The translations under genes were made by a program, and so were the position numbers. The notes beneath the pieces were generated by a model, which searched no databases, had not been told where the DNA came from, and saw nothing but the letters and a program-made list of their open reading frames with translations. 64,000 nucleotides of DNA from Scatolibacter rhodanostii (GTDB lineage: Bacteria > Bacillota > Clostridia > Oscillospirales > Acutalibacteraceae), in assembly GCF_900197595.1 (NCBI RefSeq), contig NZ_FZLO01000003.1:248001-312000 (forward strand). Reading direction: 5' to 3'. Positions 1 to 64,000 of this stretch are shown in pieces (the first letter of the stretch is position 1; each line of letters starts with the position of its first letter).

Positions 1-1077
1 GAAATGCATTTAGAGCTTATTGAAAAAGTTGCATCTATAAACCCCAATACTGTGGTGGTGTTACTATGCGGCAGCGCTGTTGAAATGCCTTGGGACGACA
101 AAGTAAAATCCATATTATATATGGGTCTGCCTGGTCAGGCCGGTGGTGAAGCTATTGCCAATCTGCTTTTCGGCAAAGTATCGCCCTCTGGAAAATTAGC
201 AGAAAGCTGGCCAATACATTATCAAGATTGTGTTTGCTCTACTTATTTCGGTAAAAAAGATGCTCACTATCGTGAAGGACTATATGTCGGCTATCGCTAT
301 TATAGCACCGCCAAAATAAATGTACGCTATCCGTTTGGTCATGGATTATCTTACACTAGTTTTGTTTATTCCAATTTATCTCTTTCTAATGGTACCGTAA
401 CGGTAGATGTTAGGAACACGGGAAAACAAGCAGCAAAAGAGGTCGTTCAACTTTATGTCTTGCCCCCTAAAGATGGTCTATATCGCCCTGCAAAAGAACT
501 AAAATCCTTTACCAAAGTTTTTCTTCTACCGGGTGAATGCAAAACAGTTTCACTGCCTATTCACGAACGCAGTTTTGCCGTTTGGCAGGACAACTGGGTT
601 GTACCGTCGGGAGTCTACACAATCTCTGTTGGTGGCAGCAGTGAAAATTTGCCGTTAAGTATCACTACCGAAAAACGCGGAGAAAAAATAAAAGACAATA
701 GGCCTGAATGGTATTATCACCCAAGCAGTGCCCCTTCACAGCAAGACTACGAAAAGCTTATTGAAAAATCCGTTGTTGCTCCTTCACTTATCAAGGGCCA
801 TTTTACAATGGATAATACTGTCATGGAAATGAAGGATTACTCTCTCATTATGAAAATCATGTATAAAGCTGTTGAAGCCACTATAGCCAAAGGGTTTGCA
901 GGCAAAAAAGATTATAGTAACCCAGAATTTCGCATGCTTATGAATTCGGCAGCAGATTCCTCGCTTAGCGGTATGAAAATAAGCGGAGGCATGAAAAATT
1001 ATGTGCTAGAAGGAATGCTGGCAATGGCAAACGGCCACTTTTTTAAAGGACTTGGTCTCATGATGAAAAAGGCCTAG
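1..1077 (+). CDS. GH3 beta-glucosidase, C-terminal part (gene begins before the window)
   Basis: The frame is open from the first base, so only the C-terminal part of this glycoside hydrolase family 3 enzyme is present (about 358 residues). Visible parts are the end of the GH3 C-terminal alpha/beta domain (residues about 1-90) and the hallmark PFGHGLSYTSF near residues 111-121. A fibronectin-III-like domain follows (about 125-220), then a C-terminal extension of about 130 residues with several Met-rich helices. The family removes terminal non-reducing sugars, most often beta-glucose, from oligosaccharides or glycosides. The catalytic nucleophile domain lies outside the window, so specificity cannot be judged. 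There is no signal at this end to indicate export. A second GH3 gene starts 116 bp downstream on the same strand, followed by rhamnose genes, which suggests one operon for glycoside use. The family assignment is firm; the substrate is not. Confidence 0.9.
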   Translation, partial: EMHLELIEKVASINPNTVVVLLCGSAVEMPWDDKVKSILYMGLPGQAGGEAIANLLFGKVSPSGKLAESWPIHYQDCVCSTYFGKKDAHYREGLYVGYRYYSTAKINVRYPFGHGLSYTSFVYSNLSLSNGTVTVDVRNTGKQAAKEVVQLYVLPPKDGLYRPAKELKSFTKVFLLPGECKTVSLPIHERSFAVWQDNWVVPSGVYTISVGGSSENLPLSITTEKRGEKIKDNRPEWYYHPSSAPSQQDYEKLIEKSVVAPSLIKGHFTMDNTVMEMKDYSLIMKIMYKAVEATIAKGFAGKKDYSNPEFRMLMNSAADSSLSGMKISGGMKNYVLEGMLAMANGHFFKGLGLMMKKA

Positions 1078-1192
1078 CAAAAAGTCATGAAATTAAGCAG
1101 CTCAGAATAGAAAAAGTAAAACAAAGTCAAAATATCCTCTTCTCAAATTACTGTACTTGTTATATATTATATAACAAAGGAGCTGAAACTTT

Positions 1193-3625
1193 ATGGGACG
1201 TTTGCTAAATAAATGTGTTCGGTATTTCACAACGCTACTTGATAAAAATGGTGTCGCCCAAAAATTGAACAATGACAATGCGGGTGGAGAGCTTAGGTAC
1301 AAAGCAATTGTACCTTTAGCGCGACAAGCTGCGGCCGAAAGTATCGTATTGCTAAAAAACAATGATACGCTCCCGCTTAACGCAACAGACAACGTTGCTG
1401 TGTTTGGCCGGTGTGCGATTAACAGTTTTTATGTCGGATACGGTAGCGGCGGAGATATTCGCTGGCCTTACACTGTAAGCTTGCTAGACGGACTGCTTAA
1501 CAATGGTATCGCCGTGAATCAATCCCTTCTCGATACCTATACTACTTGGACTAAAAAATCCAGAAACGAACCAAATGAGGGCTTTTGGGGACATTGGCCA
1601 ATGCATTTCTCCGAAATGCCAATAGCTCCAGAGTTAGCTATCCAAGCTGCCAAAGTAAGCGACATTGCCCTTGTTGTCATTGGCCGAGCAGCTGGCGAAG
1701 ACAGAGAAAACACGCTTACAAAAGGGAGCTATTACCTGACAGATGCAGAAAGAAATATGCTAGATACTGTTACCGCTGCCTTTGACCGTGTTGTTGTAAT
1801 CATGAACTGTGGAAACATCATTGATATGAGCTGGGCAAAAGACTACGGCGATAAAATTGGAGCTATTTTATATGCGTGGCTCGGCGGAATGGAGTATGGA
1901 AATGCTGTAGCAGATGTACTTAGCGGCAGAACCAATCCTTGTGGCAAGTTGCCCGATACTATCGCAGACCGATATGAAGATTACCCAAGCGCTCGTGATT
2001 TCGGCGGCAAAACATTCAATAATTACACAGAAGATATCTATGTTGGCTATCGCTATTTTGAATCTTTTGCCCCAGAGAAAGTTCTATATCCATTTGGCCA
2101 TGGCCTTTCTTACACAACCTTTGCTTTTCATTCTACTTGCACGGTAGAAGGCAGACAAGTAACCGTCAACGTTACTGTCACAAATACAGGAAGCTTACCG
2201 GGCAAAGAGATTGCACAAATTTATGTATCTGCTCCTCAAGGGACACTCGGAAAACCAAGCAAAGTACTTGCCGCTTTCGGCAAGACAAAAGCACTTGCCC
2301 CCGGCAAAAGCGAAACGCTGTGCTTATCCTTCAGCCTAGATTCGGTTGCTTCTTATGATGACAGTGGATTGACTGGACATCGTTCTGCTTATGTTCTTGA
2401 AGCCGGCCAATACATCATTTCCGTTGGAAACAGTAGTCGCCACACAAAGGCAGTTATTTCTCATCAAATAAATGAGCTTGTGATTGTCAGACAGTGTACA
2501 GAAGTCTTAGCCGTCAAGCCTGAATCCATTTTCAAACGTCTTGTAAACCGCAATAATCGACCTGTGTATGAAAATGTTTCTGTTGCAACCAAAAATCTCA
2601 AGGCAGATATCTTAGCTTCACTTCCTCCGACAATAGCTTTCACCGGGGACAAAGGCTATCATATATCTGATGTCATGAATGGTCATTGCACAGCCGAAGA
2701 ATTTATTGCTCAGCTAACACCAGAAGAACTGGATGACTTATGCCATGGAGAAGGATTGATGAACTCAAAGCTTGGCCCAGATGGCAATGCCGGAGCCTTG
2801 GGCGGTATCACAAAATCTTTGCGTGCAAAAGGGTTTCCACCGATAATTACAGTTGATGGCCCTGCAGGAATACGACTTCAGTCAACTGTGGCACTGCTCC
2901 CTTGTGGAGTTGCACTTGCCGCTAGCTTTGACCCAGAATTAGTTACCGAAATTTATCATGCTGTTGGCAAAGAAATGAATCTTTTAAACGCGCATATGCT
3001 GCTTGCGCCAGGCATGAACATTCATCGAAACCCCCTATGCGGACGCAACTTTGAATATTTTACAGAAGACCCCTTGCTATGCGGTAAAATGGGTGCTGCC
3101 GTTGTATTGGGTCTTCAGCAAGCAGGTGCTTCTGCCGCCCCCAAGCACTTTGCTTGCAATAATCAAGAGACAAACCGAACCAATCATGACTCTCGTATCA
3201 GTGAAAGAGCACTTCGAGAAATATATCTCAAGGGCTTTGAAATCATGATACAAGATAGCAATCCACATGCCCTTATGGTTAGCTATAACAAAGTAAATGG
3301 TGTATGGAGCTATTATAATTATGAACTGGCGACCACCATTTTGAGAAAAGAATGGTCCTATACTGGTGTCGTAATCACGGATTGGTGGATACGTCAAGCC
3401 GCTTCGCCGGAGTTTCCTAATTTAGAGAACGACGCCTATCGTATACGTGCCGGGGTAGATGTTCTCATGCCCGGTGGAGACGGGCGAGGAAAATCCGGAA
3501 AAATCGGGCGGCATCTATTAGATACTTATGGACTGAACAATGGGATAACGCTTGGCGAAATGCAACAGTCAGCCATCAATTTATTGAGACTTAGCATACG
3601 ACACTACAAAACTAAAAACTCGTAA
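1193..3625 (+). CDS. GH3 beta-glucosidase with swapped (permuted) domain order
   Basis: This is a complete 810-residue GH3 enzyme. The ATG follows AAAGGAG at suitable spacing. The order is reversed from classical GH3: the alpha/beta-sandwich domain comes first (about residues 30-250), then PFGHGLSYTTF and a fibronectin-III-like domain (about 300-420). The catalytic TIM-barrel domain is last (about 500-800). Catalytic-domain marks are KHFACNN at 651-657 and GVVITDWW, in which Asp730 is the expected nucleophile. The same inverted order is known for some GH3 enzymes of rumen Ruminococcus and Butyrivibrio. No signal peptide is visible, so it probably acts in the cytoplasm on imported glycosides. 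It sits between another GH3 gene and the rhamnose genes, so its substrate may be a rhamnose-containing glucoside (inference). Confidence 0.92.
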   Translation: MGRLLNKCVRYFTTLLDKNGVAQKLNNDNAGGELRYKAIVPLARQAAAESIVLLKNNDTLPLNATDNVAVFGRCAINSFYVGYGSGGDIRWPYTVSLLDGLLNNGIAVNQSLLDTYTTWTKKSRNEPNEGFWGHWPMHFSEMPIAPELAIQAAKVSDIALVVIGRAAGEDRENTLTKGSYYLTDAERNMLDTVTAAFDRVVVIMNCGNIIDMSWAKDYGDKIGAILYAWLGGMEYGNAVADVLSGRTNPCGKLPDTIADRYEDYPSARDFGGKTFNNYTEDIYVGYRYFESFAPEKVLYPFGHGLSYTTFAFHSTCTVEGRQVTVNVTVTNTGSLPGKEIAQIYVSAPQGTLGKPSKVLAAFGKTKALAPGKSETLCLSFSLDSVASYDDSGLTGHRSAYVLEAGQYIISVGNSSRHTKAVISHQINELVIVRQCTEVLAVKPESIFKRLVNRNNRPVYENVSVATKNLKADILASLPPTIAFTGDKGYHISDVMNGHCTAEEFIAQLTPEELDDLCHGEGLMNSKLGPDGNAGALGGITKSLRAKGFPPIITVDGPAGIRLQSTVALLPCGVALAASFDPELVTEIYHAVGKEMNLLNAHMLLAPGMNIHRNPLCGRNFEYFTEDPLLCGKMGAAVVLGLQQAGASAAPKHFACNNQETNRTNHDSRISERALREIYLKGFEIMIQDSNPHALMVSYNKVNGVWSYYNYELATTILRKEWSYTGVVITDWWIRQAASPEFPNLENDAYRIRAGVDVLMPGGDGRGKSGKIGRHLLDTYGLNNGITLGEMQQSAINLLRLSIRHYKTKNS

Positions 3626-3671
3626 AAATCCAAGTGTCATGTAGAAAAATCTAGACAAAGGAATTTTTTTA

Positions 3672-4983
3672 ATGAAGTATTACCTTGCAATAGATATTGG
3701 TGCTTCTAGTGGACGTCATATTATAGGCTGGCAGGAACACGGCAATATTAAAAACCAAGAGATATATCGTTTTGCAAACTCACCCGATTGTGAAGATGGC
3801 CATCTCATCTGGAATATGAAACGCATTTTTGAAGAAGTACTACACGGTATCACCCTCGCCTTTAAAAAATATTCGCAAATTGAGAGCTTAGCAATTGATA
3901 CATGGGGCGTAGATTATGTCCTTATCGATGATAAACAAAATGAATTATTACCCTGCTATTGTTACCGAGATATAAGAACAGAATCTGTTATAGAAGAGGT
4001 TCACCGCAAAATACCTTTTGAAACACTTTATGCACACACCGGTATACAGCATCAAAGCTTTAATACCATTTATCAGCTTTACGCTGATAGGCAGAATGGA
4101 CGGCTAGAAAAGGCAACCACTTTTTTTGATGCTGCCAGAATATCTAAATTATCGGCTCACAGGCATTGTTAAAAAAGAATACACCAATGCTTCTACAACC
4201 GGTATGGTCTCGCTAGCTTCAAAAACATTTGACTCGATGATTATAGAATCACTCTCATTACCAAATCGATTATTCACCACTCTCTCCTATCCCGGAGAAA
4301 TTGTAGGTGAACTGTCGCCAGAAATTGCACATGCTGTGGGTGGCCATACAACCGTTAAGCTCTGCGCTTCTCATGACACGGCAAGTGCTTTTGAAAGTGT
4401 TGATTTTGACAAAGATTCTATGCTTCTTTCGAGTGGTACATGGTCTTTATTAGGGCTAAAAAGTGAAAGTGGAAATGTTTCAAATCCTAGTATGAACGCT
4501 AACTTCACAAATGAAGGAGGTGTTGGATACATTCGTTTTCTTAAAAATATAATGGGACTGTGGATTATCGGCCAGCTTAGAAAAGAATATGGACTGGATT
4601 ACGCTGAAACAGAGAGATTAGCAAGATTGAGTGATTATAAAACAAGCTTCGACGTAAATGATTCCCTTTTTACTGCTCCTACAAAAATGTCTACAGCCAT
4701 TATAAAATGGTTTACGGAACACAAGATTGCTGCCCCAAACGAAACAAAAGATATTATCAGCTCTGCTTATCATTCTATTGCTGCCAGCTACAAAGTGGCT
4801 GTAGATGAAATAGAAGCGATTACCCACAATACTTATGAAAGATTATATATTATTGGGGGCGGCGCAAACGATAATTATCTCAATGCGTTAACCACGCGTT
4901 ATACTAAAAAAAATGTCATTGCGATGCCCATTGAGGCAACAGCAATAGGCAATTTAAAAGTACAGATAACAACGGAGGTATAA
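3672..4983 (+). pseudogene. rhaB: Rhamnulokinase gene with a frameshift and a missing C-terminal end
   Basis: RhaB phosphorylates L-rhamnulose using ATP. The N-terminal part reads DIGASSGR (phosphate-binding loop of the FGGY kinase fold) and DTWGVDYVLID. The frame breaks in a run of seven T at about 4121-4127. With six T the protein would continue through LMLPEYLNYRLTG into the second frame, which carries the FGGY C-terminal domain marks SSGTWSLLG and IIGGGANDNYLNAL. The second frame ends right after EATAIGNLKVQ at a TAA 2 bp before rhaA. Homologues of about 480-490 residues carry roughly 40-50 more residues here, so the combined length (about 437 codons) is short. The start at 3672 has an AAAGGA site. 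The gene is either inactive or relies on slippage at the T run; a one-base sequencing error could explain the frameshift but not the short end. The gene is followed directly by rhaA. Confidence 0.85.
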
Positions 4984-4985
4984 AA

Positions 4986-6224
4986 ATGAGCTATCATGAA
5001 GCAAAACTTGCCTATGCAAAACTTGGTGTAGACACAGATGAAGCCATAAACAAGATAAAATCTGTCCCTCTATCCCTGCATTGTTGGCAAGGTGATGATG
5101 TGGCAGGATTTGACCAAAGAGGCCCCTTATCCGGCGGTATTCAAACGACGGGAAACTATCCCGGTAAAGCAACTACCCCAGAAGAATTAATGGCCGATTT
5201 AGATTTGGCTTTCAAGCTTATTCCAGGAAAGCACAAGCTTAATCTTCATGCCAGTTATGCCATTTTTGAAAACGGTGAATTTGCCGATCGAGACGAGATT
5301 CAGCCAAAACATTTCAAAAAATGGGTTAACTATGCAAAAGAAAGAGGAATGGGTCTTGACTTTAATCCTACATTTTTCTCTCACTCTATGGTAAAAGACG
5401 GCCTAACTCTATCGTCACCTGATCCGATAATCCGCCAATTTTGGGTTGAGCACGGCAAACGTTGTCTCAAAATATCTGAATATTTTGCAGAGGAGTTAGG
5501 AACTCCCTGTGTAATGAATATTTGGATTCCCGACGGCTATAAGGATGTTCCGGCAGACCGTCTTTCACCTCGTGCAAGATTTAAAGAGTCTCTTGACGAA
5601 ATCCTTTCCACTCCATACGACAAATCAAAAGTTTATGTCTGCCTTGAATCAAAAGTATTTGGCATTGGCGTTGAATCCTACACCGTAGGTTCATCTGAAT
5701 TTTGCATGAGTTATGTAAGCCAAAAAGGAATTATGCCCCTGATGGATAACGGACACTATCACCCAACAGAAATGGTCTCTGACAAGATTTCTGCGATGCT
5801 GCTTTTCAACGAAAAAATTGCATTGCATATCACCCGACCTGTTCGATGGGACAGCGACCACGTCGTTTTATTTGATGATGAAACGAAAGAAATCGCCAAA
5901 GAAATCGTGCGTAACAATGCCCTTGACCGCATTTTTATAGCAACAGATTTTTTTGATGCTTCTATCAACCGTATCAGTGCATGGGTGACAGGTGCTCGCA
6001 ATGTGCAAAAAGCATTGCTTTTTGCCGCCTTGCAACCTAATAAAAAGTTAAAAGAATGCCAAGACAGTGGCGATATGACTGCACTTATGGTCTTGCAAGA
6101 AGACTTAAAAACTATGCCATTAGGTGATGTTTGGGCTGAATATTTAAACCAGCAGAATATTTCATCTGATTATCTCGAAAGTATTCGACAATACGAAAAA
6201 ACCGTTTTGGAGGCAAGAGCATGA
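4986..6224 (+). CDS. rhaA: L-rhamnose isomerase
   Basis: This 412-residue cytoplasmic enzyme converts L-rhamnose to L-rhamnulose, the first step of the phosphorylating rhamnose pathway. Its length matches the family. Family stretches are VPLSLHCWQGDDV near the N-terminus, CLESKVFG with metal-ligand candidate Glu221, and MDNGHYHPTE with Asp254, His257 and His259. HITRPVRWDSDHVV and ATDFFDASINR follow. The start is the ATG 2 bp after the rhaB stop; its ribosome binding site GGAGGT lies inside the truncated end of rhaB. The gene overlaps rhaD by 4 bp (ATGA), so the two are translationally coupled. It is intact, unlike rhaB just upstream. Confidence 0.97.
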   Translation: MSYHEAKLAYAKLGVDTDEAINKIKSVPLSLHCWQGDDVAGFDQRGPLSGGIQTTGNYPGKATTPEELMADLDLAFKLIPGKHKLNLHASYAIFENGEFADRDEIQPKHFKKWVNYAKERGMGLDFNPTFFSHSMVKDGLTLSSPDPIIRQFWVEHGKRCLKISEYFAEELGTPCVMNIWIPDGYKDVPADRLSPRARFKESLDEILSTPYDKSKVYVCLESKVFGIGVESYTVGSSEFCMSYVSQKGIMPLMDNGHYHPTEMVSDKISAMLLFNEKIALHITRPVRWDSDHVVLFDDETKEIAKEIVRNNALDRIFIATDFFDASINRISAWVTGARNVQKALLFAALQPNKKLKECQDSGDMTALMVLQEDLKTMPLGDVWAEYLNQQNISSDYLESIRQYEKTVLEARA

Positions 6225-7036
6225 AAGATATTTTAACGGCACCCTTTGTAGAAGAAATGAAAGAAACCACTGCTAATATGTACCATTGGGGTTGGGATGA
6301 GCGCAATGGCGGTAATATCAGCTATATGCTGCATGAGAACGAAGTCGCCGAATATCTGGATTTAAACCATGTTATTCGCACAATTCCTACAGGCTTTGAT
6401 GCAACCGATTTAATCGGTAAACTATTTATTGTTACCGGTACAGGCAAATACTTTAAAAATGTAAAAAGAGACCCTGTTAACAATTTAGGAATCATTCGTA
6501 TAGCCCAAGACGGCACAACCGCTGAATTGCTATGGGGGTATGAAGATGGTGGAAAGTTCACAAGTGAACTGCCGGCTCATTTGATGACCCACATGTCTAG
6601 AAGGAAAGTTAACCCTGAAAACAGAGTTGTCATGCACTGTCACCCAACACATACCCTAGCTATGAATTTTGTTCATGAACTTGATGAAGCAAAATTCACC
6701 CACACACTTTGGCAGATGTGCACCGAATGTATCGTGGTCTTCCCCGATGGTGTCGGTATACTACCATGGATGCTTTGCGGCAATAACACCATTGGCGAAG
6801 CAACAGCCGAGAAAATGAAGGATTTCCGAGTTGTTATTTGGGCATTACACGGCATTTATGGTGTGGGAAAAGATCTTGATGAGGCCTTTGGATTGATTGA
6901 AACAGTCGAAAAAGCTGCGCAAATTTATATGTTAACCTGTAACCGTCCACAGATCAACACGATTCAGAACCACCAATTGCAAGAGCTTGCAGAAGCCTTT
7001 GGCGTAAACTACCGAAAAGATTTTCTGAATTTTTAA
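6221..7036 (+). CDS. rhaD: Rhamnulose-1-phosphate aldolase
   Basis: This class II zinc aldolase cleaves L-rhamnulose-1-phosphate to dihydroxyacetone phosphate and L-lactaldehyde. The 271 residues match the usual length. The zinc ligands expected for the RhaD/AraD family are seen as HCHPTH (His139, His141) and ALHG (His210). The N-terminal part has the GGNISYM motif of the phosphate-binding region. The ATG overlaps the rhaA stop and has GGAGG eight bases upstream. No lactaldehyde reductase or propanediol shell genes follow; the operon ends at the hairpin just downstream. Assignment is firm. Confidence 0.97.
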   Translation: MKDILTAPFVEEMKETTANMYHWGWDERNGGNISYMLHENEVAEYLDLNHVIRTIPTGFDATDLIGKLFIVTGTGKYFKNVKRDPVNNLGIIRIAQDGTTAELLWGYEDGGKFTSELPAHLMTHMSRRKVNPENRVVMHCHPTHTLAMNFVHELDEAKFTHTLWQMCTECIVVFPDGVGILPWMLCGNNTIGEATAEKMKDFRVVIWALHGIYGVGKDLDEAFGLIETVEKAAQIYMLTCNRPQINTIQNHQLQELAEAFGVNYRKDFLNF

Positions 7037-7058
7037 TTTATTTTTACCTATAACTGGC

Positions 7059-7104
7059 AGAATGCCTACCGTTTATTAATAGATAAACGGTAGGCATTCT
7101 TTAT
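7059..7104 (+). terminator. Terminator of the GH3-rha operon
   Basis: A perfect 17-bp inverted repeat (arms 7059-7075 and 7084-7100, 8-base loop) lies 22 bp after rhaD and is followed by a short T-rich stretch. It also lies between convergent genes, so it may work in both directions. Confidence 0.85.
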
Positions 7105-7171
7105 AGAATTAACTTCTGCTATTTAATGCTATCTATAAAATGAACCATAATCTATTTTCAATCACTTTGCA

Positions 7172-9064
7172 CTATGGCTGAATTTGTAGCGGCCTCATCA
7201 TTTCATTATCCTCATGATCAAGAATATGACAGTGCCAAACATAGCCAGGTGCTGCAGACGGGTCGAAGGGAAAGAAGTTTATTCCTGGTTTGGCTGCACA
7301 AATTGGTACACTGGGTGGAGCAAATCGTACTCGTAAGTGTAGCACTTCATCGACATTGACAAGAACTGTATCTTTCCACGCTGATTCTTGTGGTTGTGGC
7401 CCTACAGGCGGCCCCATTAAATAGGGTTCAATGGGAATTGCCTGAGGCTCATGCATAAGCGGAGGCTCTCCGTTTACCTCTTGCCACCTTTGTTGATAGG
7501 CATTTGCATTGATTGGCTGACGAGAGATAATTTGAAAAGGAACTAAGTGGAGGTGAATTGGATGTGCCCCACCCAATACATTGATAATATACCAATCCTC
7601 TGTGGAACCAACGCGTGGCGTTTCCGTTACTGGTGCCATCCAAGGGAGACCATTGAGAGTCATCATTAAAACAGTGTTTTCAGGTGCCTCGGCATTGAGA
7701 ACAATTAATCTGGATGGTGCATCTTGCTGCAGCCGAGGAATCTGTTGCAGGTATTTTGGAATATATGGTTGGGGAATCGGTGGGCATGGATTCATAGCGA
7801 TATCAAATCGCATGACACGTGCTGTTGTGTTCTCTTCTACCGGTTCACCGCCGGGATAAGGAGCAGGCGCATCGTTTTTAAGCAATATCTGCTCTCCTGG
7901 TTGGCAAAGTGAAAAATCGACCAACAAATCATAGCGTTCTCCCGGAGCAATAAGCAATGACGTCATTTCAGCGGGCTGTTCTAGATAACCATCATCGCTC
8001 CCAATGACCCAAAAGGTCATACCAGTTGAAAAACTTATATTATAAACTCTCTCATTAGAACCATTTAGCATTCGAAAACGATAGCGAGTACGCTCGACTG
8101 ACAGCCGTGGCCATACTTTGCCATTCACAAGGTTACAATCGCCAATATAACCGGGCACCCAATAAGGGTGTACAGACGGGGCCGTTCCCACTTCAGGATA
8201 ATAAATAGAACCATCGGTATTAAACATACGATCTTGCAAGACAAGTGGAATTTCATATTCGCCACGCGGCAGTGAAAATACGCAGGCCGCATGTTTAGAT
8301 TCCCACGGGTCGGCGGGATCACGCAACAAATAAAATCCAGCAAGTCCAGCCACAACATTCAGCCGGGTTATCCCCATGGCATGGTCGTGATACCATAGTG
8401 TTGTCGGCGACTGCTTATTATTGTATATCATTTCTGTTGTTACAAAGGCACTGCCACGTTCTTCTCCTGCAGTAAACCATGCATCAGGATGTCCATCATA
8501 AATAGCAGGATTTTCACCGCCATGCAGATGTGTAACAACGGGAATCGGAAACTGAGCTTTGGGGAATCCGGGTGGAAATAAAGGCCATGGTTTCGGTGGT
8601 TCCATAGGCATATTATTGGGATTTGCCCAGTGCAGCGTTGGATCTACCGCCAACATATGCGGTTCAACCAGGCGATTGATATACCTCACTTTTACGCTTT
8701 GACCACAAATTGCTTCAAAGGTTGGACCGGGTACAGAGCGTTTATAGACACAATCCCCTGTTTGTCGGTCTTTCACCACACCACCATAGCCATAAACTGT
8801 GCTTTTCGGCATTCCGCTAGGAAGAACTTGTTGCTCAAATTGACTAATATCTACTGCATAAGAATGTGTCACCTGTCCGCATTCTCGCTCTATCACAGGG
8901 TCAAAGACATCAGGAATAGGCAAATCATCTACGAATTGCGGAATTGCTAGTGGATCAAGGCGTGTTTTTTCATTTTCAACTACACTTTCTTTATTCATTG
9001 AGGAAACAAGTGAGTCAAGCTTCATGGCGAGAAGTTCTGTTACTCTGGTTTCAAAATTAGACAA
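7172..9064 (-). CDS. CotA/laccase-type multicopper oxidase
   Basis: The protein has about 630 residues in three cupredoxin domains. All copper ligand motifs are present: HLHGG (His179, His181), WYHDH (His226, His228), HPIHLHL (His501, His504, His506) and HCHILDHEDNEM (His611, Cys612, His613, His617, Met622). The axial Met and the CotA-like spacing suggest oxidation of phenolics, bilirubin-like compounds or metal ions with reduction of O2 to water. The best start is the TTG at 9064, six bases after GGAGGG; an upstream in-frame ATG at 9109 has no such site. No signal peptide is seen, as in spore-coat CotA. The gene stands alone between two terminators. An oxygen-using enzyme is unusual in a presumed strict anaerobe. 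Confidence 0.93.
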   Translation of the reverse strand: MSNFETRVTELLAMKLDSLVSSMNKESVVENEKTRLDPLAIPQFVDDLPIPDVFDPVIERECGQVTHSYAVDISQFEQQVLPSGMPKSTVYGYGGVVKDRQTGDCVYKRSVPGPTFEAICGQSVKVRYINRLVEPHMLAVDPTLHWANPNNMPMEPPKPWPLFPPGFPKAQFPIPVVTHLHGGENPAIYDGHPDAWFTAGEERGSAFVTTEMIYNNKQSPTTLWYHDHAMGITRLNVVAGLAGFYLLRDPADPWESKHAACVFSLPRGEYEIPLVLQDRMFNTDGSIYYPEVGTAPSVHPYWVPGYIGDCNLVNGKVWPRLSVERTRYRFRMLNGSNERVYNISFSTGMTFWVIGSDDGYLEQPAEMTSLLIAPGERYDLLVDFSLCQPGEQILLKNDAPAPYPGGEPVEENTTARVMRFDIAMNPCPPIPQPYIPKYLQQIPRLQQDAPSRLIVLNAEAPENTVLMMTLNGLPWMAPVTETPRVGSTEDWYIINVLGGAHPIHLHLVPFQIISRQPINANAYQQRWQEVNGEPPLMHEPQAIPIEPYLMGPPVGPQPQESAWKDTVLVNVDEVLHLRVRFAPPSVPICAAKPGINFFPFDPSAAPGYVWHCHILDHEDNEMMRPLQIQP

Positions 9065-9109
9065 ATATATCCCTCCAAAAGTATGATAATTTTTTCTAAA
9101 AACCATCAT

Positions 9110-9278
9110 TACTTTATTTAGACTAGTTGAGACTGAAAGGCAACAATCGTAAATGTAGAAACAAAAACGACCTTAAGGTTGGCCACATCTGCCATTGAGG
9201 ACATCCAAAATCTCTTGGTTTATTGTATTCTTATGGAGAGAGGGATGTTAAATTACTAATTATTTTTGATCCTTAAAA
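9110..9278. other. Intergenic region upstream of the multicopper oxidase
   Basis: About 170 bp without a gene. It must hold the promoter for the oxidase on the minus strand, but I could not pick a convincing -35/-10 pair. No repeats or RNA motif were recognised. Confidence 0.4.
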
Positions 9279-9330
9279 AGAAAAGATTGCCATACTCAGC
9301 ATTCGTCTCTGAGTAAGGCAATCTTTTCCT
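9279..9330 (-). terminator. Terminator after the small lipoprotein gene
   Basis: A long hairpin pairs AAAAGATTGCC (from 9281) with GGCAATCTTTT, and its inner part pairs TACTCAG with CTGAGTA. On the minus strand it is followed by a T run (CTTTTTAAGG). It lies about 60 bp after the stop of the lipoprotein gene. Confidence 0.8.
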
Positions 9331-9387
9331 TTTGTGTTTACTTGTACCGTTTTAAATGTCTTGATTCCATCTGTCTTAAAACAGCGA

Positions 9388-9612
9388 TTAAGAACGATTG
9401 TTTTTCTTCTTTACAAAATAGATTACTAATCCTATTATTAAGATCAAAAGGACTGCTATCATTACAATCGGAAACCAATTTATTTTTCCCGTTACAACAA
9501 TAGAGGTAGCGCCATCTGCTCCACCAATTATACCAACTGAAGCGGGGTCACGGTTTGCACATCCTGTTAGCAATGTAATTGCTGCGAGTAAAAATAAAGT
9601 TACTTTTTTCAT
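9388..9612 (-). CDS. 74-residue lipoprotein with an OadB-like GIIGGADG segment and one membrane helix
   Basis: The protein starts with a lipoprotein signal peptide ending in LLTGC (Cys18). A short polar stretch contains GIIGGADGATSIVVT (residues 27-41), then comes one strong membrane helix (about 45-67) and a Lys-rich tail. The GIIGGADG(P/A)T segment resembles one found in the beta subunits of sodium-pumping decarboxylases (OadB/GcdB/MmdB). Here it is detached from the multi-helix pump body. The ATG is preceded by GGGGGAAAG. Neighbours are a multicopper oxidase and a pseudouridine synthase, neither a decarboxylase. The function is unknown; a membrane micro-protein that interacts with a decarboxylase pump is a guess. 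The signal peptide and helix are clear. Confidence 0.8.
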   Translation of the reverse strand: MKKVTLFLLAAITLLTGCANRDPASVGIIGGADGATSIVVTGKINWFPIVMIAVLLILIIGLVIYFVKKKNNRS

Positions 9613-9654
9613 AAAGCTTTCCCCCTGTTATTTAAAGTAGAAATTAACCTCTCC

Positions 9655-10584
9655 CTATTCTTTATTTTGAAGAGGTTGCGTGAAAAGCGTCTTAAAATTT
9701 TGTGGAATAGGTGCTTTAAAAGACATTACTTCTCCTGACAGCGGATTTTTAAATTCCAACTGGTAAGCATGCAGACCCAAACGCTTCAATGGATTTGCCT
9801 TTGCTCCATATTTCTTATCTCCAACAACAGGATGTCCTAAATCTTTCATATGCACACGAATCTGATTCTTTCGGCCTGTCTCCAAATGAACGTCAACCCA
9901 CGAATATTCTTCGGATTCTTTCATGACTTCATACTTGGTAATTGCCTCTAAACCGTCGCCTGCTCTATCACTGGAATACATCAGCAAAGTTTTTGTTTTT
10001 TTCAGCCAAGAGCGCATGGTTCCGCTCTTTTCTTTCAATTGACCTTCCACAATAGCGACATAGGCTCGCACTGAAACCAATTTTGCCCAATCCTCTTGCA
10101 GTGCAAATTTCATTGCTTCGTTTTTGGCTACAATAAATACCCCTGACGTATCACGGTCAAGTCTATGCACAGCAAAAATACGGTCTTCCGGATTTTTCAG
10201 CTTCACATAATCGGTCAATAGATGATAAGCCGTGATATCTTTTTCTTTATCAGTGGCTATTGATAAAAGTCCTGCTGGTTTATTTACAGCAATGAGGTCA
10301 TCATCTTCATATAAAATATGCAAGGTATTTTTTTGAGTTTCTTCAGGTGCTGCTGCACGAGAAATTCTCACTTTCTGCCCCGGATGCAGCGGGGTGTCAT
10401 ATTTTGTACGCACCACACCGTTCACAGAGACAGCTCTATATTTCAACAAGGATTTTACGTGGTTTCGGGATTCTTTTGATAACTTAAGTTGCAAGAATTC
10501 CATTAATTGTATAGGTTCTGTTACGACAAATTCTTTTTCTGGTTTTGGCTTGTTGTTGTGTATGGCTCGTTTTTCTCTTCTCAC
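9655..10584 (-). CDS. RluD/RluA-family pseudouridine synthase
   Basis: This 309-residue enzyme isomerises uridine to pseudouridine in rRNA or tRNA. An S4 RNA-binding domain covers about residues 25-80 (VKSLLKYRAVSVNGVV). The catalytic domain has HRLDRDTSG, in which the second Asp is the catalytic residue, and ETGRKNQIRVH further on. Length and order fit the RluD group in Bacillota. The start is GTG at 10584 with an AGAGA-type site; no better ATG is available. It is separated by 100 bp from the ABC-F gene upstream and may share its transcript. The exact RNA target cannot be read from sequence. Confidence 0.92.
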   Translation of the reverse strand: MRREKRAIHNNKPKPEKEFVVTEPIQLMEFLQLKLSKESRNHVKSLLKYRAVSVNGVVRTKYDTPLHPGQKVRISRAAAPEETQKNTLHILYEDDDLIAVNKPAGLLSIATDKEKDITAYHLLTDYVKLKNPEDRIFAVHRLDRDTSGVFIVAKNEAMKFALQEDWAKLVSVRAYVAIVEGQLKEKSGTMRSWLKKTKTLLMYSSDRAGDGLEAITKYEVMKESEEYSWVDVHLETGRKNQIRVHMKDLGHPVVGDKKYGAKANPLKRLGLHAYQLEFKNPLSGEVMSFKAPIPQNFKTLFTQPLQNKE

Positions 10585-10684
10585 AAATTATCTCTTTTCT
10601 GCATGACTTTTGGCAGCATGCTTTAAATCGGTCTAAAATCAGAATCAAGTTTTCTTTACGGTGGCAATGATTGCTTTAAACGCA

Positions 10685-12475
10685 CTATTTACCTTGGTTT
10701 TCTATCTTTTCTGCTAATTCATTTAAATATACCCAGCGTTCGGTTTTTTGCTCTAAATCAGCTTCCAGTTCTCTTTTCTGCTCTGTAAGTGTCTGTAGTA
10801 AAACATAGTCGCTAGCAGCCCCTCTAATTTCTTCTTCACATGAAGCTACCTTTGCTTCTACTGTTGCAATTTCCTCATCAATTCTATCGTACTCTCTCTG
10901 TTCATTAAAAGAAAATTTCAGCTTTTGAGGAAGATTCTTGCTAACTTGTTTTGGCGAGGCAGCTTCCTTTTTTTGTGTATCCGCTGCTTTTTGTTCAGCT
11001 TTTGATTTTTCATAATAGTCTGTGTAATTGCCGGGATACTTGAGGATTTCACCACCCTGATTGACTTCAAAAATCATATCAGCAACCTTATCTAAAAAAT
11101 AGCGATCGTGCGATACTGCCAAAACAGGACCAGAAAAAAATTCAAGATAATCTTCTAAAATGGCCAGCGTTTCAATATCCAAATCGTTGGTAGGCTCATC
11201 CAATAACAAAATATTGGGGGCAGACATCAGTATGCTTAAAAGATACAAGCGCCTACGTTCCCCACCGCTTAATCTTCCAATTTGAGAATATTGCAGGTCG
11301 GGAGTAAACAGAAATCGCTCCAACATTTGTGAGGCAGAAAAAGTCCCTTCAGGTGTTTGAATTTCATTCGAAATCTCCGCAATAAAATCATATACCCTCT
11401 GACCCGGGTCCATATCTCTACCTTCTTGCGAAAAATAGCCAAACTTTACGGTAGAACCAATTTCAACTGTACCCTTATCCGGCAAAACCTTTTCGGTAAT
11501 TAAATTCAGCAAAGTTGATTTTCCTACCCCATTTTTACCCACAATGCCGATTCGGTCTTCTCTGGCAATAAGATAAGAAAAATTTTTTATGACAGTCTTG
11601 TCACCAAAAGCTTTGCTGATATTTTCAAGTTCAATAATCTTCTTACCTAAACGAGTAGACAAATTCGAAAGCTGAATGGTTTCATCAGTTTCCTCTGTTG
11701 TCTGATTCTTTAGTGCTTCATAGCGGTCAATTCTGGCACGACTTTTGGTGCTGCGAGCCTTCGCTCCTCGCATAATCCATTGATATTCTTTGCGCAGCAC
11801 GGCTTGTCTTTTTCTCTCACTCGCAGCCGCCATTTCTGCCCGTTCTGCTTTTAGTTCTAGATATTTAGAATAATTTGCTTCGTAGCTATAAAGATTGCTA
11901 TGAGATAACTCAACGATTCGGTTAACTACCCGTTCCAAAAAATAACGGTCATGGGTGACCATAATCAACCCGCCGTTAAAACGACTTAGGTGATTTTCTA
12001 GCCAAGTGACCATTTCACTATCTAAATGGTTAGTAGGTTCATCTAACACTAAAATATCAGAAGGATGAATCAATGTAGTGGCAAGAGATACTCTTTTTCG
12101 CTGCCCACCTGATAGTGTTTTCATCTTGGCATCAAAGTTTAGAATACCAAGCCGTGTTAGCATCGACTTGGCCTCATATTCATTTAGTTCGCGAAAATCT
12201 TGAGGGAATCCGGCAAAAACTTGCTCAAGCACTGTATAATCATCGTGGATTTCAGGATTCTGTGCCAAATAAGACAGTTGTACATTAGGATTGGTTGCTA
12301 GAGTACCCTCATCGGAGGATTCTGCTCCAGCCAAAATTTTTAACAGGGTACTTTTACCTGTTCCGTTAATTCCAATAATTCCAACTCGGTCTCCCTCATT
12401 TAAATACAACGAAACATCTTGTAACAGTTGTTTCATTCCATAGTTTTTAGAAATATGCTCGGCAGATAACAGCAT
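10685..12475 (-). CDS. ABC-F ATPase, Uup/YfmR-like
   Basis: This is a 596-residue protein with two ATP-binding cassettes and no membrane segments, so it acts on ribosomes or nucleic acid. Cassette 1 has Walker A GINGTGKST and signature LSGGQRKR. Cassette 2 has GKNGVGKST and LSGGERRR. The linker between them (about 240-300) is the ABC-F ribosome-contacting arm. A C-terminal coiled coil (about 520-590, rich in Glu, Lys and Gln) is typical of Uup, which binds DNA and ribosomes, rather than of the antibiotic-resistance ABC-F proteins that lack it. The ATG has AAAGGAG upstream. A -10-like TATAAT (minus strand) sits at 12570-12575. Likely a housekeeping translation factor. Confidence 0.92.
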   Translation of the reverse strand: MLLSAEHISKNYGMKQLLQDVSLYLNEGDRVGIIGINGTGKSTLLKILAGAESSDEGTLATNPNVQLSYLAQNPEIHDDYTVLEQVFAGFPQDFRELNEYEAKSMLTRLGILNFDAKMKTLSGGQRKRVSLATTLIHPSDILVLDEPTNHLDSEMVTWLENHLSRFNGGLIMVTHDRYFLERVVNRIVELSHSNLYSYEANYSKYLELKAERAEMAAASERKRQAVLRKEYQWIMRGAKARSTKSRARIDRYEALKNQTTEETDETIQLSNLSTRLGKKIIELENISKAFGDKTVIKNFSYLIAREDRIGIVGKNGVGKSTLLNLITEKVLPDKGTVEIGSTVKFGYFSQEGRDMDPGQRVYDFIAEISNEIQTPEGTFSASQMLERFLFTPDLQYSQIGRLSGGERRRLYLLSILMSAPNILLLDEPTNDLDIETLAILEDYLEFFSGPVLAVSHDRYFLDKVADMIFEVNQGGEILKYPGNYTDYYEKSKAEQKAADTQKKEAASPKQVSKNLPQKLKFSFNEQREYDRIDEEIATVEAKVASCEEEIRGAASDYVLLQTLTEQKRELEADLEQKTERWVYLNELAEKIENQGK

Positions 12476-12760
12476 GAACGGCTCCTTTAACTTTAGCTAT
12501 CTTTTTTATTAAAAGCACAATAAGCGTTAAATTACTCTATTCAAAATAATGCATTTCTTAGGTGAAGCTATTATAACATAAATCTACTTATAGAAAAAGG
12601 GATTTCTTGTTCACCCTCTTCATTAATAAACAATTTATTTATTATAATCTATTTATATAAAAAATTATTTGACAATAACATATTTTATGTTTATTATTTA
12701 TGTATTATCTTTAGTCTCTATTGACTTTTGACCTCTAGAAATTATTTTTTTGATAAGAAT
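12476..12760. other. AT-rich intergenic region with the probable ABC-F promoter
   Basis: A very AT-rich stretch with no supported ORF. The minus-strand TATAAT at 12570-12575 is a likely -10 box for the ABC-F gene, but no good -35 was found. No RNA gene was recognised. Confidence 0.45.
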
Positions 12761-12793
12761 AAAAAGAAACCCCCTGTATAACCAGGAGGTTCC
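12761..12793 (-). terminator. Terminator of the glycan ABC importer operon
   Basis: On the minus strand an 11-bp stem (arms 12783-12793 and 12766-12776, two G-U pairs) is followed by TTTTTATT. It lies about 30 bp after the solute-binding protein gene, the last gene of the operon. Confidence 0.85.
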
Positions 12794-12824
12794 CATTTTG
12801 GAAGAATAATTTTAAATCTAACGT

Positions 12825-14564
12825 TTAACGATTATAAGCGGTTCCGCCTTGAATCTTAACGTTTTCTTGATATTTTGCATCATACTTTGCAACGATTTCG
12901 TCCATTCCGTTATTCTTCAAGAAATCAACAAGCTCGTCATAAAGTTTTGTTGCTTCTTCTTCAGTAGAAGCCATGATAATTTTTGGCAGCTGTGCTCTAA
13001 TTTGATCTTCACAAGCTTGACGTTTAATACCTAAATCTTCTGTTGGAGAAACAGTATCACGAAGTCCGAAGAATTCGTCTGTCAAGAAGTTTAGAGGAGT
13101 GAAAACATCTGCTTGATAACTAACAACAAAGCTTCTTTCTGCCTCAGGAAGTGCCGCATTAACAGCAAATTTAGTTTCGTCAACGCTGTCAGCATGACCA
13201 GGAATCATCCAGAACCAAAGACCTAGCTGATTCTTTTCTTCTTCTGTCAACAAGCCTTCTGATTTTTTGAGGATGGGGTTGCCGTCAGCATCTGTTTCAT
13301 CCCAAAGCAATCCGCCTTTAGGACCATACATTTGTACAGAAGCACCCTCTTGTGTCATCAGATAAGTACACATATCAAAAATTCTCTGTGGGTCTTCTGC
13401 TTTTGTGGTGAAGTTTATACCATCACCAGAAGATGTGGGTTTATATTCGCCATAAACCTTGTCAGCATCAACACCATTGGTTGGAGGGAAAGCAGGATCT
13501 GTCAAAACAACATAATCATCATCTGGATGAGCTTCTTTCAAAATTTGTCTGAAATGAGTGACATCGTCCAAGGAGAAATCATAATACATTAAACCAAATC
13601 GGCCTGCTGCTTGCTTCTCAACCAATTGATCTCTTGTGTCAGAGAAGTTAGTTTCAGAAATGAGTCCTTCACGATACCATTTGTTGGCTTCCATTGTAGC
13701 CACACGCCAATATTTGTCATCATAGAATACATTTGTCAATTTACCATCAACAGGAGCATACCAACCATAAATGGCAGATGGAGCACCCATAGAGCGGTGG
13801 AATCCATTTAGAATTCTTTCACCGTCAAGTGTGTCTGTGCCTGAAGCAAAAGGAATAATATCAAGACCTTCTTCAGTTTTGCCAATCTCTTTTGCTTTTT
13901 TAGCATACTCATAAAGTCCATCAAATGTTGTCAAATCAGGACTTCCTGCTGCTTCATAAATTCTCTTGTTATACATCCAGCTCAAGTTACCGCCGGTTGC
14001 ACCGTTAGCACGTGCCCAAGTTGGAATTGTATAAAGCTCACCATCTACACGAAGCAGTTCACGAGTAGATTCTTTTACATATTCATCAAACTCAGGATTC
14101 TTTTCACGTAGAGGATCAATTGACTGCAATAAACCAAGCTCAGCCATCTTTAAGAAGTTTGCGTCACGTCCCATTGTGATAATATCAGGAAGATCGCCTG
14201 AAGAAATCATAATGTTTAGTTTTGCTTCATAATCAGCATCAGCACGTGAGAAGTTGATATCAACATTAAACTTCTCTTTGAGGTATTTGGAAACGTCATC
14301 ATTACCCCAAGGGCGAATGGTTTCCCAGTCATTATTGTAGTACCAGGTGTAGCTTCTTGGTTCGGAATAGTCGCCGGTTGTGTTTGTTTCTTCTACAGAG
14401 GTTTCCGCTTCAGAACTTTTTTCTTCTACTTTACTTGCTTGTGAGGCGCCCTTTGACTCTGCACTGGAAGAGTCGCCTCCCGTGTCTGAACATGCTGCAA
14501 GTACGCTAACAGACATGGTACACGCGAGTAAAAAGGCCAGGACTTTTGTCTTTTTCATAGCCAT
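12825..14564 (-). CDS. Extracellular solute-binding lipoprotein of a CUT1-type glycan importer (LplA-like)
   Basis: The 579-residue protein begins with a lipoprotein signal peptide ending VLAAC (Cys25), then a Ser/Glu-rich linker of about 35 residues, and a long family 1 solute-binding fold. The size (over 500 residues) and pairing with LplB- and YtcP-type permeases match the LplA group that binds complex oligosaccharides such as rhamnogalacturonan or other plant glycans. It is anchored on the outer face of the membrane. AAAGGAG precedes the start; an in-frame ATG two codons later is also possible. It is the last gene of a three-gene operon (permease, permease, binding protein). No ATPase is encoded, as is usual for this group, which shares a MsmX-type ATPase encoded elsewhere. 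The sugar bound cannot be told from sequence. Confidence 0.92.
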   Translation of the reverse strand: MAMKKTKVLAFLLACTMSVSVLAACSDTGGDSSSAESKGASQASKVEEKSSEAETSVEETNTTGDYSEPRSYTWYYNNDWETIRPWGNDDVSKYLKEKFNVDINFSRADADYEAKLNIMISSGDLPDIITMGRDANFLKMAELGLLQSIDPLREKNPEFDEYVKESTRELLRVDGELYTIPTWARANGATGGNLSWMYNKRIYEAAGSPDLTTFDGLYEYAKKAKEIGKTEEGLDIIPFASGTDTLDGERILNGFHRSMGAPSAIYGWYAPVDGKLTNVFYDDKYWRVATMEANKWYREGLISETNFSDTRDQLVEKQAAGRFGLMYYDFSLDDVTHFRQILKEAHPDDDYVVLTDPAFPPTNGVDADKVYGEYKPTSSGDGINFTTKAEDPQRIFDMCTYLMTQEGASVQMYGPKGGLLWDETDADGNPILKKSEGLLTEEEKNQLGLWFWMIPGHADSVDETKFAVNAALPEAERSFVVSYQADVFTPLNFLTDEFFGLRDTVSPTEDLGIKRQACEDQIRAQLPKIIMASTEEEATKLYDELVDFLKNNGMDEIVAKYDAKYQENVKIQGGTAYNR

Positions 14565-14611
14565 TGTGCTCCTTTCAAAATAAGAAAATAATATAGTGTC
14601 TAACCTTTCGG

Positions 14612-15520
14612 TTAGCCTTTCACAGAACCAACCATAACGCCTTGAATAAAATATTTTTGCAAGAATGGATATGTAACAATAATAGGCAAAATGGTGATAA
14701 TCATGGTCGCCATGGTAATAGACCGCACATTCGTATCCTTACCGGCACCGGCTGCAGCAATTTGATCTGCGCTCATGCCCTGCTGCGCCATCGTTTCAGC
14801 ATATTTAGCTTCATTCACGATTTGCATCAAGATAGATTGAAGTGGTTTTAGTTCATCTTTATTATTGATATAGATTGATGCATCAAACCATGCATTCCAT
14901 TGGAAAACGGCGATATATAGGACGATGGTAGCAATAATGGTACCAGAAACCGGCAAAATAATTTTAAAGAATATCGTAAAATAGTTGGCACCATCAATTC
15001 TCGCCGATTCTTCCATAGCATCAGGAATTTGACTGAAATATGTTCTCATAAGAATCATGTTCCAAAGCCCTACCAAGTTGGGCAGAATATAAACCCAAAA
15101 AGAGTTGGTCAAGTGCAAGCTTTGCATGAGAAAATAAGTAGGGATAATTCCACCAGAAAAATACATAGGAATTAAGCAAATCATCGTGTAAAATTTTCGG
15201 CCCATTAAGTTTTTATTAGAAAGACCATAGGAAAGCATTGCTGTGAACAAAAAGCCCATAGCTGTTCCCACTATCGTTCTGGATATTGTAATAAAATAGG
15301 CCTGATAAATTTTAGAGTTTTTAAACACACGTGTATAGTTGCTCAACGTGAATTTACGTGGGATGATTGACAGACCCCCTAATGCAGTATCTTTTGCGTC
15401 ATTTAACGAGATTGCCAAGGAATTTAAAAACGGATAAGCAATTGTAAGCAGAAAGGCTCCAACAATAGCGATAGTCACAATATAAAATACATAGTCACCG
15501 GCTTTTTTCTTTTGTACCAT
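14612..15520 (-). CDS. ABC sugar importer permease, MalG/YtcP-like
   Basis: This is a 302-residue inner-membrane protein with six predicted helices. The EAA loop that docks the ATPase reads EESARIDGANYFTIFFKIILP in the C-terminal third. The N-terminal part (YPFLNSLAISLNDA) and the long ending YPFLQKYFIQGVMVGSVKG are typical of the YtcP/LplC branch. It lies 21 bp after the first permease gene with a GGGGGAAA ribosome site, and 47 bp before the binding-protein gene. It forms the membrane channel together with the partner permease. Confidence 0.93.
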   Translation of the reverse strand: MVQKKKAGDYVFYIVTIAIVGAFLLTIAYPFLNSLAISLNDAKDTALGGLSIIPRKFTLSNYTRVFKNSKIYQAYFITISRTIVGTAMGFLFTAMLSYGLSNKNLMGRKFYTMICLIPMYFSGGIIPTYFLMQSLHLTNSFWVYILPNLVGLWNMILMRTYFSQIPDAMEESARIDGANYFTIFFKIILPVSGTIIATIVLYIAVFQWNAWFDASIYINNKDELKPLQSILMQIVNEAKYAETMAQQGMSADQIAAAGAGKDTNVRSITMATMIITILPIIVTYPFLQKYFIQGVMVGSVKG

Positions 15521-15541
15521 GGTTCATTTCCCCCTTCAAAA

Positions 15542-16513
15542 TCAAAATAGTGATGTTTCGCCGGTCTTTCTTGCGACAGCATTGGCTGCTACCAAGAGTA
15601 AGAAGTTAATAACAGACTTTACTAAACCTGCGGCTGCAGAAAAAGAATGACGTCCTTCTCTTAAGCCAACTCGATAAATATAGGTATCGATAACGTCTGC
15701 ATAATCTCTTAAAAGACCGTTGCTCATTTGCTTTGTTAAAAGCATAATTTGATCAAAATTTGCATTTAAAATGCCGCCTACTGTAAAAATAAGCGTGATG
15801 ATGATAGTTGGCTTAATTGCAGCTGAAGTTATGTATCGAATTCTTTGCCAACGGCTAACTCCATCAATAGCAGCTGCTTCATACATCTCTGTATCAACTG
15901 CCGTGACCGCCGCTGTATAAATAATGGCGTTCCAGCCAAGTTCTTTCCAAACATCTGTGACAACGGTAATCGCCCAAAAATATTTTCCTTCTGTGAAAAA
16001 AGAAATAGGGGCATCAATAATCTTTAAATTTACTAACATTGTATTTACAAGTCCGTAATCGACGGACAGCATGTCAAAAATAAGAGTGGAAGCAACTACC
16101 CAAGAAATAAAATGAGGTAGATAACTGATTGTGTTGGTTACTCTGACAAATCCGGATATTTTAATTTCGCTTAAAATAACAGCGAAAATAATCGGCAAAG
16201 GAAAGCAAATTACCAATTTTAAACTACTAATTACAAGCGTATTTCGAATTACGTTGATAATATAGGGATCTTGCGCCAGCATATTAAAGTGCTTAAGACC
16301 TACCCATTCACTAAATCCAGGAAAATCACCAAGTTTGAAATTCTGGAACCCCATAAGTACACCATACATGGGTATGTACGAAAAGATGAGAATGATAATA
16401 ATAGATGGTATAACAAGTAATTGCAGGTCTAACTGAGCGAAGAATTGCTTGAACTTTCTAGCTGAAGTCTGCTTTTTAGTTTTTACTGGCACTAGCTCAT
16501 TTACAGCCGACAT
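15542..16513 (-). CDS. ABC sugar importer permease, LplB-like
   Basis: The protein has 323 residues from the ATG at 16513, which follows GGGAGGG by six bases; an in-frame ATG ten codons earlier lacks a site. A basic cytoplasmic start is followed by six helices. The EAA-type loop reads YEAAAIDGVSRWQRIRYIT. PMYGVLMGFQNFK near the N-terminus is characteristic of LplB. It is the first gene of the importer operon, divergent from the XRE regulator at 16674. It should pair with the MalG-like permease downstream. Confidence 0.93.
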   Translation of the reverse strand: MSAVNELVPVKTKKQTSARKFKQFFAQLDLQLLVIPSIIIILIFSYIPMYGVLMGFQNFKLGDFPGFSEWVGLKHFNMLAQDPYIINVIRNTLVISSLKLVICFPLPIIFAVILSEIKISGFVRVTNTISYLPHFISWVVASTLIFDMLSVDYGLVNTMLVNLKIIDAPISFFTEGKYFWAITVVTDVWKELGWNAIIYTAAVTAVDTEMYEAAAIDGVSRWQRIRYITSAAIKPTIIITLIFTVGGILNANFDQIMLLTKQMSNGLLRDYADVIDTYIYRVGLREGRHSFSAAAGLVKSVINFLLLVAANAVARKTGETSLF

Positions 16514-16605
16514 TATGAACCCTCCCTTAAAATTCTCTGGCAATTAATAATATTTTAGATATATTGGCCATATTTTATATCAATTGTGTTCTTTTTTTGT
16601 ACTTA

Positions 16606-16620
16606 AGCTCATAATGAGCT
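16606..16620. promoter_or_regulatory. Palindrome between the importer operon and its divergent XRE gene
   Basis: A perfect 7-bp inverted repeat around one base (AGCTCAT, A, ATGAGCT) lies in the divergent intergenic region. Its placement fits an operator for the XRE regulator encoded at 16674. A TATACT box for that gene lies at about 16650. The binding role is inferred. Confidence 0.45.
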
Positions 16621-16673
16621 AAAAATATTATCTGGTAAATTCACTTGCTATACTAATTTTGGGAGGGACATTT

Positions 16674-16916
16674 ATGAGATGTAATCGCATTCGTGATTTA
16701 AGGGAAGACCATGAATTGACGCAAAAAGAAATTGCAAAATCTTTGAATATCGCTCAAAGGACTTATTCAGGATATGAAACAAGCTCACGCAATATTCCTA
16801 TTGAAATTCTCATAGAACTAGCTAGTCTCTATAACACAAGCATCGATTACCTTTTAGGACTAACAGATCAAACAGAACCTTATAAAAAGAAGCAGAAAAT
16901 TTACAGAAATACTTAA
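16674..16916 (+). CDS. XRE-family helix-turn-helix regulator
   Basis: This is an 80-residue DNA-binding protein of the Cro/C1 type. The helix-turn-helix occupies about residues 6-60 (LTQKEIAKSLNIAQRTYSGY), followed by DYLLGLTD, a common end of the domain. The ATG at 16674 lies seven bases after GGGAGGG; a TTG five codons upstream overlaps the ribosome site and is rejected. It is divergent from the glycan importer, so it may control that operon through the palindrome at 16606. There is no ligand-binding domain, so the signal is unknown. Confidence 0.88.
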   Translation: MRCNRIRDLREDHELTQKEIAKSLNIAQRTYSGYETSSRNIPIEILIELASLYNTSIDYLLGLTDQTEPYKKKQKIYRNT

Positions 16917-17070
16917 GCACCCATAAATCTTCTACCGTTTCGAAAACGGTGTAGTAGCAGTATCGTAACCACCTAGGTAAATCCTTTGCGATATTATCTT
17001 TAGTTTTCTTTGTCAATTTTCTAAAAATAATAGACCTGTTATTTTAGATTTTTACCCTTATGCATAAAAT

Positions 17071-17108
17071 AAAAAGCCGCCAGTATTGAAAAATACCGGT
17101 GGCTTTTT
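17071..17108. terminator. Bidirectional terminator
   Basis: A 17-bp near-perfect stem (arms 17071-17087 and 17092-17108) begins with AAAAAGCC and ends with GGCTTTTT. It lies between the XRE gene (+) and the HPr-like gene (-), so it can end transcription from both sides. Confidence 0.88.
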
Positions 17109-17139
17109 ATTTTGCAACTTAAAAAAGTTTTATCAAGAA

Positions 17140-17373
17140 TTAGTTCTCATTGACAATAAACTCTTTAATTTTGTTCAGGATTTCTTTATCATCTGAATGT
17201 ATTTTTAGCTCAATTGGCTTCTTTATATCCATGCTAAAAATCCCCATAATTGATTTAGCGTCCAAAATATGAACTCCTTCAATCAATTCACAGTCAACAT
17301 TTTCTTTGGAGATAATAGCAGAAAACTCTTTTACTTTATCAATACTGTCAATTAAAACTTTTGTGCTCAGCAT
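17140..17373 (-). CDS. Crh-like HPr-family protein without the catalytic histidine
   Basis: This is a 77-residue HPr fold protein, read from the ATG at 17373; an in-frame TTG nine bases upstream is possible. The region around the regulatory serine is well kept: AKSIMGIFSMD, in which Ser41 matches HPr Ser46. The His15 active-site loop (GIHARPA in HPr) is replaced by SIDKVKEF, so Lys stands where the phosphorylated histidine should be. It therefore cannot carry phosphate in the sugar phosphotransferase system, but could still be regulated by HPr kinase at the serine. This is the pattern of Bacillus subtilis Crh. The gene directly upstream on the same strand is mgsA, whose product is regulated by Crh in B. 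subtilis. The functional link here is inferred from adjacency. Confidence 0.82.
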   Translation of the reverse strand: MLSTKVLIDSIDKVKEFSAIISKENVDCELIEGVHILDAKSIMGIFSMDIKKPIELKIHSDDKEILNKIKEFIVNEN

Positions 17374-17491
17374 AAATATCAACCCTTACTTCCTATATTT
17401 TATTCGGACATTTCCGTAAATAAAAGTGTAGTCTGTTCCAGAAAAACAAAGTGAATTTTTCACAGCAGGCATACAATTCTCAATTTTGTAT

Positions 17492-17980
17492 TTATTGATT
17501 TCCTAACTGATTCCTATCATTTATACGATCAATAATTTTCTGTTTAAAGTTAATGATGTTATGCTCATATTCTTGATTCATTAATTCAGAGTGAATTAAA
17601 AAATCTGCAGTGGCTCGGTTATTCGCAATCGGAATATCGTAAACTTGTGCAATTCTCAATAAAGCTTTCACATCAGGGTCATGCGGCTGTGATTCCAAAG
17701 GATCCGAGAAGAACACAACAAAATTAATGGTTCCTTCTACAATTTTAGCTCCGATTTGCTGGTCTCCTCCAAGAGGACCACTGTTATAACCTTTTACTGG
17801 CAAGCCTGTTTTTTCTGCTACCAGTCTTGCTGTTGTCCCTGTTCCACATAAAAAGTGGTTTTTCAAAATGTCTTGATTCTCAGCACACCATTCAATTAAT
17901 TCTTCTTTTTTTCCGTCATGAGCAATCAAGGCAATCGTTTTCTGTTTTTCAATAGTAAACGTGATAAATTCCGTATTCAT
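17492..17980 (-). CDS. mgsA: Methylglyoxal synthase
   Basis: This 162-residue cytoplasmic enzyme turns dihydroxyacetone phosphate into methylglyoxal and phosphate, a bypass that relieves phosphosugar stress. Family motifs are IALIAHDGKK, GTGTTA, SGPLGGDQQIGA with the catalytic Asp region, FFSDPLESQPHDPDVKALLR and PIANNRATADF. Length is slightly above the usual 125-150 because of a C-terminal tail. The ATG has only a weak GGGTG-type site. An HPr/Crh-like gene follows 118 bp downstream on the same strand. The rhamnose pathway encoded near the left end produces dihydroxyacetone phosphate, which is this enzyme's substrate. Confidence 0.95.
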   Translation of the reverse strand: MNTEFITFTIEKQKTIALIAHDGKKEELIEWCAENQDILKNHFLCGTGTTARLVAEKTGLPVKGYNSGPLGGDQQIGAKIVEGTINFVVFFSDPLESQPHDPDVKALLRIAQVYDIPIANNRATADFLIHSELMNQEYEHNIINFKQKIIDRINDRNQLGNQ

Positions 17981-18158
17981 AAATTACACCCACACCAATC
18001 CAATAATTTTTATTTTTTAGTAGAGCCCATTCAACCATTTTTATATATTTATTATACCCTCTCCCACCATTATTTGCAAAATAAAATATCAAAAATTCGT
18101 GAATCACTTTATAAATTCGAGTATAAAACTGAAAAAAAGAAAATTTGTTTCTTTTTCG

Positions 18159-18187
18159 TTGAAGTAATTTGTTAAATCTTGTATAAT
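18159..18187 (+). promoter_or_regulatory. Promoter of the Mrr-like nuclease gene
   Basis: TTGAAG (18159-18164) and TATAAT (18182-18187) are separated by 17 bases, a strong sigma-A-type arrangement, about 110 bp before the nuclease start. The remaining 17981-18158 is AT-rich with no other feature that I can support. Confidence 0.7.
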
Positions 18188-18298
18188 AGAATTACTTCAT
18201 AGCGCACAAGGTAAATTTCAGATACGCATTTTTTACTATCAAAAAGCCTTCTTACTTTTTACTTTCGTTGAATATAAAATAGCAAAAGGACCTATTCC

Positions 18299-18835
18299 AT
18301 GAAAAGAAAACAACAAAGCTTTCTAGTTACTCTTATTTGCTTACCTTTTTATTGTATAAAATATTTGATTATAGCAATTTATCATGTTGTACGATTTGTT
18401 TTTTTGATTCTATTCAAGATACTGCGAAGATTAGGAAGATTCCTTTTTGGAGATTTCAACAGGGAAATGACAGGGTATGAATACGAAGAATTTGCCGCTT
18501 CTTATCTGCGTTCGCATGGATACCGGAAAGTAAAAATCACTAAAGCCAGTGGTGACTTTGGCGTAGATATTATTGCTCACAAACATTGGAAAAAATATGC
18601 TGTGCAATGCAAATACTATTCTCGTACCGTTGGCAACGCTGCCATTCAAGAAGCGGTTGCCGGAAAAGCCTACTACGGATGTAATGCAGCCATGGTAATT
18701 ACTAATTCTACTTTTACTCGCCCTGCCAAAGAATTAGCGCATGTAAATGACGTTCAATTAATTGAAAATGTATTCCCTCATCGCTTCTCCTTCAAAAAAG
18801 ATGAGCTGTTAGAAGAGGAAATCCTACCGCTCTAG
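18299..18835 (+). CDS. Membrane-anchored Mrr-type restriction endonuclease-like protein
   Basis: The protein has 178 residues. An N-terminal hydrophobic region with two helices (about 8-50) is followed by a PD-(D/E)XK-fold Mrr_cat domain (about 58-160). The nuclease marks are the GYEYEEFAASYL helix, GDFGVDII with the catalytic Asp, and AVQCKYY with the QxK motif. Such proteins cut DNA or act as stress-linked nucleases; the membrane anchor is a frequent variant in Clostridia. The ATG has AAAAGGA eight bases upstream and a good promoter at 18159. It lies immediately left of the CRISPR leader. The two may belong to one defence patch, but no cas or methylase gene is present to support that. Confidence 0.85.
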   Translation: MKRKQQSFLVTLICLPFYCIKYLIIAIYHVVRFVFLILFKILRRLGRFLFGDFNREMTGYEYEEFAASYLRSHGYRKVKITKASGDFGVDIIAHKHWKKYAVQCKYYSRTVGNAAIQEAVAGKAYYGCNAAMVITNSTFTRPAKELAHVNDVQLIENVFPHRFSFKKDELLEEEILPL

Positions 18836-18884
18836 TCACTTTATTTCTCCGCCTATTCCCATTTTCGTTACTCTTATTATCAGA

Positions 18885-18957
18885 TTCTATTTATAGTGCG
18901 AAGTTCTATCAACCATGAAAACCGTTTACTTTCGCACTATAAATAGAACCTATTTTT
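18885..18957 (+). terminator. Terminator-like long hairpin between the nuclease and the CRISPR leader
   Basis: Perfect 18-bp arms (18885-18902 and 18931-18948) enclose a 28-base loop, and a T run (TATTTTTTC) follows. It ends the nuclease transcript about 50 bp after its stop and insulates the CRISPR leader. Confidence 0.75.
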
Positions 18958-18959
18958 TC

Positions 18960-19065
18960 TTAACCACATAGTAATTTAAGATTTATTAACTCTTTTAAAA
19001 ACTAGTAATTCTATATTTTGTGAAATCTGTGCAAATAAGCACTCCTTATTTCATAGCATTTTGCT
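18960..19065 (+). promoter_or_regulatory. Putative CRISPR leader
   Basis: A 106-bp AT-rich stretch abuts the first repeat. The 3'-degenerate repeat lies at the opposite end of the array, and the repeats end in ATTGAAAT on this strand, so this side is the leader side. Promoter elements were not clear. Confidence 0.6.
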
Positions 19066-22000
19066 GTCGCTCCCCACACGGGAGCGTGGATTGAAATGTT
19101 TAAAATGCTATTGACCGACTGCACAAAGTACGTCGCTCCCCACACGGGAGCGTGGATTGAAATGGGGCTTGACCCATAGGCATTTTTACCCAAATTGGTC
19201 GCTCCCCACACGGGAGCGTGGATTGAAATAATCAGGCTGTAAAAAATCTCTGCCTCTTGGATGTCGCTCCCCACACGGGAGCGTGGATTGAAATCGGCAA
19301 TCCAGCCACGGACGTAAGTACCGACAACGTCGCTCCCCACACGGGAGCGTGGATTGAAATCCTTGAAATGCTTAAAAGCGGAATCCTCCATAACGTCGCT
19401 CCCCACACGGGAGCGTGGATTGAAATATCTCTTGGGAAGAGTTTGAGTCAAAGAAAAAACGTCGCTCCCCACACGGGAGCGTGGATTGAAATCATGACTG
19501 CCTTGCTTTGCTCAAGCTTGTAAGTACGGTCGCTCCCCACACGGGAGCGTGGATTGAAATATCGATAGAAAGGACAGCTTGAACGGTTTATATGTCGCTC
19601 CCCACACGGGAGCGTGGATTGAAATCTCCGTTTCTGTGACTTCCGGCAGCCCTGCAACGGTCGCTCCCCACACGGGAGCGTGGATTGAAATTCAATCTTT
19701 CCGCTGCCAACCCCAGCGTTGGATGCGTCGCTCCCCACACGGGAGCGTGGATTGAAATCAGTAAGGCCATTTGCTCCTTTTTGGAATCCAGCTGGTCGCT
19801 CCCCACACGGGAGCGTGGATTGAAATTCCAAGATTACCTATGAGATAAAAGCAAAAAAACAGTCGCTCCCCACACGGGAGCGTGGATTGAAATACAAAAG
19901 TGAAATATAACGTCGCCAATGACGACATGTCGCTCCCCACACGGGAGCGTGGATTGAAATACCTCGACCAGTTTTACCTACGACGGAGGTTAGCGTAGTC
20001 GCTCCCCACACGGGAGCGTGGATTGAAATTTCTGGTATGGCATCAGTAATATTATGTATTTTAGTCGCTCCCCACACGGGAGCGTGGATTGAAATTGCTA
20101 AATCACAAAAATCATAAGCTTCTTCGCTGGTCGCTCCCCACACGGGAGCGTGGATTGAAATATAAGTAAAATCCCTATGAAAACTTTTTATAGGAGGTCG
20201 CTCCCCACACGGGAGCGTGGATTGAAATACCAGATTGTCAACACGATATAACCCATAAGCAGTCGCTCCCCACACGGGAGCGTGGATTGAAATAAGCTTA
20301 TCTGCATCAAACTTAACAGATGTACTGTCGCTCCCCACACGGGAGCGTGGATTGAAATTTGCACCAGACGGCTGGATAATCATAAGATTAATTGGTCGCT
20401 CCCCACACGGGAGCGTGGATTGAAATCCGGCAGCGTTAAAATCAGTATCATCATCCTTAAGTCGCTCCCCACACGGGAGCGTGGATTGAAATTGACGATG
20501 AGATTTATAACTTGCTTGGAAAGTTTAGTCGCTCCCCACACGGGAGCGTGGATTGAAATAGCATTCTCGCCACCATATCGCCATCCATCGTAAGTCGCTC
20601 CCCACACGGGAGCGTGGATTGAAATCATTTGGTAATATCCGCAGTGTTATAGTTAGCATGTCGCTCCCCACACGGGAGCGTGGATTGAAATTCCTGTGTC
20701 CATGTTTATTTTAGTTTTACCGCTAGTCGCTCCCCACACGGGAGCGTGGATTGAAATTCCCATAGCCGCCTGCGCTATTTTTTTTGTTGCATGTCGCTCC
20801 CCACACGGGAGCGTGGATTGAAATAAAAAACGCTGAATATTATATGTGGAACGTTGAGCCTGTCGCTCCCCACACGGGAGCGTGGATTGAAATAACTGCT
20901 CAAAACAAAGTGTTAAATAGCCAAATTGGTCGCTCCCCACACGGGAGCGTGGATTGAAATAGATTATTGTGTATTCCGTGGAGAAGTAGGTATGTCGCTC
21001 CCCACACGGGAGCGTGGATTGAAATCCCCATTTTATGTAATGAGTACAAGTCAATTTATGTCGCTCCCCACACGGGAGCGTGGATTGAAATCAACGTGTC
21101 CGCCCTCGGAAGTGTTAGGTTCTAAAGTCGCTCCCCACACGGGAGCGTGGATTGAAATCCCCATTTTATGTAATGAGTACAAGTCAATTTATGTCGCTCC
21201 CCACACGGGAGCGTGGATTGAAATCAACGTGTCCGCCCTCGGAAGTGTTAGGTTCTAAAGTCGCTCCCCACACGGGAGCGTGGATTGAAATGCAATCTTC
21301 CATGTAGTCGTAATTGTCAGATTCCGTCGCTCCCCACACGGGAGCGTGGATTGAAATTGTGCCGGAATTCTCGCTCTCATAAATCCTCCAGTCGCTCCCC
21401 ACACGGGAGCGTGGATTGAAATCTGCTCTAAATAGATATATAGAATCTATTATGAGTTGTCGCTCCCCACACGGGAGCGTGGATTGAAATCACTGTCAAA
21501 ACCAATAACGAACCGTTTTGCAATCGTCGCTCCCCACACGGGAGCGTGGATTGAAATTTTTATTGTGGAAGATTCTTTAAACCATGAAATTGTCGCTCCC
21601 CACACGGGAGCGTGGATTGAAATTACCCTAATTTACAACACTAATCTTAGACAACCGTCGCTCCCCACACGGGAGCGTGGATTGAAATATCAATTGCTGT
21701 CATGTAACCCTGATTTAATCTAGTCGCTCCCCACACGGGAGCGTGGATTGAAATATGGTATTACGAACATCCTGCCGTAACTATTCAACCGTCGCTCCCC
21801 ACACGGGAGCGTGGATTGAAATATTCGAATTGACCGTAACCAACTAAATTTATGTTGGGTCGCTCCCCACACGGGAGCGTGGATTGAAATCGTCACCATT
21901 TGAAACTGATAATACATTAAAAGGGGTCGCTCCCCACACGGGAGCGTGGATTGAAATATTGAGGTGTTAACATGGAACTAGGAAACGGTGGTCGCTCCCC

Positions 22001-22806
22001 ACACGGGAGCGTGGATTGAAATATCATAAGATTGTTTAGATTGTCCAATTCTCTTGGTCGCTCCCCACACGGGAGCGTGGATTGAAATAAGCGAATCGGG
22101 ATCAGACAGCATTTGAACAAACAGTCGCTCCCCACACGGGAGCGTGGATTGAAATATCATAAGATTGTTTAGATTGTCCAATTCTCTTGGTCGCTCCCCA
22201 CACGGGAGCGTGGATTGAAATAGAAATCGAAGTTGTTAAATGGATTGTATACGAAGAGTCGCTCCCCACACGGGAGCGTGGATTGAAATAACGAGAGGTT
22301 AATAACCAAACAGAAAAAGAGAGGTCGCTCCCCACACGGGAGCGTGGATTGAAATTTTTTATCATATCAAATAAAATCAGAAAGGTGAAAGTCGCTCCCC
22401 ACACGGGAGCGTGGATTGAAATATAAATTGTTTACAACCAGTTAACAACTTAATCAGTCGCTCCCCACACGGGAGCGTGGATTGAAATCCCACCACCACG
22501 AGCAACAGAAGTATGAATAGAAGTCGCTCCCCACACGGGAGCGTGGATTGAAATGGATTCTGTCCATTTAATCATGTTATCCGCTTTCAGTCGCTCCCCA
22601 CACGGGAGCGTGGATTGAAATTTCCAGCTCTCTGATGATGTGCAAATATGTATTTGTCGCTCCCCACACGGGAGCGTGGATTGAAATACGCTCAACAAAA
22701 CATTGCTTCAAGCTCATTGCGTCGCTCCCCACACGGGAGCGTGGATTGAAATTTCTCCGGCTATTTCTACTGAAGATTGGTCAAGAGTCGCTCCCTGCAC
22801 GGGAGC
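19066..22806 (+). CRISPR. Type I-C-like CRISPR array: 56 full repeats, one degenerate terminal repeat, 56 spacers
   Basis: The 32-bp repeat begins GTCGCTCCCC, contains the hairpin GCTCCC/GGGAGC and ends GTGGATTGAAAT, a type I-C-like repeat. I located repeats at 19066, 19132, 19198 and so on at 65-69 bp intervals to 22721, with spacers of 33-37 bp. The repeat at 22787 is degenerate: its first 20 bases are kept with two changes, then the sequence diverges, which marks the trailer end. Spacers at 21026-21059 and 21159-21192 are identical, as are those at 21092-21126 and 21225-21259, so a two-unit block is tandemly duplicated. The spacer at 22023-22056 also equals that at 22156-22189. No cas gene exists in the window. 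Apparent proteins in several frames here are artefacts of the repeat. Confidence 0.99.
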
Positions 22807-22808
22807 AC

Positions 22809-22860
22809 AAAAAGGAGAACGACTTGTGGGCTAAAGACACCACAAGTTGTTCTCCTTTTT
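22809..22860. terminator. Terminator at the CRISPR trailer end
   Basis: A 21-bp near-perfect stem starts AAAAAGGAGAAC at 22809 and ends GTTCTCCTTTTT at 22860, with a loop of about 10 bases. It starts within a few bases of the degenerate last repeat. It can stop the array transcript on this strand and the ABC operon from the other strand. Confidence 0.9.
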
Positions 22861-22950
22861 AAGGATAATTGCCTTACATAAATAAATTTCTATTAAACCT
22901 ATTCTTTACTTCTTAACATACTGCTTGCTATCCAATTTATATCTTTTCGA

Positions 22951-24675
22951 TTATTCTGCTTGTGCCTGATGAAGTTTGGCGTAAATACCATTTTGATTCA
23001 TCAGTTCTTCATGCGTACCAAGCTCAGCAATATTAGTGCCGTCAAGCACAACAATTTGATCAGCGTGGCGAATTGTCGATAGGCGATGTGCAATTACAAC
23101 GGTAGTACGCTCCTTGGAAATTTCATCCAGTGCTGCCTGAATTTCTTTTTCTGTTTTGGTATCAAGTGCGGAAGTCGCTTCATCTAGAATGAGAATAGGT
23201 GCATTACGTAAAATAGCTCTGGCAATAGAAATACGTTGTTTTTGTCCTCCGGAAAGTCGAATTCCTCTCTCACCGATAACGGTTTCGTACCCATCTTCCA
23301 TTTCTATGATAAAATCATGTGCATTCGCTGCCTTGGCGGCTTCCAGCACTTCTTCATGAGTAGCACTCTTTAACCCATAAGCAATATTTTCATAAACTGT
23401 GCCATTAAAAAGAAAAGTGTCTTGCAGTACCATCGAAATATTATCGCGAAGACTGGTAAGCGTAACTTCTCGAATGTCTACTCCGTCAATTAAAACAGAG
23501 CCCTCCTGGGGATCATAAAAGCGATTAATTAAGTTTGCTATCGTTGATTTGCCAACACCTGTTGTACCTACTAGAGCCACTGTCTGACCAGGCTTAACCG
23601 TTAAATTCACCTTTTCTAACACAGAGATTTCTTCATTATACGCAAAAGATAGATTTTTGAGTTGGATGGCTCCTTGCACGCGAGAAAGCGTTTTAGGGTT
23701 CTTCGCTTCTTTCACATCAGGAACATCGTCTATTACATCAAAAACACGCTGGCAGCCCGCTCCGGCCTCTCCTAAACGCTCTATTAGGCTTGAGAACGTC
23801 TTGACAGGTCCATAAAACATAGAAAGATACATGATAAATCCGACGATATCAGCAATGGCAACTTGTCCTGTTCCCACTAAATGACCGCCATAGACAACAA
23901 CGACGACTGTGCCGAGAGCTGTAATAAAGGCAAGCAGCGGATATGTTGTTTCAAAGAAAAAGCTGGCTTTTAAATAGGCTAAACTATGTCTAAGCGCTAA
24001 ACCGGCTACTCTCTTTTCTTCATGTTTTTGTTGATTAAAAATTTGAATTTCTTTAATACCTGAAAGATTATCCTGCACTGTGCCAGACAGTTCACCTCGT
24101 ACTCTGGAATTTTCTTTCCATGTTGGTGAAACGTGGCGGCTTTGCCACATAGTAATACCTAGCAAAAAGGGAATGGTGACTAAACTCATGAGTGCCAAGC
24201 GCCAGTTAATTGTGAAGAGCAGACCTCCAACACCAATAAAAGTTAGGATATTCACCACAAAATCAGGAATAACATGAGCAAGCAAAATTTCTGCATCTAG
24301 CGCATCACTCACCACTCTACCTGTTAAATCACCTGTACGGCTTTTGTGAAAATAGCGTAAGCTCATATTTTGCAGTTTGCTGTAAAGTCTAGTACGCAAA
24401 TCTGCTACATAATGCAATGCAGCGTAGTGATTTAAATAGCCGGATGCTGAACTGCCAGCTGCCTGCAAAGCAGTTGTCGCTAACAGGAACATTCCAATTC
24501 GTAATGATTCTGAAGCAAAATTCTGGCTGCCCTCTGTAGCAAGACTGGTTAATTCTCGTAATGCCCAAGGTGTATAAAAACCAGCTACTGTTGACACTAT
24601 CAGGGCGAGAAAGGCAATCATAAGATGCAGCCAATACTTTTTTGCTTCTTTAAAAACACGGAGTGCCGTTTTCAT
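22951..24675 (-). CDS. ABC exporter-type half transporter (permease-ATPase fusion)
   Basis: The protein has 574 residues: six membrane helices (about 15-310) fused to an ATPase domain (about 335-570). Walker A is GTTGVGKST, the signature is LSGGQKQR and Walker B ends ILDEATSALD. It belongs to the MsbA/LmrA-like exporter group and works as a dimer. Its ATG overlaps the stop of the FecE-like gene by 4 bp, and its ribosome site AAGGAGG lies inside that gene, so it is co-translated with the siderophore importer. This context suggests either siderophore export or, as for IrtAB/YbtPQ-type exporter-fold proteins, a role in siderophore-iron uptake. It is the last gene before the terminator at 22809. 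Confidence 0.92.
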   Translation of the reverse strand: MKTALRVFKEAKKYWLHLMIAFLALIVSTVAGFYTPWALRELTSLATEGSQNFASESLRIGMFLLATTALQAAGSSASGYLNHYAALHYVADLRTRLYSKLQNMSLRYFHKSRTGDLTGRVVSDALDAEILLAHVIPDFVVNILTFIGVGGLLFTINWRLALMSLVTIPFLLGITMWQSRHVSPTWKENSRVRGELSGTVQDNLSGIKEIQIFNQQKHEEKRVAGLALRHSLAYLKASFFFETTYPLLAFITALGTVVVVVYGGHLVGTGQVAIADIVGFIMYLSMFYGPVKTFSSLIERLGEAGAGCQRVFDVIDDVPDVKEAKNPKTLSRVQGAIQLKNLSFAYNEEISVLEKVNLTVKPGQTVALVGTTGVGKSTIANLINRFYDPQEGSVLIDGVDIREVTLTSLRDNISMVLQDTFLFNGTVYENIAYGLKSATHEEVLEAAKAANAHDFIIEMEDGYETVIGERGIRLSGGQKQRISIARAILRNAPILILDEATSALDTKTEKEIQAALDEISKERTTVVIAHRLSTIRHADQIVVLDGTNIAELGTHEELMNQNGIYAKLHQAQAE

Positions 24676-25502
24676 ACTGCAATATCCTCCTTCTGCGGAG
24701 GAGACTCTTTACTGCTGCTGTTGACTAAATTATAGGTCAAACAAATAGGACGTCCTGTGCGTGGTTCTAGCACAATTTCAGCGTCAATAGAAAATGTATC
24801 TTTCAATGATTCGGAAGTCATTACTTTTTCCGGACTTCCGTGTGTAACTATCTTTCCATCACGAATGGCTATCATATAATCTGAAAATCTAGCCGCTAAA
24901 TTTAAATCGTGCAAAACCATGACAATCGTCACGTTTTGTTTGCGATTGAGGTCATAAAGCAGTTCTAGAATTTCAAGCTGATGTGCTAAATCAAGATAAG
25001 TAGTCGGTTCGTCTAAGAGAATCAAATCGGTTTGCTGTGCAAGTGCCATAGCAATCCAAACTCTTTGACGTTGTCCGCCAGAAAGGGTATCAACCTCTCT
25101 ATTCTCAAATTCAGTGAGCTTGGTAACAGAAAGTGCCCAATTCACAATCTTCTTGTCTTCAGGTGTCAATTTACCAAATCCCTTTTGATGTGGAAAACGT
25201 CCATAAGCTACCAATTCACTGACGGTCAGACCACTTGGAGCGGTTGGTGTTTGCGGTAAAATAGCCATTTTCTTGGCAATCTCTTTCGTGGAAAGATCTC
25301 GAATATCTTCTCCACTTAAATAGACTAGCCCTGTCTTAGGTTTTAAAATACGGCCAACGGCTTTCAGTACAGTGGATTTACCACAGCCATTTGGGCCAAT
25401 AATAGAGCTTATTTTTCCATGTGGGATATTCATATCCAAAGCTTTTACGATGAGTGCATCATCATAGGCAATATCTAATTTCTCGGTGCTGATACTATTC
25501 AT
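24672..25502 (-). CDS. Siderophore-iron ABC transporter ATPase (FecE/FhuC-like)
   Basis: This 276-residue ATPase has Walker A GPNGCGKST, signature LSGGQRQR, Walker B ILLDEPTTYLD and the HDLNLAARFSDYMIA stretch typical of the FepC/FecE group. It powers the two FecCD permeases encoded upstream in the same direction. Start ATG with AAGGAGG. The 3' end overlaps the exporter-type gene by 4 bp. The gap to the upstream permease is 53 bp. Confidence 0.95.
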   Translation of the reverse strand: MNSISTEKLDIAYDDALIVKALDMNIPHGKISSIIGPNGCGKSTVLKAVGRILKPKTGLVYLSGEDIRDLSTKEIAKKMAILPQTPTAPSGLTVSELVAYGRFPHQKGFGKLTPEDKKIVNWALSVTKLTEFENREVDTLSGGQRQRVWIAMALAQQTDLILLDEPTTYLDLAHQLEILELLYDLNRKQNVTIVMVLHDLNLAARFSDYMIAIRDGKIVTHGSPEKVMTSESLKDTFSIDAEIVLEPRTGRPICLTYNLVNSSSKESPPQKEDIAV

Positions 25503-25555
25503 AGTTTCCTCCTTATGTACGCTGCCTTATCTTTGGCAGGCTGCCTTGTTTTATA

Positions 25556-26569
25556 TTAATTCGCCTTTGCTAACAAATACAGGAAATACGGCGTGCTGAG
25601 AACAGTGATGACAATACCTGTCGGAATATCACTGCCAAGACTAATGGTTCGGGTGATGGTATCTGCCAATAGAACTATAATAGAAGCAGCTAAACACGAA
25701 GCCGGCATCAAAAACTTGTGATTAGGTCCCACCAATCTTTTGGCCAAGTGAGGAGCAATCATTCCTACAAAGAAGAAGTTTCCTCCCAGTGCCACACTTC
25801 CGGAAGAAAGCGCCACTGCTGCAATAGAAAGTCCCAGAAATTCCGGTTTAACAGCTACTCCAAGACCGGTTGCCGTTTGGTTACCCAAATGAAGTGTATT
25901 CAGAACTCTTGATTTATAAATTACATAAGCCAATAATATCAATGTCCATGGAGCTAAAATGGCAAGATATTTCCAATCGTCTCCCCACAAACTGCCTGCA
26001 CTCCATCGCTGCATAAAATCCATTTGATTTTGATCCAGCTTCAATGTCAGCAAAGTGGTAGCCGCACTATATCCGCTTGAAAGGGCAACGCCTGTCAAAA
26101 TTAATCCAGTGGGCGAAATATCTCTTCCGCGACGATAGGAAAGGATAAAAATTAACGCTGCTGCCGTCATACCTCCGATAAAAGCAAGCAGTGGCAGCGC
26201 AATGGCAGAAGACATTCCTTTTGAAGCAAATAGCACAACAAAAATTAGCACAAAAAGTCCTGAACCCGAGCTGATTCCCAATGTGCCCGGACTTGCCATA
26301 TCATTTCTCAGCAAGCTTTGCATGATACAACCTGATGCACCCATACCAAAGCCCACAAGTACACCTAAGATAATACGTGGTAAGCGAAATTCAAATACAA
26401 TTAAATTTTGCTTTTCCGTTCCTTTTCCTAAAAGGACATTAAAAACCTCAATAGGCGAAAGATTCATTTTTCCCGAATTCACACTGACAACGGCAATCAC
26501 AATCATAAGCAGAACCATAACTAAGAGAATAGTAAATCCTCTTTTTGCTGTATATCGCTGTTTTCTCAT
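25556..26569 (-). CDS. Siderophore-iron ABC permease, FecCD family (second)
   Basis: The protein has 337 residues with about nine to ten membrane helices. Family marks include FRLPRIILGVLVGFGMGASG, LRNDMASPGTLGISSG and FFVGMIAPHLAKRLVG. The ATG overlaps the stop of the preceding permease gene by 4 bp and has AAAGGAGGG upstream, so the two are made together as the heterodimeric channel. Confidence 0.95.
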   Translation of the reverse strand: MRKQRYTAKRGFTILLVMVLLMIVIAVVSVNSGKMNLSPIEVFNVLLGKGTEKQNLIVFEFRLPRIILGVLVGFGMGASGCIMQSLLRNDMASPGTLGISSGSGLFVLIFVVLFASKGMSSAIALPLLAFIGGMTAAALIFILSYRRGRDISPTGLILTGVALSSGYSAATTLLTLKLDQNQMDFMQRWSAGSLWGDDWKYLAILAPWTLILLAYVIYKSRVLNTLHLGNQTATGLGVAVKPEFLGLSIAAVALSSGSVALGGNFFFVGMIAPHLAKRLVGPNHKFLMPASCLAASIIVLLADTITRTISLGSDIPTGIVITVLSTPYFLYLLAKAN

Positions 26570-27591
26570 TCAAACTCCCTCCTTTGTTTTCTGGCTAAAT
26601 AGAGGAAATAAGGTACACCTACAACAGCAAAGATAACACCAATGGGTGTTTCATAAGGTTTATTAATCAATCTGCCTACCAAATCAGCAGATACTGTTAA
26701 CAACGCACCATAAAGTCCTGAAGCAGGTATGATATACCGATAATCAACGCCCACCATGTAACGGACAATATGAGGAGTAATAAGACCCACAAATCCAACT
26801 GGACCGACAACAACCACCGAAAGACCAGTTAAAATCAGCACAATAAGAGTAGAAGCACCCTTTACAAAACCCGTTTTTAAACCAAGCCCTGTAGCAACAT
26901 CTTCTCCCAAACTCATCACCGTAACAGACGGCGAAAGTACGACGGCAGCCAGCACACCAACAGCAAAAAAGGGCGACACCAGAGCAAGTTCATTCCAGCT
27001 TGCACCGGCAGTTCCTCCTGCTGTCCAATAAGCGAGGGCTTGACCCAGGTGATATTTAATGGAGAGATATTGACTGAATGCACCAAATAACGTTGAAATC
27101 GACATACCGGCCAGCACCAACCGCTGCGGCGTCATGCCACGCTTGCCAAGTGAGGCAATAAAATAAGTCATTCCTGTTGTAACAGCCGCTCCCAAACAAG
27201 CAAACAGCATGGTTTGTCCATAGGTTCGGCTTGGTAAAAAAGCCATTGCCAAGGCTATGGCAAATCCAGAACCGCTGCTAATTCCCATTAAGCCTGAATC
27301 AGCCAAGGGGTTCCTCGTTGTTCCTTGCATTAAAGCACCACAAATAGCAAGGCTGCAACCTACAATAAGGTCTGCCACTGTTCGTGGAAAGCGCAGGGTC
27401 TGAATAATTTGGTGTTCTGTCTGATTGGGATCAAAGCGAAAAACCGCCTCCCAAGCTGTAGACAGCCGCATGTCGGCCGCCCCGAAACTAATCGAAGCAG
27501 CCGACACCAACACTAACAATCCAGCCCCCACCAGCATATACAAAGTGAAGCGTGCCGCTCCTTTTCTTTTGGCCTTTGGGGTCTTTTGCAT
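26566..27591 (-). CDS. Siderophore-iron ABC permease, FecCD family (first)
   Basis: The protein has 341 residues from the ATG at 27591, preceded by AAAGGAAG; an in-frame ATG 14 codons upstream would place that site inside the coding region and is less likely. Family marks are TLRFPRTVADLIVGCSLAICGAL, TRNPLADSGLMGISSGSGF and GFVGLITPHIVRYMVG. It is the first gene of the importer operon and has its own promoter at 27706-27734 with a start-site element shared with the AraC-lipoprotein gene upstream. Confidence 0.94.
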   Translation of the reverse strand: MQKTPKAKRKGAARFTLYMLVGAGLLVLVSAASISFGAADMRLSTAWEAVFRFDPNQTEHQIIQTLRFPRTVADLIVGCSLAICGALMQGTTRNPLADSGLMGISSGSGFAIALAMAFLPSRTYGQTMLFACLGAAVTTGMTYFIASLGKRGMTPQRLVLAGMSISTLFGAFSQYLSIKYHLGQALAYWTAGGTAGASWNELALVSPFFAVGVLAAVVLSPSVTVMSLGEDVATGLGLKTGFVKGASTLIVLILTGLSVVVVGPVGFVGLITPHIVRYMVGVDYRYIIPASGLYGALLTVSADLVGRLINKPYETPIGVIFAVVGVPYFLYLARKQRREFE

Positions 27592-27689
27592 TTCTTTCTT
27601 CCTTTCGGGTTTTGTTTCTTTTCTTTGCAGCATTTTGTAAAAAGCAGATAAATTGACAGAATTCGCTGTCTTCCTATAGTTTGGTCAGA

Positions 27690-27734
27690 CTAACTCAATT
27701 CTCCCATTATACAATAAGATATTCCCGTTTCCAA
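27690..27734 (-). promoter_or_regulatory. Promoter and candidate operator of the iron importer operon
   Basis: On the minus strand TTGGAA (27729-27734) and TATAAT (27706-27711) are 17 bases apart. Seven bases after the -10 lies TTGAGTTAG (27690-27698), at the expected transcription start. The same nine bases occur eight bases after the -10 of the AraC-lipoprotein gene, so this is a likely shared binding site. Confidence 0.7.
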
Positions 27735-27820
27735 TGACATAATCTCTCATGTAAGGTGGCGATTTCTATCTTTTGTTTATTACCTGCAACCCATTATTAC
27801 CGCTGCTGTCAACCCAAAAC

Positions 27821-29782
27821 TTATTTGGCTGCGCTTAATAATGATTCTGTTATGTAATTAAGCTGTGCCGTAGCTGAAAGAATATCCGGATAATAACTTA
27901 ACCCAAATTCAATTTCAATCACACGGTTGTTTATGACAGCAGGGAGCGAATTCCAAATAGCATCTTCAGATAAATCAGCCATACCCTCATAGGTATTACG
28001 AATAATAAAATCACCGCTATATTGTGCCAGCACCTCAAATGATACTTGTTCTCCACCAGAATCTTTATCAATAATATTGGTTTTTACACCTTCCGGTGCT
28101 GCTATTCCTAACTCTTTATAGACGATAGAACCTGTGCCATATTGGTTGCCCTTAACAGACATTTTAGCATCTGCTCCGCCTTCAAAGACAGATATGGTAT
28201 ACTGATCAAAGCCTGCTTGCAGCAGCTTGGTCTTTGCTTCTTCTAAACCACTGGCATAGTCACTCAGCAGCTTGGCGGCCTCTTCTTGTCTATTTAAAAC
28301 ATCGCCCATAAAAGTGATTCTTTCACTTTGCGTCATAGTATCATAAGGAATCAAAATTGTGGGTGCTATTTTATTATATTTCTCAACATTCTCGTCGCCA
28401 ATTACAAGAATCAAATCTGGATCAAGCTTCATGACGCTTTCTTCTTCCCACTCGGGAAACCAGCCTAAACTGACCGAATCAGCCACTAAATCAGAGAATG
28501 CCGCGCCGTCATATACATCTGAAACGCCTACCGGTGTAATGCCAAGAGCCACTACATCACCCATTAGATATTGTACCACAACGCGCTGCGGATTGACGGG
28601 CACTTCAACCTCTCCTGTGGAGGTGCTCACAACTCTTGTTCCTGTTTGTTCTATGTCACTCTCGGTTTTTTCGGAAACTTGACTGCTTACCGACGAGGAT
28701 GGCTGACTCGTTGCCTCTGATGTATTTGTAGCTGGTGCGCAAGCTGAAAGTAATAGCATAAAAGCCATTGCCGCCGCCATTATTGTCTTGCTTTTGAAAT
28801 TTTTTAACATGAAGTTTGCTCCTTCTCCTTTGAGTTTGTCAATTCTAACTTGACTTTTCTCATTATAAGGGAAGCTTGGGAGCGTATCCATGATAAAATC
28901 GCTTAACTGATTTGGTGTTTTCGCTCTATAATTTTTAGGTGAAAGCCCAAAATTTTTCATGAACACCTTGCTAAAATTAAATTCATCAGAAAAACCACAA
29001 GCAGCTGCTACAGAACGAATTGAAAAATCTGTGTTTACCAACAATTTTTTTGCCTGCAATAGCCTTACATTCACTAAATACCCTTGCGGGCTTTCTCTAA
29101 ATTGCTCTTTAAAGTTTCTGCGTAAATGGCTGTCACTGATATTTAAAGAGGCCGCTAATGTATGTATTGATAAAGCCTCATCATAGTGTTCTTCCATATA
29201 ACGCTTGATGATGGCCGGTAAGTTCGGCTGCATTGTCTTGAATTTTCCTCTCTCAAGCTCTTTATGCACCTCATAAATGAATTGATAGAATGAGGATTTG
29301 GCATAAAATAACTCTAATGGCAGAGGATGTTTCCAAGCCTCATACATTTTTCGCATATGCTCAGCAAAAAACAAGGGATTTTCAGGGATAAACCCATACG
29401 GCTGTTGAAAAGGACTTATTAGCTCATGATGTTGCACATATTTTTTATGATAGGATAAAGTGTTTTTTCTATCATAAAAAATCATGTAATATTCAAGCCA
29501 ATCTTTGCTAGGAAGAATGGATAGCTCTGCTCCTTTTTCCGCATGGAAAAGTCCAAATCTTTCTAACTGATAAGAATGATGATTGACTATCACTTCTCCC
29601 GATATTCCACTTGTATAAAGAAACATATTAGCAGGCAAGCGATAGCGAGACAGGCTTTCTTTAGAAAAAATTAGATTATGGCGGATGTCAATCAGAGACA
29701 CAGAAGCAAGATTCCATTGCTTGATTGAATTAACAATATCTTCTTTGGAAAAGAACGTGTCTATTCCACGACTCGTATTCAT
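27821..29782 (-). CDS. AraC regulator joined in frame to a siderophore-binding lipoprotein (dual-start gene)
   Basis: One uninterrupted 653-codon frame encodes two proteins' worth of sequence. Residues 1-324 are an AraC regulator: an N-terminal cupin-like sensing part, then two helix-turn-helix motifs (about 205-300, with DSHLRRNFKEQF and AACGFSDEFNFSKVF). At residue 325 (base 28810) an internal ATG with AAGGAG eight bases upstream starts a lipoprotein signal peptide ending LLLSAC (Cys348). A class III (FecB/FepB-like) siderophore-binding fold follows (about 390-650). No stop separates the parts. The cell could make a free lipoprotein from the internal start, and possibly a full-length, membrane-spanning regulator. 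B. subtilis Btr joins AraC and a binding-protein fold, but to my knowledge without an export signal between. It is upstream of the FecCD-FecE operon on the same strand. Confidence 0.9.
   Translation of the reverse strand: MNTSRGIDTFFSKEDIVNSIKQWNLASVSLIDIRHNLIFSKESLSRYRLPANMFLYTSGISGEVIVNHHSYQLERFGLFHAEKGAELSILPSKDWLEYYMIFYDRKNTLSYHKKYVQHHELISPFQQPYGFIPENPLFFAEHMRKMYEAWKHPLPLELFYAKSSFYQFIYEVHKELERGKFKTMQPNLPAIIKRYMEEHYDEALSIHTLAASLNISDSHLRRNFKEQFRESPQGYLVNVRLLQAKKLLVNTDFSIRSVAAACGFSDEFNFSKVFMKNFGLSPKNYRAKTPNQLSDFIMDTLPSFPYNEKSQVRIDKLKGEGANFMLKNFKSKTIMAAAMAFMLLLSACAPATNTSEATSQPSSSVSSQVSEKTESDIEQTGTRVVSTSTGEVEVPVNPQRVVVQYLMGDVVALGITPVGVSDVYDGAAFSDLVADSVSLGWFPEWEEESVMKLDPDLILVIGDENVEKYNKIAPTILIPYDTMTQSERITFMGDVLNRQEEAAKLLSDYASGLEEAKTKLLQAGFDQYTISVFEGGADAKMSVKGNQYGTGSIVYKELGIAAPEGVKTNIIDKDSGGEQVSFEVLAQYSGDFIIRNTYEGMADLSEDAIWNSLPAVINNRVIEIEFGLSYYPDILSATAQLNYITESLLSAAK
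28811..28831 (-). promoter_or_regulatory. Internal ribosome binding site for the siderophore-binding lipoprotein
   Basis: Inside the AraC-lipoprotein frame, AAAGGAGAAGGAG (minus strand) ends eight bases before the ATG at 28810. The following residues are a complete lipoprotein signal peptide, so this site decides an independent internal start. Confidence 0.75.
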
Positions 29783-29806
29783 ACTTTGGCAGACCTTTCA
29801 AAAAAT

Positions 29807-29873
29807 CCTAGCTTGAGTTAGAAAATGCTAACTCAAGCTAGGATAGTATAGCACAATAATAGCCTTTTGTACA
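29807..29873 (-). promoter_or_regulatory. Promoter and palindromic start-site element of the AraC-lipoprotein gene
   Basis: On the minus strand TGTACA (29868-29873) and TATACT (29845-29850) are 17 bases apart. A perfect 15-bp inverted repeat (arms 29828-29842 and 29807-29821, six-base loop) begins two bases after the -10 and holds TTGAGTTAG in both orientations. A run of six T follows it, so it can act as operator, as RNA hairpin/attenuator, or both. The translation start is about 25 bases further on. Confidence 0.7.
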
Positions 29874-29925
29874 GAAATATCTCACTCCAAAATTTTCAAA
29901 ATCGATAGGCGTACTTATTCAGAAT

Positions 29926-30870
29926 TTATGCCATTACTGCCTGAAAGATTTCTGAAAACATGGGATTGGAAATTTTGACAAAAGCTTGACCTGTAGGAGA
30001 ATTGCCATACCCTACATACCCGTTTTCAAATAATCTAAGGTGTACGGAAGTACTATCTTTCATTTTAAAATACAGATGTGCTTGTTCCTGATGAATTTCA
30101 TAGAGCGATTCTGGCTCTTGGCTCAAATCTTCAAAAGCAGAAGTATAGAGAATATCGACAAACTTAGCTATCGTTTCCTCTGACAAATCTATTGTTTTAT
30201 AATTATTTCTTCCATTATCCCAATCGTCATGACTTTGCCCCAATACCTCCTGATAGTTATCTTTGAGGTGCAGCCGAGTGCCATATAAATCTTCTCCTGT
30301 TGTGAGCGTAATACCATTTATATTTTCATAAAGCCAGATATCGTTATCTGGGGTATTGGGTGACTGAATACAAATTCTGAACGAGGAGTCATAGCCATTG
30401 ACAGTGTGTACCGCACCGGCCATATTAGACGCAAATTCTTGGCTATATTTGTCTTGCTTTGACCATTCGTCAATACTGTCTATTGTTTCTCCTAGATATT
30501 CGCCTATTAATGCTTGTTTGACTTCATTATCACCCGTCAGATATTCTGCTTGCAAGTAGACAGCGCCTTGATAGACAACTACTCCAATCATGTCGCTAGA
30601 CAAATCGCCGTTACTTTCTGGTAGCTCCATTTTTTCCAGGTATACACCCTTTTCGGATTCTAATTTAGACTCTGTTTCTAGGGCAGCCACTTGACTACTC
30701 TCCACTTCACTTTTCTTTTCAGAAATATCAGAACATCCCATTAGTGTTATTAAACCAAGGCAGAGAATGAGCAGTGGTATAGCAAACCGATCACTCTCCC
30801 GCTTTGTTCTTCGGTGAAATACTTCAGATTCAAAATGGGTAGGTCGGTTTTTTGTCTTATTTTTCATCAT
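29926..30870 (-). CDS. Lipoprotein of unknown function
   Basis: The protein has 314 residues. A long charged N-region (about 30 residues) precedes a hydrophobic stretch ending LITLMGC (Cys46), a lipobox. A Ser/Glu-rich linker follows, then about 240 residues of mixed alpha/beta sequence with no family I can name. The ATG pair at the start has AAAGGAG upstream. The gene stands between the MerR gene and the iron locus on the same strand, but the promoter at 29845 suggests it is not part of the iron operon. It is probably an extracytoplasmic sensor or binding lipoprotein; the function is unknown. Confidence 0.8.
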   Translation of the reverse strand: MMKNKTKNRPTHFESEVFHRRTKRESDRFAIPLLILCLGLITLMGCSDISEKKSEVESSQVAALETESKLESEKGVYLEKMELPESNGDLSSDMIGVVVYQGAVYLQAEYLTGDNEVKQALIGEYLGETIDSIDEWSKQDKYSQEFASNMAGAVHTVNGYDSSFRICIQSPNTPDNDIWLYENINGITLTTGEDLYGTRLHLKDNYQEVLGQSHDDWDNGRNNYKTIDLSEETIAKFVDILYTSAFEDLSQEPESLYEIHQEQAHLYFKMKDSTSVHLRLFENGYVGYGNSPTGQAFVKISNPMFSEIFQAVMA

Positions 30871-30944
30871 AAAAACACTCCTTTACTATCACTCATTTCG
30901 CGGCAACACTACTTCCATATTCTATTAAATCCAATGTTTTTTAC

Positions 30945-31337
30945 TTACTCTTTCGATGTTTTAGATTGTTTCTTATGCTCTTCGTATTGTTTTGTGAAAT
31001 AACTAATTTTATGCGAAACTTGGTTAATATATTGGTTCATTTCTTGAATATGCTCTTCGACGGCTTGTTTATGGTCACACAGCATTTCGCACCTCGCTTT
31101 CAACGTCTCGGGTCCTTGTAAGCTCAGATTGACAAAATCTCGAATTTGCTTAATCGACATTCCTGTATTTTTCAAGCAGCAAATCAAGCCAATCCACTCC
31201 AAGTCTTCATCTGAATAATGACGAATGCCGCTTTCTGTCCTTTTTATATCTGGTATTAATCCTTCTTTTTCATAATAGCGTAGGACGTGTGGACTAAGAT
31301 TTGTTTTTTCTGCCACTGCTTTAACCGTATATCCCAT
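30945..31337 (-). CDS. MerR-family regulator
   Basis: The protein has 130 residues with the N-terminal winged helix-turn-helix of MerR (YTVKAVAEKTNLSPHVLRYYEKEGLI, about 3-28) followed by RHYSDEDLEWI. A dimerisation coiled coil (about 80-120) follows. There is only one Cys pair region and no metal-binding Cys pattern at the C-terminus, so it belongs with the YyaN/AdhR-like members that control aldo-keto reductases or aldehyde responses. It is divergent from an aldo-keto reductase, and the shared region holds a 19-bp-spacer promoter. ATG with GGAG. Confidence 0.93.
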   Translation of the reverse strand: MGYTVKAVAEKTNLSPHVLRYYEKEGLIPDIKRTESGIRHYSDEDLEWIGLICCLKNTGMSIKQIRDFVNLSLQGPETLKARCEMLCDHKQAVEEHIQEMNQYINQVSHKISYFTKQYEEHKKQSKTSKE

Positions 31338-31366
31338 TATAAACTCCTCAAAATTTAAAATTGCTC

Positions 31367-31397
31367 TTGACTTAATGTTAACGTTAAGGTTTATACT
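31367..31397 (+). promoter_or_regulatory. MerR-type promoter with a 19-bp spacer and operator palindrome
   Basis: TTGACT (31367-31372) and TATACT (31392-31397) are 19 bases apart, the long spacer that MerR regulators untwist. The spacer centre holds a near-perfect dyad (CTTAATGTTAACGTTAAG, one mismatch). It faces the aldo-keto reductase gene. Confidence 0.88.
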
Positions 31398-31452
31398 TAC
31401 TATAAACTAATTCTTGAGAGGATTCAAGAACTTTAAAAAGGAGGTATTACAA

Positions 31453-32304
31453 ATGAAAAACCCAACCAATTTCTATACGTTATCAAATGGTGTGGAAATT
31501 CCTTCTATTGGCTTCGGAACGTGGCAAGCTCATAACGGCGAAGTCGCAATTTCTTCTGTTGTCAGCGCTATCGAAGCAGGCTATCGGCATATCGACACAG
31601 CACAACTCTATCGAAACGAAGAGAGTGTCGGCATTGCCGTGAAAAAAAGCGGCGTTGACCGCAAAGAGCTTTTTATTACTTCTAAATTAGAAAACAACGA
31701 ACATGGCTATGAAAAAACACTTGCCGCTTTTGAAGGCACAATGAAAAAGCTAGATATGGATTATCTGGATTTGTTTTTAATTCATTGGCCAAACCCTATT
31801 GCCTCTCGTGACCAATGGCAAGAAGACAATGCCGGCACGTGGAAAGCTTTTGAGGAACTCTATCGAGCCAAACGCATTCGCGCTATTGGTATCAGTAATT
31901 TCCACCCACACCACATTGAAGAACTGTTAAAAACAGCCACCATCGTACCAATGGTCAATCAAATTCGATTATGCCCCGGTGAAACTCAAGATGAAATTGT
32001 AGATTATTGCCGTTCTAAAAATATGCTCCTAGAAGCCTATAGCCCTCTCGGAGTAGGCAAGATTTTTGAAGTGCCGGAAATGCAGGAACTGTCAAAAAAA
32101 TATAATCGATCTATCGCACAGATTTGCATTCGCTGGAGCTTGCAGAGAGGCTATTTACCACTGCCTAAATCGGTTACGCCCGAGCGAATCAAAGAAAATC
32201 TCGATGTATTTGACTTTAATTTAGAAGATGCTGATGTGCAACTAATTTCTAATTTAAAAGGTTGTGTCGGTTATTCCGCTAATCCTGATACGATTACTTT
32301 TTAA
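31453..32304 (+). CDS. Aldo-keto reductase
   Basis: This 283-residue NADPH-dependent reductase of the AKR5-like group reduces aldehydes and ketones. The catalytic tetrad is complete: Asp48, Tyr53, Lys78 and His111 (DTAQLYRNEE, TSKL, LIHWP). The cofactor-end motif LPKSVTPERIKENLDVFDF is present. The ATG at 31453 follows AAAGGAGG; a TTG 13 codons upstream is rejected. The divergent MerR gene and 19-bp-spacer promoter suggest induction by reactive aldehydes. Methylglyoxal made by the nearby mgsA product is a possible substrate (inference). Confidence 0.95.
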   Translation: MKNPTNFYTLSNGVEIPSIGFGTWQAHNGEVAISSVVSAIEAGYRHIDTAQLYRNEESVGIAVKKSGVDRKELFITSKLENNEHGYEKTLAAFEGTMKKLDMDYLDLFLIHWPNPIASRDQWQEDNAGTWKAFEELYRAKRIRAIGISNFHPHHIEELLKTATIVPMVNQIRLCPGETQDEIVDYCRSKNMLLEAYSPLGVGKIFEVPEMQELSKKYNRSIAQICIRWSLQRGYLPLPKSVTPERIKENLDVFDFNLEDADVQLISNLKGCVGYSANPDTITF

Positions 32305-32339
32305 AGGTAACTTAATTTTATATTATAATGCCGTTACTA

Positions 32340-32379
32340 AAGAGCCTCCAAAATCATAAACTTTTGGAGGCTCTTCTAT
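32340..32379 (+). terminator. Terminator of the aldo-keto reductase gene
   Basis: Perfect 14-bp arms (32340-32353 and 32362-32375) begin AAGAGCCTCC and end GGAGGCTCTT, followed by a short T-rich stretch. Confidence 0.85.
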
Positions 32380-32748
32380 TACTTGCTATCAGGCAAGATT
32401 CAGTATATGTGGTATAGTAAAATCAATCATAGCGTAATAGTTGCAAAGATGGGTTAATTCGTCTTCCCGGCTATATTTCGGCTATATTATGGTATGCAAG
32501 GATATTCCCCATTGAGTTCAGCAATTTGCGGTTGAGGAATTAATAGAACTATGATATATTTGTTATAATAATTATACCCATTGAATTTCATAAGCTAGCT
32601 TACAGTCCCCTACCCTTATTGCAATAAATTATTCAGTATCAATCTTAACCTTTATCCTAATATTTATCGAGCTGTTTCAAACAAATTGCAGACTATTTAT
32701 ATGATACAATAACAAAAATATGTGATTACACTAGGAGGAAGAGATGTC
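32380..32748. other. AT-rich intergenic region before the sensor kinase
   Basis: About 370 bp with no supported gene. TACAAT near 32705 is a possible -10 for the kinase gene but no matching -35 was found. No repeats or RNA motif were recognised. Confidence 0.4.
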
Positions 32749-34767
32749 ATGAAAAAGCATGCGACTGTAATCTGCGGTGTAATCTATCTTCTTACTGTTA
32801 CGCTGATTTTTTCTGTTATCTCTATTTTGTGTAATGTGGAAACGGTGAAGGTTTCACCTACGCAAGACGGTATGGTTGACTTGACAAGAATAAATTTTAA
32901 TCAGAGCGTGGTCGAAATTTCCACTGAAGCGGCACTAATCTATGATGGTGCATTTTACACACCAAAGGATTTTGCATCTGGAGATATCATCCCGCAAGGC
33001 ACTCGAAAAGTAGACACAAGTTGGGTATTGGGGGATTTTGGTACGGTACGATTTGAACTGCTACTTCCACCTGATAGGGTGTATGCGATTTCGTCCAAAA
33101 GTGCAGCTTACGCTCAGCGTCTTTTCATTAACGGAGAGGAATACAATCCTGTTGGTGTAACCGGGAACAACCCTGCTTCTGTCACGCCGAAATCTACTCG
33201 TTACACCGAGGCTTTCGAGCCAAAGACTAATACTACTGAAATCATTCTGCACTATTCCAATTTTGTCCATCCCGACGGTGGCAGTTTATATGCCCCAAAA
33301 CTTGGAACTCCTGACAACATCAGCCGAGTCGACCAACTCAAAACCTTTCAGGTAGTCATTGTTACCGGAGCTTTGTTCACCGCGATGTTGTTTTTCTTTG
33401 GCTTATTTTTGTTTTTTCCAAAAATCCGCTATCTGCTCTGGTTTTCTCTGGTTTGCGGTTGTATTGCACTACGTGGCCTGTTAACAGGTGATAAACTAGG
33501 GATGCTTCTTCTTCCAAGCCTAAGCTGGTACATGGATATTCGTTTGGAGTACCTATTGTCCTGTGGTCTGATTTTGTTCTCTGTTTTATATTTGAACGCC
33601 TTATTTCCCGGCATGGTCCATAGACAAATTACAAATGCATTCATTCTTTTTTGTGTTGGAAATGCAATCTTTTTCTCTCTCACCCCGCCTATCCTCTTTA
33701 CCAGATTTGTATGGTTCAGTCTAGCCGTGAGTATTGCGTATTTTCTTTACGCTCTGATAAGAATTGTTACTGTTGTCATTCGTAAAAAGAACCCCACTAT
33801 TCTATCCGCTTTTGAACAGATGCTGTTGCCTGGGGTTTGCATGTACCTGATTCTATCCGGATTTGAAATCTATGCTCACGAAAATGCACTTTATTTATGG
33901 GGGTTAGATTTCGCTCAGGTGGGTATGCTGATGTTCCTGTTCCTCAACATTTTAGCGCTGCTACTACAGTTTTCTCGAGCAAGGCAGGAGTTAGATGAAG
34001 CTCGTCAAAGTGAGCGGGAAATGGAGGAAACAAACCGGATGTTGGAGCGATTGGACAAACTCAAAACCGACTTTTTGTCCAACATTAGCCATGAAATGCG
34101 CACACCGCTTATGGTGATGAGCGGCTATGCTCAGCTCACGCAGTGGCAACTTAACGCCGGAACTACAAATGAAGAAACGCAAGAAAACTTGCACATCGTT
34201 TCTCAGGAAGCTCAACGGTTGGCGGAACTCGCCGCTGGATTGCTGCAGGTATCTTCAGAATCAGCCTGGGGTAAAAGCACTGTTAACTTACACACCATTT
34301 TTGAACGCGCTCATATTACCTGTTACCCTATTCTAAAAAAGAACAATAATCGGCTAGAAACCGTTCTTGAACAATCTCTGCCGTTAATGCAGGCCAACGA
34401 AAATATGCTGTTTCAGGTGCTGCTCAACCTAATCGTTAATGCCAACCGCCATACTCAAAATGGCGTAATTTGCCTTCGTGCCTATTTAGATAACAAAGGT
34501 CACATTGTCGTCACCGTAGAGGACAATGGCGAGGGAATCCAACCTAATCTGCTGCCTTATGTATTTGACCGACAAGTAAGCGGTGACGGCGGAAGCGGCC
34601 TTGGTCTTTCCATTTGCAAGGACGTTATAGAGGCTCATGGTGGTCAAATTTGTGCAGTAAATCAACCCAGCGGCGGAGCACAGGTGAGCTTTTCCCTACC
34701 GCTTAATCCGGAACAAAAGAAAAAAGGAGAGGAAACGAAGAATGAGCCAAAAAATCCTGTTACTTGA
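32749..34767 (+). CDS. Sensor histidine kinase with extracellular 7TMR-DISM-like domain
   Basis: The protein has 672 residues from the ATG at 32749, which follows AGGAGGAAGAG; an upstream GTG lacks a site. A signal anchor (about 8-28) precedes an outside beta domain (about 35-190). A block of seven helices follows (about 200-410), an architecture like 7TMR-DISM receptors. A coiled coil leads to the HisKA domain (FLSNISHEMRTP, His448) and the ATPase domain with NLIVNANRH, VEDNGEGI and GGSGLGLSI. It senses an outside signal, possibly a carbohydrate, and phosphorylates the response regulator encoded by the overlapping next gene. Confidence 0.93.
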   Translation: MKKHATVICGVIYLLTVTLIFSVISILCNVETVKVSPTQDGMVDLTRINFNQSVVEISTEAALIYDGAFYTPKDFASGDIIPQGTRKVDTSWVLGDFGTVRFELLLPPDRVYAISSKSAAYAQRLFINGEEYNPVGVTGNNPASVTPKSTRYTEAFEPKTNTTEIILHYSNFVHPDGGSLYAPKLGTPDNISRVDQLKTFQVVIVTGALFTAMLFFFGLFLFFPKIRYLLWFSLVCGCIALRGLLTGDKLGMLLLPSLSWYMDIRLEYLLSCGLILFSVLYLNALFPGMVHRQITNAFILFCVGNAIFFSLTPPILFTRFVWFSLAVSIAYFLYALIRIVTVVIRKKNPTILSAFEQMLLPGVCMYLILSGFEIYAHENALYLWGLDFAQVGMLMFLFLNILALLLQFSRARQELDEARQSEREMEETNRMLERLDKLKTDFLSNISHEMRTPLMVMSGYAQLTQWQLNAGTTNEETQENLHIVSQEAQRLAELAAGLLQVSSESAWGKSTVNLHTIFERAHITCYPILKKNNNRLETVLEQSLPLMQANENMLFQVLLNLIVNANRHTQNGVICLRAYLDNKGHIVVTVEDNGEGIQPNLLPYVFDRQVSGDGGSGLGLSICKDVIEAHGGQICAVNQPSGGAQVSFSLPLNPEQKKKGEETKNEPKNPVT

Positions 34768-35419
34768 AGACAATCCGGATATTTTAAAAATCAACCGCTC
34801 TGTTCTAGAAATGCGTGGCTATCAAATACTAGAGGCAGTTTCTATTGAACAGGGTTGCGCACTGCTTGAGCAAGAAATCCCCGATTTACTTATTCTGGAC
34901 ATTCTGCTGCCAGACGGAAATGGATTAGACTTTTGTGAAGCCGTGAGAAAAAACAGCAATTTGCCTATTCTGTTTCTATCTGCTCTGGGTCAGAACCAAG
35001 ATATTGTAAATGGTTTTTCCCGTGGTTGCGACGATTACCTGCCCAAGCCATATGATTTAGATGTACTGCTGGCAAGAGTGGATGCACTACTGCGCCGAGC
35101 TGGACAAAAACCTGATACTATCGTCGTCACAGGTTCCTTGATACTAGACACGGTATCTCAGCGAGCAACGGTGGCAAACGACGAGGACATCTTGCTGACA
35201 CCCAAAGAGTTTGCAATCCTTTTGTATCTTGTACAAAAAGAAGGGTATGAGGTGCCGCCAGAGCAGTTGTATGAAGCAGCGTGGGGACAACCCATGGGTG
35301 AGGACGCAAACGCTGTACGGGTTGCCATTTCCCGCCTGCGAGAGAAGATTAAACCCAGCGAGTTTCAGATTGAAACTGAACGAGGCATAGGCTATCGTCT
35401 AAAAAAGTATCCTAAATAA
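34742..35419 (+). CDS. OmpR/PhoB-family response regulator
   Basis: The protein has 225 residues. The receiver domain (about 1-118) has LEDN, the phospho-acceptor in LLILDILLPDGNG (Asp53), and LPKPYDLDVLLAR with the conserved Lys. A winged-helix DNA-binding domain follows (about 128-223, AVRVAISRLREKI). The ATG lies 26 bp inside the kinase gene, so the pair is translationally coupled. The next gene downstream encodes a giant surface protein and is a likely target (inference). Confidence 0.95.
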   Translation: MSQKILLLEDNPDILKINRSVLEMRGYQILEAVSIEQGCALLEQEIPDLLILDILLPDGNGLDFCEAVRKNSNLPILFLSALGQNQDIVNGFSRGCDDYLPKPYDLDVLLARVDALLRRAGQKPDTIVVTGSLILDTVSQRATVANDEDILLTPKEFAILLYLVQKEGYEVPPEQLYEAAWGQPMGEDANAVRVAISRLREKIKPSEFQIETERGIGYRLKKYPK

Positions 35420-35505
35420 TAACCCTACCAACATTACAATTCTGAAATGTTGGCTACTTTTCTATTCTAAATCTGCTATACTAAAATCAATAACCCCCCC
35501 CTAAG

Positions 35506-35552
35506 AAAACTGGCTGGATCAGCAATGTTCCCAGACCAGTTTTGGTTTTTCC
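35506..35552 (+). terminator. Terminator of the two-component genes
   Basis: AAAACTGG...CTGG from 35506 pairs with CCAG.CCAGTTTT ending near 35543 (one bulge), followed by GGTTTTT. It separates the regulators from the surface protein gene. Confidence 0.75.
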
Positions 35553-35587
35553 TAAAGAAATATTCATAAAAATGCGGAGGAATGAAT

Positions 35588-38500
35588 ATGAAAACATACC
35601 AAAAACCATCCAAGCTCATAGCGGCATTACTCTCATTAGTCATACTGCTGGGGACAACGCTGTACCTGCCAGAAACGCTAGTAGCAAGTGCAGCAAGCGA
35701 TGCAATCAATTATCTTTTTGACATCGGAGAAAACAATGTGATCATTGATCGGGGAACGAATCCCGGCACGTTGATGGTTACATACAATGGGAACTATGTA
35801 GCTGATAATATTCCGACAGAGGAGAACATAACTATCGCAGGAACTGTCACTGCCTCGGCACAATCTTCAAATCATCAAATCATCATACAGGGCGGTGTGA
35901 CGGCAGCTATTACGTTACAGAATCTTACTTTAGATCTCGCCCAATTTGAAAAAGCTGGTGCCTTTACAATCACAGGTGGATCAACAGTAAATCTTACCCT
36001 CAGTGGCGATAACACTCTCAAAAGTGGAAATCAATGCGCAGGGATACAAGTATCTAGTGGCAATACACTAAATATTATAGGAGACAAGGAGCAAACGCTT
36101 ATCGTCACAGGAGGAGAATTGGCGGCAGGTATTGGCGGCGGAGGATCACCAGATACAGCTAATGCAGGAAACATTAGTATATTCGGAGGAAATATAACGG
36201 TGAAGGGCGGAAAGCAAGCAGCCGGTATTGGCGGCGGCGGTTTATTCTATAGCAGAGGCGGCGATGGTGGTCATATTAAGATTGCAGGGGGCATTGTTCA
36301 TGCATCTGGCGGCACTATGGCCTCCAGCGGAGCCGGTATTGGTGGTGGAGTGGCTGCTGATGGCGGAATAATTGAAATTACAGGGGGTACCGTTCATGCT
36401 GTTGGCGGCACCGGTGGAGCTGGTATTGGCGGCGGAAGCAGTGATGGATGGGCTCGTTATGCCAGCGGTAACGGTGGTGTTATTACCATTAAAGGCGGCA
36501 TCGTTACGGCGACTGGCGGTAATGCTGCTGGAATAGGCGGCGGCGGAGGAACAAGTGAGGTTGCCAAAAATGGAAATGGAGGCACTATTTCTATCAGTGG
36601 CGGCATGATTACCGCCACTGCCGGCGTTGGTGCCAGTATTGGCATGGGCAGATTAAATACGCAAGAGGGAACTTCTGTCACCATCACCGGAGGAAGTATC
36701 AATGTTACCAGTATAAATCCTCTGCCTACCGATGGCAGCGAGGCCGTCAGCCTAAACACACTAACAGTTGGCAATCCTGGTGTTGGAGATAGCGTAACCA
36801 TTGCAGATATAAAACTTGACGGCACTCCCTCCGATTATGGACTTACGGACACGACCACGGTCAATGGGAGCAAACTATATCTCTGGCTTCCTCAAAACAG
36901 CAGCCCAACCGCCTCTGTTTCACTGAATGCGGGTGGTAAGTTCTACACAAACACATGGGCAAGAATAGGAGCGACAGAAACACAAACGCTTTTGCGGAAC
37001 GAGGATATCCAATCCCCCTTGATTAGCAGGAATCCCATAAGTGCCAGCTATGTCTATAAGGCTGGTGCAGAGCCTCTTGTGGTAGCAGCTGCCTTCTTAA
37101 GCCCTGGCAGTGGACCTGCCAATGGAGATGTGCTCTCTTATCAGTGGTACAAAAACAGTACAAACAGCAACAGCGGCGGACAAGAAATAAGCGGAGCAAC
37201 CGGTGCAACCTATACTCCGTCTACAGACACTTTAGGCACTTTTTATTACTACTGTGTCGTAACAAATACCAATAGGAGCATTGCCGGTCTGCAGACTGCC
37301 CAGACGATCAGCAGTGTGGCGGCAATCACAGTAGACAAGGGAACTCCGGATTACGCAGTGCCAACAGACTTGACAGCTGTCTACGGCGACACACTTGCAA
37401 GCGTAGCACTGCCCACAGGATTTACGTGGGAAAATACCGGAACCGTGGGTAACGCAGGTACTCAAGTTCACAAAGCAACGTTTACTCCAGTTGATACAAC
37501 AAATTATAATATTGTGAGCGGCATTGATGTGAATGTAACGGTAAATCCAAAAGTTATTACTGTCACGCCAGATTCCGGCAAGTGGAAATATTTTGGTCAA
37601 TCTGATCCTGAGCTGAGCTTCAGTTTTAGTACAATAGGCTATGTGGCGGGAGAGACTCCGTTTTTCACAGGCAGGGTGGCACGTGCAGATGGCGAGACTG
37701 TGGACTCCTATGCCATCGAGCAGAACAACCTTACCCTTGCCGACAACGGTGCGTTCTTAGCCGGCAACTATACCCTTTCCTTCACATCAGGCGTGACCTT
37801 TGAAATCCGCTCATACCAACCGACTGCTACGGCTGTATTATCAGCCACAGAGAGCTATAACGGTTGGAGTGCAGGAAGCATCACTCTTACAGCCCCAAAT
37901 GGTTTTGAAATCAGCAGTTCACAGGGAGGCCCATGGACAGCTTCCATTCCGGTAAACAGTGACGAGGGTTCCGACAAGATGGCCACCTACTATTTAAAAA
38001 ATGTGGGTGAAGGACTTGAAAAGGATGCAATATCAGAAGTAAAAATGATGACATACAAGGTAGACCAAACTCCGCCTGTCATTACAAACATCACGTTCGA
38101 GAAAATCAATGATGGTGCCTTTGCCAGATTTATAAACTTCATTACATTTAATGCGTTCTTCAAAGAGGGATTCGTCACCACTATCAAAGCTGAAGATGCT
38201 TTGTCCGGCGTGGCATCTATTTCTTACAGTATAAACGGCGAAGATTACACCACAATCTCCACCGATACCGACAGCATTAGCTTTACGGTCAATACCGATT
38301 CGAAAGGAACTATCACAGCTTATGCCTCCGACAAAGTAGGAAATGATTCAGCTATTTTAGAATCAGGAGGTGTAATCAATGAAGCCAATGAGTCTGAAAT
38401 CGCTGCAACGAACGAATCTGATTTTTCTGGCTGGTTAAATGAGAATAACGACTTAGCAATTGCAGTGGAGGATACAGATTCAGGTATCTACAAAATCACC

Positions 38501-39583
38501 TATAGTATAAATGATGCCGATACTGTCACTGTGTTTGAGGTAGATGACACGGTGCTCTCTCCCCTCACCACAGAGCAAACCTTTGCTATTTCAATCACCG
38601 CTGAAGGGCAATATAACGCGGTTATTACCGTAGAGGATAATTCTGGAAATATTGCGAATAAAATTATACCAATCAAGATGGATAAAACTGCACCCACAAT
38701 TACACTTTCAGGAGGCGATGTCCAGTGGGTGGTGGTTGGCAGAGACTTTGTCACCCCTAACGCATTAGTGGTCGATAATCTATCCGACGTAAGTGGTGAT
38801 ATCATAGTCAATAACACTGTCGATACCTCAAAAATCGGAATCTACATTGTCTCGTACACCGTCGCAGATAATGCCGCAAACTCTGCTACGGCTATCTTGA
38901 CTGTCAATGTGATTGAGGCCGACAAGGATTCTCTGAGAGAATATATTGATACTGTTCAGCAAATGTTTGATGATATAAAACCTGAAAACGTCGGACAGGG
39001 GAACGAACAATATCCGCAGAACGTAGTGGATGAACTACAAACCGCCATAGCAGACGCTGAAACAATTTACAGTGCTGAAAATTCTACCGAGGGTGAGATT
39101 GCACAAGCAATTGAGGAGTTGCAAACCGCTGTCGGCAAATTTGAGGACAGCAAAATTAAAGTAGATTTTTCTGCGCTAGACACTGCGATTGCAAAAGCTG
39201 AAAACATGAACAAAGACAATTATACGGACGATAGTTGGAACGCTCTGCAAACAGCATTAACGGCAAGCAAGAGTATCCGTGCACAGACGAATCTCACCCA
39301 GAGCGAGGCTAACTCGGCGGCGGATTCGATATTAACAGCTATAGATGAACTAAAAGAAAAACCCCCTGTCCCCACACCTACACCAACGCCCGCCCTTACT
39401 CCAACTCCAACTTCTACTCCAACTTCTACTCCAATCCCTACAGCTACCCCTTCTTCTCCAGTCAATAACCCTCAAACCGGAGACAGAAGTAATATCTTGA
39501 CCATCCTCGCGGTTATGGTCGTATCATTCGTCGCAGTGTTATTACTGCTAATAGGTAAAAAACGCAGAAAAACCACCAAATAG
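35588..39583 (+). CDS. Giant wall-anchored surface protein with glycine-rich beta-helix and Ig-like domains
   Basis: This is a 1331-residue secreted protein. The ATG at 35588 has GGAGG seven bases upstream; the ATG at 35582 is too close to it. In order it has: a signal peptide (about 1-38, ending ASAAS); a right-handed parallel beta-helix-like region rich in GIGGGG repeats (about 60-380); a bacterial Ig-like region with SYQWYKNS (about 470-570); MBG/YDG-like domains (about 575-740); and further Ig/cadherin-like domains (about 800-1110). Two FIVAR-like helical repeats (about 1115-1250), a Pro-Thr linker, NPQTGD, a membrane helix and a Lys/Arg tail complete it. The end is a sortase anchor. It probably binds host or plant glycans, or acts as an adhesin. 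It may be controlled by the upstream two-component pair. Confidence 0.9.
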   Translation: MKTYQKPSKLIAALLSLVILLGTTLYLPETLVASAASDAINYLFDIGENNVIIDRGTNPGTLMVTYNGNYVADNIPTEENITIAGTVTASAQSSNHQIIIQGGVTAAITLQNLTLDLAQFEKAGAFTITGGSTVNLTLSGDNTLKSGNQCAGIQVSSGNTLNIIGDKEQTLIVTGGELAAGIGGGGSPDTANAGNISIFGGNITVKGGKQAAGIGGGGLFYSRGGDGGHIKIAGGIVHASGGTMASSGAGIGGGVAADGGIIEITGGTVHAVGGTGGAGIGGGSSDGWARYASGNGGVITIKGGIVTATGGNAAGIGGGGGTSEVAKNGNGGTISISGGMITATAGVGASIGMGRLNTQEGTSVTITGGSINVTSINPLPTDGSEAVSLNTLTVGNPGVGDSVTIADIKLDGTPSDYGLTDTTTVNGSKLYLWLPQNSSPTASVSLNAGGKFYTNTWARIGATETQTLLRNEDIQSPLISRNPISASYVYKAGAEPLVVAAAFLSPGSGPANGDVLSYQWYKNSTNSNSGGQEISGATGATYTPSTDTLGTFYYYCVVTNTNRSIAGLQTAQTISSVAAITVDKGTPDYAVPTDLTAVYGDTLASVALPTGFTWENTGTVGNAGTQVHKATFTPVDTTNYNIVSGIDVNVTVNPKVITVTPDSGKWKYFGQSDPELSFSFSTIGYVAGETPFFTGRVARADGETVDSYAIEQNNLTLADNGAFLAGNYTLSFTSGVTFEIRSYQPTATAVLSATESYNGWSAGSITLTAPNGFEISSSQGGPWTASIPVNSDEGSDKMATYYLKNVGEGLEKDAISEVKMMTYKVDQTPPVITNITFEKINDGAFARFINFITFNAFFKEGFVTTIKAEDALSGVASISYSINGEDYTTISTDTDSISFTVNTDSKGTITAYASDKVGNDSAILESGGVINEANESEIAATNESDFSGWLNENNDLAIAVEDTDSGIYKITYSINDADTVTVFEVDDTVLSPLTTEQTFAISITAEGQYNAVITVEDNSGNIANKIIPIKMDKTAPTITLSGGDVQWVVVGRDFVTPNALVVDNLSDVSGDIIVNNTVDTSKIGIYIVSYTVADNAANSATAILTVNVIEADKDSLREYIDTVQQMFDDIKPENVGQGNEQYPQNVVDELQTAIADAETIYSAENSTEGEIAQAIEELQTAVGKFEDSKIKVDFSALDTAIAKAENMNKDNYTDDSWNALQTALTASKSIRAQTNLTQSEANSAADSILTAIDELKEKPPVPTPTPTPALTPTPTSTPTSTPIPTATPSSPVNNPQTGDRSNILTILAVMVVSFVAVLLLLIGKKRRKTTK

Positions 39584-39620
39584 ACCCGATAAATTTTCAA
39601 AACAATATAAACCTTCCAAT

Positions 39621-39660
39621 AAAAGTGCCAATCGGATACAAAACCGACTGGCACTTTTCA
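39621..39660 (+). terminator. Terminator of the surface protein gene
   Basis: Arms beginning AAAAGTGCCA (39621) and ending TGGCACTTTT pair over about 15 bp with one mismatch, about 40 bp after the stop codon. Confidence 0.85.
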
Positions 39661-39799
39661 TCTATAACGATTGCAATAACTGGCCTAGTCAACCTAGTCT
39701 TCTCTACTACGCACACACTGCAGAAAAGTTTTTTGACAAAGATTGGAGACAGATGCTTAATAAAAAATGATTGAGCCAACTTGCTTTACTATGGAATAG

Positions 39800-39827
39800 T
39801 TGAATTCCTCTATTATTTTGCTATAAT
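39800..39827 (+). promoter_or_regulatory. Promoter upstream of the LUD-domain gene
   Basis: TTGAAT (39800-39805) and TATAAT (39822-39827) are 16 bases apart, 160 bp before the LUD gene. The rest of the gap 39661-39987 shows no other feature that I can support. Confidence 0.6.
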
Positions 39828-39987
39828 AAACTTAATAGTAAAAGGCTAGGTGGCGCAAAAAAGCATGATAAGAGAATAAACTCAAAATTTTGTGCTTTAT
39901 GACGGTTAGCAAACAACACCCTGCCGCGCTTCAATATGATCAACAATTATAATAAGAGTAATAGTAGTAAAGTAGGAGATTACATTT

Positions 39988-40581
39988 ATGGAATATATGC
40001 AGATCAGGCAAAACTTTGAACGGCACGGATTTGGAACGCAGCTTTTTTCAACTAAGGAAGAAGCTTGCTGCTATCTGACCGATATTTTACAAAATCAGTC
40101 CATTGGATTTGGTGGAAGTGAAACGTTAAGAGAAATAGGGCTATTTGAAGCTTTGCAACAGAAAAATGCTGTCATCTGGCACAATAAAGTTCCTGGCATG
40201 GCAGTACGAAAGCTTGCAAATTGTGCGAACACTTATATCACTAGTGCAAATGCAATAACAGAAACAGGAGAGATTGTGAATATAGATGGAACCGGAAATC
40301 GTGTTGCCATGACTGCCTTTGGTCCCCAATCCTGCTACTACATTATAGGACGAAATAAAATAACAACTGATATCAGCGCAGCCTACTCGCGGTGTAAAAA
40401 TATAGCGGCTCCGTTAAATGCTAGACGGCTAGGTGTCAAAACTCCCTGTGCCGTCAAAGGCGACAAATGCTATAATTGTAACAGCCCTGAGCGAATCTGT
40501 CGTATCATTTCAGTTATTGAGCGAGCGCCACTAGGCATGAAGTGTGAAATTATCTTTGTCGATCAAGATTTAGGTTTTTAA
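39988..40581 (+). CDS. LUD-domain (LutC/YkgG-like) protein
   Basis: The protein has 197 residues with the LUD fold: SIGFGGSETLREIGLF near residues 36-51, ANAITETGEIVNIDGTGNRV (about 89-108) and FGPQSCYYIIGRNKI. LUD proteins bind a substrate or nucleotide in lactate-oxidation complexes (LutABC), but stand-alone members like this one, with a Cys-rich tail (CAVKGDKCYNC), are common in Clostridia with unknown function. No LutA or LutB gene is nearby. AGGAG site; promoter at 39800. Confidence 0.85.
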   Translation: MEYMQIRQNFERHGFGTQLFSTKEEACCYLTDILQNQSIGFGGSETLREIGLFEALQQKNAVIWHNKVPGMAVRKLANCANTYITSANAITETGEIVNIDGTGNRVAMTAFGPQSCYYIIGRNKITTDISAAYSRCKNIAAPLNARRLGVKTPCAVKGDKCYNCNSPERICRIISVIERAPLGMKCEIIFVDQDLGF

Positions 40582-40618
40582 TCTAAATTATTCAGCTTAT
40601 AAAGAGAGATAATAAAAA

Positions 40619-41200
40619 ATGGAAAAAGCAAGGGAATATTTATTTGACAAGACAAGGCCTGTAGGGGCGTATAGTTCTGTTCATTATGATAAAAGCACGC
40701 GATTTGATAAAGCAAAAGAGCAGGCAAATTTAATTACCTGTAGCACACAAAAAATTATTGATTACACAAATGAGTTCTTGCAATTACTCGGGATGCAGCC
40801 TGTCCTTTCCCCAAAAGTTGAGAGGCAACTTTTCAATACAGATTTATACACGGCTATCAAAGATTTGAATGGTCTTAAGGATAAGCGTGATATTGTTTGG
40901 ATGAAATTTACAACAGATGGTTTTTTAGGAGCTGTTGCCACTAGCGATGACATTAACTTTCAGATGCCCAATGACTTATCAGACTATAACAAAAAAACGG
41001 CTGAGGATAAATGGAGATACAATACCTCCGGGATAATCATTCATCATTTAAAGAAGAAGTGGGATGAAAGTTTTGCGTTAGTGTTTCCGCTGCAAAATAT
41101 TCCCACCGGTTTAAAAAGAGGAGATATCGAAAGAGGAATTGGAAATTATCTAATAAAAAACAAGGTTCCCATTCTAGACTTCTTTTCGCATAGATATTAG
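40619..41200 (+). CDS. Conserved protein of unknown function
   Basis: A 193-residue soluble protein that I do not recognise. It has no signal peptide or membrane helix. It is mixed alpha/beta, with the notable stretches GIIIHHLKKKW and a C-terminal NKVPILDFFSHRY. The ATG has AGAGAGATAA upstream and starts 37 bp after the LUD gene, so the two may be co-transcribed. No catalytic motif could be assigned. Confidence 0.6.
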   Translation: MEKAREYLFDKTRPVGAYSSVHYDKSTRFDKAKEQANLITCSTQKIIDYTNEFLQLLGMQPVLSPKVERQLFNTDLYTAIKDLNGLKDKRDIVWMKFTTDGFLGAVATSDDINFQMPNDLSDYNKKTAEDKWRYNTSGIIIHHLKKKWDESFALVFPLQNIPTGLKRGDIERGIGNYLIKNKVPILDFFSHRY

Positions 41201-41299
41201 TTGAGTCTGCAAATTCAGATTATATCTATGTTTTGTGAATTCATTCTGTCATTACCAGTGTGCTTAAATTTTGGTACACTATAAGGGAGAACATTTCAG

Positions 41300-42130
41300 A
41301 TGATTAAAGTATATGCAACAGATCATGATACGAATGTGAAGGAATATATAAGTGATGAGATGTATGCGCGGCAAAAATCTAGCCGACATTTTTGTGTACC
41401 CGTTCATCATAACGCCTACTTTCTAGCCTTTTATTGGTGTGATATTAGAAACACACAAAATATTGATGAACGTGTTTCCATTTTTTGCGGAGAAAAAGAT
41501 ATCTTATTTCTGACAAAAAGCCTAACCTGTCAAGCACTCGCAAATTCTTTATGTAGAGAAGAGCCTACCTTTCATATTCTCTATAAATTTTTAAGTGAGC
41601 TGACAGCCCAAGATATTGATATCTTGCAACGTTTGGAATTTGACATTAACGAATTTGAAGACGGAATTATAACGGCCAAAAAACCTATTAAGAAAGCCAG
41701 CACACGTATCATCTTGTTTCGCCGCTCATTATTGAAAATGAAGCGCTATTATGAGCAACTATCTTATGTGATAGACATTCTTACTGACAATGAAAACGGA
41801 GCTATACCTGAAACATTGTTAAAGCAATTACTTTCTTTAGGCCGTCGTATAGACCGACTGACCGAATCGATAGAACATTTACGTGAATATGTTACACAGG
41901 TAAGAGAGGCTTACCAATCTCAAATAGATATTGAGCAGAATCAGATCATGAAAATATTCACCGTACTTACAGCTATTTTTCTTCCGTTAACTTTAATTGT
42001 CGGTTGGTATGGAATGAATTTTAACATACCTGAATATGGATGGCGTTTTGGGTACTTATATGTTACGGTTTTAAGCATCACCGTTTGCATTATATTGTTC
42101 TTCCTCTTTAAGAAAAAGAAATGGTTTTAA
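41300..42130 (+). CDS. CorA-family divalent metal transporter
   Basis: This 276-residue protein has a long alpha-helical cytoplasmic part (about 80-210) and two C-terminal membrane helices. The signature YGMNFN lies in the loop between them (GWYGMNFNIPEYGW), the selectivity motif of CorA channels for Mg2+ and related ions. A Lys-rich tail ends the protein. It works as a homopentamer. The N-terminal domain is shorter than in E. coli CorA, as is common in Bacillota. GGGAGAA site before the ATG. Confidence 0.93.
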   Translation: MIKVYATDHDTNVKEYISDEMYARQKSSRHFCVPVHHNAYFLAFYWCDIRNTQNIDERVSIFCGEKDILFLTKSLTCQALANSLCREEPTFHILYKFLSELTAQDIDILQRLEFDINEFEDGIITAKKPIKKASTRIILFRRSLLKMKRYYEQLSYVIDILTDNENGAIPETLLKQLLSLGRRIDRLTESIEHLREYVTQVREAYQSQIDIEQNQIMKIFTVLTAIFLPLTLIVGWYGMNFNIPEYGWRFGYLYVTVLSITVCIILFFLFKKKKWF

Positions 42131-42277
42131 GTTTTGCGTCGTAACGTAGTGATAGTGGTAGCCTTATGCTTTAAATGAGGTAAATCCCCTTCAAAACCAC
42201 ATACTTTTCCCTACTTCTAGCCCATGGATACTTTTAAATCCGACACTAATAACTAGGGATGGCAATTACTATATTGG

Positions 42278-42365
42278 CCCGTTGTGTCATACGGTAAAGT
42301 TGGACATAAAAAATATACTGCAGGATATATACATAATGCGAAAGTAAACAAAGAGAGTCCCGTAT
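42278..42365 (+). pseudogene. Relic of the 3' end of a C39/repeat-protein-like gene
   Basis: A short frame reading SYGKVGHKK...YIHNAKVNKESP resembles the last residues of the giant C39 protein (FPGHSNLKRFAYNDEVNKREYD) that ends at 54533. The downstream spacing, ribosome site and following double zinc-ribbon gene are also alike. It appears to be the decayed tail of a related gene. The rest of 42131-42277 shows nothing that I can support. Confidence 0.45.
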
Positions 42366-42392
42366 CCATCAATTTGTTGTTGGGAGGAAATA

Positions 42393-42974
42393 ATGTCACG
42401 CAATAAATGCCCTCATTGCCATCGAAAAATCAGTTTTTTTAGAAAATTAGTATTAATGGACGGTCATCATGGACACCCATGCCCCCATTGCCAACAAAAA
42501 ATGATTTTGAAAAATTCCGGTTATAAATCTGACACACTTATTATGTTTTTAATGGCTTTATCTGCTATTATAATAAGCCAAACTGAAGTAGTTTTCCTTT
42601 TTCCAATTGTTGTTCTTTTACTTGAGCTTGCTAACTTATGTTTCCTAAAAATAATCCCATATATGGCAGATGAAGGCATATCTCATAACAAATGTCCTCA
42701 CTGTCAAGGCAAGATTTCTTATTTGAGAAAAACACTATTGATGCATATCTATTATGGTCATAAATGCCCTCACTGCCAACAAAAAATTAAATTAAGAGCT
42801 CCAGATGACAAAACTGGACTTCTTGTATTTTTAATAGTTGTTTCATTAGTTGAATTTCTTGGCTATGATGTGTTTCTTCGATATTTGCCTATCCCTCTTT
42901 TACTCTTGGTTCTTATCTTAGGAAATTTCACAAAAATCATTCCCTATACTTATGATAGCGACGAAGAACTTTAA
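42393..42974 (+). CDS. Double CxxC-X20-CxxC zinc-ribbon membrane protein, copy 1
   Basis: A 193-residue protein made of two similar halves. Each half begins with CPHC, 20 residues, CPHC (residues 6-33 and about 102-129), a pattern like the cxxc_20_cxxc family. Each is followed by a hydrophobic pair of membrane helices (about 48-90 and 145-185). The end KIIPYTYDSDEEL is identical in the paralogue at 54554, which has the same length. Ribosome site GGGAGG. Its neighbour upstream is a relic of the C39-type gene. A membrane-bound zinc protein acting as partner or immunity factor for the C39-type protein is a hypothesis. Confidence 0.82.
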   Translation: MSRNKCPHCHRKISFFRKLVLMDGHHGHPCPHCQQKMILKNSGYKSDTLIMFLMALSAIIISQTEVVFLFPIVVLLLELANLCFLKIIPYMADEGISHNKCPHCQGKISYLRKTLLMHIYYGHKCPHCQQKIKLRAPDDKTGLLVFLIVVSLVEFLGYDVFLRYLPIPLLLLVLILGNFTKIIPYTYDSDEEL

Positions 42975-43055
42975 CGCAAAATAGATGATTTAACCAAAGC
43001 ACAGCCTCTTTTCTAGTTTATAATAAATTTTCAAATCGTTTTGCTTGAAAGCTAG

Positions 43056-43232
43056 GCGGTTATAGATGCGATCTTCTTTGGAAATGCTGAACCAAAAGAA
43101 AAAAAACTTAAAGTAATTAAGGTAAAACCTGAACTTACACAAAAGTATTTCTCTGATAGAAGTCAAGAAGAAATCGACACTATTATGGAAAAAGCTTTGG
43201 CTTTGTATTTTGGAGGTCAGCATGAAAATTAG
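43056..43232 (+). pseudogene. 5'-truncated accessory-element gene fragment
   Basis: An open frame of 58 codons without a start follows a stop at 43053: AVIDAIFFGNAEPKEKK...MEKALALYFGGQHEN. It overlaps the start of the next gene by 11 bp, as genes in an operon do. I cannot name the family. It looks like the preserved 3' end of a mobile-element gene whose 5' part was lost at the junction with the zinc-ribbon gene. Confidence 0.5.
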
Positions 43233-43458
43233 AAATGTAAAGATTTGTTTGAGTGAGGATATTGATTCCCCTATAAAAGCTACTGCAGATATTTATATCA
43301 AAGACGGTTTTAGGCTTTATGATGTGAGGATTGTAGCGAATCTCAACCATGGTATTGAGAACTTTGTTATAATGAAGATAATAAATTTTACAGGAAAAGA
43401 GGGGGATTTATGGACGAAAAAAAGAAAAAAATGGAGCGTTCTCTGCCAAGGTTTTTGA
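43222..43458 (+). pseudogene. SpoVG-like protein, probably C-terminally damaged
   Basis: Seventy-eight residues from the ATG at 43222 (GGAGG upstream). The first 45 residues (MKIRNVKICLSEDIDSPIKA...LYDVRIV) resemble SpoVG-family RNA/DNA-binding proteins found in mobile elements. The rest does not match, lacks the usual GLFVAMP-type stretch and overlaps the next gene by 49 bp. A frameshift or truncation near 43350 is likely. Confidence 0.5.
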
Positions 43459-43625
43459 AAGATGATATAGAAGCTTTGTTAAAAGGAATCGAAAATAATT
43501 CCTCTGTTTTAGATTGCCTATATAATGAAGTACAGGGTTCTATTAACTTGGCTTTCTATGGGAATGAAATAACCAAAGAACAAGCAGACTATCTGCGTGA
43601 AGAATATTTAGGTTGGGAGGTGTGA
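43410..43625 (+). CDS. Small helical protein upstream of the HipA-like gene
   Basis: The protein has 71 residues, highly charged at the start (DEKKKKMERSL) and helical. NNSSVLDCLYNEVQGSINLAFYGNEITKEQADYLREEYL is the conserved-looking core. GAGGGGG lies ahead of the ATG. It ends 3 bp before the HipA-like pseudogene, with GGGAGG inside its last codons. I recall small proteins of this kind preceding HipA-like kinases in Clostridia mobile elements; whether it is an antitoxin is not known. Confidence 0.65.
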   Translation: MDEKKKKMERSLPRFLKDDIEALLKGIENNSSVLDCLYNEVQGSINLAFYGNEITKEQADYLREEYLGWEV

Positions 43626-43628
43626 AAA

Positions 43629-44535
43629 ATGAGTGTGGATTTTACAAATTGCCAGGTAAATAAGTTTAAATTATTTGGCGGAGCAAACGGGAATAAAATC
43701 AGCATTAACTATCAAGGGCAAGATTATATGCTGAAATTTCCTCCAAAAGCCAAACCCAGGGCTGTTACAAGTTATATCAATAGTTGCATAAGTGAGCATA
43801 TTGCTTGTCAAATTTTCAAAAGCCTTGGTATGGACACACAAGAAACTATTTTGGGCACATATAAGGATAAGATTGTAGTGGCTTGCAAAGATTTTACTGG
43901 CGGAGGATTTGAACTCAAGGAGTTTGCTCAACTCAAGAATGCCATCATTGTTAGTGAACAGAACAGAATGGCTATGGAACTGAGCTTTCTGATATTCTTA
44001 ATACCATTCAGAAACAGCAGATTCTATCACCGATTGAGCTAGAGAATTTCTTCTGGAATATGTTTATCGGAGATGCTCTGCTGGGGAACTTTGATCGGCA
44101 TAATGGTAATTGGGGATTCCTTATTAACCAAAAGTTAGGAATCGTGAAGCCGCTCCCGTATTTGATTGTGGTTCGTGTCTATATCCTCAAATTGAAGAAA
44201 ACCGCATGAAAATGGTTTTAAATGATAGAAAAGAAATTGACGAGAGGATATATGTTTATCCAACTTCAGCAATTAAGCATAAGGGGAAGAAAATAAACTA
44301 TGCTGATTTTTTGCAGGAAAATGAAAATCAAGCTTGCTTAGGAGCTCTGAAAAATGTTGGAAGTAAAATAAATTTTGCTCAAATCAATTCTATTATTGAT
44401 ACCACTCCTTATCTATCTGACACCCACAAATTATTCCTTAAGACCATAATGAAAGAACGAAAAGCAAAGATAATTGATAAAACCTTTAGAGCTGAATTTT
44501 TCAAAGCTAAACATGAATCCTGTCAGTTTTCATGA
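43629..44535 (+). pseudogene. HipA-like kinase with two frameshifts
   Basis: Three frames joined give a HipA-fold Ser/Thr kinase-like protein of about 300 residues. The first frame (43629-43985) has the N-terminal lobe (LKFPPKAKPRAVTSYINSCISEHIACQIF). A shift near 43985-43995 leads to FFWNMFIGDALLGNFDRHNGNWGFLI, which holds the catalytic DRHNGNW. A second shift near 44145 leads to PVFDCGSCLYP (metal-binding Asp) and the C-terminal helices to 44535. The separate pieces cannot give an active enzyme. HipA kinases are toxins that phosphorylate translation factors. The gene is one of several decayed genes in the island. Confidence 0.8.
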
Positions 44536-44589
44536 AAAGCCAAAGAGAACTGACTATGAAAGATAGGATGTAAAAATTGTTTTGAAAAC

Positions 44590-44626
44590 CGTTTGTATGA
44601 GATATTCACTCATACAAACGACTTTT
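44590..44626 (+). terminator. Terminator after the HipA-like pseudogene
   Basis: Perfect 12-bp arms (44590-44601 and 44609-44620) with a seven-base loop, followed by ACTTTTCC. Confidence 0.75.
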
Positions 44627-44659
44627 CCATATCTAAATTAAAATAAAGGAGGTAAAAAA

Positions 44660-45646
44660 ATGGGAAATGGATATATCCCTGAAGAGCAGATAGAAGAAGC
44701 TCGGCAAATGGATTTACTTAGCTATCTTCGAAACTACGAACCGCAGGAGCTGAAACACTTGTCAGGAAATACGTATTGTCTGCGTTCACATGACAGCTTA
44801 AAAATCTCTGGAAAGGGTTTGTGGAACTGGTTTTCACAAGGGGTAGGTGGAAGAAACGCTTTGGATTTTCTCATGAAAGTGAGAGGCTTAACCTTTCGCC
44901 AAGCCGTTGAACAAATTACAGACAGAACGGCTGCTATCCCCCCTGTGTATCATTATGCTGAGGTAGAAGAAGTAAAAAAAGAATTAGATTTACCGGAAAA
45001 GAACAGCAATTCCAAACGTGTGTTTGCGTACCTCATGAGCAGAGGAATTGACAAAGAAGTGATTTCCTATTGTATGAAGCAAGGGCTAGTATATGAATGT
45101 AAGAATCATCACAATGCTGTTTTTGTGGGAAAAGATTTATCCGGTACACCGAAATATGCAGCCAAAAGAGGAACAGCCACTGGTTCGAACTTCAAGGTCG
45201 ATGCTGTAGGAAGTGATAAGAAATATTCGTTTTCCATGCCTGCGGTAAAACCAAATGAAGTGCTGCATTTATTTGAAGCAGCCATTGACGTGATGTCTTA
45301 TGCAACACTTCTCCATATGAAAGGTAAAGATTTTAAGCAGTACAATTTACTCTCTCTGGCAGGTGTTTATGCTCCCAAAAAAGGAGATGATTCGCCTAAA
45401 CTGCCTGTAGGCTTAGAACGATTTCTAAAAGATTATCCTCACATCAAGCAGCTGAACCTACACATTGATAATGATGAAGTGAGGCGTGCTGCCAGTCTTA
45501 CTATTAAGAAAATTGTGCAAGGTCAGTATACTTGTGGTATCTTTTCTCCCACCGGAGATTGCAAAGACATAAATGATTATCTTGTTTCTATTAAAAGAGA
45601 AAAGGGACTTTTAAAGACACCTGAAAAACAAACAGTTTCACGGTAA
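44660..45646 (+). CDS. DUF3991/Toprim-type protein of conjugative elements
   Basis: This is a 328-residue soluble protein. The N-terminal part (about 8-80) is CHC2 zinc-finger-like in layout (DLLSYLRNYEPQELKH, then LKISGKGLWNWFSQGVGGRNALDFL), but the metal Cys residues are replaced. A DUF3991-like central part (about 105-190) and a Toprim-like domain (about 200-320) follow, with HLFEAAIDVMSY, LNLHIDNDEVRR and CKDINDYL. These proteins are DNA primase relatives in Tn1549-type conjugative elements. AAAGGAGG precedes the ATG. It is one of the intact element genes in the island and supports a conjugative origin. Confidence 0.85.
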   Translation: MGNGYIPEEQIEEARQMDLLSYLRNYEPQELKHLSGNTYCLRSHDSLKISGKGLWNWFSQGVGGRNALDFLMKVRGLTFRQAVEQITDRTAAIPPVYHYAEVEEVKKELDLPEKNSNSKRVFAYLMSRGIDKEVISYCMKQGLVYECKNHHNAVFVGKDLSGTPKYAAKRGTATGSNFKVDAVGSDKKYSFSMPAVKPNEVLHLFEAAIDVMSYATLLHMKGKDFKQYNLLSLAGVYAPKKGDDSPKLPVGLERFLKDYPHIKQLNLHIDNDEVRRAASLTIKKIVQGQYTCGIFSPTGDCKDINDYLVSIKREKGLLKTPEKQTVSR

Positions 45647-45761
45647 TATTCTTGTTAGACAATCTAAATTATGTGGTATAATAGAATCCAACAAGTTAGA
45701 TTCATTGAAAAAATAGTTTTATGCGTATTAGTTTTTTGGTAAGCTGAAAGAGGTGTTTTTG

Positions 45762-46529
45762 ATGAGTGAATATGAAAAAATCGTAAAGCTCTGGCAATCC
45801 TATAATTTAAATGACCCGCACGGCCTTGACCGATATTTAAGTAGTTTTCGTGTCCTCTTTGCCTACAATTCAGGTAGAATTGAAAACGAAGAGATTACGT
45901 ATCATGATACGAGAGAAATCTTTGAGAACGGTAAAGTGAGTGGTTATACAGGTAACACGAAAGCACTTTTTGAACAAGAAAATCAAAAACTGTGCTATGA
46001 ATATCTCAAGAAAAAGATTGTAGACAAAGAGCCAATAACCGTTGATTTAATCCAAGAAATTCATAGAATTTTGACCAGTGGCACTTATGATGAACGTCGA
46101 TATATTGAAAATGGTGAACGTCCCGGTGAATTTAAAAAGCATGACTATGTAACAGGTATTCATGAAGTCGGCTCTTTTCCTGAAGATGTAGAAGCTGATT
46201 TGCAAGACTTGTTAGAAGAAATGAATGAATATTCGAATAAGGATGTGTTAAAGGTTGCTGCCTATTTTCATGCAAGGTTTGAATATATTCACCCGTTTGC
46301 CGATGGTAACGGACGTGTTGGCCGTACATTACTAAACTATTTTTTGATGACACATAGTCATCCTCCTATCATCATTTATGATGAGGACAAGAATGGGTAT
46401 TATAAAGCACTTGAGCATTATGACCAAGATGAAGATTTGATTTCCATGCATAGTTTCTTGAAAAATCAGGCAGAAAAAACATGGGCAAAAACGTTAGAGC
46501 GGCAGGAAAGGCGAAATAAGGAACGATAA
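45762..46529 (+). CDS. Fic-domain protein (probable AMPylase)
   Basis: The protein has 255 residues from the ATG at 45762 (AGAGGTG upstream); a GTG three codons earlier overlaps that site. The Fic active-site motif HPFADGNGRVGR is complete (177-188), so transfer of AMP from ATP to a target protein is expected. An N-terminal inhibitory motif SGRIEN (Ser37 to Asn42) matches the class II pattern S/T-xxx-E-G/N, with Glu41 blocking the ATP site until relieved. It is a stand-alone cytoplasmic protein with no separate antitoxin needed. It lies between element genes and is ended by a hairpin at 46551. Confidence 0.93.
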   Translation: MSEYEKIVKLWQSYNLNDPHGLDRYLSSFRVLFAYNSGRIENEEITYHDTREIFENGKVSGYTGNTKALFEQENQKLCYEYLKKKIVDKEPITVDLIQEIHRILTSGTYDERRYIENGERPGEFKKHDYVTGIHEVGSFPEDVEADLQDLLEEMNEYSNKDVLKVAAYFHARFEYIHPFADGNGRVGRTLLNYFLMTHSHPPIIIYDEDKNGYYKALEHYDQDEDLISMHSFLKNQAEKTWAKTLERQERRNKER

Positions 46530-46550
46530 AAATAAATAGGTATAAATCTG

Positions 46551-46582
46551 AACCGTTCATTATTTAATGAGCGGTTTTTGTT
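46551..46582 (+). terminator. Terminator of the fic gene
   Basis: An 11-bp stem AACCGTTCATT/AATGAGCGGTT (one G-U pair) is followed by TTTTGTTTTTT. Confidence 0.85.
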
Positions 46583-46620
46583 TTTTCTGCGCTATTATGA
46601 ATCAAAAAGGATGTGGCTGT

Positions 46621-46845
46621 ATGGCTGATACTGAAGAAAATAGTTCCAGTACAAATGAGGCAGAGTATATCCGCACTATGAAAAAGTTAGGACTGGTTTC
46701 TCTTCTTCTGTTAGGTTTAGATGTCTTACAACTAATTTTTAAACCAATAACAACAAGTACAATCCTGTTTATCATAATCGAATGGCTACTTGTTATTTGT
46801 GGGTTTATTTATTGTCATCGATTTTATAAAGGGAGGAGAAAATAA
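46621..46845 (+). CDS. Small membrane protein
   Basis: Seventy-four residues from the ATG at 46621 (AAGGAT upstream): a short acidic start (MADTEENSSS), two membrane helices (about 20-40 and 46-66) and a basic end (HRFYKGRRK). It ends one base before the next gene and shares its transcript. Unknown function; small two-helix proteins are frequent in conjugative elements. Confidence 0.6.
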   Translation: MADTEENSSSTNEAEYIRTMKKLGLVSLLLLGLDVLQLIFKPITTSTILFIIIEWLLVICGFIYCHRFYKGRRK

Positions 46846-46846
46846 T

Positions 46847-47110
46847 ATGGCCAGTAAATCAAATGGGAAACTGAATTTAAGCTTTCCTGATGAAAAAATG
46901 AAAGTTTTAGAGTTCTGTTTGACAGAAAAAGGGAAAGATTTAGATGAACTATTGACAGAATTCTTAGACGGATTGTATCGAAAAAATGTCCCTGTTATCA
47001 TGAGAAAGTATATAGAACCGGACAAGAAAAAAGAGGATAAAGAAAATGAAAACCCATCAGGAAGAAAAGAAATTTCAAACGAAAACGCTTCGGTTTCTGG
47101 ACCTTATTAA
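46847..47110 (+). CDS. DUF6103-like small protein of mobile elements
   Basis: Eighty-seven residues from the ATG at 46847 with GGGAGGAG inside the end of the previous gene. The core LNLSFPDEKMKVLEFCLTEKGKDLDELLTEFLDGLYRKNVP is a ribbon-helix-helix-like small protein common in Tn1549-type elements just before the mobilisation genes. The Lys/Glu-rich tail is probably disordered. The relaxase genes expected next are absent; a candidate oriT follows instead. Confidence 0.65.
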   Translation: MASKSNGKLNLSFPDEKMKVLEFCLTEKGKDLDELLTEFLDGLYRKNVPVIMRKYIEPDKKKEDKENENPSGRKEISNENASVSGPY

Positions 47111-47181
47111 TCCTTTTTCCTAGATCAAAATCAAAAATACTTGTTCAATAAAATATGATTTAGGAATTGGAAAGGGGATAT

Positions 47182-47228
47182 TAGGGGGACTCCCCTAACA
47201 AGTGTGTTTGTCATGTGTCATGACAAAC
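47182..47228 (+). other. Candidate origin of transfer (oriT)
   Basis: Two hairpins lie close together just after the DUF6103-like gene: TAGGGG/CCCCTA (47182-47197) and a perfect 10-bp inverted repeat GTTTGTCATG/CATGACAAAC (47206-47228). Such a pair next to an accessory gene of this family is the layout of oriT sites in Clostridia conjugative elements. No relaxase gene is left in the window. The assignment is inferred. Confidence 0.45.
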
Positions 47229-47265
47229 GCGATGCTTGCGAAGGTAATGTAAAACTGCTAGTGAA

Positions 47266-47634
47266 ATGGCTGCAGATTACCATTTTAACGAGGAACAAAA
47301 CAACTTACTAAAAGAGCTTCTATCTGACAATAACGCAAGTATGTGGAAAGAATTATTGTATGGCTTTGGTTTATCTCCCAATATCGGCAAAGATGGCTTT
47401 GCATGGCCGCTGCCCTCTGAGCACGGTACAGATTGGATTACCAGTGCCTTTGGAGGTCGGTGGAATCCGATCACAGGTGCATGGGAAGATGCTCACGGCG
47501 CTATCGACATTGGCGCACCGGGTGGTACACCGATTATGGCTTCTGCAGATGAAACAGTCGTCATTTCCAGATGGTCAGATTCCTACGGTAATTGGGTAAT
47601 GATTGAGCATGATGATAAACTCAAAACAACGTAA
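47266..47634 (+). pseudogene. Truncated M23 peptidase of a conjugation machine
   Basis: A 122-residue remnant. The second half matches an M23 lysostaphin-type metallopeptidase (AFGGRWNPITGAWEDAHGAIDIGAPGGTPIMASADETVV, with the HxxxD zinc motif). The domain stops soon after VMIEHDD, so the later HxH ligands are missing. The N-terminal part is helical. No ribosome site is visible. In intact elements this protein opens the cell wall for conjugation; here it is a leftover. Confidence 0.75.
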
Positions 47635-47695
47635 TCCTATAAATTCTATAAAAATTTAAAAAATGTACCCATTAAGCATTCAATCTATATATCTG

Positions 47696-47724
47696 TTGAG
47701 GATTCAAATAAACTGTGCTATTAT
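47696..47724 (+). promoter_or_regulatory. Promoter of the creatininase-family gene
   Basis: TTGAGG (47696-47701) and TATTAT (47719-47724) are 17 bases apart, about 120 bp before the gene. Confidence 0.5.
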
Positions 47725-47846
47725 TTGTTATACTAGCTATTTACTTTATGGCATTAAATAAGGAACTGGTGATTATAGCAATTAGATAAAGTTCTAATAC
47801 GCTGATATTATTCATACTATGCATACATGATAGGAGATGGAGTACC

Positions 47847-48695
47847 ATGAATTATTCTATATTTTCAGACACAATAGCTGATATGAATTGGTTGGAAATT
47901 GAGGAGAAAGGCAAAGAAAAAGTACCTGTTCTATTTCCCTTGGGCGTTATTGAGGAGCATGGACCACATTTGCCATTAGGAACAGATATTTATTGGAGTT
48001 ACGCCATATGCAAAATGATAAAAGATGCGTTAAATGAGAAAAGAACAGATTGTTTAATTGCACCACCATATTATTGGGGAATTAATCATTGTACAGGTTC
48101 ATTTCCGGGAACATTTTCTGTCAAACCAGAGACTATGACAATGGTATTAATCGACATATTTGAAAATTTACATCAGTTTGGCTTTAATCAGGTGTACTGT
48201 ATAAATTATCATGGAGATGCCTTACATATTAAGACCATACTCGATTCAATAAAGTCGGCAAATGAAAAATTCAACATGAATATCCGCTTATTAATGGAAC
48301 CATATGATTTATATCCATTAGGATTGTCTGGTAAAGAGGATTACATTTTGTTAGATAGTGCGGAGTATCCACCGGAACTTTTTGTTGAGGATGATGCAGA
48401 TAAAAAAGATTTGTTTGACATCCATGCAGGTGCCTTTGAAACAGCAGCAATGGATTATTTTTATCCCCTTGCTGTTCGTAAAGAAATTATTAAACCGTTG
48501 AAATCTTATTCATTGACAAAAAACGGTCTCTCTGTATGGCTTTCTGGTGGAGAAAATGTAAAAAGTGTTGCACCACTTGGATATGCTGGAAACCCAGCGG
48601 GATACGAAAGAAACAGTTCGACTGTTGAACTCGTTTTTAAAACACTGGTAGATTACTGTGCAAATAAAATTATAGAATATAACTCTCAAAAATGA
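47847..48695 (+). CDS. Creatininase-family amidohydrolase
   Basis: This 282-residue metal-dependent amidohydrolase keeps the family metal ligands: EEHG (Glu and His near residues 36-37), GTD (near 46), NYHGD (about 118-122) and DIHAGAFETA with a ligand Glu (about 191-200). Members open cyclic amides such as creatinine or act in riboflavin/mycofactocin-type pathways. Nothing beside it points to one pathway. ATG with AGGAGATGG. It sits as cargo inside the remnant element, between the M23 fragment and an XRE gene. Confidence 0.88.
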   Translation: MNYSIFSDTIADMNWLEIEEKGKEKVPVLFPLGVIEEHGPHLPLGTDIYWSYAICKMIKDALNEKRTDCLIAPPYYWGINHCTGSFPGTFSVKPETMTMVLIDIFENLHQFGFNQVYCINYHGDALHIKTILDSIKSANEKFNMNIRLLMEPYDLYPLGLSGKEDYILLDSAEYPPELFVEDDADKKDLFDIHAGAFETAAMDYFYPLAVRKEIIKPLKSYSLTKNGLSVWLSGGENVKSVAPLGYAGNPAGYERNSSTVELVFKTLVDYCANKIIEYNSQK

Positions 48696-48973
48696 GCATT
48701 ACACGAACTTGGGTGTCAATCATAATCTTCGTCTAATGTTTATAATGGACAAGCTAATCATAGCAAATTAAGGGAAGCTCGATAAATTGAATTTTGTTTT
48801 TTACTTGGATAAATAGATGATACCGAGAACAATCTACAGACCTTAGCTCTTCCCCCACCAACATATCTAATAGCTTACCATGACTATAAAACATGAATGT
48901 TAATTTACGTTGCTTGCAGCAATGGACAGTACTTCATACAATTATGGTAACAACTTAAAGGTGGTTATCTATC

Positions 48974-49483
48974 ATGTTAAATGAAAACATAAAGGCAATT
49001 AGAAAATCAAGAGGGCTTTCGCAAGAAGAACTTGCTATCAAGCTGAATGTGGTTCGGCAAACCATTTCCAAATGGGAACAAGGATTATCTGTCCCCGATT
49101 CTGATATGCTGATTTCCCTATCAGAATCACTTGAAATACCGGTAAGCACTCTGCTTGGAGAAACTGTGATAGAGCCGAAAGTGAATGATTTGAAAGCGAT
49201 TTCTGAAAAATTAGAAATTATTAATTTACAACTTGCACAAAGGAAAACTGCGAGAAGGAAAATGCTTCATTGGCTATTTATCTCATTGTGTACAGTTATA
49301 GTAATGATTTTTGCGTTCCTAATAGTATTAAATAGTCCTTACTTAGGTTGGGATTATCATGACCCTGAAACCGCTGTTGTCGGAGTAACTTTTCACGCAT
49401 TTGAATGGCTGTTTTTCAGATTAGCACCGATTATCTTGATTGGAGCAATTACTGGAATTTGCTTGACACGAAAAAAAGAATAA
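48974..49483 (+). CDS. XRE regulator with membrane domain
   Basis: The protein has 169 residues: an XRE helix-turn-helix (about 5-60, LSQEELAIKLNVVRQTISKWEQG), a helical linker, then two membrane helices (about 95-118 and 140-165). Membrane-bound XRE regulators of this design are common in Bacillota and often control resistance or stress genes. AAAGGTGG precedes the ATG. The 278-bp region before it shows no other feature. The target is unknown. Confidence 0.88.
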   Translation: MLNENIKAIRKSRGLSQEELAIKLNVVRQTISKWEQGLSVPDSDMLISLSESLEIPVSTLLGETVIEPKVNDLKAISEKLEIINLQLAQRKTARRKMLHWLFISLCTVIVMIFAFLIVLNSPYLGWDYHDPETAVVGVTFHAFEWLFFRLAPIILIGAITGICLTRKKE

Positions 49484-49615
49484 ACTGCCCTACTTTTTTG
49501 AGAATAGTTCAGATTTCAAAGTTTTCATTTATCAAGCTGCATAGTTTGTTTATTCGCTACGAAGAACAAATTACACAATATAAATATTATAAGTGTTTTA
49601 CTGGAGTGGATTTAT

Positions 49616-50563
49616 ATGAATATTACAAATGATTCAGCTAAATATTTCGATGATGTTTTCAATATGGCATATGAAAAATACTCTGTTGAGCTTACGCATC
49701 ACACATTTCTTCCAAGAAAATCAAAATCAGACTTTTATAATTTTTTTAAGCCTAATTTTGAAGCAGCAAAATGTATAGTAGCAACCGAAGATGATATTTG
49801 TAAAGGTTTTATTCTATATTCAATAAAAAATATTAATGACGAACTCAGGTGTGATATTCCTGTGTGGGGATACGGTTCAAATAAGGATAAGTCTGAAAAG
49901 ATTATAAACTATTTATTTATATATTTAGCCGAACAAATTGTAACAGGTATAAAAATAGATTTTTCTGTCCATTTATACGCACATGATTATGAAACACAAA
50001 AACTTTTTTCATATATGCAATTTGGTGTTATATGTGAAAAAGCTGTACGTTGTATTAAAAAAATTGAACACAATAGTACTGTTACCGTCAGAAAAATATT
50101 AAAAGATGAGTTAATGATAAGATGGAATGATATATGGGAATTATTGAAACAGTTGCTTGACCATTTGAAAAAGAGCCCCGTTTTTTATCCTTGTAACGAG
50201 TTTACTGAAAGTGTTTACATGGATTTTTTGACTGATGATAATACTCTGGTATACATTGCAGAAGATAAAAATAAAATAATCGGAATTATTGAAGCCAATC
50301 AGGATAATCTTGGTTTGATATTTGCTGAATCAACTTCTGTAAATGTAGGGGAAGCGTTTGTAATACCGGAGTATAGAGGCTTATTAATAGCACAAGCATT
50401 ACTGAGTTGTTTAGAAAATGATTTGCTTGCTCGTTACATACAATATGACTGGGTAGAACATGGAACAGCAAACCCAAATGCGAGAGGTTTTTGGAATAAA
50501 TATTTTGAAACAATAGAGTATGAATTTATTCGAAGCATAGATTGTCAGAGCTCTACATTATGA
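49616..50563 (+). CDS. GNAT-family acetyltransferase
   Basis: The protein has 315 residues. The C-terminal half (about 155-310) is a GNAT domain with the acetyl-CoA loop VIPEYRGLLIAQALLS and NARGFWNKYFE near the end. The N-terminal half (about 20-140) looks like a degenerate second GNAT copy (CIVATEDDICKGFILYSI). TGGAGTGG lies before the ATG. Substrate unknown; stand-alone cargo gene. Confidence 0.82.
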   Translation: MNITNDSAKYFDDVFNMAYEKYSVELTHHTFLPRKSKSDFYNFFKPNFEAAKCIVATEDDICKGFILYSIKNINDELRCDIPVWGYGSNKDKSEKIINYLFIYLAEQIVTGIKIDFSVHLYAHDYETQKLFSYMQFGVICEKAVRCIKKIEHNSTVTVRKILKDELMIRWNDIWELLKQLLDHLKKSPVFYPCNEFTESVYMDFLTDDNTLVYIAEDKNKIIGIIEANQDNLGLIFAESTSVNVGEAFVIPEYRGLLIAQALLSCLENDLLARYIQYDWVEHGTANPNARGFWNKYFETIEYEFIRSIDCQSSTL

Positions 50564-50654
50564 ACAAACTCAGCATCTCTAAAATTCTCCGAGCTACTCA
50601 TTATGTCTATAATCAATCACTTGCACAATCACAATAAAGATGAGAAATATCATC

Positions 50655-50771
50655 AAGACCTGAGTTTTCACTCAGGTCTTTTACTTTGCCTTCATATAAA
50701 AAGAAATCAGGTATAAAGAGGAAACATAGTTCCTCTTTTCAGAAAAGTTGCTCTTTAGAGGGCAACTTTTT
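50655..50771 (+). terminator. Three consecutive terminator-like hairpins
   Basis: Hairpin 1 (50655-50684) is AAGACCTGAG/CTCAGGTCTT plus T-rich tail. Hairpin 2 (50715-50739) is AAAGAGGAA/TTCCTCTTT. Hairpin 3 (50743-50771) is AAAAGTTGC/GCAACTTTT plus a T run. They lie upstream of the giant C39 gene and would strongly block read-through. The sequence of hairpin 1 recurs before repA at 55364. Confidence 0.7.
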
Positions 50772-50870
50772 TATGTTTTAGAGGGATAAGTGAAGAGAGC
50801 TCCTTCATAGATGAGCAAACAGTATATTCTGCCTGTTCATTTAATCAAAATTATATATCAGGAGGTTAAT

Positions 50871-53800
50871 ATGAGTAAATCGGTTACTGATGTTTACAAA
50901 AATGCTCAATTGTCCTATTTGAACGGTGGTTCATGGAAAAGTTTCAATAATATCACTCGTAATGCTATGGATGGTATTAAGATTCAGACAAAGTCCAGTG
51001 AATACTATTTGATGTACAGAACTTGGAACCAAGGTAAGACAGACTACTATCCTTATGTATCCAGTAAAGAAGATGACTATGCCGGAGCTTCCGGAAAACC
51101 TATTCAGCAAATTCAGATTCAGGCCTATCGCAAAGACGGAACAAAACTGAGTTCCGGTATTGTGGTGATGTATCGGGCTTATGTTGATAATAGTTGGCTG
51201 CCATGGGTTAGTAATGCCGACCCAGAATGGATGTACAGTGTATCAAAGGAATATGCATTGGGTGGGTCATTGGATACCGCCTCTTCTTATGCAGGTAAGC
51301 CCGGTAAAAATATTCAGGGAATTCAGATTTTGGTATTTGAAGCCGGCTCTCTGGGCAATTTCACAGGGGGAGAAAACACGACTTCTGCCCTGAGCTATAT
51401 GTTGGATGATGGCTCAAAGTGGTATGGATTTGACCGTGCAGCGGTCGCTTCACACATTGACGGTATCAAGATTCAGACTGCTGCTAACAAAGATTATTAT
51501 TTGACCTATCAAACTTGGAATGAAGGAAAGACAGCATTCTATCCAGTTGTAACAAGCAGAGAAAATGACTATGCTGGTTCTCCCGGTAAGCCGATTCAAA
51601 AAATCACCATCAGTGCTTTCAAGAATGACGGCACAAAGCTGACGTCGGGTGTCATTGTCATGTACAGAGTGCGAGTGGAAGACAGATGGCTGCCATGGGT
51701 CAGTAATGCCGACCCCGAGTGGATGCAGAATATGAAGAGCAAATACAGCTTGGACGGTTCACTCGACACCAGTTCCGGTTATGCCGGAATCGATGGCAAA
51801 AATATTCAAGGTGTTGAAATCCGAATCTTAGAAGAAGATTCTTCTAACGCAGGAGGCGGCAGCTTTACCGGCGGTGAAACGGGTGCAGGTCTTAGCTGCA
51901 TGACAGATGGCAGTTCCGCATGGAAAAGCTTTACCGGCAGCATAACGGCTTCTCACATTGACGGTGTCAAAATGCAGACTGGTTCTGACAAAGCTTACTA
52001 TCTCGCTTATGAAACTTGGAACGAAGGGCAGTCCTACTACTACCCCACGGTAACCAGCAAAGAAAATGATTATGCGGGTTCTGTCGGAAAGCCGATTCAG
52101 CGACTGAGCATTCGTGCGTATGCCAACGACGGCACAAAACTGACTACAGGTATTGTGGTTCTCTACCGTGTTCGTGTAGAAAACAGATGGCTGCCTTGGG
52201 TGAGTAATGCTGACCCTGAATGGATGGACAGCGTAAAAAGCAAGTACAATTTGGATGGCGAACTGGATTACTCTTCTGCCTATGCCGGCATTGGTGGCAA
52301 GAACATCAACGGTGTCGAAATCCGAGTATTTGACGGCAAGACAACGGCTTCTTCTATAGGAGGTCTGGCGGGTAACGAAGTTTCCGCTCCATTGAGCTAT
52401 CTGAATGGTTCTACTTGGAAAGAATTTACCGGCATGGTTCTCTCCAAAATGGACGGCATTAAAATTCAAACAACAGGGAAACCGTATTACCTGCAATATC
52501 GAACATGGAATTCTGGAAAATCAGGCTATTATCCTTTTGTCACCAGTACAGAAAATGATTATGCAGGTTCCCCGGGCAAGCCTGTTCAACTGCTGAACAT
52601 TCAAGTCTACAAAACCGATGGAACGAAGCTGACAAGCGGTGTGGTTGTCATGTATCGAACCTATACAGACGGAAGATGGCTGCCGTGGGTGAGTAATGCC
52701 GACCCTGAGTGGATGCAGACTGTGCAGACCAAATACAAATTGGACGGTGCCCTTGACACGCAAAGCTATTATGCAGGAATTGACGGCAAAGACATTAGCG
52801 GTGTCGAAATCCGAATCTTTGAAGAAAATCAGATGTATACGGGCGAGCCAACTCCTACAGGAAAATACAAACTCATTTCAGCTCCGTTTATTTCACAAAT
52901 TCCATCCTATCCGACAGGCTGTGAAAGTGTCAGTACAGTGATGGCCTTGAAATATGCGGGAATCAATATTTCAGTCGATAAATTCATTGATTCGTATCTG
53001 TACAAAACGTCCCTTCCGTTTGACCCCAATGTTTCGTTCGGTGGTAATCCGAGATCAGATTCTTCTTACGGCTGTTATGCTCCTGTTATCAAAAAGGCGT
53101 TGGACAAAGCATTGACAGGAACATCACACTACGCTAAAACAGTGAGCGGATTGTCCATGCAAAATCTATGCTCGCAGTATATCGACAAAGGGATTCCTGT
53201 CATCATATGGGCGACCATGGGCATGAGAGCACATTACATCAGCGCAGCATGGACATATGGCGGAAAGACCATCCGCTGGGTTGCACCGGAACATTGTCTG
53301 CTGTTAGTAGGCTATGATGACAACCATTATATTTTCAACGACCCACTGCGAAACTCTCCCAGAACTTACTACACAAAAACTGCTGTGGAAGAGGCCTATC
53401 AGGGATTGTCTCGTCAGGCCATTGTGGTAATGGGAAATAGTAGTACACCTAATGTGCCCGTAACCAATGTTACACTGAACAAAACATCTGCTAATTTAGT
53501 AATGGGAGAAGAAATTACATTGTCAGCCAATGTTGTTCCTTCAAATGCCACTAATAAAGTCTTGACATGGTATTCCAGTGATAGTAGTATAGTAGATGTA
53601 AATTCGGTTGGCAAAATAGTGGCTACAAAAGCCGGTACAGCTACCATAACTGTGACCATTGAGGGTAAAAGTGCCTCTTGCAAAATCTCTGTCAGTTCGT
53701 TATGTGGAGGTAGCAACTATAGGAATGTCAATCATCATGACATGGAAATTAATCAATCGGATGGATATTATCACTGCAAAAAATGCGGTTATAAAGTAAA

Positions 53801-54533
53801 ATCTCCGGCATTGCAGGATAAATCTGTTTTAAATAAAAGTGATTATCTGACTGTTGCTGCACTGTATCATGAGTATTTGGTACAAGTGGAACCGTCACCT
53901 CGTAGAGCGGAATCTATTTTATATGCCATCGATGAAATTCGAAGTCTCCCTGAAAATAGTACTAAATATGAATATCAGGGTGCTGGAGGCAAATATCAAA
54001 AAGAGTATACTGCTGCTAATGACGCTAATTTCATTGTTAATGTTTCACAGGGAGATTGTGTGGCAGAATGGAATGTAATGAATATTTTATATCCTATCAT
54101 ATCTTTTTTAGCACCTCCTCCATATTCATATATGCTTTCTATTGTCGGTGATTTATTGGCACAGGAACATCCCGGTGCCACTGATGTGTCGGGTACTGAA
54201 ATCCTTATGACATATGGCAATAGCTTATTAGGCGATCTTACTCCCAAAAGTGAAAAATATCTAAAAATAAAGAAAATTAGCGCTGCCGTGGACATTCTCT
54301 TTTCAATTAAAACTCTGTTTGAAGGTCCTACTTGTACGGAAAATGATTACACGGTAAATTTGACTATTTTATCGGAAGATTTGGACGAAAACTACTCTGT
54401 TCGATATCATTTTGCGGCTGGAGTTGAATCTTTAAGCAGAGGGAATGTTTATGATGGATTTCCCGGACACAGTAATCTAAAGCGTTTTGCCTATAATGAC
54501 GAAGTAAACAAAAGAGAGTATGATATAAGTTAA
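50871..54533 (+). CDS. Giant repeat protein with C39-like cysteine peptidase domain and unknown C-terminal domain
   Basis: The protein has 1220 residues from the ATG at 50871 (AGGAGG seven bases upstream). No signal peptide is seen. Four repeats of about 150 residues come first (about 13-650), each with W-rich marks such as LPWVSNADPEWM, DGTKLTSG and GK(N/D)I.GVEIR; they resemble clostridial hydrophobic (ChW-like) modules. A peptidase C39-like domain follows (about 660-845) with Cys684 in TGCES, His near 808 in PEHCLLLVGYDD, and FNDP. Then come a Big_2 Ig-like domain (about 863-942) and a unique C-terminal domain (about 948-1220) with a CKKC motif. It is followed after 20 bp by the double zinc-ribbon membrane gene. 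The function is unknown: export without a Sec signal, or an effector with partner, are open options. Confidence 0.88.
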   Translation: MSKSVTDVYKNAQLSYLNGGSWKSFNNITRNAMDGIKIQTKSSEYYLMYRTWNQGKTDYYPYVSSKEDDYAGASGKPIQQIQIQAYRKDGTKLSSGIVVMYRAYVDNSWLPWVSNADPEWMYSVSKEYALGGSLDTASSYAGKPGKNIQGIQILVFEAGSLGNFTGGENTTSALSYMLDDGSKWYGFDRAAVASHIDGIKIQTAANKDYYLTYQTWNEGKTAFYPVVTSRENDYAGSPGKPIQKITISAFKNDGTKLTSGVIVMYRVRVEDRWLPWVSNADPEWMQNMKSKYSLDGSLDTSSGYAGIDGKNIQGVEIRILEEDSSNAGGGSFTGGETGAGLSCMTDGSSAWKSFTGSITASHIDGVKMQTGSDKAYYLAYETWNEGQSYYYPTVTSKENDYAGSVGKPIQRLSIRAYANDGTKLTTGIVVLYRVRVENRWLPWVSNADPEWMDSVKSKYNLDGELDYSSAYAGIGGKNINGVEIRVFDGKTTASSIGGLAGNEVSAPLSYLNGSTWKEFTGMVLSKMDGIKIQTTGKPYYLQYRTWNSGKSGYYPFVTSTENDYAGSPGKPVQLLNIQVYKTDGTKLTSGVVVMYRTYTDGRWLPWVSNADPEWMQTVQTKYKLDGALDTQSYYAGIDGKDISGVEIRIFEENQMYTGEPTPTGKYKLISAPFISQIPSYPTGCESVSTVMALKYAGINISVDKFIDSYLYKTSLPFDPNVSFGGNPRSDSSYGCYAPVIKKALDKALTGTSHYAKTVSGLSMQNLCSQYIDKGIPVIIWATMGMRAHYISAAWTYGGKTIRWVAPEHCLLLVGYDDNHYIFNDPLRNSPRTYYTKTAVEEAYQGLSRQAIVVMGNSSTPNVPVTNVTLNKTSANLVMGEEITLSANVVPSNATNKVLTWYSSDSSIVDVNSVGKIVATKAGTATITVTIEGKSASCKISVSSLCGGSNYRNVNHHDMEINQSDGYYHCKKCGYKVKSPALQDKSVLNKSDYLTVAALYHEYLVQVEPSPRRAESILYAIDEIRSLPENSTKYEYQGAGGKYQKEYTAANDANFIVNVSQGDCVAEWNVMNILYPIISFLAPPPYSYMLSIVGDLLAQEHPGATDVSGTEILMTYGNSLLGDLTPKSEKYLKIKKISAAVDILFSIKTLFEGPTCTENDYTVNLTILSEDLDENYSVRYHFAAGVESLSRGNVYDGFPGHSNLKRFAYNDEVNKREYDIS

Positions 54534-54553
54534 ATTAATGTTGGGAGAAAATA

Positions 54554-55135
54554 ATGTCACACAATAAATGCCCTCATTGCTACGGAAAAATCAACTATAT
54601 TCATAAGTTATGGCATATGAATATAGAGCATGGATATCCTTGTCCACACTGCCAACAAAATATTGCACTAAAAAACTCTGGATACAAGGCAACCATACTT
54701 ATTATTTTTCTAATGGCTGTATCTTCCTTTTTAGTTTGGGAGTCTGGTTTTAAATTTTATCTGCCTATTCTATTCTTTTTATTTGAACTATTCAATTTCT
54801 ATTTTTTAAAGATAATTCCACATATTGAGGATAAAGGAATATCTCATAATCGATGTCCGCTTTGCCATTCGAAAATTTCTTGTTTTCGAAAATTCTTTCT
54901 TATGCATGATTGGTATGGGCATCAATGCCCTCACTGCAAGCAAAAAGTTAAGTTGAAGGCTTCGGATGACAAAATTTCCCTCTTTTTATTGCCAATGGTT
55001 GTTTCAATCTTTTTCATGTTTGAAGATACTAACTTAATTTGGTTGTTGCCTATCTCTATTTCAATAATCCAAATTGTCATGATTTACTTTACAAAAATCA
55101 TTCCCTATACTTATGATAGCGATGAGGAGCTTTAG
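54554..55135 (+). CDS. Double CxxC-X20-CxxC zinc-ribbon membrane protein, copy 2
   Basis: A 193-residue paralogue of the protein at 42393, with the same length and layout: two CPHC/CPLC-X20-CPHC ribbons, each followed by two membrane helices, and the identical end KIIPYTYDSDEEL. GGGAGAA site. It starts 20 bp after the stop of the giant C39 protein, so it belongs to that gene's transcript. The ribbon faces are Lys/His-rich. It could be a membrane chaperone, exporter partner or immunity protein for the C39 protein; none of these is shown. Confidence 0.85.
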   Translation: MSHNKCPHCYGKINYIHKLWHMNIEHGYPCPHCQQNIALKNSGYKATILIIFLMAVSSFLVWESGFKFYLPILFFLFELFNFYFLKIIPHIEDKGISHNRCPLCHSKISCFRKFFLMHDWYGHQCPHCKQKVKLKASDDKISLFLLPMVVSIFFMFEDTNLIWLLPISISIIQIVMIYFTKIIPYTYDSDEEL

Positions 55136-55160
55136 CACAAAATAAATAATTTAATCAAAG

Positions 55161-55197
55161 AGACTGTGCCTACTTTTTGTTAGCACAGTCTCCTTTC
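55161..55197 (+). terminator. Terminator of the C39/zinc-ribbon cassette
   Basis: Perfect 10-bp arms GAGACTGTGC (55161-55170) and GCACAGTCTC (55184-55193), followed by CTTT. A decayed version of this region follows copy 1 of the zinc-ribbon gene. Confidence 0.8.
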
Positions 55198-55363
55198 TAA
55201 TCTGAGATAAATCTGTAAACTAACTTAAATCAAAACTGCCTTCATGATAGCATAACTTAGATAAAGCATAATGAAAATAAGTGAGGTACAAATTGGGATA
55301 ATTAAGTTCATGAAGTAATAATGCAAATTTAATCTTAGAACACATTTAAATAATATTAACACT

Positions 55364-55392
55364 AAGACCTGAGGTTTCACTCAGGTCTTTTC
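55364..55392 (+). repeat. Terminator-like hairpin repeated on both sides of the C39 cassette
   Basis: AAGACCTGAG, a loop and CTCAGGTCTT plus T-rich tail repeat the sequence at 50655-50684 with about one difference. The two copies flank the C39/zinc-ribbon block as direct repeats, and the second lies 35 bp before repA. Confidence 0.7.
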
Positions 55393-55427
55393 TTTTGCCC
55401 ATTTTCAAAATAAAGGAGAAATAAAAA

Positions 55428-56384
55428 ATGAAAAACTTGAACCTAGACTACTTTTACGGCAACAGCGCCGAGCAATACAGTTTCTTTTCAATACCAAAAG
55501 TGTTATTTACCAACCCTGCCTATCGTTTGGTATCAGACACTGCCAAAATCTTATACAGTATCCTCTTAAGCCGTAATGCACTCTCACAGAAAAGCAACTG
55601 GATTGATAAACAGAATCGCTCGTACATTATCTTTACAATTGAAGAGATAAAAGAAACACTCTGCTGCGGTAACAGTAAGGCTGTAAAGTCGCTAAACGAG
55701 CTTGTAGCAATTGGACTGATTGAGAAATATAAACGTGGTCAAGGTCTGCCCACAATTATCTACGTGAAGAATTTTGCCACAGCAGCTGTACAAGATTCTC
55801 CATCACCTGATCAGGAAGAATGTAATTTAATCCCTGATACTTCGCCAAATAAGCCAATTAAGAAACCTCGGCTTTTTGTTTCTGACTCTGAATTCAGGAA
55901 ATCAGAATCTAAGAATTCTGAAAAACAAAAGTCTAGAATTCCTAATATGGGAATTCTAGACTTCTCAAAAGCAGAATGTATATATAAAGACTTTAAATAT
56001 ACATACAGAGATACACATACTTCTTCAGACAAAACTGAAATTGACAAATCTTTTAAGGAGTTCTGGGAAGTAACTCCCAAGAAAAGAAACAAGACCGAAT
56101 GCAGAGAGTGGTGGACGTTGAATGTGACGAATTGTAAGTTTGCTGAAGAAATCATTGAGGGTATGAAAAAACACGCTAAATGCGATGAGTGGCAAAAAGA
56201 AAAGGGGAGATATAGAGCCAATCCCTTGAAATGGTTGCAGGATGAACGTTGGACAGAGGAAGTCACGATAACAGAGCGAAGCTACAATTTGGAAGAATTG
56301 GAGCATGGCTCTTTTTTTGACCCTGTTGACAATGATTATGACATAAATTTGCCAGTAGATATGTTTGCACCCGTTTTAGCTTAA
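55428..56384 (+). CDS. RepA_N-type replication initiator
   Basis: This 318-residue DNA-binding initiator is typical of Tn1549-like elements and RepA_N plasmids. The N-terminal winged-helix domain (about 8-115) has FFSIPKVLFTNPAYRLVSDTAKILYSILLSR and SNWIDKQNRSYIIFTIEEI. A Ser/Glu/Lys-rich linker (about 140-185) is encoded by DNA full of short repeats and a palindrome. The C-terminal domain has KEFWEVTPKKRNKTECREWW (about 203-225). AAAGGAG precedes the ATG. It would let the excised element replicate. It appears intact although other element genes are broken. Confidence 0.88.
   Translation: MKNLNLDYFYGNSAEQYSFFSIPKVLFTNPAYRLVSDTAKILYSILLSRNALSQKSNWIDKQNRSYIIFTIEEIKETLCCGNSKAVKSLNELVAIGLIEKYKRGQGLPTIIYVKNFATAAVQDSPSPDQEECNLIPDTSPNKPIKKPRLFVSDSEFRKSESKNSEKQKSRIPNMGILDFSKAECIYKDFKYTYRDTHTSSDKTEIDKSFKEFWEVTPKKRNKTECREWWTLNVTNCKFAEEIIEGMKKHAKCDEWQKEKGRYRANPLKWLQDERWTEEVTITERSYNLEELEHGSFFDPVDNDYDINLPVDMFAPVLA
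55929..55963. other. Palindrome inside repA, candidate replication origin
   Basis: Perfect 14-bp arms (55929-55942 and 55950-55963) around a seven-base loop lie in the linker-coding part of repA, next to repeated GAATTC/GAATCT-like words (about 55885-55925). In RepA_N plasmids the origin lies within the central part of the rep gene, which fits this place. The role is inferred. Confidence 0.5.
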
Positions 56385-56514
56385 TTTTGTCTGGGGAGCA
56401 GTGCGCCTTTTTCACCTTGATACTGTAGCATATTATGTCGAGATATGTTAATTATAGTATGTTTATTAGATATACTTACTTTACGTGTAAATTTTTCACA
56501 AGAGGAGAACTGCT

Positions 56515-57000
56515 ATGGTAGTTATAAAAAGCTATGACAGAATTGAGTGTGCTGACGGTTTTATTCGAGTGAAAACGAATGAAAAATGCTGTTGCTCGGT
56601 CTGTGGTGGATTTTTATACGTCAGAGATAGCAAGCCTAGAAAAGTTATTAATCAAGCAGGAATAACGGAAATTTATTGCCTGAGAAGATTAAGATGCCAG
56701 AGATGTAGGAAATTGCATACTGAAATACCCGATTGTATTGTGCCGTATAAACATTATACTGCAGAGGTTATCGAAGCAGAAATATCGCAAAAACGAGAGG
56801 ACTGTCCAGCCGATAATAACACTTCATGGAGGTGGAAAAGTTTCTTTGCAAGTATATTAATTTTGGCGCATAAACACAACTTTTTCTCTTCTCAATCTCA
56901 CTGGATTTCAAAAGCTTACCAAATCGTTGAAAAATTTAAGTTATTAACACACCCAGTTTGTGTTCCGTTCGAAAGTATCCGGTGTTATAATTCTGAATAG
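56515..57000 (+). CDS. DUF6431-like zinc-ribbon protein, possible transposase relative
   Basis: The protein has 161 residues. Paired Cys motifs CCCSVCGG (about 23-30) and LRCQRCRKLHTEIPDCIVPYKHYTAEVIE (about 62-90) form a zinc-ribbon and helix unit like that at the start of ISL3-type transposases and DUF6431 proteins. The C-terminal part (about 100-161) is helical. No DDE catalytic domain follows. GAGGAG precedes the ATG. It ends just before the integrase gene, a frequent arrangement in small integrative elements, and may act as a DNA-binding accessory protein. Confidence 0.65.
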   Translation: MVVIKSYDRIECADGFIRVKTNEKCCCSVCGGFLYVRDSKPRKVINQAGITEIYCLRRLRCQRCRKLHTEIPDCIVPYKHYTAEVIEAEISQKREDCPADNNTSWRWKSFFASILILAHKHNFFSSQSHWISKAYQIVEKFKLLTHPVCVPFESIRCYNSE

Positions 57001-57023
57001 TGATAATAAAGGAGAATTCAGAC

Positions 57024-57932
57024 ATGAGCCAACTATGCAAAAACAATGATGAATATACAATTAGAGAGTGGACGGATGTTTGGTTTAGCGAATATGCTCC
57101 CTACCATATACGTGAAAGCACCTTGATAACTTATCAGTACATAAGAAAACGTGTCCTCAAAATGAACTTGAAAATTGAAGATATTTTACTGCAAGATTTA
57201 AAAGGATTAGAATTTCAAAGACTCTTAAATGACCTTGTTTGTGTTGGTCATTACTCTAAATCATCGGTAAAACAGGTGAAAAATCTGTATTCCAAAATAT
57301 ATAAGTATGCTGTTTTGAATGAAGTTTGTATCTCCAATCCTATTCAAATGACTGAGGTTCTCCCCTATGCTCCCGAAAAAAAAGTTAGTGCATTATCAAA
57401 AGAAAACCAAGCCACTGTAGAAAATATCTATAGTCAGCTTGAGTTTTGGCGAAGCAGCATTATCTTTTTTCTCTTAAAAACTGGAATTCGTAGAGAAGAA
57501 CTAGTTGAATTAACTTGGAATGATTGGGACAAAAAGCAAAAAATTATTTATGTGCGAAAAAGTAAAACTGATAAGGGTATTCGAATCATTCCTCTCTCAG
57601 CTAAAGCAAATCTAATACTACATCATAATTATTTTCTAAACAAAAACAAGTCACCATATATATTTTGCAATCCTAAAGGTAAAAAACTGTCAAATGGCCA
57701 AATACGGTACACTTTTAAAAAAGCAAAAGAGCTGTCACAATTATCCTGTGCCTTTACCCCTCATATCATGCGACATACTTTTGCAACTAGATTTCTGGAG
57801 AGTGGAGCTGATATAAAGGCTTTATCTGATATTCTTGGTCATACAAGCCCGGCTTTTACAATGTCTAGGTATGTAACTCCGGATATCTCTTATTTACAAA
57901 ATCAGATTGCTTATGCTTTTAGAAATGAATAA
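57024..57932 (+). CDS. Tyrosine recombinase (integrase)
   Basis: The protein has 302 residues from the ATG at 57024 (AAAGGAG upstream). The N-terminal SAM-like DNA-binding part covers about 10-110. The catalytic residues are complete: Arg156 (TGIRREEL), His247 and Arg250 (HIMRHTFATR), His273 (LGHTS) and Tyr283 (MSRYV). It should catalyse site-specific integration and excision of the element whose other genes lie to its left. A hairpin follows the stop. I did not find attachment-site repeats by eye, nor a tRNA target. Confidence 0.93.
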   Translation: MSQLCKNNDEYTIREWTDVWFSEYAPYHIRESTLITYQYIRKRVLKMNLKIEDILLQDLKGLEFQRLLNDLVCVGHYSKSSVKQVKNLYSKIYKYAVLNEVCISNPIQMTEVLPYAPEKKVSALSKENQATVENIYSQLEFWRSSIIFFLLKTGIRREELVELTWNDWDKKQKIIYVRKSKTDKGIRIIPLSAKANLILHHNYFLNKNKSPYIFCNPKGKKLSNGQIRYTFKKAKELSQLSCAFTPHIMRHTFATRFLESGADIKALSDILGHTSPAFTMSRYVTPDISYLQNQIAYAFRNE

Positions 57933-57936
57933 AAAC

Positions 57937-57982
57937 AAAACTGTTCTCCAGTCCTTAATATAGCTTGGAAAACAGTTTTATC
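57937..57982 (+). terminator. Terminator of the integrase gene
   Basis: Fourteen-base arms (57937-57950 and 57966-57979, one mismatch), starting AAAACTGTT and ending AACAGTTTT. Confidence 0.75.
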
Positions 57983-58526
57983 CTTGAAAAAAATCATTAA
58001 AAGTGTTATTGACTTTTTAACAAGTGAATAATGGAATAAAACAGAAAAATAAAAAGCTCCCACAACCAAAGCTAGCGACCAACTAACTTTGGCATGTGCC
58101 CTTACAACAGATGAATCAGACATCTATTATAAAGACTTATGGAAGCGTTCTTGGTGTAGAATATACCACACCTTGACATACATTTCAAGGACTTTTAGAT
58201 GGAAATATCTGAAAGCCCTTTTCTCTTGTTTTGAATGCTTTTTCACACAGATTAAGTGTTTAAATAAATCCGATGTTTCCATGGTAAATAGAAAACATTG
58301 TGTATGACAAGTATTATTGCATTTTAATCTTTAGCGGGATGAAATTAATGAAAGCTTGTCCTACTGGTGTACCCTGACAACTAAATGAAACTGCAAATGC
58401 AATATACATATGGACAAACATTGAGGCAAATTACATGCTGTTTTGAGGTCTGCATCACACGCAACCCTTAACGAGGTGTGCCATAATCAACCTGCCAAAA
58501 AAGCGCATTGAAAATCAGGTAGACGC
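57983..58526. other. Decayed region right of the integrase
   Basis: No intact gene. About 58110-58160 (+) reads in broken frames like a transposase end (IKTYG... / WKRSW), too degenerate to name. On the minus strand 58308-58405 encodes an isolated tail AVSFSCQGTPVGQAFINFIPLKIK, which resembles the end of the AraC effector domain encoded at 58803 and may be another gene remnant. The right edge of the element could lie here. Confidence 0.35.
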
Positions 58527-58584
58527 AATTCTAAGTATATAATGGGACCAAGATAAGTCTTGGTCCCATTATATACTTAGAATT
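58527..58584. repeat. Perfect 27-bp inverted repeat with 4-base loop
   Basis: Arms 58527-58553 and 58558-58584 are exact complements around TAAG. The outer part holds ATTCTAAGTATA, a 12-mer also found once in each of the promoter repeats at 59797 and 60386. There is no T run, so a terminator is less likely than an element end, cruciform or operator. From 58585 to 58802 no other feature is visible. Confidence 0.85.
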
Positions 58585-58802
58585 TGCGGTAAGACAATAT
58601 ATCATATTATCTTACCAAAGCTTTAAATAATGTGGCAAATCACGTCAATTAACATATAATCACATTTTTTGTTTTTCAACATGAGTGATTTTGCACCCAT
58701 GAGGTATCGTGTGAATATATGACAGAAATCAGTGGTTAGCACGAAACATCAGCCATGCCTATTCATAACAATTTTATTGCATGTTTTCCATTATGATACA
58801 GT

Positions 58803-59777
58803 CTAAAATTTTATAGGCATAAATAGCTTGAATGAGTGAAAACCGCCCACATAGGGTTTTGTTATATGCTCCTCAAGCCACTGATGTTCCCCATAATCAT
58901 ACTTATCATTCTTGTCTATCCAGTAATGAAGCGCTTTCCATGCATCATCTAAATCTGAACTCTCTCCATATGTTGCTTCAGCAACGGCATATAATCCTCC
59001 GAAAAACTCTTTCACTTCCACTCCGAATTCATCTAAAAATAAGGGGGAGCTTTCTGAATAATTACCTAACACAGCCCATGCCTCATATCCATACTCTGTA
59101 TCGAGAAAAGGAAATGGACATGTAAATCCAAAGTATCGTGTATTAGGTGGCAAATGCAAGTTATTATCAACCATAAATTGTCCTAGATTTGTTGTGGTTG
59201 GCAACTTATTTGTTTGTCCATATTTCTTTTGATATTCATAGGACATCTGCCATTTGATTAAGCCGCCCCACGCCTTTGAAACAACTTTATTCCATTGTGA
59301 AAGCTGATTTTTCATTGATAGTTTATCGTTGTATGAATGAAATGAAGCTACTTTCATGGCGGGGAGCGTTTCAATCGCAATAGGCGTAATCTTCACAGGA
59401 ATGCTGCTTGATGATGAAACTATAAATGGCTTATATAAATCATCTAACATTCCTTTTTCTCGATATTTTTGAGGGGATATACCAAACATGCTTGTAAATG
59501 CTCTAGTAAACGTTTGCTGAGAACCATAGCCATAGTCCATGGCTATTTCAATTATTGTTTTGTCATCGGCAAACAAATCACTTGCAGCACTAGAAAGTGC
59601 TCTTTTACGGATATAGCTACTAACCGATTCACCGATTATATCCCTAAAAATTCTGTGAAAATGAGGGTATGAGTAATACGTTTTGTTGAGAATGTCTTCT
59701 GTTGTTATATTCTCTTTTAAATTTTTCTCAATATACGCAATACAATCATTGATGATTTTAATGTAGTTTGTTTTCAT
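58803..59777 (-). CDS. AraC regulator with GyrI-like effector-binding domain
   Basis: The protein has 324 residues from the ATG at 59777 (AGAGGTG upstream; the GTG at 59783 overlaps that site). Two AraC helix-turn-helix motifs come first (about 6-105, with YSYPHFHRIFRDIIGESVSSYIRKRAL and DYGYGSQQTFTRAFTSMFGISPQKYR). A GyrI-like ligand-binding domain follows (about 125-324, ending FKLFMPIKF). This order is that of the SoxS/Rob-like and YdeE-type regulators that sense drugs or small molecules. It lies downstream of a 56-bp sequence shared with the next gene's upstream region. Confidence 0.9.
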   Translation of the reverse strand: MKTNYIKIINDCIAYIEKNLKENITTEDILNKTYYSYPHFHRIFRDIIGESVSSYIRKRALSSAASDLFADDKTIIEIAMDYGYGSQQTFTRAFTSMFGISPQKYREKGMLDDLYKPFIVSSSSSIPVKITPIAIETLPAMKVASFHSYNDKLSMKNQLSQWNKVVSKAWGGLIKWQMSYEYQKKYGQTNKLPTTTNLGQFMVDNNLHLPPNTRYFGFTCPFPFLDTEYGYEAWAVLGNYSESSPLFLDEFGVEVKEFFGGLYAVAEATYGESSDLDDAWKALHYWIDKNDKYDYGEHQWLEEHITKPYVGGFHSFKLFMPIKF

Positions 59778-59796
59778 ATACACCTCTTTTAATATT

Positions 59797-59852
59797 ACTA
59801 TGATTCTAAGTATACATCTAAATCAATGATTTGTCTTTGCCGTACATATCAA
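59797..59852 (-). repeat. Promoter-region repeat, copy 1
   Basis: This 56-bp sequence upstream of the AraC gene matches 60386-60441 upstream of the GNAT gene at 50 of 56 positions. On the minus strand it contains TATACT, a likely -10 box. It places both genes under a similar control region. Confidence 0.75.
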
Positions 59853-59874
59853 CGTGTTGTTATAGTCAAGATCC

Positions 59875-60360
59875 TTAATTAATGTCTTTTATATATAACC
59901 GTGATTCTTTATCCAACCTAAACCCGTTTGCCTCTAACGTTTTTATCGAGACTATATTTATGTTACCATCTTCAATTGTTGGGTCGGCAATAATTCTAAT
60001 TGCTTTTGCGTTTTCTTCTAGCAACTTTTGGCTGATTAAGTGTACCAATTGCTTTCCAATCCCCTTTCCAAGCAAATTTTCATCTCCTAGTAAATAGTCT
60101 ATACCATATGTTTCTGTAGGTTGGGGTATTTCTCTGTGTTCAATTGGTAAATCATTATAATTATAATATTGACAAAATCCTATTGGCTTGTCTCCATCTT
60201 GAGCAATAAAATGACGTAAATATTTATAAGTTATATTTCTCTCATATATCTCATGCAGCCAATCGCTTGCATCGCCAAACCATTTAGAAATATATTCTTG
60301 ATTTAACCACTTTTCTACTATTTCAATATCCTCATTTTCTAACATTCGTAGCATAAGCAT
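59875..60360 (-). CDS. GNAT-family acetyltransferase
   Basis: A 161-residue protein from the ATG at 60360 with AAAGGAG upstream; an open frame continues 41 codons earlier but has no site. The GNAT fold shows WFGDASDWLHEIY, IGFCQYYNYND and the acetyl-CoA loop LLGKGIGKQLVHLI. The layout is that of AAC(6')-type aminoglycoside acetyltransferases and their housekeeping relatives (IDYLLGDENLLGKGIG, ADPTIEDGNINIVSIKTLEANGF). A role in drug modification is possible but unproven. The upstream promoter repeat is shared with the AraC gene. Confidence 0.88.
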   Translation of the reverse strand: MLMLRMLENEDIEIVEKWLNQEYISKWFGDASDWLHEIYERNITYKYLRHFIAQDGDKPIGFCQYYNYNDLPIEHREIPQPTETYGIDYLLGDENLLGKGIGKQLVHLISQKLLEENAKAIRIIADPTIEDGNINIVSIKTLEANGFRLDKESRLYIKDIN

Positions 60361-60385
60361 GTGAAATACCACTCCTTTTAGTATC

Positions 60386-60441
60386 ACTATGATTCTAAGT
60401 ATACATACAAATCCATGATTCATCTTTGCCGTATATATCAA
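60386..60441 (-). repeat. Promoter-region repeat, copy 2
   Basis: Second copy of the 56-bp sequence at 59797-59852, placed 26 bp before the GNAT start and holding the same TATACT box. Confidence 0.75.
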
Positions 60442-60509
60442 AAAATCATCAAAACAATCATCTCCACAAAATGCTTGAACCACAAATTATAAAAGATGAA
60501 TTTGAATTT

Positions 60510-61046
60510 TTATGTCATCGCATAAAATTCTGTTCTAGTAATAGAATAAACGCTTGTCTTTGTATTCTTCTCATCTGAATATTCCTTGCGTAATAACATA
60601 CCAATTTTTTCAGCCACTCTTTTTGAGGGTATATTGGTACATTTTTGATAACAAAATATTTCGTTAAAGCCCGTGTTTTTAAAAGCAAACCTTAAACAGG
60701 ATTTTGCTGCCTGCGAAGCATACCCTTTACACCGAAAATGTTTATCAATATGGTAGCCAATTTCAGGGAACAAATTTCCATCACCATAAATATTCTGCAT
60801 GGTGATTCCGCAATCTCCAATGAATTGATTTGTATCCTTTAAAATAATAGCCCATAAACCGAAGCCGTATCTTCTATAGTTATCAAGATTCCAGTCAATC
60901 CAACCTCTTGTTTTATCCATGTCAAAAACGCTTGGATAATATTGCATTGTCTCTTGATCTGATAATATTTGATGCCATGGCAGAAAATCATTCATAGTTA
61001 ATTCCCTTAGTGCAAGCTCTTCTGTTTCTATTATATAATTTCCCAC
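60510..61046 (-). CDS. RimJ/RimL-type GNAT acetyltransferase
   Basis: The protein has 178 residues, GTG start at 61046 after GGAGGACACAA. RimL-like marks are LALRELTMNDFLPWHQIL, GFGLWAIILKDTNQFIGDCGI, EIGYHIDKHFRCKGYASQAAKSCL and NIPSKRVAEKIGM. It acetylates an amino group on a protein or small molecule; the target is unknown. It belongs to the run of minus-strand accessory genes at the right end. Confidence 0.9.
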   Translation of the reverse strand: MGNYIIETEELALRELTMNDFLPWHQILSDQETMQYYPSVFDMDKTRGWIDWNLDNYRRYGFGLWAIILKDTNQFIGDCGITMQNIYGDGNLFPEIGYHIDKHFRCKGYASQAAKSCLRFAFKNTGFNEIFCYQKCTNIPSKRVAEKIGMLLRKEYSDEKNTKTSVYSITRTEFYAMT

Positions 61047-61140
61047 TTGTGTCCTCCATTAAATTTGAAATTATCTGTATGTTATGTAAATAGTGTGTAT
61101 TTCCCTTAATTATAGCATAGATAAAGTAAAGATTGTCAAG

Positions 61141-61218
61141 TCAAGTGCAACAAAAAAACTTGTAAAGCATTTCAAAGGGAGTGCGAAAACCTAGCCGTTT
61201 TCTAGGATGGTTATTTAT
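61141..61218 (-). pseudogene. 3' end fragment of an IS30-type transposase
   Basis: The minus strand reads INNHPRKRLGFRTPFEMLYK, the highly conserved end of IS30-family transposases (N.RPRK.LG..TP.E). Only about 25 codons remain. The fragment is joined directly to a truncated gene start at 61211-61234. Confidence 0.7.
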
Positions 61219-61285
61219 CATCGAAATGTTCCATATACACTCCTTTCTTAATATAGTATAAACTATGACATGACGTCAAAGTCAA
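61211..61285 (-). promoter_or_regulatory. Orphan MerR-type promoter with truncated gene start
   Basis: On the minus strand TTGACT (61280-61285) and TATACT (61255-61260) are 19 bases apart, with a dyad TTGACGTCATGTCA in the spacer, as in MerR-controlled promoters. AAAGGAGTG and an ATG at 61234 follow, but the frame ends after seven codons at the junction with the IS30 fragment. The controlled gene has been lost. Confidence 0.7.
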
Positions 61286-61309
61286 GGGGGATTAGCAAAT
61301 TTATTTCTA

Positions 61310-62266
61310 CTATTTTTTAGATAAAAGTTCAGAGAATTTTTCTTTCATCAGAGAAATCGCCCAGCTGTTATCTGCTTCATATCCTCGATAAACGTGTTCT
61401 TGAGCGGCAACTAAAAGTAAATAAATATCATACCAAAGTATGCGTTTTTGTTCTGAAAGTGTGAATTTATGAGTGCCATAGCCGCTTAAAAAATCCGCCG
61501 ATTGTGCATATGAGCGAAAGCCGACTTCCATCAAAACGTCACCCCACAAGCAACGTTCCCAGTCGATGATACCTGTAATTTTACCATCTTTGATGAAAAT
61601 ATTGCCGTCCCAAATATCCCAATGCACAAGCTGTGGTGTTTTGACTTCTTCAAGAACAAGCTTGTGTTTTTCAAGCATGCCGAACAGTTCATCAAGCGGA
61701 ATAGGCAGTTTTATTTCTACTTTTTTAGCATTGTGCACCATTGCTTTCAGCATTTTTGTAAAAACGCTGTGCCAGTTATCACCTGGAAATTCAGCTTGGC
61801 TTGGATAACCGAAAAAGCTGTTTGTTATCGCATTTATTTGCTTGTTCAGCTTGCCTGCTTCACGATAAATCTCATTTAATTTGTCAGCGTTTAAGCCGTC
61901 TTTTTGCATGGAGAGGCTTTTTCCCTCAATCTTTTCCATGAAAAAGTAAGGTGCATTGCAAATTGTGCATGAAAAATCGCTGAACTGCACTTTTGGCAAA
62001 GGTACAGCACTCTTTTCAACAACGATCTTCATGCACGCAACCTCGGTCGCCATGATGTGTTTTTCATAAGTCATAACCGTTGTATCGGGGTGGGGGGCGA
62101 TTTTGAGGACACTCTGTGAGCCATCCTCGAAAGAAACAGCATAAGCAATGTTAAAAAATCCCTCGGTTAGCTCTTGGATATGAGTAAGTTTTTTATTAGG
62201 AAATGCTTGTTTTACCATGCTTTCCAGCGCGCTTTGTGATTGCAGGTTTTTTGTCAATAATGGCAT
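61310..62266 (-). CDS. APH-family phosphotransferase (antibiotic/choline kinase-like)
   Basis: The protein has 318 residues of the aminoglycoside phosphotransferase fold. The catalytic loop reads LVHWDIWDGNIFI and the metal-binding motif IIDWERCLWGD. The N-terminal lobe has AYAVSFEDGSQSVLKIAPHP with the ATP-binding Lys. Here Trp-Asp replaces the usual Gly-Asp of HGD, a common variant in this group. Substrates may be antibiotics or metabolites such as homoserine or fructosamine. It lies in a cluster of minus-strand accessory genes. AAAGGT site. Confidence 0.9.
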   Translation of the reverse strand: MPLLTKNLQSQSALESMVKQAFPNKKLTHIQELTEGFFNIAYAVSFEDGSQSVLKIAPHPDTTVMTYEKHIMATEVACMKIVVEKSAVPLPKVQFSDFSCTICNAPYFFMEKIEGKSLSMQKDGLNADKLNEIYREAGKLNKQINAITNSFFGYPSQAEFPGDNWHSVFTKMLKAMVHNAKKVEIKLPIPLDELFGMLEKHKLVLEEVKTPQLVHWDIWDGNIFIKDGKITGIIDWERCLWGDVLMEVGFRSYAQSADFLSGYGTHKFTLSEQKRILWYDIYLLLVAAQEHVYRGYEADNSWAISLMKEKFSELLSKK

Positions 62267-62331
62267 ATGTAAAATTACCTTTCACTTTTGTATACAAAAT
62301 TTAATCTGTGCATTTCCAATGGTTTTACGCA

Positions 62332-62799
62332 CTAAAACCTCGATTTTTCATAATTATAAGGAATACTTGTTCCCACAACAATGTCCTCTATTTTCTCAAT
62401 AATTAACCAATCGTCCATATTGCCTTGGTGGTCAAATGCGAGGGTAGGCGCAATTTTTTTTACATGAGAGAACTCGACAAGACACAAGCATTTTTTATGC
62501 CAACGTGTACGTTGCTTGTCCGTTAAAGCCAGCTTTTCTTGGTTATCAGCAAAGGTTTGGTTGATTTGTTCTTCTGTCAGCTTAACGTAATTCTGAACGG
62601 ATTTCACAATTGCTTTTGCCGCAATATCTGCTGTGCCTTTTTCCATAAAGTAAAGTATTTCGCCCTCGAAAACACGGCTATGCGGAATTTTTCGACCAGC
62701 CGCCCCACGCACCACCATGGTTTTTTCACCAGATAAAATTTTGTCTAAAACACGTTCGCCTTTTTTACCTGTGTTATCACAGTAAACTAAATGTACCAT
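62332..62799 (-). CDS. PUA/ASCH-like protein of unknown function
   Basis: The protein has 155 residues. LDKILSGEKTMVVRGAAGRKIPHSRVFEGEILYFMEKGTADIAAKAIVKSV has the shape of an ASCH/PUA-like RNA-binding beta barrel: a conserved Gly-x-Lys turn, then strand, loop and AKA(I/V)VKSV. The C-terminal part is less clear. TAGGAGAAAA precedes the ATG. The family is tentative; a role in RNA or nucleotide binding is only suggested by the fold. Confidence 0.6.
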   Translation of the reverse strand: MVHLVYCDNTGKKGERVLDKILSGEKTMVVRGAAGRKIPHSRVFEGEILYFMEKGTADIAAKAIVKSVQNYVKLTEEQINQTFADNQEKLALTDKQRTRWHKKCLCLVEFSHVKKIAPTLAFDHQGNMDDWLIIEKIEDIVVGTSIPYNYEKSRF

Positions 62800-62816
62800 T
62801 CGTTTTCTCCTATCAT

Positions 62817-63173
62817 CTAATTAAATTGAATATTTTCAGTCTTTAAGTCGCAATAGTGTCGTCCTTTTATTGCAGTGAATTTTAGCACGCAATAATCGGG
62901 ATCGGTGACACCTTTTTTATAAAACATTGTGTCACCAGTTTTCCAAATTTCCTGCTTTATAGCCGTATCTTGTAAAATTTCCATCGTGCCAATAAGCATT
63001 ACCCCTTCATAGCGAAATCGCCCTTTATTGAAAAAATAAATGCTTGCTTTTTCATTGTCTTGGTATTGTTTTACCCTTAAAGATGAGGTGTTTGTCGTGA
63101 AATAGAAACAATTCCCCTCTATTTTTCGTGGCATGAGCATGGCTTTCATATTTGGAAACCCCTCGTCATCCAC
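62817..63173 (-). pseudogene. Pyridoxamine 5'-phosphate oxidase-like protein, N-terminally truncated or overlapped
   Basis: The sequence is a general-stress-26/PNPOx-like flavin-binding barrel: VDDEGFPNMKAMLMPRKIEGNCFYFTTNTSS, then ASIYFFNKGRFRYEGVMLIGTMEI. The expected first 25-30 residues are missing. The open frame upstream of residue 1 continues the homology (AFISSV), but that stretch lies inside the end of the DUF3788-like gene in another frame, with no start. A deletion that joined the two genes is likely. Product and activity are doubtful. Confidence 0.7.
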
Positions 63174-63568
63174 TGAAGAAATGAAAGCAACTTTTCCATA
63201 TCTAAAAATAGTGCAGTATCCGTCAACTCAAACATCACCCATTTTCCATCGTGATAAGTTGTTGCTTCGTCATAGATATGTTGTGTTTCAGGCGTTAACC
63301 CAGCACGAATAGCGTCAACTTTTGCCCTTTCATCTTTGCCGAAAATAAGCATAAAACCAAACACATCTTGTTTTGCGTACAAGGCACACAGCGTTTTACC
63401 ACCCCTACGGTATTTGTACTCATAAACCCAGCGTTTTCCTCCAGAGTTCCACAGCTTGTCCATATCATAATTTGCTTCAACAAGGTTTTGTACGTCTGTC
63501 CAAACATCAAAAAGCGACTGACCTAACAGGGCAATCATTTCTTCGTTAGTTGGTATTTTTTCAAGCAT
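63146..63568 (-). CDS. DUF3788-like protein, with an altered C-terminus
   Basis: A 140-residue cytoplasmic protein. The body matches DUF3788: LFDVWTDVQNLVEANYDMDKLWNSGGKRWVYEYKYRRGGKTLCALYAKQDVFGFMLIFG, then HDGKWVMFELTDTALFLDMEKLL. The last 15 residues run out of frame through the PNPOx-like gene and are probably not the native end. GAGGGAATAAGC precedes the ATG. The family function is unknown. Confidence 0.75.
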   Translation of the reverse strand: MLEKIPTNEEMIALLGQSLFDVWTDVQNLVEANYDMDKLWNSGGKRWVYEYKYRRGGKTLCALYAKQDVFGFMLIFGKDERAKVDAIRAGLTPETQHIYDEATTYHDGKWVMFELTDTALFLDMEKLLSFLQWMTRGFQI

Positions 63569-63578
63569 GCTTATTCCC

Positions 63579-63995
63579 TCAATCTAATATTGATTTTATA
63601 GCTTTTATTAAAGGCACAAGCATTAAAAGTATTATCAATACAGCACCCCAAAACTGTCCATAAGCCACTGCCGCAACAGGTTCAAGTGGAACCGGATTGA
63701 CAATCGCAATGAATACACGGAATATCCAAACAAATGTCAAAAAACCTAATAGAGTGATAGCTTCTTTGTTTCCTGTGAATACCTTTTTGCCCCAAAGAAG
63801 GACTAAAGAACTAATGCCGGACAGCATAAAGGAAAAGCAAAAGTTCACCCAATCGATGGAAACGATTAGATTTTCATATTCGCTTGGTATATATGAATAC
63901 CACTCAAACACCCATGGGACAAAAAAGTGTAAAATGCCTATCATCAAACTAAGAATAGTTCCTGTATAATAACAAATTTTCGATAATTTAATCAT
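63579..63995 (-). CDS. Four-helix membrane protein of unknown function
   Basis: A 138-residue protein with four membrane helices (about 8-28, 48-68, 80-98 and 112-132). A helix-1 His-Phe-x-x-Pro motif (LHFFVPWVFEW) precedes a short outside loop. The gene starts 5 bp before the window end, so its promoter is not visible. It ends 10 bp before the DUF3788-like gene and probably shares its transcript. I do not recognise the family. Confidence 0.75.
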   Translation of the reverse strand: MIKLSKICYYTGTILSLMIGILHFFVPWVFEWYSYIPSEYENLIVSIDWVNFCFSFMLSGISSLVLLWGKKVFTGNKEAITLLGFLTFVWIFRVFIAIVNPVPLEPVAAVAYGQFWGAVLIILLMLVPLIKAIKSILD

Positions 63996-64000
63996 TTCGT

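Follow-up and report, generated by a model that had tools for sequence, protein, structure and literature searches.

One open frame for an AraC-type regulator and a nested siderophore-binding lipoprotein in Scatolibacter rhodanostii, with a candidate promoter in the coding linker

Can a single bacterial reading frame supply both a siderophore receptor and a regulator that senses the same ligand? The question is raised by a gene of Scatolibacter rhodanostii, found in a window of 64,000 nucleotides (the whole stretch of DNA analysed here), in which an AraC regulator runs without a stop into a siderophore-binding lipoprotein that has a start of its own. The favoured answer, held at a probability of roughly 0.7 on comparative sequence grounds, is that in iron-poor cells this one gene would give two products, a free uptake lipoprotein and a Btr-like AraC-SBP sensor-regulator.

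The initial annotation of the locus had placed an AraC domain and a lipoprotein in one stop-free frame, with an AAGGAG eight bases before an internal ATG and a lipobox at Cys348, and all of these proved to be as described (Table 1; the ATG occupies 28810-28808). The Peripla_BP_2 match covers residues 408-624 of the fusion protein (3e-19). In a structure model a beta-barrel and HTH regulator is followed by a confident binding domain (mean pLDDT 73.8, pTM 0.45) whose nearest solved structures are siderophore binders of the FhuD2 type, while residues 291-380 are modelled with low confidence (pLDDT under 50) and include a helix at 320-346. The nested start recurs throughout the 22 fusion frames collected here: the internal Met is placed within one codon of the same site in all of them, and it opens a lipoprotein signal (internal Met, Lys/Arg, h-region and Cys) in 22/22, every element but the Cys having been read by eye. 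The gap between Shine-Dalgarno and ATG is, also by eye, 11 rather than 8 bases in one copy (L002). Absent from the initial annotation, and considered below, are a candidate promoter inside the frame, iron boxes, paralogs and an exchange of domains.

Table 1. Positions of the features of the locus within the window; P1, P2 and P3 denote the candidate promoters upstream of the fusion, inside its linker and before the permease genes.
Feature	Position	Strand	Remarks
AraC-SBP full-length fusion frame	27821..29782	-	653 aa + stop, ATG-initiated, 0 in-frame stops
AraC HTH domain	28922..29158	-	HTH_18, residues 209-287, 3e-22; also in structure model
Siderophore-binding domain	27824..28639	-	residues 382-653; model nearest FhuD2 4b8y, E 1e-19
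Nested gene, predicted free siderophore-binding lipoprotein	27821..28810	-	329 aa + stop
Internal Shine-Dalgarno AAGGAG	28819..28824	-	AAGG(A/G)G in 22/22 copies
Lipobox Cys348 (LLSAC)	28739..28741	-	Cys in 22/22 copies
Candidate activator element, 49 nt, inside coding linker (P2)	28885..28933	-	ends with -35-like TGGATA (28885-28890)
Internal -10 TATAAT (P2)	28862..28867	-	in frame Tyr-Asn; TATAAT in 21/22 copies, TCTAAT in one
Internal iron box (P2) AGTTAGAATTGACAAACT	28833..28850	-	right half without the T that would give a TAA stop
P1 -10, TATACT extended by TG	29845..29850	-	upstream promoter of fusion gene
P1 iron box AGTTAGCATTTTCTAACT	29816..29833	-	11 bases after the -10
49-nt element in noncoding permease promoter (P3)	27729..27777	-	ends with -35 TTGGAA; used in matrix
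P3 -10 TATAAT	27706..27711	-	permease promoter
P3 iron box AGTTAGTCTGACCAAACT	27678..27695	-	permease promoter
First FecCD permease gene	26566..27633	-	PF01032 4e-91; order conserved in L064, L065
Second FecCD permease gene	25556..26569	-	PF01032 2e-87
ABC ATPase gene	24672..25502	-	domain match and conserved order
ABC exporter-like gene	22951..24675	-	ABC_membrane and ABC_tran; end of core locus

The S. rhodanostii genome holds six full-length copies of the fusion, the window gene included, and the five others (L002-L006) show 41-46% identity and no stops. A further copy (L007) is frameshifted in its N-terminal part, near residue 90, and since its nested gene is retained despite the frameshifted AraC part, the nested product can apparently stand alone; L008 is a related stand-alone SBP. 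Fusions were present in 2 of 150 genomes of a same-family sample, S. rhodanostii included, in at least 1 of 394 genomes of an order sample (S. rhodanostii itself) and, at full length, in at least 2 of 391 genomes of a class sample (S. rhodanostii and G754), or at least 11 of 391 with SBP-only or split matches taken in. Three candidates were scored per genome in the order and class samples, and six in a search of the family of G754, so that these match counts are lower bounds. The Lacrimispora-like genus of G754 has the full-length fusion in 6 of 25 genomes, with 13 genes, none interrupted by stops. Among named genomes a contig search with a single protein as query gave no loci, and an alignment-based search then gave 14, with Konateibacter massiliensis, Clostridium minihomine, Lacrimispora xylanisolvens and [Clostridium] aerotolerans among the hosts and one MAG carrying two copies.

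The main set comprises 22 distinct frames after removal of duplicates, defined as copies with the same last 200 residues, and omission of one copy cut by a contig end (L075). Four copies (L118, L131, L135 and L138) were held out for checks, which brings the total of distinct copies to 26; the 13 full-length genes of the Lacrimispora-like genus, mostly the same as or near-identical to copies already counted, were not added. Alignment A2 comprises 19 of the 22 frames (L071, L077 and L007 are left out), two of its rows starting one codon late and the L072 row having a 5' extension. Since the fusion copies are kin, counts among them are not independent, and the tree simulations given below allow for kinship only partly.

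What kind of sequence joins the two domains? The linker is predicted to be mainly a promoter, P2, made up of a candidate activator element, a -35-like hexamer, TATAAT, an iron box, a Shine-Dalgarno sequence and an ATG. It measures 126 nt in 20 copies and 123 nt in two. When linkers are aligned on the internal Tyr-Asn pair, GTTAG is found in 21 of 22, and the hexamer at the -35 position, 17 bases before the TATAAT, begins with TTGG in 9/22 and in the remaining copies is weaker. Between the -10 and the Shine-Dalgarno, variation is about equal at codon positions 1, 2 and 3 (0.24, 0.28 and 0.27), unlike in the AraC and SBP parts, where it falls mostly at codon position 3. The synonymous codon excess is 0.20-0.50 across residues 281-330, with a peak of 0.5 at residues 311-320, where identical codons are used for equal residues at 0.87 against 0.37 expected; outside this region the excess is at most 0.22 (residues 21-30 and 211-220) and mostly under 0.1.

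The 49-nt element at the head of the linker also precedes the -35 of the noncoding permease promoter, in the window as well as at two related loci (L064 and L065). With a matrix built only from these three noncoding permease promoters, the linker site ranks second on its strand of the window, at 25.2 bits with the next at 14.2, and the best site on the opposite strand reaches 16.1 bits. The linker is the best place for the matrix in 21 of the 22 ORFs, at an identical offset, the sole exception being L005, where it is not the top match; in those 21 it also outscores the 260 nt before the frame, which in L007 lie within the gene. At P1 no activator element was found. A strict pattern of the element, searched in the S. 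rhodanostii genome with up to three mismatches, is matched exactly only at the permease promoter and in the linker of L003, with one further three-mismatch site listed per strand against 1 and 0 in the control; because this pattern misses them, the other linker copies have diverged from the strict element. The simplest reading is that the element shared by linker and permease promoter would serve an activator, most likely the AraC part.

The iron box occurs three times at the locus: before the fusion, inside the linker and before the permease genes. Upstream of the fusion, AGTTAGN6CTAACT with 0-2 mismatches is found in all 22 copies. In 19 of the 21 that were read by eye it closely follows a -10-like hexamer, and in L072 and L077 it lies about 105 nt before the ATG. 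The exact GTTAGN6CTAAC has 13 sites in the S. rhodanostii genome, two of which fall inside coding sequence, against 4 for the reversed pattern; a looser pattern with one mismatch showed no genome-wide enrichment (43 sites, and 49 with the reversed control). Boxes precede feoAB, a superoxide dismutase-ferritin pair, a DUF3793-flavodoxin pair, a ZnuA-type gene, an enolase gene and, as read by eye, another SBP gene with ABC-type neighbours. The gene of a short DtxR-type repressor itself has a box about 76 nt upstream, so that the palindrome precedes iron genes as well as the repressor gene, as is expected of a DtxR-type regulon. This short repressor probably acts on the boxes of P1, P2 and P3, and when iron is plentiful it would hold all three promoters off. 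The assignment is kept at this strength because S. rhodanostii also has three Fur-family genes, whose products could bind the boxes instead.

Is the frame through this linker kept open by selection? The initial annotation had proposed a look at close relatives for a stop between the two parts, and none was found: the frame is open from HTH to lipobox in 26/26 distinct copies. Column-shuffled versions of the 22 linkers contain 11.3 +- 2.5 stops against 0 observed, and 0 of 5000 shuffles reach zero; simulations along two trees, which keep each column's own bases, give 12.2 stops (0/600 at zero) or 8.5 (2/600 at zero). The open copies, the shuffles and the simulations rule out a chance lack of stops as well as an assembly or sequencing error. 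With the AraC half alone as query against 397 genomes of the G754 family, at least 8 matches were obtained at E <= 1e-30, in 3 genomes, seven of the eight lying in frames of 656-679 aa and the other (L140) in a 559-aa fusion of cytosolic type. Stops between AraC and SBP were met only in distant neighbours with separate genes, namely L082, L090 and a second set in L073, whose AraC parts reach 83-93 bits where the whole fusion has about 1000, and in an equally separate, distant pair in S. rhodanostii (C12:124375-125846). In the Lacrimispora-like genus the profile match of some stand-alone SBP genes begins at about residue 295-318 and the stretch upstream contains stops, as would be expected where a similar promoter is noncoding.

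The internal iron box bears on the same question. In its usual phase a perfect right half would spell TAA; 23 of the 26 copies, located by script, are so phased, and these have 0-1 mismatches in the left half and 1-2 in the right. The L007 box, read directly, has this phase too and the L073 box is degenerate. L138 has its box in a different phase, where a TAG would come from the left half, and here it is the left half that is imperfect and the right that is perfect. A T at the stop-making position is found in 0/22 internal boxes, as against, by eye, 26/26 upstream P1 boxes and 13 of 18 noncoding boxes (several orthologs among them, and L121 left out). The noncoding boxes without it are those of the permease promoters of the window and L065, of the repressor gene and of two free SBP genes (L111 and L122). 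The argument that T never occurs at this position, and that the frame must hence be selected, is weakened by these boxes, and it is the shuffles and simulations that carry the open-frame case, since noncoding boxes can lack the T too. Amino-acid constraint at linker residues 288-304 does not go beyond the need for an open frame. Because synonymous sites in the linker are frozen, because stops are far rarer than DNA-level constraint predicts, and because the box half that would spell a stop is imperfect, the internal gene and the full-length frame both appear to be selected. The two products first suggested by a Shine-Dalgarno sequence thus gain good support at the sequence level from the conserved promoter elements and the open frame.

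The FecCD, ATPase and exporter genes adjoin the fusion in the window, L064 and L065; in stretches of about 12-19 kb at the other loci examined, no closely related permease gene was seen near the fusion. A different AraC-SBP-permease set lies near the fusion of L073. Trees of the AraC half and of the SBP half conflict with strong support, L064_3958 joining L001 at 100 in the SBP tree and L069 at 100 in the AraC tree. Mean identity is 37 among SBP halves against 56 among AraC halves, with a weak correlation of 0.30, and in 4 of 12 pairs examined the SBP half is the more alike of the two. In the clearest pairs the level of identity shifts between residues 349 and 395. Given the conflict between half-trees and the shifts at 349-395, binding domains seem to have been exchanged, leaving the AraC part, linker, signal and some of the tether as a unit.

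A mechanism can be proposed from these elements. Expression from P1, with its iron box, would yield the product of the whole frame, an AraC regulator fused to a siderophore-binding domain. P2, in the coding linker and followed by a Shine-Dalgarno and an ATG of its own, would give the C-terminal part alone, as an exported lipoprotein feeding the permease. The AraC part probably binds the element common to P2 and P3 and, once the fused binding domain meets its siderophore, probably switches on receptor and permease by a logic like that of Btr. Selection would keep the frame through the linker open, as the statistics support, although the linker is mainly a promoter. Each orphan copy elsewhere in the genome has its own binding domain, and all of these copies probably use the one permease. 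The full-length protein could be placed in the membrane with its binding domain outside, or in the cytosol like Btr; either is possible.

Could the full-length chain be a cytosolic sensor of imported siderophore, as Btr is, with only the internal-start form exported? This is a possible reading at somewhat under even odds. It agrees with the domain order, which is that of Btr, and with a signal no stronger than that of an ordinary lipoprotein, and such a protein exists in the same clade. In L140 the HTH match ends at 285 and the SBP match starts at 312 with no signal between, and the gene is immediately preceded by one for a free SBP that carries a lipoprotein signal. The AraC part of L140 is of the same kind (27-31% identity) and its SBP is closest to those of the window and L064 (41-43%). 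It is Pfam spacing, not hydropathy, that sets this protein apart, as its hydropathy peak of 2.18 lies inside the SBP fold: the gap from HTH_18 to Peripla_BP_2 is 120 residues in the window fusion against 5, 60 and 26 in L129, L130 (where the Peripla_BP_2 match begins at profile position 50) and L140. Btr-like genes on Niallia and Paenibacillus plasmids also have HTH_18 then Peripla_BP_2, and both are followed by an SBP-like and a permease-like frame, the Niallia SBP being confirmed by its domain and the rest read by eye. That L140 and the plasmid fusions stand beside free SBP genes favours a functional AraC-SBP link in the full-length chain, and so the wider family would have two solutions, a cytosolic sensor with a separate receptor or one gene able to make both. 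What tells against an exclusively cytosolic chain is that the signal within it could still be recognised.

The initial annotation had gone on to a one-protein transmembrane iron sensor, with the regulator inside the cell and the binding domain outside. In such a reading the internal signal would act as a signal anchor, and siderophore outside the cell would alter AraC activity across the membrane, in the manner of CadC or ToxR. A hydrophobic segment with flanking Lys/Arg (the latter by eye) is indeed present in 22/22 fusions, with a mean hydropathy of 1.8-2.6 over 15 residues, and is absent from the junction of two Btr-like comparators, which reach 1.2 and 1.06 after the HTH. The model has a disordered linker around the segment, and AraC, linker, signal and tether seem to have moved as one block through exchanges of the binding domain. 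However, a stronger signal anchor was not found in the fusions, whose h-region averages 15.0 residues against 15.4 in the 37 stand-alone SBPs compared (p 0.05, rank test) and has a hydropathy of 2.26 against 2.36 over a 15-residue window (p 0.05), and is thus no longer and slightly less hydrophobic; in this comparison the stand-alone lipoboxes were chosen by pattern, with at least one misparsed. Signal peptidase II would be expected to cleave at a lipobox Cys, and a cut there would separate the halves. With a signal of ordinary lipoprotein strength and a signal-less relative in L140, the transmembrane sensor is not established, though possible at odds much like those of the cytosolic reading. 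An SxVSSQ-like tether motif occurs in 10/22 fusions and 0/37 stand-alone proteins, its pattern having been drawn from the fusions themselves, and as a protease site it is kept as a remark only.

An extension of the membrane model, by which the loci would be self-contained siderophore cassettes, each with a full-length transmembrane sensor and a free receptor, domains swapped at the seam of signal and tether and one permease shared, is unlikely as a whole. A full-length chain cut at the lipobox to give a lipoprotein and a tethered AraC part, later freed by intramembrane proteolysis, is improbable: the Cys it needs is in every copy, but an insertion step would be required that has left no sign, and the internal start already supplies the lipoprotein. 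That two ordinary neighbour genes are separated by an accidentally stop-free spacer, the fusion being non-functional read-through, is improbable too, for although the linker evolves like a promoter rather than a protein, and distant relatives have adjacent separate AraC and SBP genes, every one of 26 frames is open where 8.5-12 stops would be expected in 22, the linker length is nearly constant and L138 has swapped the phase of its box.

The preferred reading, one gene with two products, would make the linker a bacterial sequence that is both protein-coding and a regulated promoter, its opposing constraints visible base by base in the bent iron box. Should both products exist, a single binding domain would serve as uptake receptor and as regulator input, a separate sensor would be unneeded, and receptor specificity and gene control would change together upon a domain swap. 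The fusion family would also link cytosolic Btr-type sensors to exported receptors, and it offers a system to test how many foreign siderophores one bacterium senses and uses via one permease.

How does the fusion compare with known systems? Btr (YbbB) of Bacillus subtilis activates a siderophore permease operon on binding ferric bacillibactin; for such a role of the fusion, the element common to linker and permease promoter is no more than a lead. Like the fusion, it has an AraC HTH followed by Peripla_BP_2 in one chain, beside a FecCD permease, and the comparison with Btr drawn at the outset was apt, as the Btr family (NF049932) is the best NCBIfam match and has the same domain order. Three of the fusions score 76.3, 91.9 and 80.2 bits against its cut-off of 900, with the best stretch in the AraC half and a second stretch in one of the three. 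In Btr the binding domain is joined directly, with no signal between, unlike the fusion, which has promoter elements, a Shine-Dalgarno, an ATG and a lipoprotein signal between its two domains and whose binding domain could therefore also be an exported receptor. CadC and ToxR are membrane-integrated one-component regulators with a winged helix; should the signal insert, the fusion would resemble them in that a single hydrophobic segment connects the DNA-binding and sensor domains of the same chain, but its DNA-binding domain is of the AraC type and the segment is that of a lipoprotein signal, lipobox included. Lipoproteins of the FhuD2/HtsA type have the fold and family of the C-terminal half and are encoded by stand-alone genes, whereas here the gene is nested in frame within that of a regulator. 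Genes with in-frame internal starts yield a shorter C-terminal product in the same frame, and the fusion differs from the usual ones in that the inner gene has its own regulated promoter elements and the products may differ in compartment. The AraC-SBP fusion as such is already known, to judge from Table 1 of PMC13293324, where 98.7% of 229 multidomain Peripla_BP_2 genes have HTH_18 as their partner domain. A description of a nested, regulated receptor gene was not found in the literature searched, most subscription papers lying outside its scope. The fusion would thus work like Btr and the siderophore-binding lipoproteins combined, and yet neither by the NCBIfam threshold nor by its layout is it Btr.

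Paralogous fusions of the AraC regulator with the siderophore-binding lipoprotein seem to exchange their binding domains at a seam just past the signal peptide (residues 349-395 across the 22 copies analysed). In the tether, about 15 residues past the lipobox cysteine, an SxVSSQ-like motif is found in 10 of the 22 fusions and in 0 of the 37 stand-alone relatives, a comparison that uses a pattern derived from the fusions themselves.

In the genome of the window, one fusion (L007 and L012) is frameshifted near residue 90, within the AraC part, with the frame of the binding domain and the linker promoter both intact; either the regulator alone is decaying or the assembly is wrong here. Clostridium minihomine carries a broken AraC fragment, third in a row after two tandem fusion genes. 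At L132, two matches to the binding domain both have a 630-codon open frame, perhaps a double binding protein.

The ABC exporter-like gene that ends the core siderophore locus of the window also closes it in L065 and L064, two other loci where a fusion lies beside permease genes, the latter being cut by the contig end.

The iron box of P1, the promoter upstream of the full-length frame, is enclosed by a hairpin followed by a T run on the minus strand, which could be the terminator of the upstream gene or could serve P1 attenuation. Elsewhere, an exact iron box lies immediately 5' of an enolase gene, an unexpected member of an iron regulon, and another site is followed by a DUF3793 gene and then a flavodoxin gene.

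Coordinates of the features discussed
Feature	Position	Size
ABC exporter-like gene	22951-24675	574 aa
Hairpin at P1	29805-29844	17 pairs
Frameshifted fusion	C12:147632-149426	
AraC fragment	L067:8001-8318	
Long open frame	L132 (G916:C1:4970500-4976500)	630 codons
Iron box, enolase	L059:5207-5254	
Iron box, DUF3793, flavodoxin	L052:3778-4701
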